Below are positions 1-42,998 of a stretch of 42,998 nucleotides of DNA, in pieces. Position 1 is the first letter of the stretch, and every line of letters begins with the position of its first letter. The notes under the pieces are model-generated. The model was not told the origin of the DNA. It was given only the letters and a program-made list of their open reading frames with translations, and made no database searches. Source of the stretch: a virus; the IMG/VR virus record IMGVR_UViG_3300021368_001718, positions 1 to 42,998 of that record; one strand, 5' to 3'. The position numbers were made by a program, and so were the translations under genes.

Positions 1-13
1 TCCATTATTAATA

Positions 14-823
14 TTATACTCTATTTTCAATCTTTTGTAAACACTTATATGTGTCTTCCCATGAATTAACTGCTACTACTTTTCCGCCTTCTCTTTCAAG
101 TTTTGCTGCAATAGAATAATCATTACCACCAGGCATTGTCTTATCGCCAAAGTATATTACTTTTGTAGCATCAAAGTTTTTTACAATTTGTTCTTTACCC
201 ATCATATGAGGAGTTATATCTATGCCTGTTTCACCAGCTACTGTTGCTACTACTAGATCAGCACTAATATCCCACCATTCTTGTGCATACCATCTTTCAT
301 TAAATCTTTTTGCAATACCTTCTCTTTCTTTTTTATGTTCATCCCATTGCTTATACATTGCTCTGTCTTCAATATTACCCTTACGACCTAGAACACTAAA
401 ATTTAAAAGACCGATACGTTGATCAAAATGATCACCAGTTTTTTTATAAAATCCTGAATCATTCAACTCACCCAATAACCATTTATGATGTTCGTCTGGT
501 AATTTCCAATCACTTCTATGTAATTCTTTATTACCTTGCCATACACTATTACCTGAACATTGATATACTTTTATGCAAAGATTATAAATTTCTGCTGGTA
601 TTTGTTGTAAAGTTTTATACCTGTCGGATCCAGTAATTATATAAACTTCATTTTCTTCTACAAATTTATAAAAGAACTCAGCAAATTCTCTGTCCATCAT
701 ACCACGGCTTGGCGTAAGTGTTCCATCAACATCAAAAATATAAATCATACCTTTTGGTATATTCCAATAATCTTTCTGTTCATCAGTCTCAGCAAATGCT
801 TCTATATCATCACGACTTATCAT
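14..823 (-). CDS. Eukaryotic-type phosphomannomutase (HAD superfamily)
   Basis: Predicted 269-aa cytosolic enzyme interconverting mannose-6-phosphate and mannose-1-phosphate, the step before GDP-mannose. The HAD motif FDVDGT supplies nucleophile Asp31 and acid/base Asp33, and GDKTMPGGND at residues 226-235 is a hallmark of the alpha-PMM (PMM1/PMM2) family. Compared from memory with human PMM2, the three substrate-phosphate arginines (R123, R134, R141) match R136, R147 and R154 at identical spacing. The D181 equivalent is D202, while the S179 equivalent is Gly200. An N-terminal extension of about 25 residues precedes the core. Start ATG overlaps the gp43 stop as ATGA, with GGAGG upstream, so it is cotranscribed with and coupled to the polymerase. 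It could instead act as a sugar-phosphate phosphatase, but conservation of the cap arginines argues for a mutase. Confidence 0.85.
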   Translation of the reverse strand: MISRDDIEAFAETDEQKDYWNIPKGMIYIFDVDGTLTPSRGMMDREFAEFFYKFVEENEVYIITGSDRYKTLQQIPAEIYNLCIKVYQCSGNSVWQGNKELHRSDWKLPDEHHKWLLGELNDSGFYKKTGDHFDQRIGLLNFSVLGRKGNIEDRAMYKQWDEHKKEREGIAKRFNERWYAQEWWDISADLVVATVAGETGIDITPHMMGKEQIVKNFDATKVIYFGDKTMPGGNDYSIAAKLEREGGKVVAVNSWEDTYKCLQKIENRV

Positions 824-3306
824 CCGAAAAAATCCTCCAATGTGTTTTTCTGTTCGACCGACCAGCCAACAGCGTCAAGAATTGGTAAGAGAGGTTCAAT
901 AAATGTTTTATCAAACTGTTTATTGTAATCCACATAATTGTGTAATCCAAGACTTTCAGGCAAATAACCTGGAAATGCAATCACATTTTCTTTAAGTGGA
1001 TTTGGCATACGCATATAACAAAACTTTATCTTCTCTCCGTTTTGAATTAGCGGGTACATTTTGCCAAGTGATTTTTCTTTAATCGAATGATTATACATGA
1101 TAGACCCACGTACGTGGATGGGTGTGCCCTTGGCATATAATGTACTTTTACGAGACCACTTAGTCAAATCTTTTACACCACGTGGAAACGAAACTTCTTC
1201 GGGAGGCAATGATGAAAATGCTTTACGAAAATCTGCAATAAAGCGTTGGGTTTTATTCTCATCACCTTCGATAATAATCTTGAACATCTCTTTGAATTTA
1301 GTACGAACAACTTCTGGAGTTGAAGACTTAATTGCCTCAATGCCCATGATCTTAAGTTTTGGTTCGGCATATTGTACACCTTCAGAGTTGTGTACGTTTA
1401 GAATATATCTTTTCTTTGCCGTCCATATACCACGATTTGCAATAACCTCACGTGCCATAACCATACGATTTGTATAAGCTTGTTGCTTATCGAATAATTC
1501 GGCATAAGATTTCTCTAAGACTTTTTCGAAATGCTCAGAACAAATCTTATCAAGTGCGGCTACTGGATCTTTAGGATTTAGTTGCTTAACTAACGGACCC
1601 ATGTTTATGTATAACGAATCTGTATCCATGGCGATAACATAATCACGATTCTCTGTCTTGAGGATACGATTCATCTCTTTGTTCATGGCTTTCTCAGCCC
1701 ACATGATAGACAACTGACCGGATAAAGTAATACCTTCGGCCATACGCATATCAAAGTAACGAAAGTGTTTGTTACCGAGTGCACCATAAAGTGAGTTTAA
1801 GAGAATCTTAATAGCCATTTGCTGATTCTCAAGTTGATTTATTTCTTTCTCGAGATGGAATGTTTTCTCTTTCTGATACTCACGTTCTTTGGCAAGCATT
1901 TGCTTTTTGACTTCGGAACGTTCGGAATAATAGTCTACAATAATCTGAGGCAAGATACCTTGTTGAGATTTATCATAGGTAGAACCATTGGCTGCAATAG
2001 AAATATTTTCTTTGCGAAAGTTTGTCGGTACAGGATCTGATTCAAGATAACCTAGTACGCCATTTGGTGCTTGAGCCGGTGTGATAGTTTCAGGTGACAT
2101 ATTGTATTGTACAATAAGATTAGGATACAGAGAATTAAGATCGAACGATACAACCCAATCATGTGAACCAACAAACGGTTCTTTCACATAGCCACCTGGA
2201 TATGGGATCTTAGCTTTTGTTTCATTAGGCGGAATGATTATATTCTTTTTGTTTAGTTCACGATATATGATTGAATCCCATATAGCCGTTGTACCAAACG
2301 TGTCAGATAAATTAACACCACCTTTATATGCCACGGTAAGGGCAAGATTGATAAGACCCATCTTATCATCGATACGTTGAACAAGCTGAACGTCTTTGAT
2401 ATTATAATCGATAAATTTTTGGTGATCGTTTTTATAGAGCGTATGAAGACTACCATGTTCCTCATAGGATAACTTCTTCTCACCGAGTACCGTATAACCG
2501 ATGTGATCAAGTTTATAGGATTCTTGAGCACCATAGGAATAACCGAACTTCTTAAACAATTCAAGATAGTCAGCCTGTTCGATACCAACAACTTTATATG
2601 TGCCTTCCATCATACCGGCATCTACAAGATTCCATGGCGATAAACGTTTGACGGCTTGGTCAGAACCAATACGATATAGTCTGTTGATTAAGTATGGCAA
2701 ATCAAAGAATCGTGAGTTCCAACCGGTAATTACATCAGGATAATTGTCAGACCAATACTTAAGAAAGCTGGCTAGCATAGCTTCTTCGGAATCAAACTTT
2801 TTATATTGAATCAGATCACCATGCATTTCTATTTCACATTTTTCTACGTCATAATCACCTAGACCCCATACTTGATATATGGAAGACTTACTGGATTTAA
2901 GAGCAATAGAAATGATTGGATGTAATGCTTCGGCTGGTTCAGGGAATCCATCATCAGATGCAACCTCAATATCGAAATTAACTACGTTGATATGAGATGG
3001 ATTAAATTGAATATCGTTAGGCCACTTTTCAGCAATGAACTGAAATACCCACCGGTCTTGGCCATAGATTTTAAATTCATGAATGTCTTCATAACGTTTC
3101 ATGAATTGTTTAGCTTCACTCATACTCTCAAATTTTATAGGAGCAACAGGTGTTCCATCGAGTGCACGTAATGGTGACTCGTCATTAGATTTAACATAGA
3201 GAGTTGGTTGAAATTTTACTTTAGATTGTATCGGTGCACCAGAATCATTATATCCACGATATAAGATTTGATTCATGTGACGATTTACTGATGTATAGAA
3301 TGACAA
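820..3306 (-). CDS. 43: DNA polymerase gp43 (family B, T4-type)
   Basis: Replicative DNA polymerase with 3'-5' proofreading, 828 aa against about 898 in T4. Exo I is FDIEV with Asp112 and Glu114, exo II is GWNSRFFDLPYL with Asp202, and exo III is YNIKDV. Polymerase motif A is DLNSLYP, motif B is ILLNSLYGALGN and motif C is DTDSLY; KKRY follows. The C-terminus LEDFFG resembles the clamp-binding tail of T4 gp43. The start codon is TTG, 5-6 bases after GGAGGT; the resulting MSFYTSV start fits the family and no earlier ATG is plausible. It has its own sigma70-like promoter (3330-3358) just after a terminator, and its stop overlaps the start of the phosphomannomutase. Confidence 0.97.
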   Translation of the reverse strand: MSFYTSVNRHMNQILYRGYNDSGAPIQSKVKFQPTLYVKSNDESPLRALDGTPVAPIKFESMSEAKQFMKRYEDIHEFKIYGQDRWVFQFIAEKWPNDIQFNPSHINVVNFDIEVASDDGFPEPAEALHPIISIALKSSKSSIYQVWGLGDYDVEKCEIEMHGDLIQYKKFDSEEAMLASFLKYWSDNYPDVITGWNSRFFDLPYLINRLYRIGSDQAVKRLSPWNLVDAGMMEGTYKVVGIEQADYLELFKKFGYSYGAQESYKLDHIGYTVLGEKKLSYEEHGSLHTLYKNDHQKFIDYNIKDVQLVQRIDDKMGLINLALTVAYKGGVNLSDTFGTTAIWDSIIYRELNKKNIIIPPNETKAKIPYPGGYVKEPFVGSHDWVVSFDLNSLYPNLIVQYNMSPETITPAQAPNGVLGYLESDPVPTNFRKENISIAANGSTYDKSQQGILPQIIVDYYSERSEVKKQMLAKEREYQKEKTFHLEKEINQLENQQMAIKILLNSLYGALGNKHFRYFDMRMAEGITLSGQLSIMWAEKAMNKEMNRILKTENRDYVIAMDTDSLYINMGPLVKQLNPKDPVAALDKICSEHFEKVLEKSYAELFDKQQAYTNRMVMAREVIANRGIWTAKKRYILNVHNSEGVQYAEPKLKIMGIEAIKSSTPEVVRTKFKEMFKIIIEGDENKTQRFIADFRKAFSSLPPEEVSFPRGVKDLTKWSRKSTLYAKGTPIHVRGSIMYNHSIKEKSLGKMYPLIQNGEKIKFCYMRMPNPLKENVIAFPGYLPESLGLHNYVDYNKQFDKTFIEPLLPILDAVGWSVEQKNTLEDFFG

Positions 3307-3329
3307 AAGATACCTCCGAATATGGAGCC

Positions 3330-3358
3330 ATTATATCACGAAAAAAGGGGGTTGTACA
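3330..3358 (-). promoter_or_regulatory. Sigma70-like promoter for gp43
   Basis: On the minus strand TGTACA (3353-3358) is followed by exactly 17 bases and then a perfect TATAAT (3330-3335), about 25 bases before the TTG start of gp43. The same TGTACA-N17 arrangement precedes gp45 and gp55. The -35 hexamer lies inside the loop of the terminator hairpin at 3341-3363. Confidence 0.75.
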
Positions 3359-3363
3359 CCCCC
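3341..3363 (-). terminator. Rho-independent terminator after the 67-aa gene
   Basis: On the minus strand a GGGGG/CCCCC stem with a seven-base loop is followed directly by TTTTTT. It lies 7 bases downstream of the 67-aa gene and upstream of gp43, so it should end the Hsp20-AtpE cassette transcript. Confidence 0.7.
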
Positions 3364-3370
3364 ATGTTTA

Positions 3371-3574
3371 TTATTGTGGAAAATATTTATTGAGCATTTC
3401 AACTTGATCATTATAACGTGCAATCTCATCTAATTCTTGTTCAATTGCTTCTATGATATCTGGATGCTCACCTACGCCAACTGGATTATTCATGTATACT
3501 TCAACATTTGCTTTATGCTTTGCTATGTGACCATTGGCATGTGCTTTTAGGGCTTCAAGTAGTTGTAGTCTCAT
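3371..3574 (-). CDS. Conserved 67-aa protein of unknown function
   Basis: A short, soluble, acidic and helical protein, MRLQLLEALKAH to LNKYFPQ, with no membrane segment or cysteine. I believe similar small proteins occur near gp43 in other marine T4-like phages but cannot assign a role. The start is supported by AAGGAGATCC just upstream of the ATG. It is preceded by a hairpin (3593-3612) and followed by a terminator (3341-3363), so it is the last gene of the cassette that begins at Hsp20. Confidence 0.75.
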   Translation of the reverse strand: MRLQLLEALKAHANGHIAKHKANVEVYMNNPVGVGEHPDIIEAIEQELDEIARYNDQVEMLNKYFPQ

Positions 3575-3592
3575 TGGATCTCCTTAGTTTGT

Positions 3593-3612
3593 GAAGGGCC
3601 GTTAAGCCCTTC
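3593..3612 (-). other. Hairpin upstream of the 67-aa gene
   Basis: Perfect 7-bp inverted repeat GAAGGGC/GCCCTTC with a six-base loop between the membrane-protein gene and the 67-aa gene. No T-tract follows, so it is more likely an RNA-processing or stability element than a terminator. Its stem resembles the hairpin upstream of gp20 (19754-19771). Confidence 0.55.
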
Positions 3613-3618
3613 AAGTAC

Positions 3619-3843
3619 TTATAATACTTTACAATCAAAAGATTGCTTTGCAATTTGAACTGGAACTCCGCCTGCTTTGATACAGGCATCTTCCCAACTC
3701 GGCTGTTTGTATTTGGTATAGACCGCAATGAAGCCTATTAGTATACACACAAAAATTAGAGATGTCATAGCTATAAACGATGCAACTCCAAGTCTGTCAA
3801 TTAACTGAGCCGACAGGGGCTCACTGATATCCATGTGTGTCAT
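3619..3843 (-). CDS. Small single-pass membrane protein coupled to AtpE
   Basis: A 74-aa protein of unknown function. Residues about 20-42 form one strongly hydrophobic segment, flanked by a short acidic N-terminus and a basic TKYK sequence, which by the positive-inside rule suggests a cytoplasmic C-terminus. The tail carries two cysteines (C54, C71) around an AGGVPV motif. The first ATG overlaps the stop of the ATP synthase c-subunit gene as ATGA with no separate ribosome site, so translation should be coupled to AtpE. It does not look like an F0 a or b subunit or AtpI. A role with the c-subunit is inferred from coupling alone. Confidence 0.7.
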
Positions 3844-4076
3844 ACGGCAAACATTAACAATAAAGCTACTAGAAAAGAAAAGATTCCTAAAGCTTCAGCA
3901 AATGCTATACCAACAAACATATTTGCGTTTTGACCAGCTGATCGGTGTGGCATTGAAAGTGCGGCATTTAAAAAATCGCCTACTATTTTACCGACACCTA
4001 TTGCTGCTCCGCCCATACCCATGCAAGCTAATCCTGCACCAATATAGGCACCCATTGTTACTATGTCACCTTCCAT
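3840..4076 (-). CDS. atpE: F-type ATP synthase F0 subunit c (c-ring proteolipid)
   Basis: A 78-aa inner-membrane proteolipid of the F0 rotor, the normal family length. Helix 1 (about 10-38) is glycine-rich ([17 protein letters not shown]). Helix 2 (about 53-78) contains [21 protein letters not shown], which closely resembles alphaproteobacterial c-subunits. The ion-carrying carboxylate is Glu61, the position of E. coli Asp61. In the polar loop the usual Arg-(Asn/Gln)-Pro is Ser41-Met42-Pro43, so the conserved arginine is missing. I chose the MEGDIV start to match family length; it overlaps the preceding gene by 11 bases. An internal ATG at Met8 with AAGGTGA upstream is possible. The gene sits in a late-promoter cassette and is coupled to a downstream membrane protein. 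Confidence 0.92.
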
Positions 4077-4248
4077 GTTTTTGGACTTTCTGTAATTCCA
4101 ACATACAACGCTTCGCTGCTTCGTGTTGTCCCTGCCTTGAGAGCTCGGCCGCCGCTCGGGAGTAACCAATCACTTGGTACCAAAGTCCGAATGCAGACCA
4201 CAAACCCGACAAGGGCGCAAACATATAATTCATTACAGCTGTTGTCAT
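4066..4248 (-). CDS. 60-aa protein of unknown function
   Basis: A short protein that I do not recognise. Residues 5-28 are hydrophobic and aromatic ([19 protein letters not shown]), possibly a membrane-associated helix. Residues 30-57 form a likely amphipathic basic helix ([19 protein letters not shown]). Start ATG at 4248 overlaps the DUF1127 stop as TAATG, with AAAGGA eight bases upstream; an ATG nine bases earlier lacks a ribosome site. Its end overlaps the atpE start by 11 bases. It holds a GC-rich patch near 4141-4160 unlike the AT-rich surroundings, a possible sign of recent acquisition from a host. Confidence 0.65.
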
Positions 4249-4514
4249 TAGACCCATCCTTTCATGTTGTCGTTAGTTTCAGCGTATGAAGCTTTTTTCT
4301 TCATATCTTTGTCACCACGTGCAACCGAAACGATATCGCCTCGAGCAAAACCAATATCATTTAATTCATGATCAGTTAATTGCTGTAGTTCTTTTATAGT
4401 TTGTTTGATTTGAGCTTGACGCGCTCTATGTTTTAGATAGTCCTTAAATAGGTTGATTAATAGTTCAATTGCCCTCGTTGAGTAGCTGTGGGCCGCTAGT
4501 ATTGCTTGTGTCAT
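4248..4514 (-). CDS. DUF1127-domain protein
   Basis: An 88-aa protein. Residues about 35-70 match the DUF1127 (YjiS-like) family: a basic helix, then ELQQLTDHELNDIGFARGDI. DUF1127 proteins are small, arginine-rich bacterial proteins common in Alpha- and Gammaproteobacteria; some have been linked to RNA binding and stress or nutrient adaptation. Here residues 1-34 form an extra N-terminal helical region (AIELLINLFKDYLKHRARQ) and the tail is lysine-rich. Start ATG has GAGGAAC eight bases upstream and lies inside the end of the Hsp20 gene, a 50-base overlap. It is unusual cargo for a T4-like phage; its function in infection is unknown. Confidence 0.8.
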   Translation of the reverse strand: MTQAILAAHSYSTRAIELLINLFKDYLKHRARQAQIKQTIKELQQLTDHELNDIGFARGDIVSVARGDKDMKKKASYAETNDNMKGWV

Positions 4515-4938
4515 TTTTTAGTTCCTCGTTTTGACCAATATTGATTTTACGAGGACGCATTTCTTCAGGGATGACGTACTTCAGTTCTATTGCAAGAATA
4601 CCATCCTGAATATCTGCTCCGTGCACTTGTACGTGCTCAGACAGCCGGAACGTTCGTTTAAACTTTTTGGTAGAAATACCACGGTGAATAAACTCACGAC
4701 CCCTAGACTTGTGTTCACCCATTACAGTAAGTGTACGATCCTTTACCTCAACAGACAATTCATCTTTAGAGAATCCGGCAATAGCCAATTCAATAAGATA
4801 ATCTGTTTCACCAGTCTTAATAATGTTATGAGGTGGATAGTGATCATTTGCGTGTTTAGCTGTCCATTCAAGTTCGTTGAATAGATGGTCGAAACCAACA
4901 AAAGATGAACGGGGAAATAGTGTTGATAAGCCTGTCAT
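4465..4938 (-). CDS. Small heat shock protein (Hsp20 / IbpA-like)
   Basis: A 157-aa ATP-independent holdase chaperone with one alpha-crystallin domain (about residues 35-135). Visible signatures are the YLIELAIAGFSKDEL strand region, LTVMGEH, FKRTFRLSEHVQV, and the closing GILAIELKY that matches the family G-x-L element. The flexible C-terminal tail is acidic and Asn-rich. Start is the ATG preceded by GGAGATAACA; an in-frame codon eight residues upstream lacks a ribosome site. It is the first gene after the late promoter at 5000-5007 and leads the cassette that includes DUF1127 and AtpE. Hsp20 genes are frequent in marine T4-like phages, where a role in virion protein folding is plausible. 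Confidence 0.93.
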   Translation of the reverse strand: MTGLSTLFPRSSFVGFDHLFNELEWTAKHANDHYPPHNIIKTGETDYLIELAIAGFSKDELSVEVKDRTLTVMGEHKSRGREFIHRGISTKKFKRTFRLSEHVQVHGADIQDGILAIELKYVIPEEMRPRKINIGQNEELKNDTSNTSGPQLLNEGN

Positions 4939-4999
4939 TGTTATCTCCTTTATGTCAAGCAAGATTAAAAATACGACCGGACAATCCGCATCGCATTAC

Positions 5000-5007
5000 T
5001 ATTTATA
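5000..5007 (-). promoter_or_regulatory. T4-type late promoter for the Hsp20-AtpE cassette
   Basis: The minus strand reads TATAAATA, an exact match to the T4 late -10 box. The expected transcript start is near 4994, leaving a leader of about 55 bases before Hsp20. It lies between the RegA gene end and Hsp20, so the cassette is predicted to be expressed late. Confidence 0.75.
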
Positions 5008-5014
5008 CAGTAGA

Positions 5015-5035
5015 GCTATACCCAGAGGGTATAGC
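5015..5035 (-). terminator. Stem-loop at the 3' end of the regA transcript
   Basis: Perfect 9-bp inverted repeat GCTATACCC/GGGTATAGC with a three-base loop, starting 3 bases after the RegA stop. The T-tract is poor, so it may stabilise the message end rather than terminate efficiently. It separates the early replication operon from the late Hsp20 cassette. Confidence 0.55.
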
Positions 5036-5037
5036 CG

Positions 5038-5448
5038 TTATTTATTACCTATATTGTATTTAGGCAATAATTCCCAATTATTCTTATCTTTATAAGAAAT
5101 AATTTTAATTTGACGAAGTGGCGCACATTGGAGGTTCGTGCCATTTAGTATTGTTACTAAACCCCAATCACTCAACAATGTCGCAATCGTATTTCTACGT
5201 TCAATATCTGTCTCTTCTAAGTTTGCTTTCTTACTGTCTAGCAAAAACAATTCTTTAAAATGTACAATGAAGTACCGACCTTGTTTGTGTAGAATATGAC
5301 AGGATTGAAATAATTTCTTTTCTTTACGTGAAGCCACACCAATACGTGTTAATGTTTCACGGACTTTTAGGAAGTCATCTGGTTCATTAAGGGTAACTTC
5401 CAACATATCTGTTGGATTCCATATTACCGTTTTATCTTCTTCTTCCAC
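5038..5448 (-). CDS. regA: RegA translational repressor
   Basis: RNA-binding protein that represses translation of early phage messages, including its own and those of the clamp and clamp loader in T4. The core LEVTLNEPDDFLKVRETLTR, QSCHILHKQGRYFIVHFKE and the C-terminal LLPKYNIGN align throughout with T4 RegA. Two starts are possible. A GTG at 5448 with AGGTGAG five bases upstream gives 136 aa and overlaps the gp62 end. An ATG at 5406 gives 122 aa, exactly the T4 length, but with a weaker ribosome site. I list the longer form because its ribosome site is clear. It is the last gene of the gp44-glutaredoxin-gp62-RegA operon. Confidence 0.93.
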   Translation of the reverse strand: MEEEDKTVIWNPTDMLEVTLNEPDDFLKVRETLTRIGVASRKEKKLFQSCHILHKQGRYFIVHFKELFLLDSKKANLEETDIERRNTIATLLSDWGLVTILNGTNLQCAPLRQIKIISYKDKNNWELLPKYNIGNK

Positions 5449-5812
5449 CTTTACTCACCTTATTTTTTATAATTGTTATTTGGTCAGGCGATAGAAGTGT
5501 CAGGGCTTGGCGGGCTTTTTCATTACTATACCCATAATATTCCTTGACAGCATCAATATCACTTTCTTTATTGGCTTTCGCCCACTTAGAAAACCTTTTT
5601 CGTTTTCTGATCATATTTATAAGAAAATGATATTGTAACTTGTTATCAATCTGATGATGCTTATTCATTTCATTAGCAATAACAACTGTATCGGCAAAGT
5701 AAGATAATCCACGATTTACCATAAAAGAATTATAATCTTTTTCACATATATCATCAACCATTACATCTTGTTTAGTTAAGTTGATGCTATTCAAATAATC
5801 AAAATGATTCAA
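5432..5812 (-). CDS. 62: Clamp loader small subunit gp62
   Basis: Partner of gp44 in the clamp loader that places gp45 on DNA. At 126 aa it is shorter than T4 gp62 (187 aa). The recognisable core is KDYNSFMVNRGLSYF, then HFLINMIRKRKRFSKWAK, matching the YSKFMV and [20 protein letters not shown] regions of T4. The C-terminus is a basic GGRRR. The start is TTG, overlapping the glutaredoxin stop as TTGA with AAGGA upstream; the next in-frame ATG would remove 17 residues. The weak start and the overlap suggest translation depends on upstream ribosomes. Confidence 0.88.
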   Translation of the reverse strand: MNHFDYLNSINLTKQDVMVDDICEKDYNSFMVNRGLSYFADTVVIANEMNKHHQIDNKLQYHFLINMIRKRKRFSKWAKANKESDIDAVKEYYGYSNEKARQALTLLSPDQITIIKNKVSKGGRRR

Positions 5813-6075
5813 AGTTGTCCTTCAACCCCACTATCTTGACTTGTCCATTGCAATGCTTGTAATCTTTCTTTTAATAAATCTTCTGTTAGATCTACTGAAT
5901 TACCTTGCTGAATATCATTACCTCTATAATAAAGTTGAGGATATGTTTTATGTCCATTAGGAAGTGGATGGTTATTTAATACTGTATAGTCATAACCCCA
6001 TTCATATAGTTTTTCTTTTAACATATGACAATAATAACAATTATCTTTTGTAAATAAAGTTAATGATGCTTTCAT
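5809..6075 (-). CDS. Glutaredoxin
   Basis: An 88-aa thiol-disulfide oxidoreductase of the glutaredoxin fold. The active site is C13-Y-Y-C16 following LTLFTKDN, and the cis-proline substrate loop is TYPQLYY. The C-terminal region is helical. The likely partner is ribonucleotide reductase or another redox enzyme, as for T4 NrdC, although the gene lies in the clamp-loader operon. Start ATG overlaps the gp44 stop as TAATG; an upstream extension of 13 residues would lie inside gp44 and looks spurious. The gp62 start overlaps its stop, so all three genes are coupled. Confidence 0.9.
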   Translation of the reverse strand: MKASLTLFTKDNCYYCHMLKEKLYEWGYDYTVLNNHPLPNGHKTYPQLYYRGNDIQQGNSVDLTEDLLKERLQALQWTSQDSGVEGQL

Positions 6076-7010
6076 TACTTGAACTCCACGTTTGCCATGA
6101 TCTCTGTCATACAAGCTACGACATTTAATTCATGGTCTGCCACAAAGGCATTTTTGTATTGATAGTCAGCCAGAATCAAAACAAGTTGTGGTATAGATTG
6201 TGGTACAACATATTCATTCATAGAATCGTAGATACCACGAAAGATAGCAGTGGCGTCAATGTCCATGCTATTCACAACCCAATGACGCATATTCTTAAAG
6301 TCTTTATCTTTGAGATACTTTGCTAGAATACGATAGTTATCAGGACCACTATTTGTGCCGTTACCATTAACAAGAGTGCCGCTGGTACTAAATCGCTGAG
6401 CTTCATTTAAGACTCGTCTCCAATCTGGTGCGTGTTTTATAACTAAATCGATAGGTGATTTATCATCATGCTTGATGTTTTCCGTATTTAGTATATATAA
6501 AAGTCTTGTATGAAAACTAGCTGCAAGTTTAGGTAAATCTTTTTTGCTAGCATTAAATTCATATACACCACAACGAGAATGAAGTGGTTCAATGATTTTA
6601 TTCTTAAAGTTACAAGTGAGAATAAATCGACAATTACTTGCAAATTCTTCGATGAATCCACGAAGAGCAGGCTGAGTCGATTGTGCATTTAGATAGTCAG
6701 CTTCGTCAAGGATGACAACTTTGTATCCGCCTTGTAAAGAAACTGATGATGCAAATTGTTTTATCTTACCTCGTAAGGTATCAATATTGCCTTCTTCAGA
6801 ACCATTGATCAAGATATAATCTAGACCTAGTTCATGACAAAGAGCTTTAGCAACAGTTGTTTTACCAAGACCGGCTGTACCGGTGAAAAGCATATTAGGC
6901 AATTCACCGGAAGCCACAACATCATGGAACTGTTGTTTTAGTAAGTGCGGAAGAGTACAATCCGCGATTGTTTTTGGCCGATACTTTTCGACCCATAGAA
7001 AATCTACCAT
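6075..7010 (-). CDS. 44: Clamp loader ATPase gp44
   Basis: AAA+ ATPase subunit of the sliding-clamp loader, 311 aa against 319 in T4. It has FLWVEKYRPKTI at the N-terminus, Walker A GTAGLGKTT (about 44-52), Walker B ILDEAD (100-105), sensor 1 FILTCNFKNKI, and the SRC motif (HSRCGVYEF) that carries the arginine finger acting on the neighbouring subunit. The C-terminal third is the helical collar domain. Start ATG follows GAGGTTTGTA. It is the first gene of an operon with glutaredoxin, gp62 and RegA, driven by the promoter at 7034-7062. Confidence 0.96.
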   Translation of the reverse strand: MVDFLWVEKYRPKTIADCTLPHLLKQQFHDVVASGELPNMLFTGTAGLGKTTVAKALCHELGLDYILINGSEEGNIDTLRGKIKQFASSVSLQGGYKVVILDEADYLNAQSTQPALRGFIEEFASNCRFILTCNFKNKIIEPLHSRCGVYEFNASKKDLPKLAASFHTRLLYILNTENIKHDDKSPIDLVIKHAPDWRRVLNEAQRFSTSGTLVNGNGTNSGPDNYRILAKYLKDKDFKNMRHWVVNSMDIDATAIFRGIYDSMNEYVVPQSIPQLVLILADYQYKNAFVADHELNVVACMTEIMANVEFK

Positions 7011-7033
7011 TACAAACCTCGTTCAATAGAAAC

Positions 7034-7062
7034 ATTATATAATAAAAAGGGAGGTTTGTAAA
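7034..7062 (-). promoter_or_regulatory. Sigma70-like promoter for gp44
   Basis: On the minus strand TTTACA (7057-7062), 17 bases, then a perfect TATAAT (7034-7039), ending 24 bases upstream of the gp44 start. It differs from the gp43 and gp45 promoters only in the first bases of the -35 hexamer. Confidence 0.75.
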
Positions 7063-7064
7063 TA

Positions 7065-7316
7065 TTATGTTTTAGTTGCTTCGTAGTTTTCTCCAAGAGA
7101 AATAGCTTTCACACATTGATCTCGTAACTGACCAATAGTTGATAACTCTTCTCCACGAAATCCACCACGTTGTGCAATTGCATCAATGACCGCAATCATT
7201 GAGCGTCCCATTTGTGTTGATACCTGATAGATCTGATCATGATCAACAGGTGCTCCTTCTGCAGCTGGTGCTCCTTCAAGAGCTGGTGTATTAACCATAT
7301 TTTCGGCTTTAGCCAT
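7065..7316 (-). CDS. 83-aa protein of unknown function downstream of gp45
   Basis: I do not recognise this protein. Residues about 12-27 are Ala/Pro/Gly/Glu-rich and likely disordered (ALEGAPAAEGAPVDHD), followed by a helical domain with QMGRSMIAVIDAIAQRGGF. It lacks the LDFLL clamp-binding tail expected of the late co-activator gp33, so that assignment is not made. Start is the ATG at 7316, with GGAG six bases upstream; an ATG 12 bases earlier contains that GGAG and is rejected. It follows gp45 by one base and shares its promoter, so it may serve clamp function or late transcription, but this is only positional. Confidence 0.7.
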   Translation of the reverse strand: MAKAENMVNTPALEGAPAAEGAPVDHDQIYQVSTQMGRSMIAVIDAIAQRGGFRGEELSTIGQLRDQCVKAISLGENYEATKT

Positions 7317-7317
7317 T

Positions 7318-7992
7318 TTATTCTCCATAAGTTGAGGATTTTTCTAGAGCGATCCAATATGATACGCCTAGTTCATTATTAGAAAACTCTGAGATGAGTT
7401 TAGACGAAATTGCCACGTGGTAATCACCTGGTATAATCTTAAGATTAGAGATACTTATAACAAAGTTAAAAGCTTCTGCAGGATAATCACCGGCTATATC
7501 GATAGAAAATGTATTTGATGTTGCATTTTTACTATCAACAACTGACAAAGTAAGAACGCCATCGCCTGGTGTAATTGATACTTCGTCATGTCCAAGAGCC
7601 GCCGCGGCACGTTTGATACGACTCAATGTATTTCCATCTAAATCAAATTGTACTTCACACTGAGGCATTACAATCTTTTTAGATGGTGATGTCAACATGT
7701 CCGGATCAGAAAAGAAATACTTAACTTTTGACCGACCAGATGAATCACTGATGAGTACATAATCTTTTTCGAAAGTTAGATTAGGTACATCAACAAGACC
7801 TAGGACATTGAGAAATTCATTCAAGTCATAGATCCCGAAGTTTTGAGGAAAGTCTTCAACAGTACTAGCTGCTGATAGAACATTCTTCGCTTCAGAAATA
7901 GTCTGAATATTATTGCCTTCATTGAAAACAATGTTTGAATTAATACCTGCATAATTCTTGAGAATCTGCAGGGTATTTTCACTTAGTTCCAT
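7318..7992 (-). CDS. 45: Sliding clamp gp45
   Basis: Trimeric DNA polymerase processivity clamp, also the mobile enhancer of T4 late transcription together with gp55 and gp33. Length is 224 aa (T4: 228). The N-terminus MELSENTLQILKNYAGINS aligns with T4 MKLSKDT...LLKNFATINS. FGIYDLNEFLNVLGLV and the C-terminal SYWIALE also align. Start is the ATG at 7992 because GGAG lies just upstream and the family begins there; an earlier ATG adds four residues and overlaps the ribosome site. It has its own promoter at 8018-8046. Confidence 0.95.
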   Translation of the reverse strand: MELSENTLQILKNYAGINSNIVFNEGNNIQTISEAKNVLSAASTVEDFPQNFGIYDLNEFLNVLGLVDVPNLTFEKDYVLISDSSGRSKVKYFFSDPDMLTSPSKKIVMPQCEVQFDLDGNTLSRIKRAAAALGHDEVSITPGDGVLTLSVVDSKNATSNTFSIDIAGDYPAEAFNFVISISNLKIIPGDYHVAISSKLISEFSNNELGVSYWIALEKSSTYGE

Positions 7993-8017
7993 GATATACT
8001 CCATAATTAAGAATACT

Positions 8018-8046
8018 ATTATACAACATTTTTGACGGATTGTACA
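8018..8046 (-). promoter_or_regulatory. Sigma70-like promoter for gp45
   Basis: On the minus strand TGTACA (8041-8046), 17 bases, then TATAAT (8018-8023). It is the same -35 and spacing as at gp43, placed between the gp46 stop and the gp45 start. Confidence 0.75.
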
Positions 8047-8049
8047 ACA

Positions 8050-9765
8050 TTATTTTACCTTGCTAAAGTTTTTATCTTTAATAAATTCCATCTTAGACTC
8101 AAACTTATCATCAAGGATTTCACCTTTATGCGAGATAACAAAGACATTAGTATCTTCACCAAACGCATAAATGATTTTCATTAAATTACCCACACCCTCA
8201 TGATCCAATGACGAATCAAATGTCTCATCAAGTATGAGTAAGTTAGTAGCCACTGAGTTTTTCATCTTGGCAATCTGACGCCAAGTAAATAACAGAGCTA
8301 AATCTATTCTTTGCTTCTCACCTTCTGAAAACGAATCATAAGAAAAGTTATCACGATGACGAGATCGAATAGTTTCAGTAAAACTTTCATCTAGATTAAA
8401 ATGTACAAAGAAATCTAAAATCTGTAAATACTGATTTGTAAGTTGATTGATGACCGGTAGATATTGTTTGATAATCTTTGTCTTAATACCGGTATCTTTC
8501 AACATCTCAAGAATAACTGTATTATAAGTTACATCTTCGTTGATGCTTAATTTATGTTCAAAGTGTGCTTCACGTTGTTCTTGTAACTTAGCTAGTTCTT
8601 CTCTTGCCTTTGCTGTATCACCATCAGTACCTTTGATTTTATCGATCTGATTTGATAATACATTAATACGTTTTTGTAAACTATCTATAGAATTATTATT
8701 AGTTGCAACCGTAGCTGTTCTATCTCTTATATCGGCAGATCTATTGTCTAAGTCAGTAAGATCTATTTCTACTGCCTCAGCCTCATTAGCCAGATCTATG
8801 AGAGTGTCTTGATATATTGCAGCCTTATCTTTAGCAGTCTTAAGTTTTTCTTGTTTGAGTTCTACTGGTATCTCTTGCTCACATGTTGGACAATTATCAT
8901 GCTTCTCATAAAACTTAGATTCTTTTACAAGTAATCTTATCTTAGAATCAAACTCAGCTTTATATTGTAATAAAGATTGTTTCTTATCGTGTCTATCTTT
9001 AATCTTTTCTTGTAAGCCTCGTGAGCGTCTTTCGATATATTGAGTATGTTTATTATTATCAGCCTGAAGTGTTTCTATTTCACCACGTGCTTCTTCTATC
9101 TCATCTGTCTTAGACTCAACTTCTGTATTAGCAAGACCTTCAACTTCTTTAATATAGTTTTGTTGTAAACTAATTTTGTCTTTTGCTAATTCTAAACTAT
9201 AGTCAACATCCTTAAGATTATCCTTCAATATACTTTGTTTCTCTTTAAGGATCTGATTCATTTTAGAGAATACATTAATGTCCAGAAGATCCTCGATAAC
9301 ATCCCGCCGATGATGTGAGGGAAGTTGCATGAAAGGAATGAAGGAGGAGGATCCCAACACAACAATCTGATGGAAACTTTTATGATTAAGCTTCAGAATG
9401 TTTTGCTCGAGAATCTTCTGGTACTCTTTGGCATGTGATGATTGATTAATCATCGTGCCATCAACGTAGATCTCAAACTTACCTGGTTTGATTCCACGAA
9501 TGATTTTATATTCTCTTTGACCAATACTAAACTCAACTTCTACTTCACAGTTCTTACCGTTAATAGAATTGACTAGTTGTGGTTTATTAATATTTCGGTG
9601 AGGTTTGCCAAACAGGGCGTATGACAAAGCATCTAACATAGTTGATTTACCGGCACCATTGTGACCGATAACAAGGGTGGTTTTACTGCGTATAAAGTCT
9701 ATCGTCGTAAAATGATTGCCTGTCGACAAAAAATTACGATAACGCAACGTCTTAAATAATATCAT
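8050..9765 (-). CDS. 46: Recombination endonuclease subunit gp46 (Rad50-like)
   Basis: SMC/Rad50-type ATPase that works with gp47 in DNA end resection for recombination-dependent replication. Length is 571 aa (T4: 560). Walker A is IGHNGAGKST (about 33-42). Long heptad-rich coiled coils flank a zinc hook with Cys292-Pro-Thr-Cys295. The ABC signature is SFSEGEKQRID and Walker B is NLLILDETFDSSLD near the C-terminus. Start ATG overlaps the gp47 stop as ATGA, so the subunits are translationally coupled. It is the last gene of the gp55-gp47-gp46 operon. Confidence 0.96.
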   Translation of the reverse strand: MILFKTLRYRNFLSTGNHFTTIDFIRSKTTLVIGHNGAGKSTMLDALSYALFGKPHRNINKPQLVNSINGKNCEVEVEFSIGQREYKIIRGIKPGKFEIYVDGTMINQSSHAKEYQKILEQNILKLNHKSFHQIVVLGSSSFIPFMQLPSHHRRDVIEDLLDINVFSKMNQILKEKQSILKDNLKDVDYSLELAKDKISLQQNYIKEVEGLANTEVESKTDEIEEARGEIETLQADNNKHTQYIERRSRGLQEKIKDRHDKKQSLLQYKAEFDSKIRLLVKESKFYEKHDNCPTCEQEIPVELKQEKLKTAKDKAAIYQDTLIDLANEAEAVEIDLTDLDNRSADIRDRTATVATNNNSIDSLQKRINVLSNQIDKIKGTDGDTAKAREELAKLQEQREAHFEHKLSINEDVTYNTVILEMLKDTGIKTKIIKQYLPVINQLTNQYLQILDFFVHFNLDESFTETIRSRHRDNFSYDSFSEGEKQRIDLALLFTWRQIAKMKNSVATNLLILDETFDSSLDHEGVGNLMKIIYAFGEDTNVFVISHKGEILDDKFESKMEFIKDKNFSKVK

Positions 9766-10823
9766 GCAATTTCTAAAGATTGAGCCTCAGTCATAAGGTT
9801 GTACACATCCTTCTTGATACGTTCCTTACTCAGCTCAGTTTCTACTCCGTCTATATAAGAGTTCAATAACTCGGTAGTGTCTTCAAGAGAGATCTCATCA
9901 TCTCCAACGTTTGAACCAATAAATTCATCAAAGGTCTCTTGGATCTTTAAATCATGTATTGTTCTATTCTGTATTCTATCAACAAATCGATCAAATGTAA
10001 ACTGATTTTTTCGATTTATTACAACTATTTTTACAAATTTATTTTCTACCTGACTTAGGTCGTAATCCATATAATCAGTAGTACTATCATCATACCTAAT
10101 CCTGTGGTGCAAAGTAAGAGGGTTCCTAATAGCTTCAAGCTCTCTCGTACTCGTGTCCAGAATATGGAAGTATTTGTTATCGTGCGCGTCATTCCAGAAA
10201 AACTCCATTTGGCTTCCAAGATAATGAATATTGTCTTGGCTAGATTTTGTATGGAAATGTCCTGAGTATACGGCTTCGAACCGTTTGAATAATGATCTAT
10301 CTAGACCATGTTCACACTTGATGCCTTTCATCATTTCATAACCAATAATATCAAAGTGTCCGCCCATAATATCGGCTTTACATTCTTTGATAAACTTTAT
10401 AGAACGTTCTTCGTTCTCAGCATCAATCCATGGGACTAATGCCATTTTTAATCCATCATAATCCATTACAGTTGGTTCATGAATAATATGGACTTCATTC
10501 ATATAATGTCCAAGTAATTCTTTTAGACTATTCAGTTCACCAGTATTCTTAAAGTATACGTCATGATTGCCACGAATGATATCCATTGTAATGCCGTGCT
10601 GTCGTAACGGTTTAAGGAAGCAACTCCTAATCCGATTAATACACTTGAAATTAATGAATTTTCGATTATCGAAGAAGTCACCCAAGTGAATGATATGACG
10701 AATATCGTTTTCCAAAAGATAAGGAAAAAATACATCTGAGTAAAATTTCTCTGCGTTATCGAGAAATATGTCAGAAGAATTGCGAGTGCCACAATGGGTG
10801 TCATTTATAATTGCTACCTTCAT
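9762..10823 (-). CDS. 47: Recombination endonuclease subunit gp47 (Mre11-like)
   Basis: Metallophosphoesterase nuclease partner of gp46. Length is 353 aa (T4: 339). Metal-binding motifs appear in order: NDTHCG (Asp8, His10), HLGDFFDNR, IRGNHDVY, GGHFDI and SGHFHTKS. The C-terminal part, rich in acidic residues, is likely the gp46-binding region. Start ATG overlaps the gp55 stop as ATGA. Together with gp46, UvsY and UvsW this window carries most of the recombination-replication toolkit; UvsX itself is not in the window. Confidence 0.95.
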   Translation of the reverse strand: MKVAIINDTHCGTRNSSDIFLDNAEKFYSDVFFPYLLENDIRHIIHLGDFFDNRKFINFKCINRIRSCFLKPLRQHGITMDIIRGNHDVYFKNTGELNSLKELLGHYMNEVHIIHEPTVMDYDGLKMALVPWIDAENEERSIKFIKECKADIMGGHFDIIGYEMMKGIKCEHGLDRSLFKRFEAVYSGHFHTKSSQDNIHYLGSQMEFFWNDAHDNKYFHILDTSTRELEAIRNPLTLHHRIRYDDSTTDYMDYDLSQVENKFVKIVVINRKNQFTFDRFVDRIQNRTIHDLKIQETFDEFIGSNVGDDEISLEDTTELLNSYIDGVETELSKERIKKDVYNLMTEAQSLEIA

Positions 10824-11410
10824 TTTAAAAATTCACTCAAATCAGAATCGGCTTTCATCTCACGCTTTTTGCGTTTTTCTTTCTTGACAAATTCTTTTAC
10901 TGCATCATCTGTAGCTTTTACTTTATCTATACGATCTTTAAGGAAGTCTACAAATTGTTGTGCCACGGTATTTGCGAGTGTATCTCCTTCAACTTCAACA
11001 AAAGTTTCTAATCCCGAACTAGTGAGATATTTGAGTTTGATGTCTTGTTGCTTTTTCTCTTTAGCAATACGACGGAGAAATGCATACCACGTGATTTGAG
11101 TAAAATATGCAAATGCATTTGGTTTTCCAGTTCTTGTTGCGGTTTCTAAATTATAGTTTTCAATTGCCTTTAAGCAATTCTCAACGGCATCCATTACCAT
11201 TTCTTCACGATAAGTATACCGAATAAAATTCGATTTGTGAGATAAGCCTTCCGCTATCTTGAGAAAGCACGATGCTATGTAATCTGTTACAATAGGTAGC
11301 TGCTCATTTTTTGCTTTAGCTTTTCTAACTTCTTTGACGTATTCAACAACGGCAGCTGAGAAGTCTGCATTATTTACGTAGTGAATACTTTGACGTTTAG
11401 TTCTTGCCAT
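10820..11410 (-). CDS. 55: Late-transcription sigma factor gp55
   Basis: Small sigma-like protein that directs host RNA polymerase to TATAAATA late promoters, acting with the gp45 clamp. Length is 196 aa (T4: 185). Segments that align with T4 include HYVNNADF, IAEGLSHKSNF, EEMVMDAVENCLKAIENY and PNAFAYFTQITWYAFLRRIAKEKK. The C-terminus SDLSEFLK resembles the clamp-binding tail of T4 gp55. Start is the ATG at 11410 with AAAGGA upstream; an in-frame ATG eight codons earlier would lie upstream of the predicted transcript start. It leads the gp55-gp47-gp46 operon. Confidence 0.93.
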   Translation of the reverse strand: MARTKRQSIHYVNNADFSAAVVEYVKEVRKAKAKNEQLPIVTDYIASCFLKIAEGLSHKSNFIRYTYREEMVMDAVENCLKAIENYNLETATRTGKPNAFAYFTQITWYAFLRRIAKEKKQQDIKLKYLTSSGLETFVEVEGDTLANTVAQQFVDFLKDRIDKVKATDDAVKEFVKKEKRKKREMKADSDLSEFLK

Positions 11411-11429
11411 AACTTGTCCTTTCACATAT

Positions 11430-11458
11430 ATCATACTATATTTTTACGGCGATGTACA
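11430..11458 (-). promoter_or_regulatory. Sigma70-like promoter for the gp55-gp47-gp46 operon
   Basis: On the minus strand TGTACA (11453-11458), 17 bases, then TATGAT (11430-11435). It is the third copy of the TGTACA-N17 arrangement upstream of a replication operon. Long A and T tracts lie upstream. Confidence 0.7.
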
Positions 11459-11501
11459 CTAATTTTTTTAAAAAAAATATAAAAAAAATGCGTTTTAGGG
11501 G

Positions 11502-11530
11502 TTTACAAACCCTGAAAACTGGTGTATAAT
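11502..11530 (+). promoter_or_regulatory. Plus-strand sigma70-like promoter, antisense to neighbouring genes
   Basis: The plus strand reads TTTACA (11502-11507), 17 bases, then TATAAT (11525-11530), the same elements as the gp44 promoter but in the opposite direction. Transcription would start near 11537 and run antisense into the 132-aa gene and uvsW. No plus-strand gene follows. Confidence 0.5.
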
Positions 11531-11562
11531 AAATAGAGGTTTTTTGAGGTGGGTGGTATACC

Positions 11563-11961
11563 CTAGTGCAACTTACTTTTATCTATAGGAAAGTGTATAA
11601 TATTTTCCATAGCCTCTTCTTTTTCTATCTGATCTAGCTCATCATCTGTTGGACCCTCATTAAATTTTAAATATTCTGTAAGGGTGTCACGATAATTATT
11701 TAATATTTCTCGAGTAGGAATTGCTTGCGAAACAATTAAATCACCATTTAACGAGATATTATATCCTTCTTCTATTTGGCCAACCATGAAAGGTCGAAGA
11801 GTACATAACCTCATAGCTCCTGTTGGAGATTGTAAGAATACTATCTCAAATGCATTTTTAACAACTACTGTAGCATTATGCTCATTATCCCATTGAATAA
11901 TCTCACAAAGCACTTCTTCGCCGCTTGATAATTTTAATTGAATTATTTCTTGTTCGGTCAT
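11563..11961 (-). CDS. Conserved 132-aa protein, possibly Sm-like
   Basis: Unknown function. The N-terminal half (IIQLKLSSGEEVLCEIIQWD, then VVVKNAFEIVFLQ) has the alternating pattern of a small beta-barrel, and the LxSGEEVxCEI run resembles an Sm-fold strand turn, but this is weak inference. The C-terminal part is helical and acidic (PTDDELDQIEKEEAMENI). Start ATG overlaps the UvsW stop as ATGA, so it is coupled to UvsW. It is followed by an AT-rich intergenic region with opposed promoters. Confidence 0.7.
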   Translation of the reverse strand: MTEQEIIQLKLSSGEEVLCEIIQWDNEHNATVVVKNAFEIVFLQSPTGAMRLCTLRPFMVGQIEEGYNISLNGDLIVSQAIPTREILNNYRDTLTEYLKFNEGPTDDELDQIEKEEAMENIIHFPIDKSKLH

Positions 11962-13469
11962 GTTTTAAATTCTATCTCGTATATTTTATAGTTAAAAGAT
12001 TCTCTTGAGTATATTCGAATACGTTCCGCGCTATGCATTAACGTGTAGTTTTTTCTTCCTTTCCAGTGCAAATCATCCGCAATATCATATAAGCTAGTTG
12101 TTGATCCATCATCTGATTTTCTTAATCCTCGTCCGATACTTTGTAATACTTTGATTTGTGACTTTGACGGGCTAGCAAATATGATGTTATGCAAATTACG
12201 AATATTAATACCAGTACTAAAAGTGCCAAGACTAGCCACAATAATTGCATTCTTTTGTTTCTCTACAATTTTACGTATGGCTTCCCTGTCTGCCGTTTCT
12301 ACATCTCCTGAGACATAAAAAACTTTTCGCCTTTCGTGTGCATTATCTTTAATCAGATTATATAGAGGTTTACCATGCTTTTCTACGAACTGAAATAATA
12401 TAAGAGTATTACCTTTTTGATCTAATGCAAGATTATTTATAAACTTATTACGAGCTTCGTTTGTAACAATATAATCTATTTCATCATGATACTCTTTTTT
12501 GCCAAAGCTACGTCGTATATCTTCTGGATATTTAAGAAGTAATACGTTAATCTCTAAAGGCGCGAGTGTCTTTTCTTCCTGGAGTTTCTTTGTTGTTGTA
12601 ACATTATATACCTTTCCAAAAAGACCTTCTAATACAAGTCTATGAGTTTGTGTACCATCTAATGTACCTGTTGTACCAAATCTATATTCAGCCTCTCGAC
12701 ATTTATTCATAATAGATGTAAGAGACTTTGATTTAAATCCATGACATTCATCACCGAATACCATGCCAAATTGTTCGAACCATTTACCAGGCAGCTTATA
12801 TACTGATTGCCATGTAGAAATAATAATACGCTGTCCTACATTCTTTTCTTTACCTGAATAAATTCTATGACATTCATTCTCTACCACAAAGTCTTTATCA
12901 TAATATGCATAATCTTCGAAGTCAGAATACATCTGTTGTACAAGAGAAGTTGTAGGTACAATTATAAGAGCTTTCTTGTCAGTCTTCTCTAACAGGTATC
13001 TCATTAGTACATAAATGATAAGTGATTTACCTGAACCAGTAGGACTTAATAAAATGGCGCGTTTTCTGTGTAGTCCTTCACATATTGCTTCTATTTGATA
13101 CTCACGCGGATTAATTCTTGTGCCTTTTGTAGATAGAACCAATCCGTTGATAAAGTCACTTAACTCAGCGGGATCTACGTCGACCGTAGAGCCAGGTAAG
13201 CCATAATAATTGCTATGTTCTACTTCTACTTTATAATTACGTGGTCCACAAAATTCTTGCAAATATGGGAACAATCCCACAGGCAATTCTTGTGACTGTG
13301 AATTATACAACCTTATTTTGCCGTCCCACACCTTATTACGAAATGCTGGCATATACTTATAGCCTGGAACAAAGAAACTAAAAAAGTCTGTCAGTTCATT
13401 AGCTATACCCATATCTGTATGTACCGACATAACTGAATGATTCTTCTGACTTACAACTAATTTATCCAC
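11958..13469 (-). CDS. uvsW: Recombination helicase UvsW
   Basis: Superfamily 2 RNA/DNA helicase that unwinds R-loops and branched DNA, in T4 switching replication from origin- to recombination-dependent mode. It has an N-terminal DNA-binding domain (ELTDFFSFFVPGYKY, WDGKIRLYN), Walker A LLSPTGSGKS, motif II GDECHGF, motif III GTTGTLD and motif VI QSIGRGLRK. About 503 aa from the GTG at 13469, matching T4 UvsW (503 aa). A TTG at 13493 would add eight residues; the GTG fits the family N-terminus and overlaps the UvsY stop by eight bases. Likely coupled to UvsY. Confidence 0.93.
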   Translation of the reverse strand: MDKLVVSQKNHSVMSVHTDMGIANELTDFFSFFVPGYKYMPAFRNKVWDGKIRLYNSQSQELPVGLFPYLQEFCGPRNYKVEVEHSNYYGLPGSTVDVDPAELSDFINGLVLSTKGTRINPREYQIEAICEGLHRKRAILLSPTGSGKSLIIYVLMRYLLEKTDKKALIIVPTTSLVQQMYSDFEDYAYYDKDFVVENECHRIYSGKEKNVGQRIIISTWQSVYKLPGKWFEQFGMVFGDECHGFKSKSLTSIMNKCREAEYRFGTTGTLDGTQTHRLVLEGLFGKVYNVTTTKKLQEEKTLAPLEINVLLLKYPEDIRRSFGKKEYHDEIDYIVTNEARNKFINNLALDQKGNTLILFQFVEKHGKPLYNLIKDNAHERRKVFYVSGDVETADREAIRKIVEKQKNAIIVASLGTFSTGINIRNLHNIIFASPSKSQIKVLQSIGRGLRKSDDGSTTSLYDIADDLHWKGRKNYTLMHSAERIRIYSRESFNYKIYEIEFKT

Positions 13470-13905
13470 CCGATTCGAACCTTCTCCAATCAATAATATT
13501 TTTTATAGTAGAATGTCTCCACTTTAATACATTTATAATCTCAGTAAGTGTCTCAATATAAGTTTTATAATATGTGATTTTTTCCTCGGATTTTTGTATG
13601 TCGCTATCAGCATCATAGTAATAATCCATCTCACCTTTTAAAACCTTTAATCCGTCAAATGGATCAAACTCCCATCCGGCTTCCTCAATTTGTTCTTGAG
13701 TCATTTTGCCATTGTAGTATAACCATTTCTTTTTGAGTAAAGTCTTTTGATCCATCTCAGCTTTCTTTAACTGAAGACGGGCTATGGACATAAACTCCAT
13801 ATATTTTGCATGTAGTGCTGGGGTTTGTCTGGATGTTTCGTCAAGATTAAACTGAGGTATCTCAGCATCTTTTTTCCACATCTCGAGTACAGTTTCAAGA
13901 TTCAT
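13462..13905 (-). CDS. uvsY: Recombination mediator UvsY
   Basis: Hexameric mediator that loads UvsX on single-stranded DNA covered by gp32. Length is 147 aa (T4: 137). It has an N-terminal LETVLEMWKKDAEI, a central region with KKWLYYNGKMT, and the C-terminal IKNIIDWRRFESGG that closely parallels T4 IKHIQDMRAFEAGK. Start ATG follows GGAGTTATATT. A late-type box (13929-13936) lies upstream, and the end overlaps UvsW. Confidence 0.9.
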   Translation of the reverse strand: MNLETVLEMWKKDAEIPQFNLDETSRQTPALHAKYMEFMSIARLQLKKAEMDQKTLLKKKWLYYNGKMTQEQIEEAGWEFDPFDGLKVLKGEMDYYYDADSDIQKSEEKITYYKTYIETLTEIINVLKWRHSTIKNIIDWRRFESGG

Positions 13906-13928
13906 AATATAACTCCATTATATGGATC

Positions 13929-13936
13929 TATTTATT
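13929..13936 (-). promoter_or_regulatory. Probable late promoter for uvsY-uvsW
   Basis: The minus strand reads AATAAATA, one base from the T4 late box, about 24 bases upstream of the UvsY start. It overlaps the last codon and stop of the preceding gene. Confidence 0.45.
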
Positions 13937-14426
13937 CAATTTCAAAGTAGTTAAATTCAAATGCAAGTGGCACGGTTATGTATTGTATATCAGCTCTTGT
14001 AGATTCTAATTCCATACCACCGATTGATGTTAGTCTCGAATCGTAGTAAGTAAATACTTTATTAGAATTATTTTTGCTGCTTAATGTATATAGTTTTAAA
14101 TCCATGTCAAGAGGCTTTTGAGTAACATCTCTTGTAAGTCTATTTATCTCATTAACTTGAACTGTTTCTTTTAGTATACTATACATTTCATTATAGTTGA
14201 CTAGATTCTCATCTATAACTATATTACATATTAATTCACCAAATTGTAATCTATCACCCGGCTGATGAGTAGATATTGATTTAAAAGGTACTTCTACACC
14301 TGGTAAAGCAACATCAGGATGATTTACACTTGTAACAAAATATTCGGTCTTAGGATAAAATTTTCTATCTAAGACCAATTTAAATCCCGTTGGTTCTAAA
14401 TAATTTTCATTTATATTGTAGACCAT
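13932..14426 (-). CDS. Putative virion structural protein, tail-tube-like
   Basis: A 164-aa protein without a firm assignment. The pattern GFKLVLDRKFYPKTEYFVTS, then LPGVEVPF, then PGDRLQFGELICNIVIDE followed by NYNEMYSIL resembles small beta-rich phage tube or baseplate proteins in which a Pro-Gly loop and a DExLxNY helix recur. Its position between IscA and UvsY does not help. It is separated from the IscA stop and start region by only nine bases and is read in the same direction. The family call is from memory and should be treated as a suggestion. Confidence 0.55.
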   Translation of the reverse strand: MVYNINENYLEPTGFKLVLDRKFYPKTEYFVTSVNHPDVALPGVEVPFKSISTHQPGDRLQFGELICNIVIDENLVNYNEMYSILKETVQVNEINRLTRDVTQKPLDMDLKLYTLSSKNNSNKVFTYYDSRLTSIGGMELESTRADIQYITVPLAFEFNYFEIE

Positions 14427-14435
14427 TTATATCTC

Positions 14436-14717
14436 CTAGACGGCAAAGCTTTCACCACATCCGCATGATGCAGTTGCATTAGGGTTTACGACCTTTAGAT
14501 AAGATCCACCAAGCTCTTCTACATAATCTATAGTACAACCAAATACAAACATCTCTGCCATAGGATCTAACCATAGATTTCCTATAGTTGGTTCTTTATC
14601 AGTAGTACCCCATTCGTATTGAAAACCTGAACAGCCTCCGCCTTTTACATTTAGCGAAACGTGTGGGTTACCGACTTTTTCTAAATAGATCTTTGCATTT
14701 TCTGTAAGTGTTATCAT
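14436..14717 (-). CDS. A-type iron-sulfur carrier (IscA/ErpA/HesB-like)
   Basis: A 93-aa Fe-S cluster carrier or scaffold. The three cluster-binding cysteines are present in family spacing: Cys29 in KGGGCSGFQY and the pair in ASCGCGESF near the C-terminus. The MITLTENA start is the usual family start. No ribosome-binding sequence precedes the ATG. Instead a perfect late box ends only five bases upstream, so a leaderless late transcript is predicted. It could supply clusters to a phage or host enzyme; no obvious Fe-S client is seen in this window. Confidence 0.93.
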   Translation of the reverse strand: MITLTENAKIYLEKVGNPHVSLNVKGGGCSGFQYEWGTTDKEPTIGNLWLDPMAEMFVFGCTIDYVEELGGSYLKVVNPNATASCGCGESFAV

Positions 14718-14722
14718 ATATG

Positions 14723-14730
14723 TATTTATA
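14723..14730 (-). promoter_or_regulatory. T4-type late promoter for the IscA-like gene
   Basis: The minus strand reads TATAAATA. With T4 late spacing, transcription would begin at or next to the A of the IscA ATG (14717). It abuts the gp23 terminator. Confidence 0.75.
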
Positions 14731-14731
14731 C

Positions 14732-14757
14732 AAAAAAAAGGGGCGCAAAAGCGCCCC
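14732..14757 (-). terminator. Strong rho-independent terminator after gp23
   Basis: The minus strand carries a perfect 7-bp stem GGGGCGC/GCGCCCC with a TTTT loop, followed immediately by eight T residues. It ends the capsid operon after the gp23 stop at 14781. Confidence 0.93.
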
Positions 14758-14780
14758 AGTTAGATAGGTTATCCCTATTC

Positions 14781-16091
14781 TTATGTAGCGTTAAGGATGT
14801 TATCCACACGCATAATTCTGTAGTACTGGTTCTGACGAGCAGTACCTAGGCCGTTAGATGATCCAGGTGTGAATGGGTTTGATGCAAGACCGTATCGTGT
14901 CTTGAAACCAATTTTTGGCTGGAATGTATCTTCAGCAACTGCACGCATCATTGTTAATGGTACGTATGGGCAGTAGAAAAGACCGGCGTCGTATGCGTTT
15001 GCGCCCTTATAACCAACAGTGATATAGTCAACTGTTGCATATGGGTCGATGTACACTTTCATGCGACCATTCAAAGTACCAGCAAATGTGTTACCTGTAT
15101 CGTCTACATTCAATGTGTTTGAAGCAAGTACTTGTGAGTAGTCTAACATGCCTGTAGCAGCTAGAGCAGAAGCAACGTCAGATGAACATACCATCACGTT
15201 ACCTTTTCCTCTACGAGTATCTTTTGCGATTTGGTTAGCTTCACGATCGATTTGGATGCCGAGACCTTTGAATTTCTCTGCAGACCAACGACCATCAACA
15301 TCAGTATCAAGGTCAATAATACCTTTCTTAGTGATCTGAGCTGATTGAGCACCAGGCTTAGCGTGAGCGTTGATCACACGAATGATTTCGCGGTTGATCT
15401 CAGCAAGAATCTCAGTTGACAAGATGTTTGCCAATTCTGATTCTGCGTCTAAACCGTGGATCGCTTTAAGATCCTGAGCCAACTCTAATGAGTACTCAGC
15501 TTTTAGAGCACGTGACTTTGCAGTCACAGTTTGACGCTCAATGCTGAATGCCATTTCTGCGAAGTCTGTTGAACCAGATGATCCAAGAGCTTCAGCAGAG
15601 TCTGTTGCCATACCAGAACCGTGGTTTGGTTGAGGCATAGCAGAGTCACCACCGTAGCTAAGTAGACCTGAACCGTCAGCACCATCAGCAACGTTATTTG
15701 CTGGAGTTGCTTGAGTACCAGAGAACTGTGTATCAGCTTCGTTGAACATAGCCTCTGTACCACCTTGTGATGTGTACTTTGACTTCATTGCAAAGATAAG
15801 ACCTGTTGGGCCGTTCATAGGCTGTACAGATGCTAGATCGTGAGCAATTAGGTTTGGAGCAGCACGACGTACTAGGCTGATCAATACTGGATCCCAGTTA
15901 TTGATTGAAGCGCCAGTTGCGTTTGTTGGTGCAGCTTCGTTTAGTTGAGCACGCTCTTCAGTAAGAGCTCTCTCAGTATTTTCCAACAGAGCAGCAGTTA
16001 CTTGCTTTCTGTGGTTGTCTTTAATGGTGCCAGCTGTTTCTTCGTTAAGAACCGGGGCCCATTTTTCGACCAAGTTAGAATAAGATTCCAT
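14781..16091 (-). CDS. 23: Major capsid protein gp23
   Basis: HK97-fold major head protein, 436 aa precursor (T4: 521). It has the N-terminal prohead region MESYSNLVEKWAPVLNE. A likely gp21 cleavage site fitting the (L/I)-x-E rule is LNE at residues 50-52, followed by AAPTNATG. The core SLVRRAAPNLIAHDLASVQPM, then GPTGLIFAMKSKY is characteristic of gp23, as are NPFTPGS and YYRIMRVDNIL at the end. Start ATG is preceded by GGGAGATCCAAGAG. It follows gp22 by 14 bases and is closed by a strong terminator. Confidence 0.97.
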   Translation of the reverse strand: MESYSNLVEKWAPVLNEETAGTIKDNHRKQVTAALLENTERALTEERAQLNEAAPTNATGASINNWDPVLISLVRRAAPNLIAHDLASVQPMNGPTGLIFAMKSKYTSQGGTEAMFNEADTQFSGTQATPANNVADGADGSGLLSYGGDSAMPQPNHGSGMATDSAEALGSSGSTDFAEMAFSIERQTVTAKSRALKAEYSLELAQDLKAIHGLDAESELANILSTEILAEINREIIRVINAHAKPGAQSAQITKKGIIDLDTDVDGRWSAEKFKGLGIQIDREANQIAKDTRRGKGNVMVCSSDVASALAATGMLDYSQVLASNTLNVDDTGNTFAGTLNGRMKVYIDPYATVDYITVGYKGANAYDAGLFYCPYVPLTMMRAVAEDTFQPKIGFKTRYGLASNPFTPGSSNGLGTARQNQYYRIMRVDNILNAT

Positions 16092-16105
16092 CTCTTGGAT
16101 CTCCC

Positions 16106-17155
16106 TTATTTAGTTTGTTTTCTGATTGCTGACAAATATGTCGCCATTGTATCAGAAACTTCTGTTGTATCAGCTTCCGCATCAACGTCTGTTTCTTCAG
16201 CAATGGTTGATTCCACAGCTGGCGCTGCAAAATGTGCTTCTTTGACGGTAGCCACTTTCTTAGTGAAAGTTTCTTCGTCTTCGAAATCGATAGATTCGAC
16301 AAGACCTGCAAGCTTCTCAGCTTGTGTATCAGGAAGATCTTTAGCCGCTTCAGCTACAATAGCTGCACGTGTAAAATCTTCAATTGCCTTGGCTTGTTCT
16401 AGCGCTTCTTCAGTACGAGCGTTAAGAGCTTCTTCGAGTTCTTCGACTTGCTCAGATAGTTCGTCGACTAAGTCGATTTTGCTTTCTGGCACTTCGATGT
16501 AAGACTCTGTGAATACATCTTTTAGCTTGTTCATGAAAGTTTCAGCGATTTCTGTACGTAAGCCAGTTTGAACTGCTAGCTTGTTGTCTTCCATCCACTG
16601 CTCAACTACGTAGTTTAGGTATGAATCTACTTTTTCTACGAGGTCAGATTTTGTTGTTGCAATTTCCTCAGCAAGCTCACTAGCATAGTTTTCTTCGAGT
16701 TTTTCGATTTCTTCTGCTAATTTTGCTTTCATTGCTGATTCAAAGATGATTGTAGTTTTTTCTTTGAACTCTTCTGATAGAGTTGCTTCAGATTCTACTA
16801 ATGCATCAAGTTCGCCTGCATAGTCATAAGCAACTTCTGGGTTTTCCATAATTGCTTCATCGGCTACTTCGACGTCCTCTTTTTTCATCATGTTACCATA
16901 AGCTGCTTGCAATTGAGGTTTAGTCATTTTTGCAGCTGAGGCATACATTGCTTGCAACATACCTGCTTTTGTTTTCGGCATCGGCATATTTACGCCCTGC
17001 TTAGGTGCTGGCTCTGGAGCCTTTGCTGTTTTACCAGCTGCGCCTTTAACAGATGCGACAGATGCGTCTTCCGCATTTTTTGGGTCGTGAGCTTCTTCCA
17101 CAACGTCCTCGTCATGGAGATCTGCTTCTGTGACCTGATTTTCTAGATCAGACAT
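16106..17155 (-). CDS. 22: Prohead core scaffold gp22
   Basis: Internal scaffolding protein of the prohead, degraded by gp21 during maturation. Length is 349 aa (T4: 269), strongly acidic and rich in predicted coiled coil. The family region is LVEKVDSYLNYVVEQWMEDN with AVQTGLRTEIAETFMNKLK and YIEVPESKIDLVDEL. The N-terminal 100 residues are an acidic, Ala/Pro-rich extension not present in T4. Start is the ATG at 17155 with AAGGAGAATAGC upstream; the longer in-frame extension lies inside gp21 and is rejected. Confidence 0.93.
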   Translation of the reverse strand: MSDLENQVTEADLHDEDVVEEAHDPKNAEDASVASVKGAAGKTAKAPEPAPKQGVNMPMPKTKAGMLQAMYASAAKMTKPQLQAAYGNMMKKEDVEVADEAIMENPEVAYDYAGELDALVESEATLSEEFKEKTTIIFESAMKAKLAEEIEKLEENYASELAEEIATTKSDLVEKVDSYLNYVVEQWMEDNKLAVQTGLRTEIAETFMNKLKDVFTESYIEVPESKIDLVDELSEQVEELEEALNARTEEALEQAKAIEDFTRAAIVAEAAKDLPDTQAEKLAGLVESIDFEDEETFTKKVATVKEAHFAAPAVESTIAEETDVDAEADTTEVSDTMATYLSAIRKQTK

Positions 17156-17165
17156 GCTATTCTCC

Positions 17166-17828
17166 TTACATGCTCTTTTGTTTGAGTAACGAGAGGAAAT
17201 TCTTATACTCACGGACCTGTGTCTCATAGAGATCAGTACGTGGAGCTTGTTTAATTTCAGTCTCCATTTCTTCAATTGCCCTGGCTTCGATAATGCCGTT
17301 ATTCCAAACCCAGTCTACACCTTCCATAATTCCATTAACGAAAGCATTCGGTGCTGATGGATCTTGTACGATATCAACCGTATTAAGAATAAAATCGTCT
17401 TTGACGACTGCTGTACCATTACGTTGCTCAAGACTTCCCATACCACGAGTTGACACGCCTAATTGAACACCGCCCTCAAGCAAACCTTTTACGATCTGTC
17501 CCATAGGAGTATCCAGTACTTGTGCCTTACCCATCACATTATTACCTTCAAAGTTGAGATCGGTAATTAGATGGGATACCTTATCTAAATTAACTGTTGG
17601 GCCTTCCGGATGGTTTAGCTCTCCAACAGCTCGTTTAGTTTTAACTTGATCAGTGACATATTTGTCAACTGCTTTTTCTAATATCGCTTTAGGATAAATT
17701 CGTCCATTACGGTTCTTTGATTCGGCCATAGCAAAAACACCCTCGATGAGATATTTCTTCGAGCCGTCTTCTTTCTTCTCCACGATGCATTGTACATCGC
17801 TTTCGTTATATTCCGTAATAAGTTTCAT
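17166..17828 (-). CDS. 21: Prohead maturation protease gp21
   Basis: Serine protease that cleaves head and core proteins before DNA packaging. Length is 220 aa (T4: 212). The catalytic His is His73 in GELNHPEGP and the Ser is Ser126 in LGVSTRGMGS, both in the herpesvirus-protease-like fold of this family. FAMAESKNRNGRIYP near the N-terminus is also conserved. A late promoter (17861-17868) lies between gp67 and this gene. Confidence 0.96.
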   Translation of the reverse strand: MKLITEYNESDVQCIVEKKEDGSKKYLIEGVFAMAESKNRNGRIYPKAILEKAVDKYVTDQVKTKRAVGELNHPEGPTVNLDKVSHLITDLNFEGNNVMGKAQVLDTPMGQIVKGLLEGGVQLGVSTRGMGSLEQRNGTAVVKDDFILNTVDIVQDPSAPNAFVNGIMEGVDWVWNNGIIEARAIEEMETEIKQAPRTDLYETQVREYKNFLSLLKQKSM

Positions 17829-17860
17829 TTATCTTAAACCTGTGATAATTATGTTACACT

Positions 17861-17868
17861 TATTTATA
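17861..17868 (-). promoter_or_regulatory. T4-type late promoter for gp21-gp22-gp23
   Basis: The minus strand reads TATAAATA in the 45-base gap between gp67 and gp21. The expected start is near 17855, about 27 bases before the gp21 ATG. Confidence 0.75.
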
Positions 17869-17873
17869 ACAAA

Positions 17874-18200
17874 TTAATCTTCTACTTCTGTTTCCTCTTC
17901 ACCAGTATCAGAAGTGTATTCTTCTGCTCCGTCTTCGAGGTTATCTTCATATTCTTCTTCATCGGCTTCGCCATCTTCAAGATCTAATTCTAATTGATCT
18001 TCATCTGGTTCTGCGCCGTTATAAACTTGTTGTGCTAATGCCACTTTTTCAGCATCAAGAGCATCATTAAGTTTATCACCTAATAAATCATTGAATGTTG
18101 TTTGTGCTCCTGCAAAATTCTTTGTCAATATATCGTCAACAAATGTTTGCATAGGATTAACCTCAACTTCAGGTTCCATTACTTCGGCTTCATCGCTCAT
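17874..18200 (-). CDS. 67: Prohead core protein gp67
   Basis: Small acidic component of the prohead core. It is 108 aa with residues about 17-60 matching the T4 gp67 pattern (FVDDILTKNFAGAQTTFNDLL, shortened here, and EKVALAQQVYNGAEPDED), followed by a very acidic Glu/Asp tail. Start ATG at 18200 has AAGGAGATGATA upstream; an ATG six bases earlier overlaps that site. It overlaps the gp20 end by 11 bases. No separate gp68 gene is seen between it and gp21. Confidence 0.85.
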   Translation of the reverse strand: MSDEAEVMEPEVEVNPMQTFVDDILTKNFAGAQTTFNDLLGDKLNDALDAEKVALAQQVYNGAEPDEDQLELDLEDGEADEEEYEDNLEDGAEEYTSDTGEEETEVED

Positions 18201-19725
18201 TATCATCTCCTTGATTCTCTGGTTCTTCGTTATCTACTTCACCAGAGTCTGTTTCACCTTTAATTTCTTTATTAATTCTTTCTATGTCATCGTCATCTAA
18301 CATAAGAATATTCTTTTGAGCCCATTCTTTTGAATAGTACTCGCCAATATAATTCTGAGCTAAATCCATTGTTTGTAATCTTTCACGGATTAGTTCAGCA
18401 TCTCTAAGTTCAGCAAAATGATTATCATGCGCAAATTCTACAACTAAATCATTTTCCCATTCTTTCCAGTCTTCTTCAGCGATTACACCTTTTAAGATAA
18501 GCTGCTTACGAAGAACATCTAAGAAGAGAGCTGAGAATCTACGACGTAGACGCTCAATAAACTTCTGGAATTTTAATTCGTCTCTATTGATTTCTGTGGA
18601 TCGACCAAGTATGTTAGCACTTTGATCCTGCTCAAGGCGCGAAATAGGAACGTTAAGAGATTTATATAAACGTTTCTGAAAATATAGAATATCATCTATT
18701 TGTCCAAGGTTCTCACCACCTGGCAATGTACTAATTTCTGTACCTCTGCCACCTTCTTTTCGTGGTAGCCAAAAATCTTCAAGCATTGACATATGCTTAC
18801 GATCATCTTTTAGTCTACCAGTTGTGGCATCATATACTAGCTTGTTTCTGTATTGAGTCATGATCTTCTTCATGTACTCTTCAGCTTTACCAGTCGGCAT
18901 ATTACCTACATCGATATAAAAGATACGACGTTCAGGTGCACGTGCAAGACGATAGATGACTAATGAGTCTTCCATCATTCTTAACTGGTTCAATGGCTTC
19001 AGTGATTTCTGAAGATATGATATAACTCTTTTACGATCTTGATCTAATAGACCAGATGTAACATAACTCACGGCGTCTGTTGTAAGTTTAACACCTTGTT
19101 TAGTTTGACCTGGTTTCTCTTGGTAAATAAAGTGCTCATCAACTTTTTCGATCAATTCAGCACCTGTAACCGGGTCTTTCTTCTTCTTAATCTCTTTTAC
19201 TTTACGAATCTTCGTAGCATCAATAGGACGGATATCCTGAATACCTAATTTCATATTAGCTTCATTAACTACGAGATGATGATAAATTCGACCGTCTACA
19301 TACCAACGACGGAAGATGTCATGCCCTAGTTCATTAAACTTAAGCATTACACATATGTTTTTAAATTCTTCTTGTATATTCTTTTTAATCTTATCTGATA
19401 TTTCAACGTTATCCATATTGATAGTAACTGTTGAACCATCATTTGCAATCGAGATTGATTCGTTTACAATATCTTCAACTGCCGCATCAACTTCAGGATG
19501 CATAGCAACACCACGGTATTGCTTAATCTTTAATATATTATCTTTAAATTCGTCACCGTCAATATTAACATATTGACCGAAGTGAGATCCGGATGCAGTT
19601 ACGTAACCTGCGCCATCCTCATCAATGGGCGGTACAATAGAATCCATCTGATTCTTTTTAGAAGGCTTGTCTTGCTTTCTACGTATTTCAAATCCAAATA
19701 ATGTAAATCCGTTATTCTCTGCCAT
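18190..19725 (-). CDS. 20: Portal vertex protein gp20
   Basis: Dodecameric portal through which DNA is packaged and ejected. Length is 511 aa (T4: 524). Conserved stretches include YRGVAMHPEVDAAVEDIVNE, FRRWYVDGRIYHHLVV, RMMEDSLVIYRLARAPERR, FYIDVGNMPTGKAEEYM and EDFWLPRKEGGRGTEI. The acidic C-terminus overlaps gp67. It is expressed from the late promoter at 19779-19786; the leader contains a hairpin close to the expected 5' end. Confidence 0.97.
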   Translation of the reverse strand: MAENNGFTLFGFEIRRKQDKPSKKNQMDSIVPPIDEDGAGYVTASGSHFGQYVNIDGDEFKDNILKIKQYRGVAMHPEVDAAVEDIVNESISIANDGSTVTINMDNVEISDKIKKNIQEEFKNICVMLKFNELGHDIFRRWYVDGRIYHHLVVNEANMKLGIQDIRPIDATKIRKVKEIKKKKDPVTGAELIEKVDEHFIYQEKPGQTKQGVKLTTDAVSYVTSGLLDQDRKRVISYLQKSLKPLNQLRMMEDSLVIYRLARAPERRIFYIDVGNMPTGKAEEYMKKIMTQYRNKLVYDATTGRLKDDRKHMSMLEDFWLPRKEGGRGTEISTLPGGENLGQIDDILYFQKRLYKSLNVPISRLEQDQSANILGRSTEINRDELKFQKFIERLRRRFSALFLDVLRKQLILKGVIAEEDWKEWENDLVVEFAHDNHFAELRDAELIRERLQTMDLAQNYIGEYYSKEWAQKNILMLDDDDIERINKEIKGETDSGEVDNEEPENQGDDNER

Positions 19726-19753
19726 ATTCTTACCTACAAAAAATAGTTTAGCA

Positions 19754-19771
19754 AAGGGCCTTTCGGCCCTT
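19754..19771 (-). other. 5' leader hairpin of the gp20 late transcript
   Basis: Perfect 7-bp stem AAGGGCC/GGCCCTT with a GAAA tetraloop. It begins only a couple of bases after the start expected from the late promoter at 19779-19786, so it would cap the 5' end of the message. A weak terminator role is possible, since a T6 run occurs about ten bases later. Confidence 0.6.
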
Positions 19772-19778
19772 CACATAT

Positions 19779-19786
19779 TATTTATA
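19779..19786 (-). promoter_or_regulatory. T4-type late promoter for gp20
   Basis: The minus strand reads TATAAATA, between the gp19 stop (19792) and gp20 (19725). Confidence 0.75.
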
Positions 19787-19791
19787 ACTCC

Positions 19792-20319
19792 TTACGAAGT
19801 GGTATTTGACTCCCAATACTGATATGCGAATACAACTTCGAACTGTTCTATCTGTCCAGCTGTATCGTAATCTAGATTGATTTCACCAACGAGCACAGGA
19901 AATGCTCCTCTAAAATCATATCTTTTAATTGAGGTTCCATCTCTATCTAATTGTTCAACAATCAAGTCTGCTTGATAATCAACTGGATTTACTAAACCAA
20001 CGTTAGTAGTATGTCCATTGATACCATTCATCCATCTTTCCATTGCATCACGAGTACCAAAATCAGTATCGTTAAGAACTGTTACTGACCAAGGTTCAAA
20101 CGACCTTTCACCAGCAATTTTCAGTATTCTTCCGCGGAACGAAATAGGTACTTCTTCTATTACTGATTGAGGAAGCTGAGCACCCTTACACATGAAGGAT
20201 GTTAATTCAACATTACCACCAGCATAACCTGGAAAGTTAAGTGTTGCTTTAAACAGATTAGAGCGTGCGCCACCACCACGTAGTTTTGCTTTAAAATCAT
20301 CTACTCCTAGAATAGCCAT
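19792..20319 (-). CDS. 19: Tail tube protein gp19
   Basis: Forms the inner tail tube. Length is 175 aa (T4: 163). Family features are NLFKATLNFPGYAGGN, FMCKGAQLPQSVIEEVPI, FRGRILKIAGERSFEPW, TDFGTRDAMERWMNGIN and GQIEQFEVVFAYQYWE. Start ATG follows AAGGAGAAAACAAA. It lies directly downstream of the sheath gene and shares its transcript. Confidence 0.97.
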   Translation of the reverse strand: MAILGVDDFKAKLRGGGARSNLFKATLNFPGYAGGNVELTSFMCKGAQLPQSVIEEVPISFRGRILKIAGERSFEPWSVTVLNDTDFGTRDAMERWMNGINGHTTNVGLVNPVDYQADLIVEQLDRDGTSIKRYDFRGAFPVLVGEINLDYDTAGQIEQFEVVFAYQYWESNTTS

Positions 20320-20340
20320 TTTGTTTTCTCCTTACCGCTA

Positions 20341-22065
20341 CTATATGCCAACTACTTCTTCGAAGTCAGCACCCGTTCTAGTCGCAACAAAATTCAAAGT
20401 TATGAAGTTTATTGAGCGTGCTGGCTTGATGAAGATCGTTGCCACAAATTCATTTCTGTCAATTACTGAAGCGGTATTGTTTGTCTCATCACAGACTACT
20501 TTAAAGTCTGTAAGACCACGTCGACCCTTTACTTCACGAAGTAGAGGTTCTACATTATTTACAAATTCAGCTCGAGTAAACTCGTCATTTAGTTCAAAGA
20601 GAGAAGCTTTAGCGAATTCACCGATTGCTTTTTCTAATGATGTAAACAATCTACGAACATTAATACGATCAAATGCTGATGGTCTGTTCATGTGTGTTTT
20701 ATCACCATATAGCATAACTCCTTGCCCAGGAATATTTGCAATAGGATTAACTGCGCCTTTATAGAGAGTATCTCTTTGAGCTTTAGTTGGTGAGTAAGCC
20801 AATGATGTAATACCTAGATAATTACCACGTCTTGTTCCAGCAGGAGATACCCATGGAGCAGCATTGTTATCTGTTGCGGCCATGATTCCGGCTGTTGAAG
20901 AAGCGGCAGGTATCATAATATACTTGTCATTGTACTTATCATATACCTTTAAGAAGTTGTTGTCAACTACTAGGTATGATCCGAATGTCATTGTTTTTGC
21001 AGTATCCATGGTATTTGTTACCATAGTAGCAGGACTTGCAACTCCTACAATATCACTCCTTGCGGGTGAAGCTACTGCTATACAATCTTTACGCGCAACT
21101 GCCGTAGCTGTAATATCATTTACAACTGTTACATGATCTGATCTAGCTGACATACCAGCGGTAAAGATAATATCGAGTGCGACTGTATCTTCGTCCTCTA
21201 GTTGGTCAAATGCCGTTGCTAATGTTCCGGCTGTGTTTGCGTTTTGATTGACGCCACCTGTTAAATCTATAGTAAGAATCGCTGCTGGTGTTGTCAAGTA
21301 GTCTTTACCACTTGCAAATGCTGATCCTGCGTCTGCATCGAATCGAGTTCCTGCAGTTCCGAATCCAGCCATCCATACATAAGCTGATCCTGTATTAACT
21401 ACATTTTTGATATAGTTAGTAGATCCGTCTGGTGTTTTTGCGTTTGTTGCTAACGATACATGTGGGAAAGTTTCTAAAACTCCACCCTTAGGACCAAAGT
21501 TTCCGTTAACGTCTACGACTGCAACGTGTACTTCGTCATTGGATGCACCCTCAGCCGTAGCTTGAGTTGATGTTCCAGGGAATGTATCGAAATCTGATTT
21601 ATATGCCCATCCATTAAATGTTGTTTCATCTGCTGGACATACTGAAATTGTTAAACCAGTGCCCAATGCGCCAGGATACTTTGCTACGAAAGTATGATTT
21701 GCGCCAGCGAGCGTTGATTCTTGTGCGTCCCAATCTGTTTGATTATTAATAGCTGGGGCTGTTGCAGAGTCTGCGTCATAAGCATTCTTTGCATTTGCGT
21801 CTGTTGTCCGTACGACTTTCATATTATCAGCATATCTCAGAAAGTATGCTGCACTATGAAATTCTACGGAGTTTGCATCGTCAGGTGAGGCAAAAGTTCC
21901 TACTAGTTCTGTTTCTGTTGCAACAGTCATAGGTACTCCCACTGGTCCCCAACGAAAATCACCTACCGTACCACCGATTGTAGTGCTAGCTGTACGAATA
22001 CTTGCGCTAGCATCAATCTCTTTGATTACTACGGCAGGACTTGATGAAGGTACTCCAAGTGCCAT
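20341..22065 (-). CDS. 18: Contractile tail sheath protein gp18
   Basis: Subunit of the contractile sheath. Length is 574 aa (T4: 659). The N-terminus MALGVPSSSPAVVIKEID with GDFRWGPVGVPM is typical, as is the C-terminal fold-closing part with RINVRRLFTSLEKAIGEF, FELNDEFTRAEFVNNVEPLL and the INFITLNFVATRTGADF end. The variable middle is shorter than in T4. Ribosome site AAAAAGG precedes the ATG, and the gene has its own late promoter at 22127-22134. Confidence 0.97.
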   Translation of the reverse strand: MALGVPSSSPAVVIKEIDASASIRTASTTIGGTVGDFRWGPVGVPMTVATETELVGTFASPDDANSVEFHSAAYFLRYADNMKVVRTTDANAKNAYDADSATAPAINNQTDWDAQESTLAGANHTFVAKYPGALGTGLTISVCPADETTFNGWAYKSDFDTFPGTSTQATAEGASNDEVHVAVVDVNGNFGPKGGVLETFPHVSLATNAKTPDGSTNYIKNVVNTGSAYVWMAGFGTAGTRFDADAGSAFASGKDYLTTPAAILTIDLTGGVNQNANTAGTLATAFDQLEDEDTVALDIIFTAGMSARSDHVTVVNDITATAVARKDCIAVASPARSDIVGVASPATMVTNTMDTAKTMTFGSYLVVDNNFLKVYDKYNDKYIMIPAASSTAGIMAATDNNAAPWVSPAGTRRGNYLGITSLAYSPTKAQRDTLYKGAVNPIANIPGQGVMLYGDKTHMNRPSAFDRINVRRLFTSLEKAIGEFAKASLFELNDEFTRAEFVNNVEPLLREVKGRRGLTDFKVVCDETNNTASVIDRNEFVATIFIKPARSINFITLNFVATRTGADFEEVVGI

Positions 22066-22126
22066 TTGTTTTTTCCTTTTTAAATAATAAGATCTGTCAT
22101 AATACGGCGGGTTTTCACTATGTTCT

Positions 22127-22134
22127 TATTTATA
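22127..22134 (-). promoter_or_regulatory. T4-type late promoter for gp18-gp19
   Basis: The minus strand reads TATAAATA in the 74-base gap between the gp17 stop and the gp18 start. Confidence 0.75.
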
Positions 22135-22139
22135 ACTTA

Positions 22140-23729
22140 TTAAAAGTCTAGATCTGGACGCGGTTGTATCTGCCATCCAGCTCTTTCATCTTCTATTGCA
22201 ATAGGAGCTTGTGGTAAACCATCATCAATTATACCAAATGGTAATACATCTGCTTCAATCTCTTTCATTCTTTGTTCAAATAACATTTCTTTTAAATTAA
22301 TATCTGTTAATTCACCAAAGTAATTTGTACCGGCAAAATAGCCAAACAATACTAGATTCATTACTAAATCATCATGGTTACCCTGTGATGCTTCATATGA
22401 TTGACCTTTTGCCTCAAACGTAGATATTTCTAATATTGTTTGTTGATCAACAACCTCTAGTTTATTATTCTCTAGTAAATCTTTAAATGATGAACAACCA
22501 ATACGTTTAACCTTTCGTGTCATCTCAATACCTAATCCACTTGACTTAACCGCAGATTCAACATGAAAGTTCTCATATTCTAAATCATAATATAAACCAT
22601 TACAAACAACTTGGCCAGCATCATTTGCCTCAACAACCACATAAGCATTGTTGTAGGCTTTCGCAAACTTATAAATAAAATCGGGGAAGAGAATAGGCGA
22701 GATAACATTATTGCGATATACAGCAACCTGTTTAAACGGCCTCGTGCTAATGTCGACTACATTAAAAGTACTATAGTCCTGGCCTCTTCCCTTCGCAACA
22801 TCTACCACGACAACATATTCATGTTTAGGTACAACTTCCTCATAAATTAATGCATCACCTTTTACTTGTATAGGATCCTTTGCCCGTAAACTCATTAGAG
22901 TTTCGGCATTGATTAATGTATCACCTGTACCAAAGAATGTATTGCCAAACTCCTGATCAAATTGTAATCTAGAAGTATTGGCAATAGTTTCTTCTTTCCA
23001 CTTCTCATCACGTCCGGGCACGTCCCACCAGTCAACTCTAAATGGTTTGAACTGATTTGTTTTTTGTTGTGCTCCCTCCCAAATTTTATGGAAGACATTA
23101 CCTATACCATTTGCGGTAGAAGTAATAATCACTTTTGTATCTTTACCTGATGAAATCACCGGATATGTGGATGTGAAAAATTGTGCATCATTCTCAACGA
23201 ATGCAAATTCGTCTAAGAATAATAAGTTAATAGAAAGACCACGAATCGATGAGCCTGATGTGGCTGCCGCAATGATCTTACTATTATTCGAAAATTCTAA
23301 TGAACCTTTGTTTAATGCTTTTGTACCTGGTTGTAGAAAGAATGGTAGATTCTCTAACATAAGTGTAATACGTGCAAGCATCTCACGTGCCGTTGCACCT
23401 TTGTTAGCTAGTACAGCCACTGTTTTTTCTGAGTGAAATAAAACAAACCATAGAATATATGCAACAGATGATATAGATTTACCGGACTGACGACAAGCCA
23501 ATACGATATTAAATCTATGATTATTAAATGATTCAAACATTTTCTCTTGATAAGGATATAGATCGAAGTCAACTAAGCCTTCGTCAAGAGAAATAACTTT
23601 ACAGTATTCTCGTGCAAAGTGTATAGGATCTTTCATACACTTTTGATATTCTATAATTTCTTCTTGGGACCATGATGTGACAATACCGTCACGTTTTACA
23701 TTTGGATTCCCTAAATAACCATCATTCAT
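22140..23729 (-). CDS. 17: Terminase large subunit gp17
   Basis: DNA-packaging motor ATPase with headful nuclease. Length is 529 aa (T4: 610, with most of the difference at the ends). Walker A is CRQSGKS (about 79-85), Walker B with the catalytic Glu is LLFLDEFAFV, and the coupling motif is IITSTANG. The C-terminal RNase H-like nuclease starts with VVDVAKGRGQDYST, and NDAGQ and HDDLVMNLVL follow. The start overlaps the gp16 end by eight bases. Confidence 0.96.
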   Translation of the reverse strand: MNDGYLGNPNVKRDGIVTSWSQEEIIEYQKCMKDPIHFAREYCKVISLDEGLVDFDLYPYQEKMFESFNNHRFNIVLACRQSGKSISSVAYILWFVLFHSEKTVAVLANKGATAREMLARITLMLENLPFFLQPGTKALNKGSLEFSNNSKIIAAATSGSSIRGLSINLLFLDEFAFVENDAQFFTSTYPVISSGKDTKVIITSTANGIGNVFHKIWEGAQQKTNQFKPFRVDWWDVPGRDEKWKEETIANTSRLQFDQEFGNTFFGTGDTLINAETLMSLRAKDPIQVKGDALIYEEVVPKHEYVVVVDVAKGRGQDYSTFNVVDISTRPFKQVAVYRNNVISPILFPDFIYKFAKAYNNAYVVVEANDAGQVVCNGLYYDLEYENFHVESAVKSSGLGIEMTRKVKRIGCSSFKDLLENNKLEVVDQQTILEISTFEAKGQSYEASQGNHDDLVMNLVLFGYFAGTNYFGELTDINLKEMLFEQRMKEIEADVLPFGIIDDGLPQAPIAIEDERAGWQIQPRPDLDF

Positions 23730-24093
23730 CTTTTAATCTTGGCGTCAAATCTATCACATTGTTTGCTGGCTTTGCAGTCTTTTCTACATCTTGTAACATT
23801 CTTTGTAAATCAGTTGTAGAACCTATAAACAAATTATTATTAGTTGTACCTTCAGCCTTCATAGGAATATCGCTTTTATTAATATCTTTATTCTTTTTAT
23901 TGAGGTCCATTAACTTGTCGTTTACATCACCGACATTCTTAATCATACCAGATAAGACTTCAATAGCACGAGGATGCTCGGACTGTTGAGCAATCTCAAT
24001 AGCCAAGTCAAGGGCATCTTTGCCTTTCTCGATTAGTTCGTAATATGTTTGTCGAGAATATTCGTAGTCATTAGCAATCTTATCACTATCCAT
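23722..24093 (-). CDS. 16: Terminase small subunit gp16
   Basis: Small terminase that regulates the gp17 ATPase and nuclease. Length is 123 aa (T4: 164). The helical core ANDYEYSRQTYYELIEKGKD, with ALDLAIEIAQQSEHPRAIEV and MIKNVGDVNDKLMDL, follows the T4 protein closely; the C-terminal tail LQRMLQDVEK is short. It overlaps gp17 by eight bases. Confidence 0.93.
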   Translation of the reverse strand: MDSDKIANDYEYSRQTYYELIEKGKDALDLAIEIAQQSEHPRAIEVLSGMIKNVGDVNDKLMDLNKKNKDINKSDIPMKAEGTTNNNLFIGSTTDLQRMLQDVEKTAKPANNVIDLTPRLKDE

Positions 24094-24100
24094 AACTCAC

Positions 24101-24889
24101 CTATAAATCGCTGTCACCATAGTAAGTAGTATTATAACCAGGGAATAAAGGATCATCTGGTGTTCTACTAAAAAACTTCGGTGTATAATGTACACTAAAA
24201 CCAAAACCTGCCGAGTCTACACTATTTAAATCATAATTAACAATAGACCTTTGTATAACACTTTTTCCTGCATCTACCGGTCCATAAAATGCTGTTTTCA
24301 TTTCAAAGTCTAGTACATATTGTATTACACTTCTTTGTTCCATTGGTCCTTCAAAATCAGCTAAATAAGAAACGCCTTGTAATGTAAGTGGTATATCTTC
24401 TAATAGATCTTGATATTCACTAAAAGGCTTCATAGTAATAGTATATTGCGGACTAAAGAACGGTAATATTTGTTCTACTATTTGTAATGCATCATCCTGT
24501 GATTTTGCATATATGCTAAGAGAAAAAGTTATATTGTACGGTACAGATCTTGTAACGATATCTTTCTTTGAACCATGATCATCAATAGTATTATTATGAA
24601 ATGTTTTGTTTAACTTTTGTAGTTGTCTTGTATCATCATAGATGTATGAAGTAATCTCGAAAGACATGCGAGGTAGTTTAAGAGCGACAGATTCATCTCT
24701 TTGTATATCCGCTATACCTTGTATACGTTCGATATACTTATCGCGTGGAGCGTAAGCTAACGGTACTCGCACTGTACTAATAACGTTACCAGACGAGTTC
24801 TTACGTATCACATATAAATTAGTAAACAGCGAACCGAATGCGGCTACGCATTTTCTAACCTTCTGATGATAAAAGTGTGGACCGAACAT
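24101..24889 (-). CDS. 15: Tail sheath stabilizer and completion protein gp15
   Basis: Terminates the tail at the head-proximal end and connects to the neck. Length is 262 aa (T4: 272). The N-terminus MFGPHFYHQKVRKCVAAFGS and LFTNLYVIRK, the VPLAYAPRDKYIERI block and the IVEQILPFFSPQYTITM block are typical of the family. It is placed eight bases before gp16. Confidence 0.95.
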   Translation of the reverse strand: MFGPHFYHQKVRKCVAAFGSLFTNLYVIRKNSSGNVISTVRVPLAYAPRDKYIERIQGIADIQRDESVALKLPRMSFEITSYIYDDTRQLQKLNKTFHNNTIDDHGSKKDIVTRSVPYNITFSLSIYAKSQDDALQIVEQILPFFSPQYTITMKPFSEYQDLLEDIPLTLQGVSYLADFEGPMEQRSVIQYVLDFEMKTAFYGPVDAGKSVIQRSIVNYDLNSVDSAGFGFSVHYTPKFFSRTPDDPLFPGYNTTYYGDSDL

Positions 24890-24897
24890 TTCTTATC

Positions 24898-25740
24898 CTA
24901 TTTGTTTATGATACTCATAATTTCTGGACTAATAATATTATCTTTACCAAAAATTCTTTGAGTAGTCTTATCTGTTTCTTTATAATACTTGTCAGCCATT
25001 TCATCTAAAAAATCTTCAAGGTGATTCGAATGTGGTATTTGTTTATTATGAATCATATCGCTTACAACCTTAATATATCCCTGTACTTCTGTCAATCCTA
25101 CTTGAGGATGTACACCGTACTGTTGCATATATTCAATGGTTGCTGTACTTGCTCGTCCGCCATCCATTAGATTACGATACATCAATTCAAATCCACGTCT
25201 TACGTGATGCCTTTTCTCAGATTCTTCAAACTCCTCTTCTGACCAATCTTCCACGCCATGAGCTTCTTTTAAATTATTATACGCATTAATTAACGTAGCA
25301 ATATCTTTAAAAGAACCATTTATTTTACTTTCCATCATTTCTATGCCAACAAAAGCTGCACGTAATTTAGCACTTATAACATTATTATCAGGATCATTAA
25401 ATAGTTTATCTTGTAACTTCTCAATATTCCTTAATGCTTTGGCATGGCTCACCTGAGCTTCAGCCAATGCCATTTTACGTTTTTCAGTTTCTGCCAATAC
25501 TTGTCTCATCATTCTCATAGGCGAATGACCATTAAGCATTGTAAGACTCATCATCGCCAAAGTAGATTGAGAATTATTCCTATCAAAGAATTTAGTTTTC
25601 TCATCTAGCTCGGGCAGATATTCATTCACTAGAGCAACTGCTTGCGGATTGATCTTACTCTTAGATACAGGAGTAATACCAAATGTTACTGGATCAGTTG
25701 CTTTTAATTCTGTAGTCGTTTTCTTAACGATTTCACTCAT
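24898..25740 (-). CDS. Helical protein of unknown function next to gp15
   Basis: A 280-aa protein, mostly predicted helix, with a coiled-coil stretch around residues 85-115 (ETEKRKMALAEAQVSHAKAL) and no recognised enzyme motif. I recall similar unnamed proteins beside gp14/gp15 in marine T4-like phages, so a virion or assembly role is likely but not shown. It has a probable late box (25764-25771) of its own and is followed by gp15 after eight bases. Confidence 0.7.
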   Translation of the reverse strand: MSEIVKKTTTELKATDPVTFGITPVSKSKINPQAVALVNEYLPELDEKTKFFDRNNSQSTLAMMSLTMLNGHSPMRMMRQVLAETEKRKMALAEAQVSHAKALRNIEKLQDKLFNDPDNNVISAKLRAAFVGIEMMESKINGSFKDIATLINAYNNLKEAHGVEDWSEEEFEESEKRHHVRRGFELMYRNLMDGGRASTATIEYMQQYGVHPQVGLTEVQGYIKVVSDMIHNKQIPHSNHLEDFLDEMADKYYKETDKTTQRIFGKDNIISPEIMSIINK

Positions 25741-25763
25741 AATAAATCCTTGTTATAATATAC

Positions 25764-25771
25764 TATTTATG
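25764..25771 (-). promoter_or_regulatory. Probable late promoter for the 280-aa gene and gp15-gp17
   Basis: The minus strand reads CATAAATA, one base from the consensus, overlapping the end of the 1248-aa gene and 24 bases upstream of the next start. Confidence 0.5.
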
Positions 25772-28700
25772 CGGCATTACCTGAACAAGCACCAGGTTGT
25801 TCTCCAGCATTTATTAAATCACCATGATCAGTTGCTGTAGCTGCACTACTAAAATTAAATCGATCTATATTTACTATATTAGTACCAAAACCACCACCAA
25901 AAGTTGCGTATGTGCCATTTGACGAAGCTCCCATTGCTCTATTAACTTGAGTTAAATTTCCAAAGTTAGTAGCATTACCTGTCGTTTGAATAGTAATAAC
26001 ATCAGTAGTTGCTAAATTTAAAGAAGAGACATTTTCGTAACCACCTGCAATAAGTGCATGAGTTTTATCTGAAGTGGCTGTAGCATAAGCTCTATTATCT
26101 GATAAATTACCAAATGTATTAGATGTTCCTGGCGTAGAAAATGTAAAATACTGAATTAAATCATTATTAGTATTGCCCGCAGTATATCCACCTGCTATTA
26201 TCATTCTTGTTGCATCGTTTGCACCAGATGTATAACGTGCACCAGTAGCTAAAGTAAATGAACTTGAAGCTGCATTACCTGGAGTAGCAATTGTGATTGT
26301 CTCTGTACTAGTTATTTCTGCCCATGGTGATATACTTGCTTGACCACCTGTAATATATCCTGTTGTTCCGTCTGACGCACCGGCTGGTACATTCTCTCTA
26401 TTGGTAGTTAGATTACCAAAATCAGAAGAATTACCTGTTGTAGCAAATGTAATATAATCTATTTGTGTAGTTCCATTATAATTATGCTCGCTATTACCTC
26501 CAGCATATACGCCGTATGTCTTATCAGATACACAAACACCACCACGTTTACCTGGTCCATATCCATCTACTTGTCGATGAACATCGCCAAAAACTGTAGC
26601 ATTACCAGGAGTAGGTATACTAAAATAGTCTATTTTTTCACCAGGTGTGTTTCCACCCATGCCGCCCCATACAACGGCTCTATCTCCACCCCAAGCAATT
26701 AAAGCTGGAGCTACCGTAGTTCTATAATTTCTAAATGTCAAATATTCTACGTCTGGATTAGGAGTCTGATTAGTTTCTTTAGAGATTAACCAGCCTTTAC
26801 TAACATCAAAAACACTACCATAATAATTATTTGTTGAACCTTGACCTTGTAATGATTGTGTATCAAAATTAGCTACATGATTTGCACTATCTAATGTATA
26901 AGCCATTATACGACCAGCATTAGCGTTGCCATCGTTATATCCACCATCTGCAGTAAAAATATGATCACTATCATCATACATTAAAGAATATCCAGGATAG
27001 GTATTACCTTCATTTATTTGTTTACTTAAAACTGTACTAAGACCAACAAAATTCTTAGCTTCTATAAAGGCATTATAACTCGGACTACCAGTAGTTCTTG
27101 AGTAATAAACTTTATCATTTTTAATAAACAAGTTATCGAGATCATTGTTTGAATTAGGAAATGCAGTTTGATCACTAGAACCTGCAGCCCAAGCACTTCC
27201 ATTCCATGACCAGCATTGAAGAATTTGTCTATGAGCGGCCGCTAGTTTATTTCCATCCATTGCTATTACATAACCAAAGTTTGCGAAATTACCACCTGCG
27301 CTTGCATACACGTTTTCTATTGATGAACTAGTCCAATTTGCAGGATCAGCATCTGTAATATTAAATATTTCTATCTTTCCTGCATTTGTATTAGAACCTA
27401 TATCAGCATGAGGTGCACCTATTGCTAACCAATCATTAGTAGCTGCTATTCCACCACCGCCCCAGCTTGTGGCTCCTGCAACATATGAAGGCCCGGTAGA
27501 AGACATACTTTGATCCATTAAAATCGTTCGAACATGTGTCATATCGCTTAATCTTATGACACTCACGTAAGCATTAATTGGCTGACCTACTCCAGTACCA
27601 TCTTGTCCGTTACCCCAATTACTTTCCCCAGCTGAATAAGATATAGGTGCTGTAACAAAAGCATATGTATCATTAATAGCAACGCGTTCGCCAAAATACA
27701 GTTTATGATATTTACTAGCTACTAAATTATTATTTTGACCGTTTCTTAAATATAATTGAGAATCATTAGGAGCATGACCATCTAAAATACTATTAAAAGA
27801 TGCCATCTCTTTACCGTCTGAATTTCTATAAATCCATGCCCAACCTGGCTGGTTTACAGATCCTATATTCATTCGTGGATCGCCAACAACAGTATACGTT
27901 CCGTTAGTTGCTATTCTACCCTCATCTGCATATGATGTACTTCGCCCACCAGAATTTGCCGGTAATTGAGATAAAATAACACCACCCGACCAATTAACTG
28001 TTGTAGGAACGCTAAAGATACGTACTGTACCATCGCTATCATACTGTGAACCTTCAACTATGTGTGTATTAGAAATATCTAATTTTTCACCAAATGGATT
28101 ATATGAACTAGTAGGATTAGGATTGTCTAATGTTTGAACTAATACGCCATCAGATATTCTAAAAATGTATACTTTACCTGAATCCCCGTGACTTGAATCA
28201 CTTTCTCCAGGTGCACCTACTGCAACAAATGTATCTGATATTCCTACTTCAGCTCCAAATTGATCGCCACTGCTTGATCCATCTGGATTAGGATTGCTTA
28301 ATGTATGAAGTAAATTACCAGTAGATAAATCAAAAATGTATGCTGTTCCGCCACCAGGACCATCATCATCTCCGTATGCTGATACAACAGCGTGAGTATC
28401 ACTAACATCAACAGAAATACCAAAATAATCACTAGCATCTGGAGTTGGATTGTCTAAAGTATAAACTAGGTTACCATTAGATAATGTAAAAATGTATGCT
28501 TTACCTGAACCACTACCACTTGCATCATCTTCATTAGGTGCGCCTACAATTGCATATGTATCTGATATTCCTACTTTATCACCAAATCTATCATAATCAG
28601 TAGTGCCATATGCGTTTGGATTATTTAGTGTATAAGCCAGAGAACCATTAGATAAGCTGAAAATATAAGCTTTACCTGATGCTCTTATAGAAGAAGGTGC

Positions 28701-29513
28701 ATTATATTCTTGTGGAGCTCCACAAATAGCATGTGTACCGCCTATCGCTACTGAGTAACCAAAATGATCATCTGAACTACCATGTGGAGCGGCCGCTCCT
28801 GCCGCAGGGTTATTTAATGTATAAACAAGAGATCCACTTGATGCATTAAAAATATAAGCTTTACCTGAAGTAGTTCCATTTGCATCATCTTCTTGATATG
28901 CACCTACAATTGCATAGTCACTATCTATATCAACTGCCCAACCAAATCGGTCTCCGCCAGCTGTACTATATGCAGTTGGGTTATTTAATGTATGAGCTAG
29001 TGATCCATCAGATACGTTATAAATGTATGCTTTACCTGATTCAGCATCTACACCTGAGCCTTCCTTATAAGCACCAACTATAGCATAGTTTCCATCTGTT
29101 GCAACTGAGTAACCAAAAGCGTCGGTACCTTGGCCGGACACTGAGTTTGCATCTGGGTCAGGATTATTTAGTGTATGAAGTAAAGTTATGGTTCCGCCAG
29201 CACTTCCGCCACCACCGCTACCGCCACCACCACCGCTTTGAGCAGGAGTTATAATTACAATATGATTACCCATGCTCATTCCATGAGTACCACAATAATA
29301 ATTTAGATTTGAAGGAGCAGAGTCACTAACAGCTAAAGTAATTAATGCACCAGCTTGTCCTTGAGTACCCGTGAGTGTAACACCAGTTGTATATTCAGTA
29401 GATCCACTATCAGCAGTAAATTTAAAAGGATGAGTTGCTAAAGCTGAATCACTCACATCAAATGTGTAAGTTTGTCCTCTATTCAGTTTTAATCTAGGTC
29501 TTTTGATTGCCAT
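25767..29513 (-). CDS. Large adhesin: cupredoxin-like domain plus beta-propellers
   Basis: A 1248-aa virion surface protein. Residues 1-90 form a cupredoxin-like domain with candidate type 1 copper ligands His28, Cys74, His77 and Met79 or Met81. Residues 94-107 are a Gly/Ser linker. Residues 113-508 contain seven repeats of 49-63 aa (TLNNP, FG, AIVGA, GKAYIF), consistent with a seven-bladed FG-GAP/integrin-like propeller. Residues about 510-930 look like a second, more divergent propeller. Residues 936-1248 have six kelch-like repeats ending each unit with TTGNxxxFGN. The ending ACSGNAA is shared with the 812-aa protein. There is no signal peptide. Host recognition is inferred. Confidence 0.8.
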   Translation of the reverse strand: MAIKRPRLKLNRGQTYTFDVSDSALATHPFKFTADSGSTEYTTGVTLTGTQGQAGALITLAVSDSAPSNLNYYCGTHGMSMGNHIVIITPAQSGGGGGSGGGGSAGGTITLLHTLNNPDPDANSVSGQGTDAFGYSVATDGNYAIVGAYKEGSGVDAESGKAYIYNVSDGSLAHTLNNPTAYSTAGGDRFGWAVDIDSDYAIVGAYQEDDANGTTSGKAYIFNASSGSLVYTLNNPAAGAAAPHGSSDDHFGYSVAIGGTHAICGAPQEYNAPSSIRASGKAYIFSLSNGSLAYTLNNPNAYGTTDYDRFGDKVGISDTYAIVGAPNEDDASGSGSGKAYIFTLSNGNLVYTLDNPTPDASDYFGISVDVSDTHAVVSAYGDDDGPGGGTAYIFDLSTGNLLHTLSNPNPDGSSSGDQFGAEVGISDTFVAVGAPGESDSSHGDSGKVYIFRISDGVLVQTLDNPNPTSSYNPFGEKLDISNTHIVEGSQYDSDGTVRIFSVPTTVNWSGGVILSQLPANSGGRSTSYADEGRIATNGTYTVVGDPRMNIGSVNQPGWAWIYRNSDGKEMASFNSILDGHAPNDSQLYLRNGQNNNLVASKYHKLYFGERVAINDTYAFVTAPISYSAGESNWGNGQDGTGVGQPINAYVSVIRLSDMTHVRTILMDQSMSSTGPSYVAGATSWGGGGIAATNDWLAIGAPHADIGSNTNAGKIEIFNITDADPANWTSSSIENVYASAGGNFANFGYVIAMDGNKLAAAHRQILQCWSWNGSAWAAGSSDQTAFPNSNNDLDNLFIKNDKVYYSRTTGSPSYNAFIEAKNFVGLSTVLSKQINEGNTYPGYSLMYDDSDHIFTADGGYNDGNANAGRIMAYTLDSANHVANFDTQSLQGQGSTNNYYGSVFDVSKGWLISKETNQTPNPDVEYLTFRNYRTTVAPALIAWGGDRAVVWGGMGGNTPGEKIDYFSIPTPGNATVFGDVHRQVDGYGPGKRGGVCVSDKTYGVYAGGNSEHNYNGTTQIDYITFATTGNSSDFGNLTTNRENVPAGASDGTTGYITGGQASISPWAEITSTETITIATPGNAASSSFTLATGARYTSGANDATRMIIAGGYTAGNTNNDLIQYFTFSTPGTSNTFGNLSDNRAYATATSDKTHALIAGGYENVSSLNLATTDVITIQTTGNATNFGNLTQVNRAMGASSNGTYATFGGGFGTNIVNIDRFNFSSAATATDHGDLINAGEQPGACSGNAA
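27990..29177 (-). repeat. Seven-fold in-frame repeat encoding propeller blades
   Basis: Seven degenerate in-frame units of roughly 150-190 bases, each encoding (H/Y/Q)TL(N/D/S)NP, a FG(Y/W/D/E) element, a (Y/H)A(I/V)VGA strand and GKAYIF. Units are diverged at the DNA level, so this is an old protein repeat rather than a recent tandem duplication. Confidence 0.8.
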
Positions 29514-29518
29514 ATTAA

Positions 29519-30157
29519 TTATCCTGGTATAGTAAATTCATAAAAGTATGTACTATTAGTTAAACCTTGAGCATCAACATCAAATAACCAAAATCTATAA
29601 TCTGTATTTGTATCAAGAGATGTCGATATACCGCCTGAAATAGTAAATACTTTAGGTGGATTAAATGTTCCTGATGATGCTGAAACTGTAATAGTATCTC
29701 CTACTTGTAAAGCATTTAATGCATTTCTAAGATTTGTTGCCAATGTACTTTGAGATTGCCCGCCTACTACTCGTTGTCTAATGTATATTTGTGGATTACT
29801 TGTTGTACTATCTGAAGCATTTCTCCATTGACCGTGTGTTATTTCTGAGCCATAAACTCCTTCACCACCTGTGTATGTAACTGGTGCTGTACCAATTATT
29901 TTTATTTTTTGTCCCATGCCTATGCCATGAGCTGTACAATAATACATCATATTATCGGGTGCATTGCCAGGTACGATAAAAGTAGTTTTTGCTCCAGCTT
30001 GACCAGGTGTTCCAGTAGCTGTCACGCCTGATGTATATTCACTTACCCCACTATCAGCCGTAAACTTAAAAGGATGAGTTGCATTACTAGAATCACTCTG
30101 ATCTATAACGTAAGTCTTTCCTCTGATAAGTTTTAATTTTGGTCGTAGTATTGCCAT
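29519..30157 (-). CDS. Cupredoxin-like domain virion protein
   Basis: A 212-aa protein. Residues 1-90 are a paralogue of the N-terminal domain of the next protein, sharing THPFKFTADSG, the TGTPGQAGA loop and MYYCTAHGIGMG. Candidate copper ligands are His28, Cys74, His77 and Met81. The rest (GEGVYGSEITHGQWRNAS, ASSGTFNPPKVFTISGG) is beta-rich with no recognised family. Its gene sits between two adhesin genes in the gp14-gp15 insertion. It is probably a structural or accessory adhesin; actual copper binding is untested. Confidence 0.7.
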   Translation of the reverse strand: MAILRPKLKLIRGKTYVIDQSDSSNATHPFKFTADSGVSEYTSGVTATGTPGQAGAKTTFIVPGNAPDNMMYYCTAHGIGMGQKIKIIGTAPVTYTGGEGVYGSEITHGQWRNASDSTTSNPQIYIRQRVVGGQSQSTLATNLRNALNALQVGDTITVSASSGTFNPPKVFTISGGISTSLDTNTDYRFWLFDVDAQGLTNSTYFYEFTIPG

Positions 30158-30167
30158 ATCTTATTCC

Positions 30168-32606
30168 CTAAGCGTTTCCAGAACACGCTTGTACGCCTCT
30201 TGTTCTACCAACTGTTAAATCTCCAAAATCTTGAGAGTTTCCTGGAGTTTGTATTGTAACATATTCCATAGAGTTCATAGGATCTACACTTCCAGAACCA
30301 CCAGCTATTACAGATCTAAGGCCATTTGAAGTAACACCACAATATAATCTATCTGTCGATAAGTTGCCAAAATTTACTGAATTACCTGCAGTCTGTATTG
30401 TAATATATTCAATTTCAGTATCGGTACTAGATCCGCCTCTGCCTCCCATAAGCATTCCTCTTGTATCATCTCCTGATCCTTGAGATTCCGCTTTACCTGT
30501 ATTTAGTAAATTACCAAATGTAGATGCATTGCCTGGTGTTGCAATAGTTACGTACTCCATAGTATCTGTTGCCCATTGTTGGCCCCCGGTACGTGTTTCA
30601 CCACCGCATACGACAGAGCGTGTTGCATCTGCTACTGCTGCCGCGTTTCTTCTATAAGTAGACATAGTACCAAAATCTAAAGCATTACTCAAAGTACCAA
30701 TAGTAATATATCTAATATTATTTCTAGCGCCATAATCTGGTGCTCCATTAGTACCATCATAACCACCAAAAAATACGCCTATCGTACCATTACCAGCACC
30801 TGCGTGATTTGTCTCATATGATCCATAATAATCTCCAAAATCTGCAGAGCTATTAAGCGTAGCAAATGTTATATACTCAATACTATTAGAATTACTTATG
30901 GGTGTTTGTCCAACAACACCGGTTTCGCCAGCTACAAATAATCCTCTAGTTTGACTACTAACAGCCGCATAATCCATTTTAGGTTCAAGCATATCTCCAA
31001 AATCAACTGCATTTCCTGTAGTACTAATAGTGATATAGTCTTGCACATTATTCATAACACCATTGATTGTATTTGAACCAGAACCAAATACTCCTCTATC
31101 TCCACCCCAAACAAAGGCTGATGGTACAGGAATTGAAAGTTTAAATACTTTACCATAACCACCGCCATATCCCTGGCCAGAATCAAGAGTTACTACAAAT
31201 GCACTATCTGTTAACATAGAGCTATCAGTTACGCCTGAATCTATATAGCCTTCGTTAATAGCTAAATAGAAAACATTTCCTGTAGGACCAGTATATAGTT
31301 TACCTGTATTAACAGTTGCTATTAATTGAGTAGCAGCTGATCTGAAAAATGATCCGTCGCTCTCAGATGCTTCAGCACTTTCACCAAATCTTACAGCCGC
31401 ACTATCACCAGGTTGTAAGGCGCCAACAATCGGTGATGATGCATCAGATTCATTTAATTGATAATTACCTTCTGCAATGCCTATATTTCCAAATCCATCC
31501 CCAGCTAATGTCAACGTATCATTAGTTACTTGTGGTGTATAACTAATTTGCATTGCATTTGTTACTGAGGAATCAGTATGTGTACTTAATTCAAAACCTG
31601 GTACACTTAAATCTCTTAAACCTTCAATGTAATTACCATTATTACTATCTGCATCAAATTGATAACTGGTACTATTACCTACAACTTTATATGTTTTCTT
31701 AGCTCTTGTAAATGGTGGATCACTTATTGTACCTTTAATAACCATTTTAGTAGCAGGAGCTGCCGCGGCAGTAGCAGCCGCAGTTGCCTCTTGAACTAAT
31801 GTTGCCGCTTCTGGTTCTCCAAATGGATTTGTTTCGCTAAAGTCTAAGAAATCTTGAGCTACTAAATCAAATTCATCTGATGTATCACCAGCAATTTCTG
31901 GTAATGTAACCTTACTAATTTTCCTAGTTGCGCCAGAATTTGAACCCGTAATAGCAAGACCTACACCTGGCTCTGTAAAAGTTCCACTAGTGCTTGACGT
32001 GTGAATTAAACTTAAAGTCTGACTACTATCTATCCATTGAGCAACTTCACCACTAACTACTGCTCCAGTAGAATTAGCAGCGATAGTTACATCTTCACCT
32101 ACTTCAAAAGTCTTACTATCAAATGGTGCAGCAATTGTAACGTTAGGTGGGTTTGATGAATCATAAAAATTACCACTGTCTAAAACATTTACTTTTGTAA
32201 CTGTACCACTTGCCGAATCAAATGTAATACTTACTTGTGCAGCGAATGATGATTTAAGATCTGTAGATTTAGGGATTGTAACAGTTGGCGGACTAGAATA
32301 TCCTGAACCAGCATTTGTAATATTAATGCTAGTAACTTCACCACCACTAATAACAGCTGTTGCTTGGGCTTGCGTGCCGCCTGAATCAGGTGCACTTAAA
32401 GTAATTGTAGGAAGTGTTGCGTAAAAATTACCACCGCTATCTAAGTTAATGGCATTTACAGATCCAGTACTATCTAGAGTCGCTACGGCCTGAGCTTCCT
32501 GCTTAGGTGCGGCAGGAGGATCTACTGTAACAGCCGGTGGTGCATCGTATTGGTCACCGGGGTTTGTTACACTTACTCGGCGCAATCTTTTCCATCTATG
32601 ACCCAT
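30168..32606 (-). CDS. Adhesin with GYxxPPxVTI repeats and kelch-like propeller
   Basis: An 812-aa virion protein. The N-terminal 190 residues contain repeats of a GxxYxxPPxVT(I/V) unit ([48 protein letters not shown]) typical of marine phage structural proteins. The middle is Ser/Thr-rich beta sequence with an alanine run. Residues 495-812 form six kelch-like repeats ending in ACSGNA, paralogous to the end of the 1248-aa protein. The start overlaps the gp14 stop as TAATG. Fibre or decoration function is inferred. Confidence 0.75.
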
Positions 32607-33199
32607 TAATCAAGCTCCACTTTTGTAGTGGCTGTAATACCTTGAGTAAGAGTTAAATCATATCTAAATGCTGTATCTATTTCTAATTGTGTAATATCAT
32701 CATTTGAAACATCGATATCTTCATCATTGTATTCGAATAGTTCACATTGCAATTTAAATACTGGTAAATTATTTAACTGATAAAAAGGCTGTTCATGCTC
32801 AACATGCATGATTTGAAATAACTTTTTAGAAAAAGGTGTGAAAATTAAATCGCCTTCAAAAGGACGAGTACCTGTAATTTCATTATCATATCTCATTACA
32901 GTCTGTTCCCATCTACGTTTTGAAAGCGTAAATGTAACTTGATCTCTTATTTCAACGCCAAATTTAGTAAATAGATCTCCTTCACCGTCAAAGCCATCGA
33001 CGTTGTCTACATACATTTCTAACAAATAATTAGAATTGAAACTTGATACAGGATCTTCTCTAAAAACAGCATCTACATTTACTAAGTCACGTGGCATATA
33101 ATATAAGTCTTGTCCATAAATCTTTATGGATTCTATAATTAAATCTTCATATAAATTCTGTTCAGACCTTGCACCAGCACTGAAATAAATATTTCGCAT
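32606..33199 (-). CDS. 14: Neck protein gp14
   Basis: Head-completion neck protein joining head and tail, 197 aa (T4: 256). The pattern [30 protein letters not shown] (one continuous block), LEMYVDN with [26 protein letters not shown] and [11 protein letters not shown] matches T4 gp14 in order. The shorter length is mostly loss at the ends. It follows gp13 by four bases. Confidence 0.93.
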
Positions 33200-33203
33200 A
33201 TTA

Positions 33204-33956
33204 TTATCCTATGAAAAACGATACTGGGTCTTCTTGTTCTAGTCTTAACTCCTCTTGCAATCGTAAAATTTCTTGAGTTGCCGATTCATATATAGCATCG
33301 CCATTCATTGATACTCCGCCAGGAAGTTGCATTCCTGAAAATTTTATCAAGTTAGAACCCCATTGCTGTTTAATCAACTGGGTACCATAAAGCTTTAACC
33401 ACTTGTCATTCCATATACTATTATGCGTATTTTCATCAATCTTAATAAGAGCTTCTATAACAATGTATTCATTTGCTTTCAGTGTTTCATCTTCGAAATC
33501 ACCGTGAATATAAACTCGTTGTTGATGATAAGCATAATCGTGCTGTGGATGACCATTTAATGTCATATCTAACAATTGTGTATATTGTTGTATTTGACTA
33601 AAATATCCAACGTCTCCAAGGAATGATGTCATGTTTGTAATATCGTGAAGCATCAATTGATACTTAACGTCAAACATACTAGAACCTTGAGATGAGAGCT
33701 GAAATGGCAAAACTCTCTTAACTTGTAATACATTTGATGGAACTGAAACATACTTATTTGTAACATCAGTTGCTGTTAACTGATGCTGTATATATGTTCT
33801 AATCATTGAGTCGCTGTGAAATTCTCTGTAATATTCTAAAGCTTGATCTACTCTATCATCTAGCTGATCTTCATCTACATTTATTTCTATTACAGGATCG
33901 CCTAGTGCTCTTTTGCAATAGTCGATATAAGTATCTCTCGTTGTTGGAATCGCCAT
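33204..33956 (-). CDS. 13: Neck protein gp13
   Basis: Head-completion protein forming the neck with gp14, 250 aa (T4: 309). Family features include the N-terminal YIDYCKRALGDPVIEINVDE, DDRVDQALEYYREFHSD, a central SSMFDVKYQLMLHDI, and DKWLKLYGTQLIKQQWGSNL followed by GGVSMNGDAI. It is driven by the late promoter at 33985-33992. Confidence 0.95.
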   Translation of the reverse strand: MAIPTTRDTYIDYCKRALGDPVIEINVDEDQLDDRVDQALEYYREFHSDSMIRTYIQHQLTATDVTNKYVSVPSNVLQVKRVLPFQLSSQGSSMFDVKYQLMLHDITNMTSFLGDVGYFSQIQQYTQLLDMTLNGHPQHDYAYHQQRVYIHGDFEDETLKANEYIVIEALIKIDENTHNSIWNDKWLKLYGTQLIKQQWGSNLIKFSGMQLPGGVSMNGDAIYESATQEILRLQEELRLEQEDPVSFFIG

Positions 33957-33984
33957 TTTAATATCCTATAGAGTTTATTTACTC

Positions 33985-33992
33985 TATTTATA
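33985..33992 (-). promoter_or_regulatory. T4-type late promoter for gp13-gp14 and the adhesin genes
   Basis: The minus strand reads TATAAATA about 28 bases upstream of the gp13 start. A short AGAGT/ACTCT inverted repeat lies immediately downstream. Confidence 0.7.
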
Positions 33993-34046
33993 TTAATTTT
34001 TTTATCTAAAAATGATTAAATCAAATTTAGTCAGCTGATGTAATAT

Positions 34047-35180
34047 TCATAATGATAACTCCGCATCGAAAGTAACATGTCTATTAGCATTTATGTCAAG
34101 ATATAGTAACCCAGAATGACCAGTTTCGGCTGCTGTCACTGCCCCTGCTGCATTACCATTAAAAGAAAACGCATCTGTTTCTGCTGCTGCTAATGTCATT
34201 GTATTAAAACCATTAGTATTATCACCAACATAAAGACTAACATCGTTATATGTAAAAGTTGGCGCTACCCTCATAGGTGCAGGAAAACTTCTTGGATAAC
34301 CATAAAAGTATTGGTTGTTTCTCATAACAACACTACCAACATGTTTACCATTTGGCGTACCCCTTAAAGTATAATAATACCTATAACATTTACGTATAGC
34401 AGTTTCATAAGGCTCATGCTCAAAAGGAGTAGCGCTACTACCAACTTCTAGCTGAACTTCCGCAAGATAAAAGGTATTTCCTACTGTATCCATCCAATTA
34501 ACAGCATTAGTTGTTGAATAATTCCAATCACTGCCTAATCCCCAAGCATCGCTTGTACCACCACTAAAGGTAGAACCAAAAGCTTGGTTAAAGCTAAGAG
34601 CCAAACCTAAACCGTTATCATTTGCAATGGCTCCACCAGACGATGTTATATAAGATGTACCACCTGCTGTGGGAGTTATAGTTATTGTTTTTTTCTCCCA
34701 AGTATTAGCAGAGTTAATCGTGTATTCTTTAGTGTACATATAAGCAGTAGTATCTGGCTTGTAGAGTGCAACAGTATAAATTCCAGTTTTGCTAGATTTT
34801 ACAAAAAAGGAAAGAGTAAGAGTTTTTGCAGCAGCTGTTCCATACGCTAAATGTTGACAGTTCTGAGCTTCAATATAATGATCAAAGTTTGCATAATGTG
34901 ATGATGAAAGGCTTGATGCAGCCGTAGTAACGACTGCTTTTAAAGAAAAGCCTGAGCCACTTGGTGTATCTGTAGAACGTTCTGTAGTGTAATTACCGCT
35001 TGTGTTTGAATAAATTTTCCATCTGTCAGCCGTACTGTAATACCCTTGGAAGCCAGTAGGAGCAGTGGTAACACCGGAGGCTCTTTGAAAAACTTGAAAT
35101 CCACCATTGATCACCATGTTGCGTCCAGAAAGCTGTCCTTCTCTAGGAAGATTTGCGGCTAATTTTCTTGCGTTGCTCAT
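34047..35180 (-). CDS. Tail fibre / carbohydrate-binding-like structural protein
   Basis: A 377-aa protein of a type common in marine phages: an N-terminal SNARKLAANLPREG segment, then NMVINGGFQVFQRA and a DRWKIYSN motif leading into a jelly-roll-like beta sandwich (LSFFVKSSKTGIYTVALY, FYLAEVQLEVGSSATPFEHE). The C-terminal 100 residues differ from the usual form and may be the receptor-facing tip. It is the last gene of the fibre array and is followed by a gap containing the gp13 late promoter. Exact virion location is unknown. Confidence 0.7.
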   Translation of the reverse strand: MSNARKLAANLPREGQLSGRNMVINGGFQVFQRASGVTTAPTGFQGYYSTADRWKIYSNTSGNYTTERSTDTPSGSGFSLKAVVTTAASSLSSSHYANFDHYIEAQNCQHLAYGTAAAKTLTLSFFVKSSKTGIYTVALYKPDTTAYMYTKEYTINSANTWEKKTITITPTAGGTSYITSSGGAIANDNGLGLALSFNQAFGSTFSGGTSDAWGLGSDWNYSTTNAVNWMDTVGNTFYLAEVQLEVGSSATPFEHEPYETAIRKCYRYYYTLRGTPNGKHVGSVVMRNNQYFYGYPRSFPAPMRVAPTFTYNDVSLYVGDNTNGFNTMTLAAAETDAFSFNGNAAGAVTAAETGHSGLLYLDINANRHVTFDAELSL

Positions 35181-35189
35181 GAGTTCTCC

Positions 35190-36233
35190 CTAACCTATTA
35201 ACTGTCCAGTAAACTCTGGCATATGTATTTGTCCTGAGACATAGTTATTTGTCCAAGCTACATCTACATAATCATTTGCATTTAGTTCCAATATTCCGCC
35301 AAGGTGCTGACATGTCCAAGAGTTTTCTTGAGATTTTTGTGAATACGAAAATGTGCTTTGGTTTAGTCTCATATAAAACCAAAGATAACCAGAACCAAAA
35401 TCTGAGGCTTGGCATTTAAAGGTAAATAGATATCTTCCAGCAATAGGACAAGTAAATCTTCCTGTAGACGGATTAAAATGTGAACCCCTGTTATGACCAT
35501 GATTTACATTTGAAGCCCATACATTACTGCTAGACATAACTTGCGTGCCTGTACCACCAATAACATATGACTTTGACCCTAGATAAGAAAAACCCGGCTG
35601 AGCAGGCATTGTTACACGGCCTGATGGGTCAATCTTCATTTTCTCTGTAACGTAACCAGCAGCAGCTGCTGTAAAAAACGTCATAGTTCCATTACCACTA
35701 GCATCAACCCCCATCCCCACTTGTGCGTAACGAGGCTGTGGTGATCTAGCGCTGTGTGAAGCTTCAATTATTAAACCGTTCATACCACCAGTGTCTGTCG
35801 TACCATTAATAACGTTGTTATTAGTACCCCTTATTTCAACTATTCTTGAAACCGAACCATTATTAGTAGAAGGAGAACTTGAGCCTATGCCGGCATTTGA
35901 GTTAACAATTAAATCGCCACTCATAGTATCGCCAGTCGTATTGACGTATCTTGTATCTGCCTGTGCCTGAGTTTGTGCATCACCAACACTAAACGTATTG
36001 TACTTAACAACTTCTATCTCATCACCGGCCGCTGCCCCTGATGTTAAAGTTATTGCCGTGCCGTTACTTGTATAATCAACAGTTTCGTCTAAGAGCAAAC
36101 CATTCATAAACACTTGTACAAAGCCTTGTGTATGTGATATAGTAAAAGCAGTCTGTCCAGCAGTAGCAGTAAATGTTGTACTACTATAATTACCAGAACC
36201 TATAAGGTTAGCTAAATCTCTTGCTCTTGTCAT
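35190..36233 (-). CDS. Tail fibre protein with C1q-like tip
   Basis: A 347-aa protein. The N-terminal module (RARDLANLIGSGNYSS, then TAGQTAFTI and VQVFMNGLLLDETVDYTS) is shared with the genes at 36243 and 39112. A TRYVNTTGDTMSGDL shaft segment follows. The C-terminal about 130 residues form a C1q/TNF-like domain (HFNPSTGRFTCPIAGRYLF to FTGQLIG). It probably trimerises and binds the host surface; this is inferred from the domain type. Confidence 0.75.
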   Translation of the reverse strand: MTRARDLANLIGSGNYSSTTFTATAGQTAFTISHTQGFVQVFMNGLLLDETVDYTSNGTAITLTSGAAAGDEIEVVKYNTFSVGDAQTQAQADTRYVNTTGDTMSGDLIVNSNAGIGSSSPSTNNGSVSRIVEIRGTNNNVINGTTDTGGMNGLIIEASHSARSPQPRYAQVGMGVDASGNGTMTFFTAAAAGYVTEKMKIDPSGRVTMPAQPGFSYLGSKSYVIGGTGTQVMSSSNVWASNVNHGHNRGSHFNPSTGRFTCPIAGRYLFTFKCQASDFGSGYLWFYMRLNQSTFSYSQKSQENSWTCQHLGGILELNANDYVDVAWTNNYVSGQIHMPEFTGQLIG

Positions 36234-36242
36234 TTTCTTTTC

Positions 36243-37508
36243 CTAAGCTAATAAACACATTGACCAACTAGTCCAGTCGGCATTATCTGGATAACCAAGC
36301 CCAGCAACATAAATTCTAACTGTATCATTCGCGTTTAATTTTACCATTCCACAAAGGATGCTTGTTGCCCATGTATTTTGATTTGCATATGGATCCCAAT
36401 TAAATCCATTATAGTCAATACCATTCACACGAACTTTGTAATTTCCGTAAGCAGTAGAACTACTATAACCATAGTTATTACCAATCATTGCATTTAATTG
36501 ATAAACGCCAGCACAAGGAGAGGTGAATGTTCCTGTACTTGTGTTAAAATGATTTCCTATATTATACGTTACTGTTGCCCAATTTGTAACATACGCACTG
36601 TTATATGCTGCTGCTGTCGTGTGCCTGACGAAAAATGCTGGCTGATTAGGCTTTGTCGTATAACCCTCACTACTAATACGCATTTTTTCTGTATAGGCAC
36701 CACCATTCGAATTAGTAGAAAAAACCATATCACCGCCAGGATCAGTAGCGTTATTAGTAGCTCTATAAGCCTCTACTCCTGCAATAGTGGCACCTGCTCC
36801 TGTTGCTGAAGCGTCATTAAAAAATAAAGAAGCTACTCTTGCACCGCTTGTATCATTGCCATCTCCAATAATATTAACCATTGCAGTCTTTGCACTACCA
36901 GTATCAGAAGCTACTGCTAATATCCCATGACCGGTTCCAAAACTATTAGCATCTGGAGTAGTTGTGTTTATACCAACCTGGCCATAATGATTGATACGCA
37001 TTTTTTCATTATTTTCTGTCTCAAATATTAACGGTTTACCACCTGCTTGTGAGCTTATAAAAGAATTGCCGGCAGAATTATTACCAACTATCATTGAACC
37101 TGCACTATTTTGTGTCTTTAAAAATACATTTGTAGTATCATTATTTTCTAAATGTAATTTTTCATCTATTGTAGTTGCACCGATACCAACATTACCAGTA
37201 AACGTACCACCTGAAGCAGGTACATAATCACTATTTGGTATATCTGTTTGTAATGCTACTATACTAATAATATCATTAAGGTTGGCCGCAGATGCTAGTG
37301 TAACTGTATTACCATTACTAGTAGTAAAGTCACTCTCATCCATTAGGATACCATTGACATAGACTTCGATTTGTCCGTCAGTAAATCCTAATGTTTTACT
37401 ATCATCGTCAGCGCCAGTAAATGCTGTCTGCCCTTGAGTGGCAGTAAAGTCAAACTTAGCTCTTCCGAACGATCTAACGTCTTTAGGTTGTGTACCAATA
37501 TATGCCAT
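36243..37508 (-). CDS. Tail fibre protein with C1q-like tip
   Basis: A 421-aa protein. The N-terminal module MAYIGTQPKDVRSFG, then TQGQTAFTG and IEVYVNGILMDESDFTTS is the same type as at 35190 and 39112. The shaft has GNVGIGATTIDEKLHL and a second EKMRIN segment typical of fibre collars. The C-terminal C1q-like domain runs from HFNTSTGTFTSPCAGVYQL to the end. It is separated from its neighbours by 4-9 bases. Confidence 0.75.
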   Translation of the reverse strand: MAYIGTQPKDVRSFGRAKFDFTATQGQTAFTGADDDSKTLGFTDGQIEVYVNGILMDESDFTTSNGNTVTLASAANLNDIISIVALQTDIPNSDYVPASGGTFTGNVGIGATTIDEKLHLENNDTTNVFLKTQNSAGSMIVGNNSAGNSFISSQAGGKPLIFETENNEKMRINHYGQVGINTTTPDANSFGTGHGILAVASDTGSAKTAMVNIIGDGNDTSGARVASLFFNDASATGAGATIAGVEAYRATNNATDPGGDMVFSTNSNGGAYTEKMRISSEGYTTKPNQPAFFVRHTTAAAYNSAYVTNWATVTYNIGNHFNTSTGTFTSPCAGVYQLNAMIGNNYGYSSSTAYGNYKVRVNGIDYNGFNWDPYANQNTWATSILCGMVKLNANDTVRIYVAGLGYPDNADWTSWSMCLLA

Positions 37509-37512
37509 TTTT

Positions 37513-38004
37513 TTATCCTACTAAGTATCCACAAAAGAATGAATAACTTGGGTCTGCATACCAATCATCTGCATCACTATTTGAAATTTTTCCCCAGACC
37601 TCTATATAGTCATTTGTTGTTAATTGTAGAGTTGTACTAGTTTGAACGGTATCACCTTGTGTACTATCACTTGCAAAAGCATCAACTGTCGAACCATTAC
37701 GCTTTATTCTTATTTGGGATTCCGTATTTGCATCATGATAAAATTGACCAACAAACATGTATACACCATTACATGGTGCAACAAATTTATAATTACTTGT
37801 ATCCCAATGCCCACCAACATTATGTTGTGTAGCATTAAAAGGCATTTTAGTATCGTTTGTACTTCCAAAGGATTGCCAACCAGAAGATGAACTATAAGCT
37901 TTAAAAGCTGGCCTAGCTGGAGTTAAAGGTCTACCACTACTATCTATAGTTAACGCAGTTGTGCCACCAGTATTCTGTATTGAATCAACTTTTAAAACAC
38001 TCAT
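37513..38004 (-). CDS. Short fibre protein with C1q-like domain
   Basis: A 163-aa protein with the short N-terminal tag MSVLKVDSIQ and little shaft before a C1q-like domain (HWDTSNYKFVAPCNGVYMF, LQLTTNDYIEVWGK, FFCGYLVG). Similar N-terminal tags begin the proteins at 38001, 38582 and 40310. The start overlaps the preceding gene stop as ATGA. It is likely an accessory tip or short fibre. Confidence 0.7.
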   Translation of the reverse strand: MSVLKVDSIQNTGGTTALTIDSSGRPLTPARPAFKAYSSSSGWQSFGSTNDTKMPFNATQHNVGGHWDTSNYKFVAPCNGVYMFVGQFYHDANTESQIRIKRNGSTVDAFASDSTQGDTVQTSTTLQLTTNDYIEVWGKISNSDADDWYADPSYSFFCGYLVG

Positions 38005-38585
38005 TGGGCTATCTCCTGAAGCGTTAAAGTAGAAATTGGCCTTGGACTATTACTTATATTACTAGCTCTGTTTATATACAGAGGGTTTGACGTTCCAACT
38101 CCACCATCATTAGTCCAGAATTTTAAAGCATATGTTTGTTGCGAGGTAGAAGATGGACTATCTAAAATTGTATGGCTAAAAGAAAAGGGTGCCCAGTTTT
38201 GTGCCGTTCCGCTATTGCCAGATTGAAGATTATAACTTTCTGCTGTTCTAACACCAATGCCGCTACCTTGGTAGCCACCACTAGACCAATTACCATCTGT
38301 AGCATTCGTATCAGTTCCAAGAGTTATATCTGTAGAGCCACGAAATATACCTAAATAACCAGTGTAATAGTTATTATGCCATGCCCATGTTTGCATCATA
38401 ACTAATATCTTTGAAGACGTACTTGATGGTGTAATGTTAATAGACATCATCGTCGTTGGTGTTTTTGAAGTTGTTGATGTTAAAGTGTCATATGTTGCTG
38501 TAACAGTTTTTATGACATGACCAGGAATAGCCACCCCATTACCAGTAGTCTTTTCGTTTATAGTATCTACTTTTAGGATACTCAT
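38001..38585 (-). CDS. Short fibre / structural protein, MSxLKVDxI type
   Basis: A 194-aa protein. It has the N-terminal tag MSILKVDTINEKTTGNGVAI, then a beta-rich domain beginning HVIKTVTATYDT and including INITPSSTSSKILVMMQ, a module seen in many marine phage structural proteins. It has no C1q signature. ATGA overlaps at both its start (with the 177-aa gene) and its end (with the 163-aa gene). Its role in the virion is not known. Confidence 0.65.
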   Translation of the reverse strand: MSILKVDTINEKTTGNGVAIPGHVIKTVTATYDTLTSTTSKTPTTMMSINITPSSTSSKILVMMQTWAWHNNYYTGYLGIFRGSTDITLGTDTNATDGNWSSGGYQGSGIGVRTAESYNLQSGNSGTAQNWAPFSFSHTILDSPSSTSQQTYALKFWTNDGGVGTSNPLYINRASNISNSPRPISTLTLQEIAQ

Positions 38586-39115
38586 TGTTTGATCTCCCTA
38601 ATAACAAATAAGCTTCCTGTTTGACCACCATATGTATGACCCCAGACGTTACCCGAACCAGTCTCATTATAGAATTGAACTTGAATATTCCTAGTATTAA
38701 TATTACCAGGACTGTAGTAAGCTAAAAATGTATGCCTAGCAACATCACCATCAGTATTCACACCAGCATGCTTATGAACACCTGTCCTTTCTATTTGATA
38801 AGAATCGGTGGTATCATAAAACCTCCAGCGAATATCTTGTTGATTTCTGCCCATAGAATAGTTTATATACAATTCTAATAGACTATCAGCATATAAGGGG
38901 GTAAAAGCAATAGTACCTGTTGCAATCCAAGCGGAGCTTGAGGATGTAGATATATCCGTAGCTCTTCTATTATATTTATGTTGTACCATGTATCCTGCAT
39001 TTGGTACAAGCGTTGCTGCACTAGCATCTAGTGTTTGGCCAGATGGTACGATAATCTTATTAGCATTAGCTCCGCTAGTAATACCTGTTAGATTTTCTAC
39101 TTTTATTGTACTCAT
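38582..39115 (-). CDS. Short fibre / structural protein, MSTIKVENL type
   Basis: A 177-aa protein. The tag MSTIKVENLTGITSGANANK leads into IIVPSGQTLDASAAT and then a beta domain (AWIATGTIAFTPLYADSLLEL, shortened here) of the same general type as the 194-aa protein downstream. Coupled by ATGA overlaps on both sides. Function inferred only from its place in the fibre array. Confidence 0.65.
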   Translation of the reverse strand: MSTIKVENLTGITSGANANKIIVPSGQTLDASAATLVPNAGYMVQHKYNRRATDISTSSSSAWIATGTIAFTPLYADSLLELYINYSMGRNQQDIRWRFYDTTDSYQIERTGVHKHAGVNTDGDVARHTFLAYYSPGNINTRNIQVQFYNETGSGNVWGHTYGGQTGSLFVIREIKQ

Positions 39116-39579
39116 ATGATCACCAAGTTACCATTTACTGTAAGTGTTATACCAGATGCTACATTAATAGGACCATTAGCACTGGCATTTTGTCCACTGG
39201 GTATAGTTGTATCAGTAGACATTGTTTGTTCATTAGTTTGAAACAAAGCAGTCTTCATAGTATTCTGAGTTGTATCATATATGGGAGCTCTAATACTAGA
39301 TGCAAATGTACCGCCACCCGAAAGTGTCGGTGCATCAGCTACACTAAATGTATTATGGCATATAATAGTTATTTCATCATTAAGCGCAGCTCCAGTTCCA
39401 AAAACTACTGTTGTACCCGTTGTGGCTGTATAGTCACTAGGTTGCAACAATATTCCATTTTGATATACGTCTACTGCTCCTGCACTATAAACTACGTTAA
39501 ACGTTGTTTGATTAGCAGTGGCAATAAATGTATATGCTCTTCTAGTGCCTTCAGTTAATGTTTGTCCTATATAGGCCAT
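39112..39579 (-). CDS. Short fibre N-terminal-type protein
   Basis: A 155-aa protein. It has the N-terminal module MAYIGQTLTEGTRRAYTF, then ATANQTTFNVVY and VDVYQNGILLQPSDYTAT, as in the larger fibres at 35190 and 36243. It ends after a short NGPINVASGITLTVNGNLVII beta-prism-like segment, without a C1q tip. It may be a complete small fibre or the base of a multi-chain fibre. The stop overlaps the next gene as ATGA. Confidence 0.65.
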   Translation of the reverse strand: MAYIGQTLTEGTRRAYTFIATANQTTFNVVYSAGAVDVYQNGILLQPSDYTATTGTTVVFGTGAALNDEITIICHNTFSVADAPTLSGGGTFASSIRAPIYDTTQNTMKTALFQTNEQTMSTDTTIPSGQNASANGPINVASGITLTVNGNLVII

Positions 39580-39603
39580 TATACATTTTCCTCAATATGA
39601 GTA

Positions 39604-39882
39604 TTATTCTCTATTTGCTAATTCAGCTGCTGCGTCTGAGTCTCGTTGAGCCGCAGTTTTTACCCAACCTCGAGTAAAAGCATCTGCTACAATTAGTTCT
39701 CTAGTTGCAGGAATTGCAACACCGTCATCAAGTGCCTTAGTTGTGTAAAGATTTACGATTTCATCGACCGCTATTCGTGCACGGTTAGTCGCTGCATTGT
39801 CAATCCAATCTTGAACATTACTAGCGGCGTACTCCATACCTTTATTCTCTGTATCTGTCAGAGTAATAGTAAAATCAACCAT
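39604..39882 (-). CDS. Conserved 92-aa protein of the fibre cluster
   Basis: Unknown function. A short beta start (MVDFTITLTDTENKGMEY) is followed by a helical domain (NVQDWIDNAATNRARIAVDE, IVNLYTTKALDDGV) and an acidic Ala-rich tail. I recall similar small proteins next to fibre genes in other marine phages but no assigned role; a virion or chaperone role is a guess. It lies eleven bases from its upstream neighbour. Confidence 0.6.
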   Translation of the reverse strand: MVDFTITLTDTENKGMEYAASNVQDWIDNAATNRARIAVDEIVNLYTTKALDDGVAIPATRELIVADAFTRGWVKTAAQRDSDAAAELANRE

Positions 39883-39893
39883 TTATTTGTCTC

Positions 39894-40280
39894 CTATGAT
39901 GGTTTAGTTGGCCATACAACAGTATCAAGACTATTGTATGTATTTGTAATATCTCGAAGAGCCTGACGATATGTCGTTCTATCCGAGTTCATTGTGAGAT
40001 CTGATGATGCCCACCAATCAGTCGCCGCAAGACGACTATTTCTTTCTTCGCGGAGCAATCTCATTGGCTCTGCGTTTACTAATTCTGTTTTTTTAGTATT
40101 GACCTGATCCCATGTTACACCAAAGTCTGCTGGATTACTTGATTCAATGGCTGAGCCATTAGCATCTGCTCCAGTTACTTTTGCGAACATAGAATTAAAT
40201 TCTGTTTCATTTGTAGGCTCACCGCGCATAACCCATTCGGTTATACCCAATGCGCCTAACGCTGTTGCTACATCTGTCAT
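39894..40280 (-). CDS. Putative tail fibre assembly / chaperone-like protein
   Basis: A 128-aa protein. The C-terminal part PMRLLREERNSRLAATDWWA with YRQALRDITNTYN and VVWPTKPS is the pattern of the phage tail assembly chaperone-like family, where an R-x3-L-x2-(S/T)D-W element precedes a YRQALR element and a final W-P. The N-terminal 60 residues are helical (GALGITEWVMRGEPTNETEF). A possible late box lies just upstream at 40303-40310. Confidence 0.65.
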   Translation of the reverse strand: MTDVATALGALGITEWVMRGEPTNETEFNSMFAKVTGADANGSAIESSNPADFGVTWDQVNTKKTELVNAEPMRLLREERNSRLAATDWWASSDLTMNSDRTTYRQALRDITNTYNSLDTVVWPTKPS

Positions 40281-40302
40281 TTATTTTTTCCTTATTTTTT
40301 TC

Positions 40303-40310
40303 TATTTATC
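40303..40310 (-). promoter_or_regulatory. Possible late promoter within the fibre array
   Basis: The minus strand reads GATAAATA, one base from consensus, overlapping the stop of the 176-aa gene and 23 bases upstream of the next gene. Confidence 0.4.
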
Positions 40311-40840
40311 TAACTTGATACATAATGAGCTGTCATACATGTTCTTCTGTTACTGCCCATAAATATATCAGTTCCTGCTACACTATCGTAAATATACCCA
40401 TACAATTGTATATAATCTGATGATCCATTCAAATATACTAACGTGCTAAATGTCGAGTAGATATCATCACCATCAGCTTCAGCCCCCATCCAAAGAATAC
40501 CTGCTTGGTAATTTGAACCATTTTTATATAATACTGGTCCAGCCGCTCTAATATTTCCTGTTCCAGAAGTTAAACAACAACTTACACTATAGTATCCTGC
40601 TGTTTGTGGTTGCCACTTTTCATTAGCACTATTCCATGCACCTGTATTATCAATGTCTACTGCACCGTTAGTAGAAAAAGGTACCAAGTGATAATTATTA
40701 CTTGAATAGGTTCCTGTATTAGATGTTAGTGCTACACTGAGACAAGGAACCTTAGGGGCAATAAATCCACTACTATTAATAGTAATGCCATTGGTACCAT
40801 TTGAATGTTGTATTTCATTTACTTTTAAAATAGATGTCAT
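40310..40840 (-). CDS. Short fibre protein with C1q-like domain
   Basis: A 176-aa protein. The tag MTSILKVNEIQHSNGTNGI precedes a C1q-like domain with WNSANEKWQPQTAGYYSVSC, ILWMGAEADGDD, STLVYLNGSSDYIQLYGYIY and the closing MTAHYVSS. It is the same tag-plus-tip layout as the 163-aa protein at 37513, but the sequences are diverged. Confidence 0.7.
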   Translation of the reverse strand: MTSILKVNEIQHSNGTNGITINSSGFIAPKVPCLSVALTSNTGTYSSNNYHLVPFSTNGAVDIDNTGAWNSANEKWQPQTAGYYSVSCCLTSGTGNIRAAGPVLYKNGSNYQAGILWMGAEADGDDIYSTFSTLVYLNGSSDYIQLYGYIYDSVAGTDIFMGSNRRTCMTAHYVSS

Positions 40841-40849
40841 ATTTATTTC

Positions 40850-41767
40850 CTACGCAATCATATATCCACCAAAGTGACCCCATGCACCTGTACCCATATG
40901 AAACGGGTGGCTACTAGTACCAGAATATTCTCCATATAAACTTACAAAATCATTTGCTGCCAAATAAATCATTACAGAATATTGTTGGCTTTCCCAAGAA
41001 TCATCTGTTCTACCTGATGGTTCCCATCTCATATAGTTAGAATTATTTTTACGAATTGCAATTCTTGATTGAACAATCAGTCTGTTCCACATTACTGAAA
41101 AATAATATCGGCCACCTATAGGTGCAGTAAAGGTTCCGCCACTAAAACTATTAGTCTGATCATAAGCTTCTGCCCAGTTCCATCCAGCGCCACTTGTTAT
41201 ATATTCAGCAGCAGAAGCAGGGTTGGGATCATTTGTAGTATATGCATAGAAAGCCGGCTGATTAGGCATATTAATATACCCATGTTTACTAATATTCATC
41301 TGCTTGGTAAGAGTTCCACCATTAGCTGTATGAAATTCCATATTAGCAGCTTCAGTACCAACTGCATCATCCTCTAAGTAATTATATATTCCTGCATTAG
41401 TTTGGCCTCTAAAGTCTTTAAATATATAACCAGATTTGTGACCACCTGATGTGCCTGAATATTTTATAGCGATAGTATCATGACCAGTATCGCCTTTTAC
41501 AGTTAAACCATCTGATGGTGTTGTATCTCCAATACCAACTTTACCAGTTGTATCAATTCTCATCTTTTCAGAATTATCTAGGTCAAATGTCATGACCGTA
41601 TCATTATCGTCATTATCAGCGTCTGCTTTAAAGCTTATTTCATTGCCATCTACTCGCATTGCAAATTCAGAGCCAGCAGCAGAAGATACATTTAAAATAT
41701 CGCCATTCGGTCCACTAATAGATAATGGATTATCTTTGAGTGTAGCTAAATCTTTAGACTTACCCAT
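40850..41767 (-). CDS. Tail fibre protein with C1q-like tip
   Basis: A 305-aa protein. The N-terminus MGKSKDLATLKDNPLSISGP is followed by shaft segments with SEKMRIDTTGKVGIGDTTPS (a collar-like KVGIG motif) and KQMNISKHGYINMPNQPAFY. The C-terminal C1q-like domain begins GTFTAPIGGRYYFSVMWNR and ends in WGHFGGYMIA. The start overlaps the upstream stop as TAATG. Confidence 0.75.
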   Translation of the reverse strand: MGKSKDLATLKDNPLSISGPNGDILNVSSAAGSEFAMRVDGNEISFKADADNDDNDTVMTFDLDNSEKMRIDTTGKVGIGDTTPSDGLTVKGDTGHDTIAIKYSGTSGGHKSGYIFKDFRGQTNAGIYNYLEDDAVGTEAANMEFHTANGGTLTKQMNISKHGYINMPNQPAFYAYTTNDPNPASAAEYITSGAGWNWAEAYDQTNSFSGGTFTAPIGGRYYFSVMWNRLIVQSRIAIRKNNSNYMRWEPSGRTDDSWESQQYSVMIYLAANDFVSLYGEYSGTSSHPFHMGTGAWGHFGGYMIA

Positions 41768-42099
41768 TAGGTGATCTCCAATAAGCTCATAATAACGTCA
41801 CAACTACTTGCTGCACTAGATGTTACTTTTACACTATCTCCTGTTTGCATAACAACTTTTTGATCACCACCAACTACGACTAACGAACCTCCACTGGGTA
41901 CAGTTGCTGTTTTAACCATAAAGTGATCATTCGCTCCATCATTGAGAGCCACATCAACTGTTATTGCCGTTGCGGTATTATTAGAACATGTCAATCCAAT
42001 CACTGTGGTTTGAGTAGCAGATCCTACTGTATAACTACCAACAGTTGCTGCTGATGTTCCGACGTTCCTTGATAATTTTCTTAAAAATGTATTGGGCAT
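41767..42099 (-). CDS. Conserved 110-aa structural protein
   Basis: A small beta-rich protein, MPNTFLRKLSRNVGTSAATV to VIMSLLEIT. I recall proteins of this type (SRNVGTS, then TTVIGLT and ITVDV) in many T4-like marine phages near the fibre and baseplate region. Predicted virion component, possibly a connector or decoration; no biochemical role is known to me. It is separated from the 68-aa gene by three bases and coupled by TAATG to the fibre gene downstream. Confidence 0.65.
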   Translation of the reverse strand: MPNTFLRKLSRNVGTSAATVGSYTVGSATQTTVIGLTCSNNTATAITVDVALNDGANDHFMVKTATVPSGGSLVVVGGDQKVVMQTGDSVKVTSSAASSCDVIMSLLEIT

Positions 42100-42102
42100 A
42101 GT

Positions 42103-42309
42103 TTATCCTAACGCGATTGCCATCGCAACTGCATTTTCGTTTGCTGCATTTGTTGAAAATTGAGTAGTAGCAACGGTAGTATCGCTTGTACCAGAAGGCC
42201 TTGTTGCCGTTCTGATATATCCGTAGTCTACTAAAAGGTTTGATGATGTGGCTGAATCATAGCCAACTTGTAAGCCGTGCTTGACGACAAAATCTTTATC
42301 CGTAGCCAT
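42103..42309 (-). CDS. Short fibre-base-like protein, 68 aa
   Basis: The sequence MATDKDFVVKHGLQVGYDSA, then LLVDYGYIRTATRPSG matches the N-terminal attachment segment of larger marine phage fibres, but the frame ends at residue 68 after VAMAIALG. It may be a fibre truncated to its base or a small stand-alone connector. It is the first gene after the late promoter at 42340-42347. Confidence 0.6.
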   Translation of the reverse strand: MATDKDFVVKHGLQVGYDSATSSNLLVDYGYIRTATRPSGTSDTTVATTQFSTNAANENAVAMAIALG

Positions 42310-42339
42310 TAGTTCACTTTCCCCGTTTGGCGTTTATGT

Positions 42340-42347
42340 TATTTATA
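42340..42347 (-). promoter_or_regulatory. T4-type late promoter for the fibre array
   Basis: The minus strand reads TATAAATA in the 43-base gap between the partial fibre gene (ends 42353) and the 68-aa gene (starts 42309). Confidence 0.7.
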
Positions 42348-42352
42348 ATAGT

Positions 42353-42998
42353 TTACCCTAGCAGAGTTGCAAAGAAAGCTAATTCATCTTTAGACTTAGC
42401 ATTAATTGTACCACCTGAACCTACAGAAGCAAAATGAAACCAATCACCCTCTGCCAGATTTAAAAACCAAGTCTGTGCATGTTGATGATATGCATTTGCA
42501 GGTGTATTAAAATCTGCAAAAATATTGCCTTTATTAGATATGTTTGCTGTTGCACTACCATTAATTCTTGGAGTTAGATAAGTCCAAACAGTTGTTGAAG
42601 GTACATTAAATTCACCGCTAAACCCTACCATATAGACTCCACTAGCTGGCGCCGTAAATCTATAGTTACTATTATTATAGCAATTGCCATGATTAAAATT
42701 TATGTGGTTCAATGCTAAAATCGTCCAACTTGAAGATTGCATTGCAAGATCAGTAGTTGTCCCCCAAGAAGCACATGGATTATGAGGTTTTCTTACTATA
42801 CCGGTTTCACTCATCTCTATAGCGCTTGTACCACCGGCTATACCCATTTTAAGATAGTCCATAGAGGCATTACCACTAGAACCGCTTATTGCCCACATCT
42901 CATTACCTGATACGGTCATACGAATAAGATCAGAATTATCAGAGGTTTGTACATGTAGAGGTGCAGTTGGTGTATTAATACCAATACCTACTTTACCA
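42353..42998 (-). CDS. Tail fibre protein with C1q-like tip (partial, start outside window)
   Basis: C-terminal part of a fibre gene cut by the window edge. The reading frame stays open from base 42997, encoding GKVGIGINTPTAPLHVQTSD before the first in-window Met (42919), so that Met is not the true start. GKVGIGINTP is a fibre collar motif also seen at 36243 and 40850. The C-terminal domain is C1q-like (NNSNYRFTAPASGVYMVGFS, then FLNLAEGDWFHF and the end LAFFATLLG). Confidence 0.75.
   Translation of the reverse strand, partial: GKVGIGINTPTAPLHVQTSDNSDLIRMTVSGNEMWAISGSSGNASMDYLKMGIAGGTSAIEMSETGIVRKPHNPCASWGTTTDLAMQSSSWTILALNHINFNHGNCYNNSNYRFTAPASGVYMVGFSGEFNVPSTTVWTYLTPRINGSATANISNKGNIFADFNTPANAYHQHAQTWFLNLAEGDWFHFASVGSGGTINAKSKDELAFFATLLG

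Follow-up and report, generated by a model that had tools for sequence, protein, structure and literature searches.

Alpha-phosphomannomutases (alpha-PMMs) of family PF03332 are typical of eukaryotes, where human PMM1 and PMM2 and yeast Sec53 combine a HAD core with a C2b cap. In PMM1, Ser188 lies within the patch that binds mannose 1-phosphate (PMC5736207). A solved bacterial member of the same fold family is the alpha-phosphoglucomutase of Lactococcus (4bnd). Among phages, a mannose-6-phosphate isomerase has been published for cyanophage S-SCSM1 (PMC9602691), lipopolysaccharide gene clusters for cyanophages S-SSM7 and P-SSM2 (PMC3037559), and cytidylyltransferase genes of unclear role have also been reported (PMC9146016). 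The isomerase and the clusters are phage-borne mannose or envelope-sugar genes, as is the gene described here, and the relevant passages of PMC9602691 and PMC3037559 make no mention of an alpha-PMM or of a nucleotidyltransferase partner. No report of a phage alpha-PMM or of its pairing with a nucleotidyltransferase was found in the open-access literature, which is weak evidence, nor did any paper found there list a phosphomannomutase among the auxiliary metabolic genes of phages.

The window, that is, the whole stretch of 42,998 bases analysed here, is a T4-like fragment from a marine phage, with a gp43 DNA polymerase closest to that of Phage C48C1 (Kyanoviridae, 57%). The PMM gene (Table 1) has an ATG start, lies where the earlier note had placed an alpha-PMM gene, and ends 13 bases from the window edge. 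Its product matched the PF03332 profile with an E-value of 8.6e-17 and 62.1 bits (cut-off 22.4) and phrog_29277 at 2.1e-63, while general HAD models gave weak matches only; the best solved-structure matches by sequence were all eukaryotic and of the PMM1/PMM2 type. With dN/dS of 0.16–0.24 against relatives of 80–86% identity, the gene is kept by purifying selection. In IMG/VR, at least 559 PMM-family matches were confirmed among at least 599 candidate stretches. As phrog_29277 is labelled "unknown function", these results give a probable function to a large phage family, and place the enzyme family of a human disease (PMM2) widely among marine phages.

Table 1. Position of the PMM gene and associated features in the window.
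Feature	Position	Strand	Basis or remark
Alpha-phosphomannomutase family gene, phrog_29277, 269 aa	14..823	-	Profiles, fold, residues
N-terminal extension, 25 residues	749..823	-	75-base insertion relative to L004/L005, immediately following the ATGA junction
FDVDGTLT motif with the nucleophile (D31) and the acid/base residue (D33)	713..736	-
Cap segment with R136, R147, R154 (PMM1 R132, R143, R150)	362..418	-
FGDKTMPGGND metal-binding motif	119..151	-
ATGA shared by the gp43 stop codon and the PMM start codon	820..823	-
GGAGG, Shine-Dalgarno-like, within the gp43 3' end	834..838	-	Sequence
gp43 DNA polymerase, 828 aa, upstream member of the overlap	820..3306	-

The active site is complete. In an alignment of 44 phage and 4 eukaryotic rows, plus other bacterial ones, D31, D33, R40, R136, R147, R154, D202, K210, G226-D227 and N234-D235 were identical in all 44 phage and all 4 eukaryotic rows. 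These include the signature of the PF03332 family, an Asp pair followed by GTLT and a core Arg (D31, D33 and R40 in 44/44 phage rows), as well as the three cap arginines that bind the sugar phosphate and the cap Asp (R136, R147, R154 and D202, again 44/44). The earlier observation that the catalytic Asp pair and three substrate-phosphate arginines are retained thus holds for every phage row. The motifs DVDGTLT and FGDKTMPGGND and the catalytic and phosphate-binding residues are all common to the phage proteins, PMM1, PMM2 and Sec53. The Lactococcus alpha-phosphoglucomutase, in contrast, has K, Q, K and N at the positions of R40, R147, R154 and D202, so that by these residues the phage proteins are PMM-like. 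Differences from the eukaryotic enzymes were nevertheless found: identity is 20–26% in structural alignment, and the window clade carries the 25-residue N-terminal extension and about 10 additional cap residues. Ile-Ser at PMM1 positions 187–188 is replaced by Thr-Gly in all 44 phage rows, Ser188 being present in the 4 eukaryotic ones, and the position of PMM1 Met186 is mostly Glu in the phage rows. Because this clade-wide change affects a residue of the mannose 1-phosphate-binding patch of PMM1, the specificity of the phage enzymes may differ. The N-terminal extension is nearly invariant among close relatives of the window and has no counterpart in L004 and L005.

A structural model of the window protein, built from 23 sequences, had a pLDDT of 87 and a pTM of 0.76, with weak spots in about the first 25 residues and in one cap loop. 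The predicted fold comprises the PMM core and the C2b cap. When the model was compared with the PDB using Foldseek, the top 22 matches were all PMMs (E-values 7e-20 to 2e-16), followed by the Lactococcus alpha-phosphoglucomutase (2e-15) and by other HAD enzymes from 2e-11. The predicted fold is therefore far closer to solved PMMs than to other HAD enzymes.

Phylogenetic analysis by maximum likelihood (50 rows) grouped the phage proteins into one clade (support 98/92), which included L033, a contig of phage-like appearance. The sister of this clade was a sequence from a Flavobacteriales metagenome-assembled genome (100/98), whereas the eukaryotic PMMs formed their own clade (100/100); the deeper branching order was not resolved in this tree. 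Uniting phage and eukaryotic proteins was compatible with the data in an AU test (p = 0.175). The family is indeed uncommon in bacteria, as had been proposed, PF03332 being found in 1 of 14 control genomes and in 12/289, 3/296 and 25/192 genomes of three sampled groups. Together, the tree and the occurrence data indicate that "eukaryotic" is here the name of a family and not a demonstrated source. The label given earlier is appropriate for family membership, but not for grouping in the tree, where direct transfer from a eukaryote to a phage finds no support, although the AU test did not reject the corresponding grouping.

Comparative analysis of the gene neighbourhood was based on 99 phage loci, which fell into 34 clusters at 70% PMM identity. 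A nucleotidyltransferase with a HIGH motif was present within 6 kb of the PMM gene in 18 of the 34 clusters, and in 13 of them it was the next gene (nine downstream, four upstream), compared with 2.6 expected under random placement among the ORFs. The other 16 clusters had no nucleotidyltransferase within 6 kb, some of their contigs being short. In three relatives of the window clade (L005, L044 and L045), the nucleotidyltransferase lies 3–5 kb downstream of the PMM gene, and the window stops short of this point. It also adjoins a distant PMM homologue (24% identity) of an Acinetobacter phage. The partner shares its HIGH motif and, in a model, its fold with the cytidylyl- and adenylyltransferases TagD and HldC and the C-domain of HldE, but scored far below the equivalog cut-offs of both TIGR01518 (72 against 165 bits) and TIGR02199 (70 against 181 bits), and is linked to PMM and mannose-6-phosphate isomerase (PMI) genes instead of glycerol or teichoic-acid genes. 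Genes for NDP-sugar dehydrogenases, epimerases, a cupin and KDO-8-phosphate synthase were also recurrent near phage PMM genes. KDO-8-phosphate synthase-type genes were located at L008:14889-15665 (above the NCBIfam cut-off) and L066:2437-3231 (a Pfam match to the DAHP-synthase family). The cupin was considered as a mannose isomerase and rejected, its match being generic, with WbuC-like scores below cut-off and an E-value of 0.066 to a mannose-6-phosphate isomerase structure. In the T4-like Acinetobacter phage AB1I1M-1, a distant PMM-like HAD gene (L116:3986-4735) lies near genes annotated as glucosyltransferases. A tryptophan-halogenase-like gene adjoins the PMM gene in L070 (6733-7995) and a sugar nucleotidyltransferase gene in S-SSM7 (107510-108997).

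Among the cellular relatives, the PMM gene is directly 3' of a ManC-type gene in L034, L035, L037 and L039 (confirmed by domain check in L035 and L037), and Alphaproteobacteria have both ManC–PMM pairs and operons of mannose isomerase, PMM and nucleotidyltransferase. The order PMI, PMM and HIGH-type nucleotidyltransferase is found in L121 and L126, and the last two genes are retained in L124 and L125. In a member of the Patescibacteria, nucleotidyltransferase and PMM form a single protein (L139:937-2184, plus strand) encoded beside a GH130 mannoside phosphorylase; in L040 the two genes overlap, again with GH130 next. Two large phage contigs bearing PMM encode a HIGH-type nucleotidyltransferase fused to PMI (PF01050; L148:9893-10660, minus strand, and L149:8539-9399, plus strand). 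These fusions share the pathway step and the PMI domain with the bifunctional PMI/GDP-mannose pyrophosphorylase AlgA/ManC, with a HIGH-fold nucleotidyltransferase in place of the GT-A one. Two nucleotidyltransferase subfamilies can be distinguished, a TagD-like one that adjoins phage PMM and one fused to PMM or PMI, and the two need not share one function. The second type, with the concordant motifs GGFDPxHxGH, WLxxKKG, FANGGDR and SSS, occurred in 8 of 50,697 phage records, and was present in S-SSM7, S-SSM6a and P-TIM68, the only isolates with a member of the PMM clade. Both types also occur in phages lacking PMM, indicating that the link between PMM and nucleotidyltransferase is not obligatory.

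Taken as a whole, the data are probably best explained by a HAD-type mutase that acts with a HIGH-type nucleotidyltransferase to provide a nucleotide sugar for glycans. Judged from its sequence and predicted structure, the window protein would be a working phosphohexomutase of the alpha-PMM family. It would interconvert the 6- and 1-phosphates of a hexose with mannose configuration via a phospho-Asp31 intermediate, most likely turning mannose 6-phosphate into mannose 1-phosphate. The sugar 1-phosphate could then be activated by the HIGH-motif nucleotidyltransferase of the phage or, in phages that lack this enzyme, by host ManC, and passed to phage dehydrogenases and epimerases and to phage or host glycosyltransferases, so that the host envelope might be changed or the virion decorated. 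Starting from the family, active site, fold, purifying selection and gene linkage described above, we infer the substrate, the nucleotide used, the partner gene in the window phage and the final glycan. The earlier suggestion that the enzyme may feed GDP-mannose synthesis fits in its link to sugar activation, but GDP-mannose in particular finds no support, as no PF00483 enzyme (ManC/GalU-type) was found in 18 records of related phages, which included two complete isolates, and the recurrent partner is of the HIGH type. The window ORFs that were tested contained no recognisable gene for GDP-mannose synthesis or for a glycosyltransferase, and apart from PMM no glycan gene was recognised in the window.

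Since fusions and operons connect isomerase, PMM and HIGH-type nucleotidyltransferase pairwise, they are best explained by one ManC-free pathway from fructose 6-phosphate through mannose 6-phosphate and mannose 1-phosphate to a nucleotide sugar. For phage PMM proper, the strongest support for such a role, which would supply surface or virion glycans with an activated sugar resembling mannose, comes from adjacency. A more specific proposal, put forward tentatively and with slightly more doubt than confidence, is that phages and some bacteria obtain activated mannose by means of PMI, alpha-PMM and a mannose-1-phosphate nucleotidyltransferase of the HIGH superfamily, non-homologous to GDP-mannose pyrophosphorylase, as suggested by the pairwise fusions in Patescibacteria and phages and the alphaproteobacterial operon. 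The linkage predicts an unrecognised mannose-1-phosphate-activating enzyme that takes the place of ManC; if so, many phage genes annotated as glycerol-3-phosphate cytidylyltransferase or HldE would have to be reinterpreted.

An unlikely alternative, though not a negligible one, is that an ordinary phosphomannomutase tops up host mannose 1-phosphate for conversion to GDP-mannose by host ManC, and that the phage nucleotidyltransferase serves another pathway, for example one to CDP-glycerol. The ManC genes beside several bacterial PMM relatives, the lack of PF00483 enzymes in the 18 phage records and the TagD-like enzyme of phages without PMM are all consistent with this, but the adjacency of PMM and nucleotidyltransferase recurs in both gene orders, and the fusion of the second nucleotidyltransferase type to PMM or PMI argues for a joint pathway. 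It would be more surprising still if the protein had kept the PMM fold but lost mutase activity, for instance through the fixed Ser-to-Gly change, and were simply a HAD phosphatase acting on sugar or nucleotide phosphates; we regard this as very improbable. The replacement of Ile-Ser by Thr-Gly is fixed in all phage members, and human PMM1 has phosphatase activity too (PMC5736207); however, the cap arginine trio and core Arg, needed to bind sugar phosphates in both orientations, are invariant, and the gene is under purifying selection.

The enzyme might instead be a mutase or bisphosphate phosphatase that supplies glycero-manno-heptose 1-phosphate, from which an HldC/HldE-like nucleotidyltransferase would make an ADP-heptose-type sugar, a reading to which we give little weight. 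The partner scores equally with heptose-1-phosphate adenylyltransferase and TagD models, its predicted structure matches HldC, and KDO-8-phosphate synthase genes are close by in L008 and L066. S-SSM7 and P-TIM68 also hold a heptose-like cassette with a kinase and genes annotated as phosphoheptose isomerase, which is why this reading was kept. Against it, all nucleotidyltransferase scores are below curated cut-offs, and the cellular relatives indicate mannose (ManC, PMI, GH130). Matches to SIS_2 (GmhA-type) were found in none of the 18 records, so that a GmhA-based route was rejected, and PfkB kinase in two, both cyanophages. P-SSM2 and S-SM2 share several of the cassette genes according to the relevant part of PMC3037559, and gave no PMM match in our search of phage records, suggesting that the cassette is independent of PMM.

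The preferred reading, mutase and HIGH-type nucleotidyltransferase together, does not depend on the position next to gp43. In the window, the gp43 stop and the PMM start share an ATGA, with a GGAGG ten bases upstream; the overlap is conserved in the window clade, recurs in L006, L055 and L079, and is absent from L067 and L072. Accordingly, the earlier description of the gene as fused into the polymerase transcript stands as regards the overlap and common direction, but not as a fusion to gp43. A fused gp43–PMM frame in L044 was rejected, as it results from a single extra G and the near-identical L045 has separate frames. Production together with the polymerase, as proposed earlier, is not essential to function, since homologues are found at many other sites, for example next to gp41 or in the region that separates terminase from tail genes.

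The slot after gp43 is occupied by the PMM-linked nucleotidyltransferase in cyanophages Sf-FS3 (L156), S-SSM7 (L153), P-TIM68 (L154) and S-SCSM2R (L155), and genes for an epimerase and a UDP-glucose dehydrogenase lie in the gp43–uvsX interval of C48C1, so that the slot is a recurrent site for sugar-activation genes. In Sf-FS3 the nucleotidyltransferase gene overlaps gp43 by 4 bases. Directly 3' of PMM, the window clade has a gene of the PRA-PH family (phosphoribosyl-ATP pyrophosphohydrolase type; L003:3569-4024 and L005:6903-7313). Elsewhere in the window, positions 35190-41767 contain a tail-fibre-like gene array with four copies of a phrog_15750 module, inside which lies a tail-fibre assembly gene (39894-40280).
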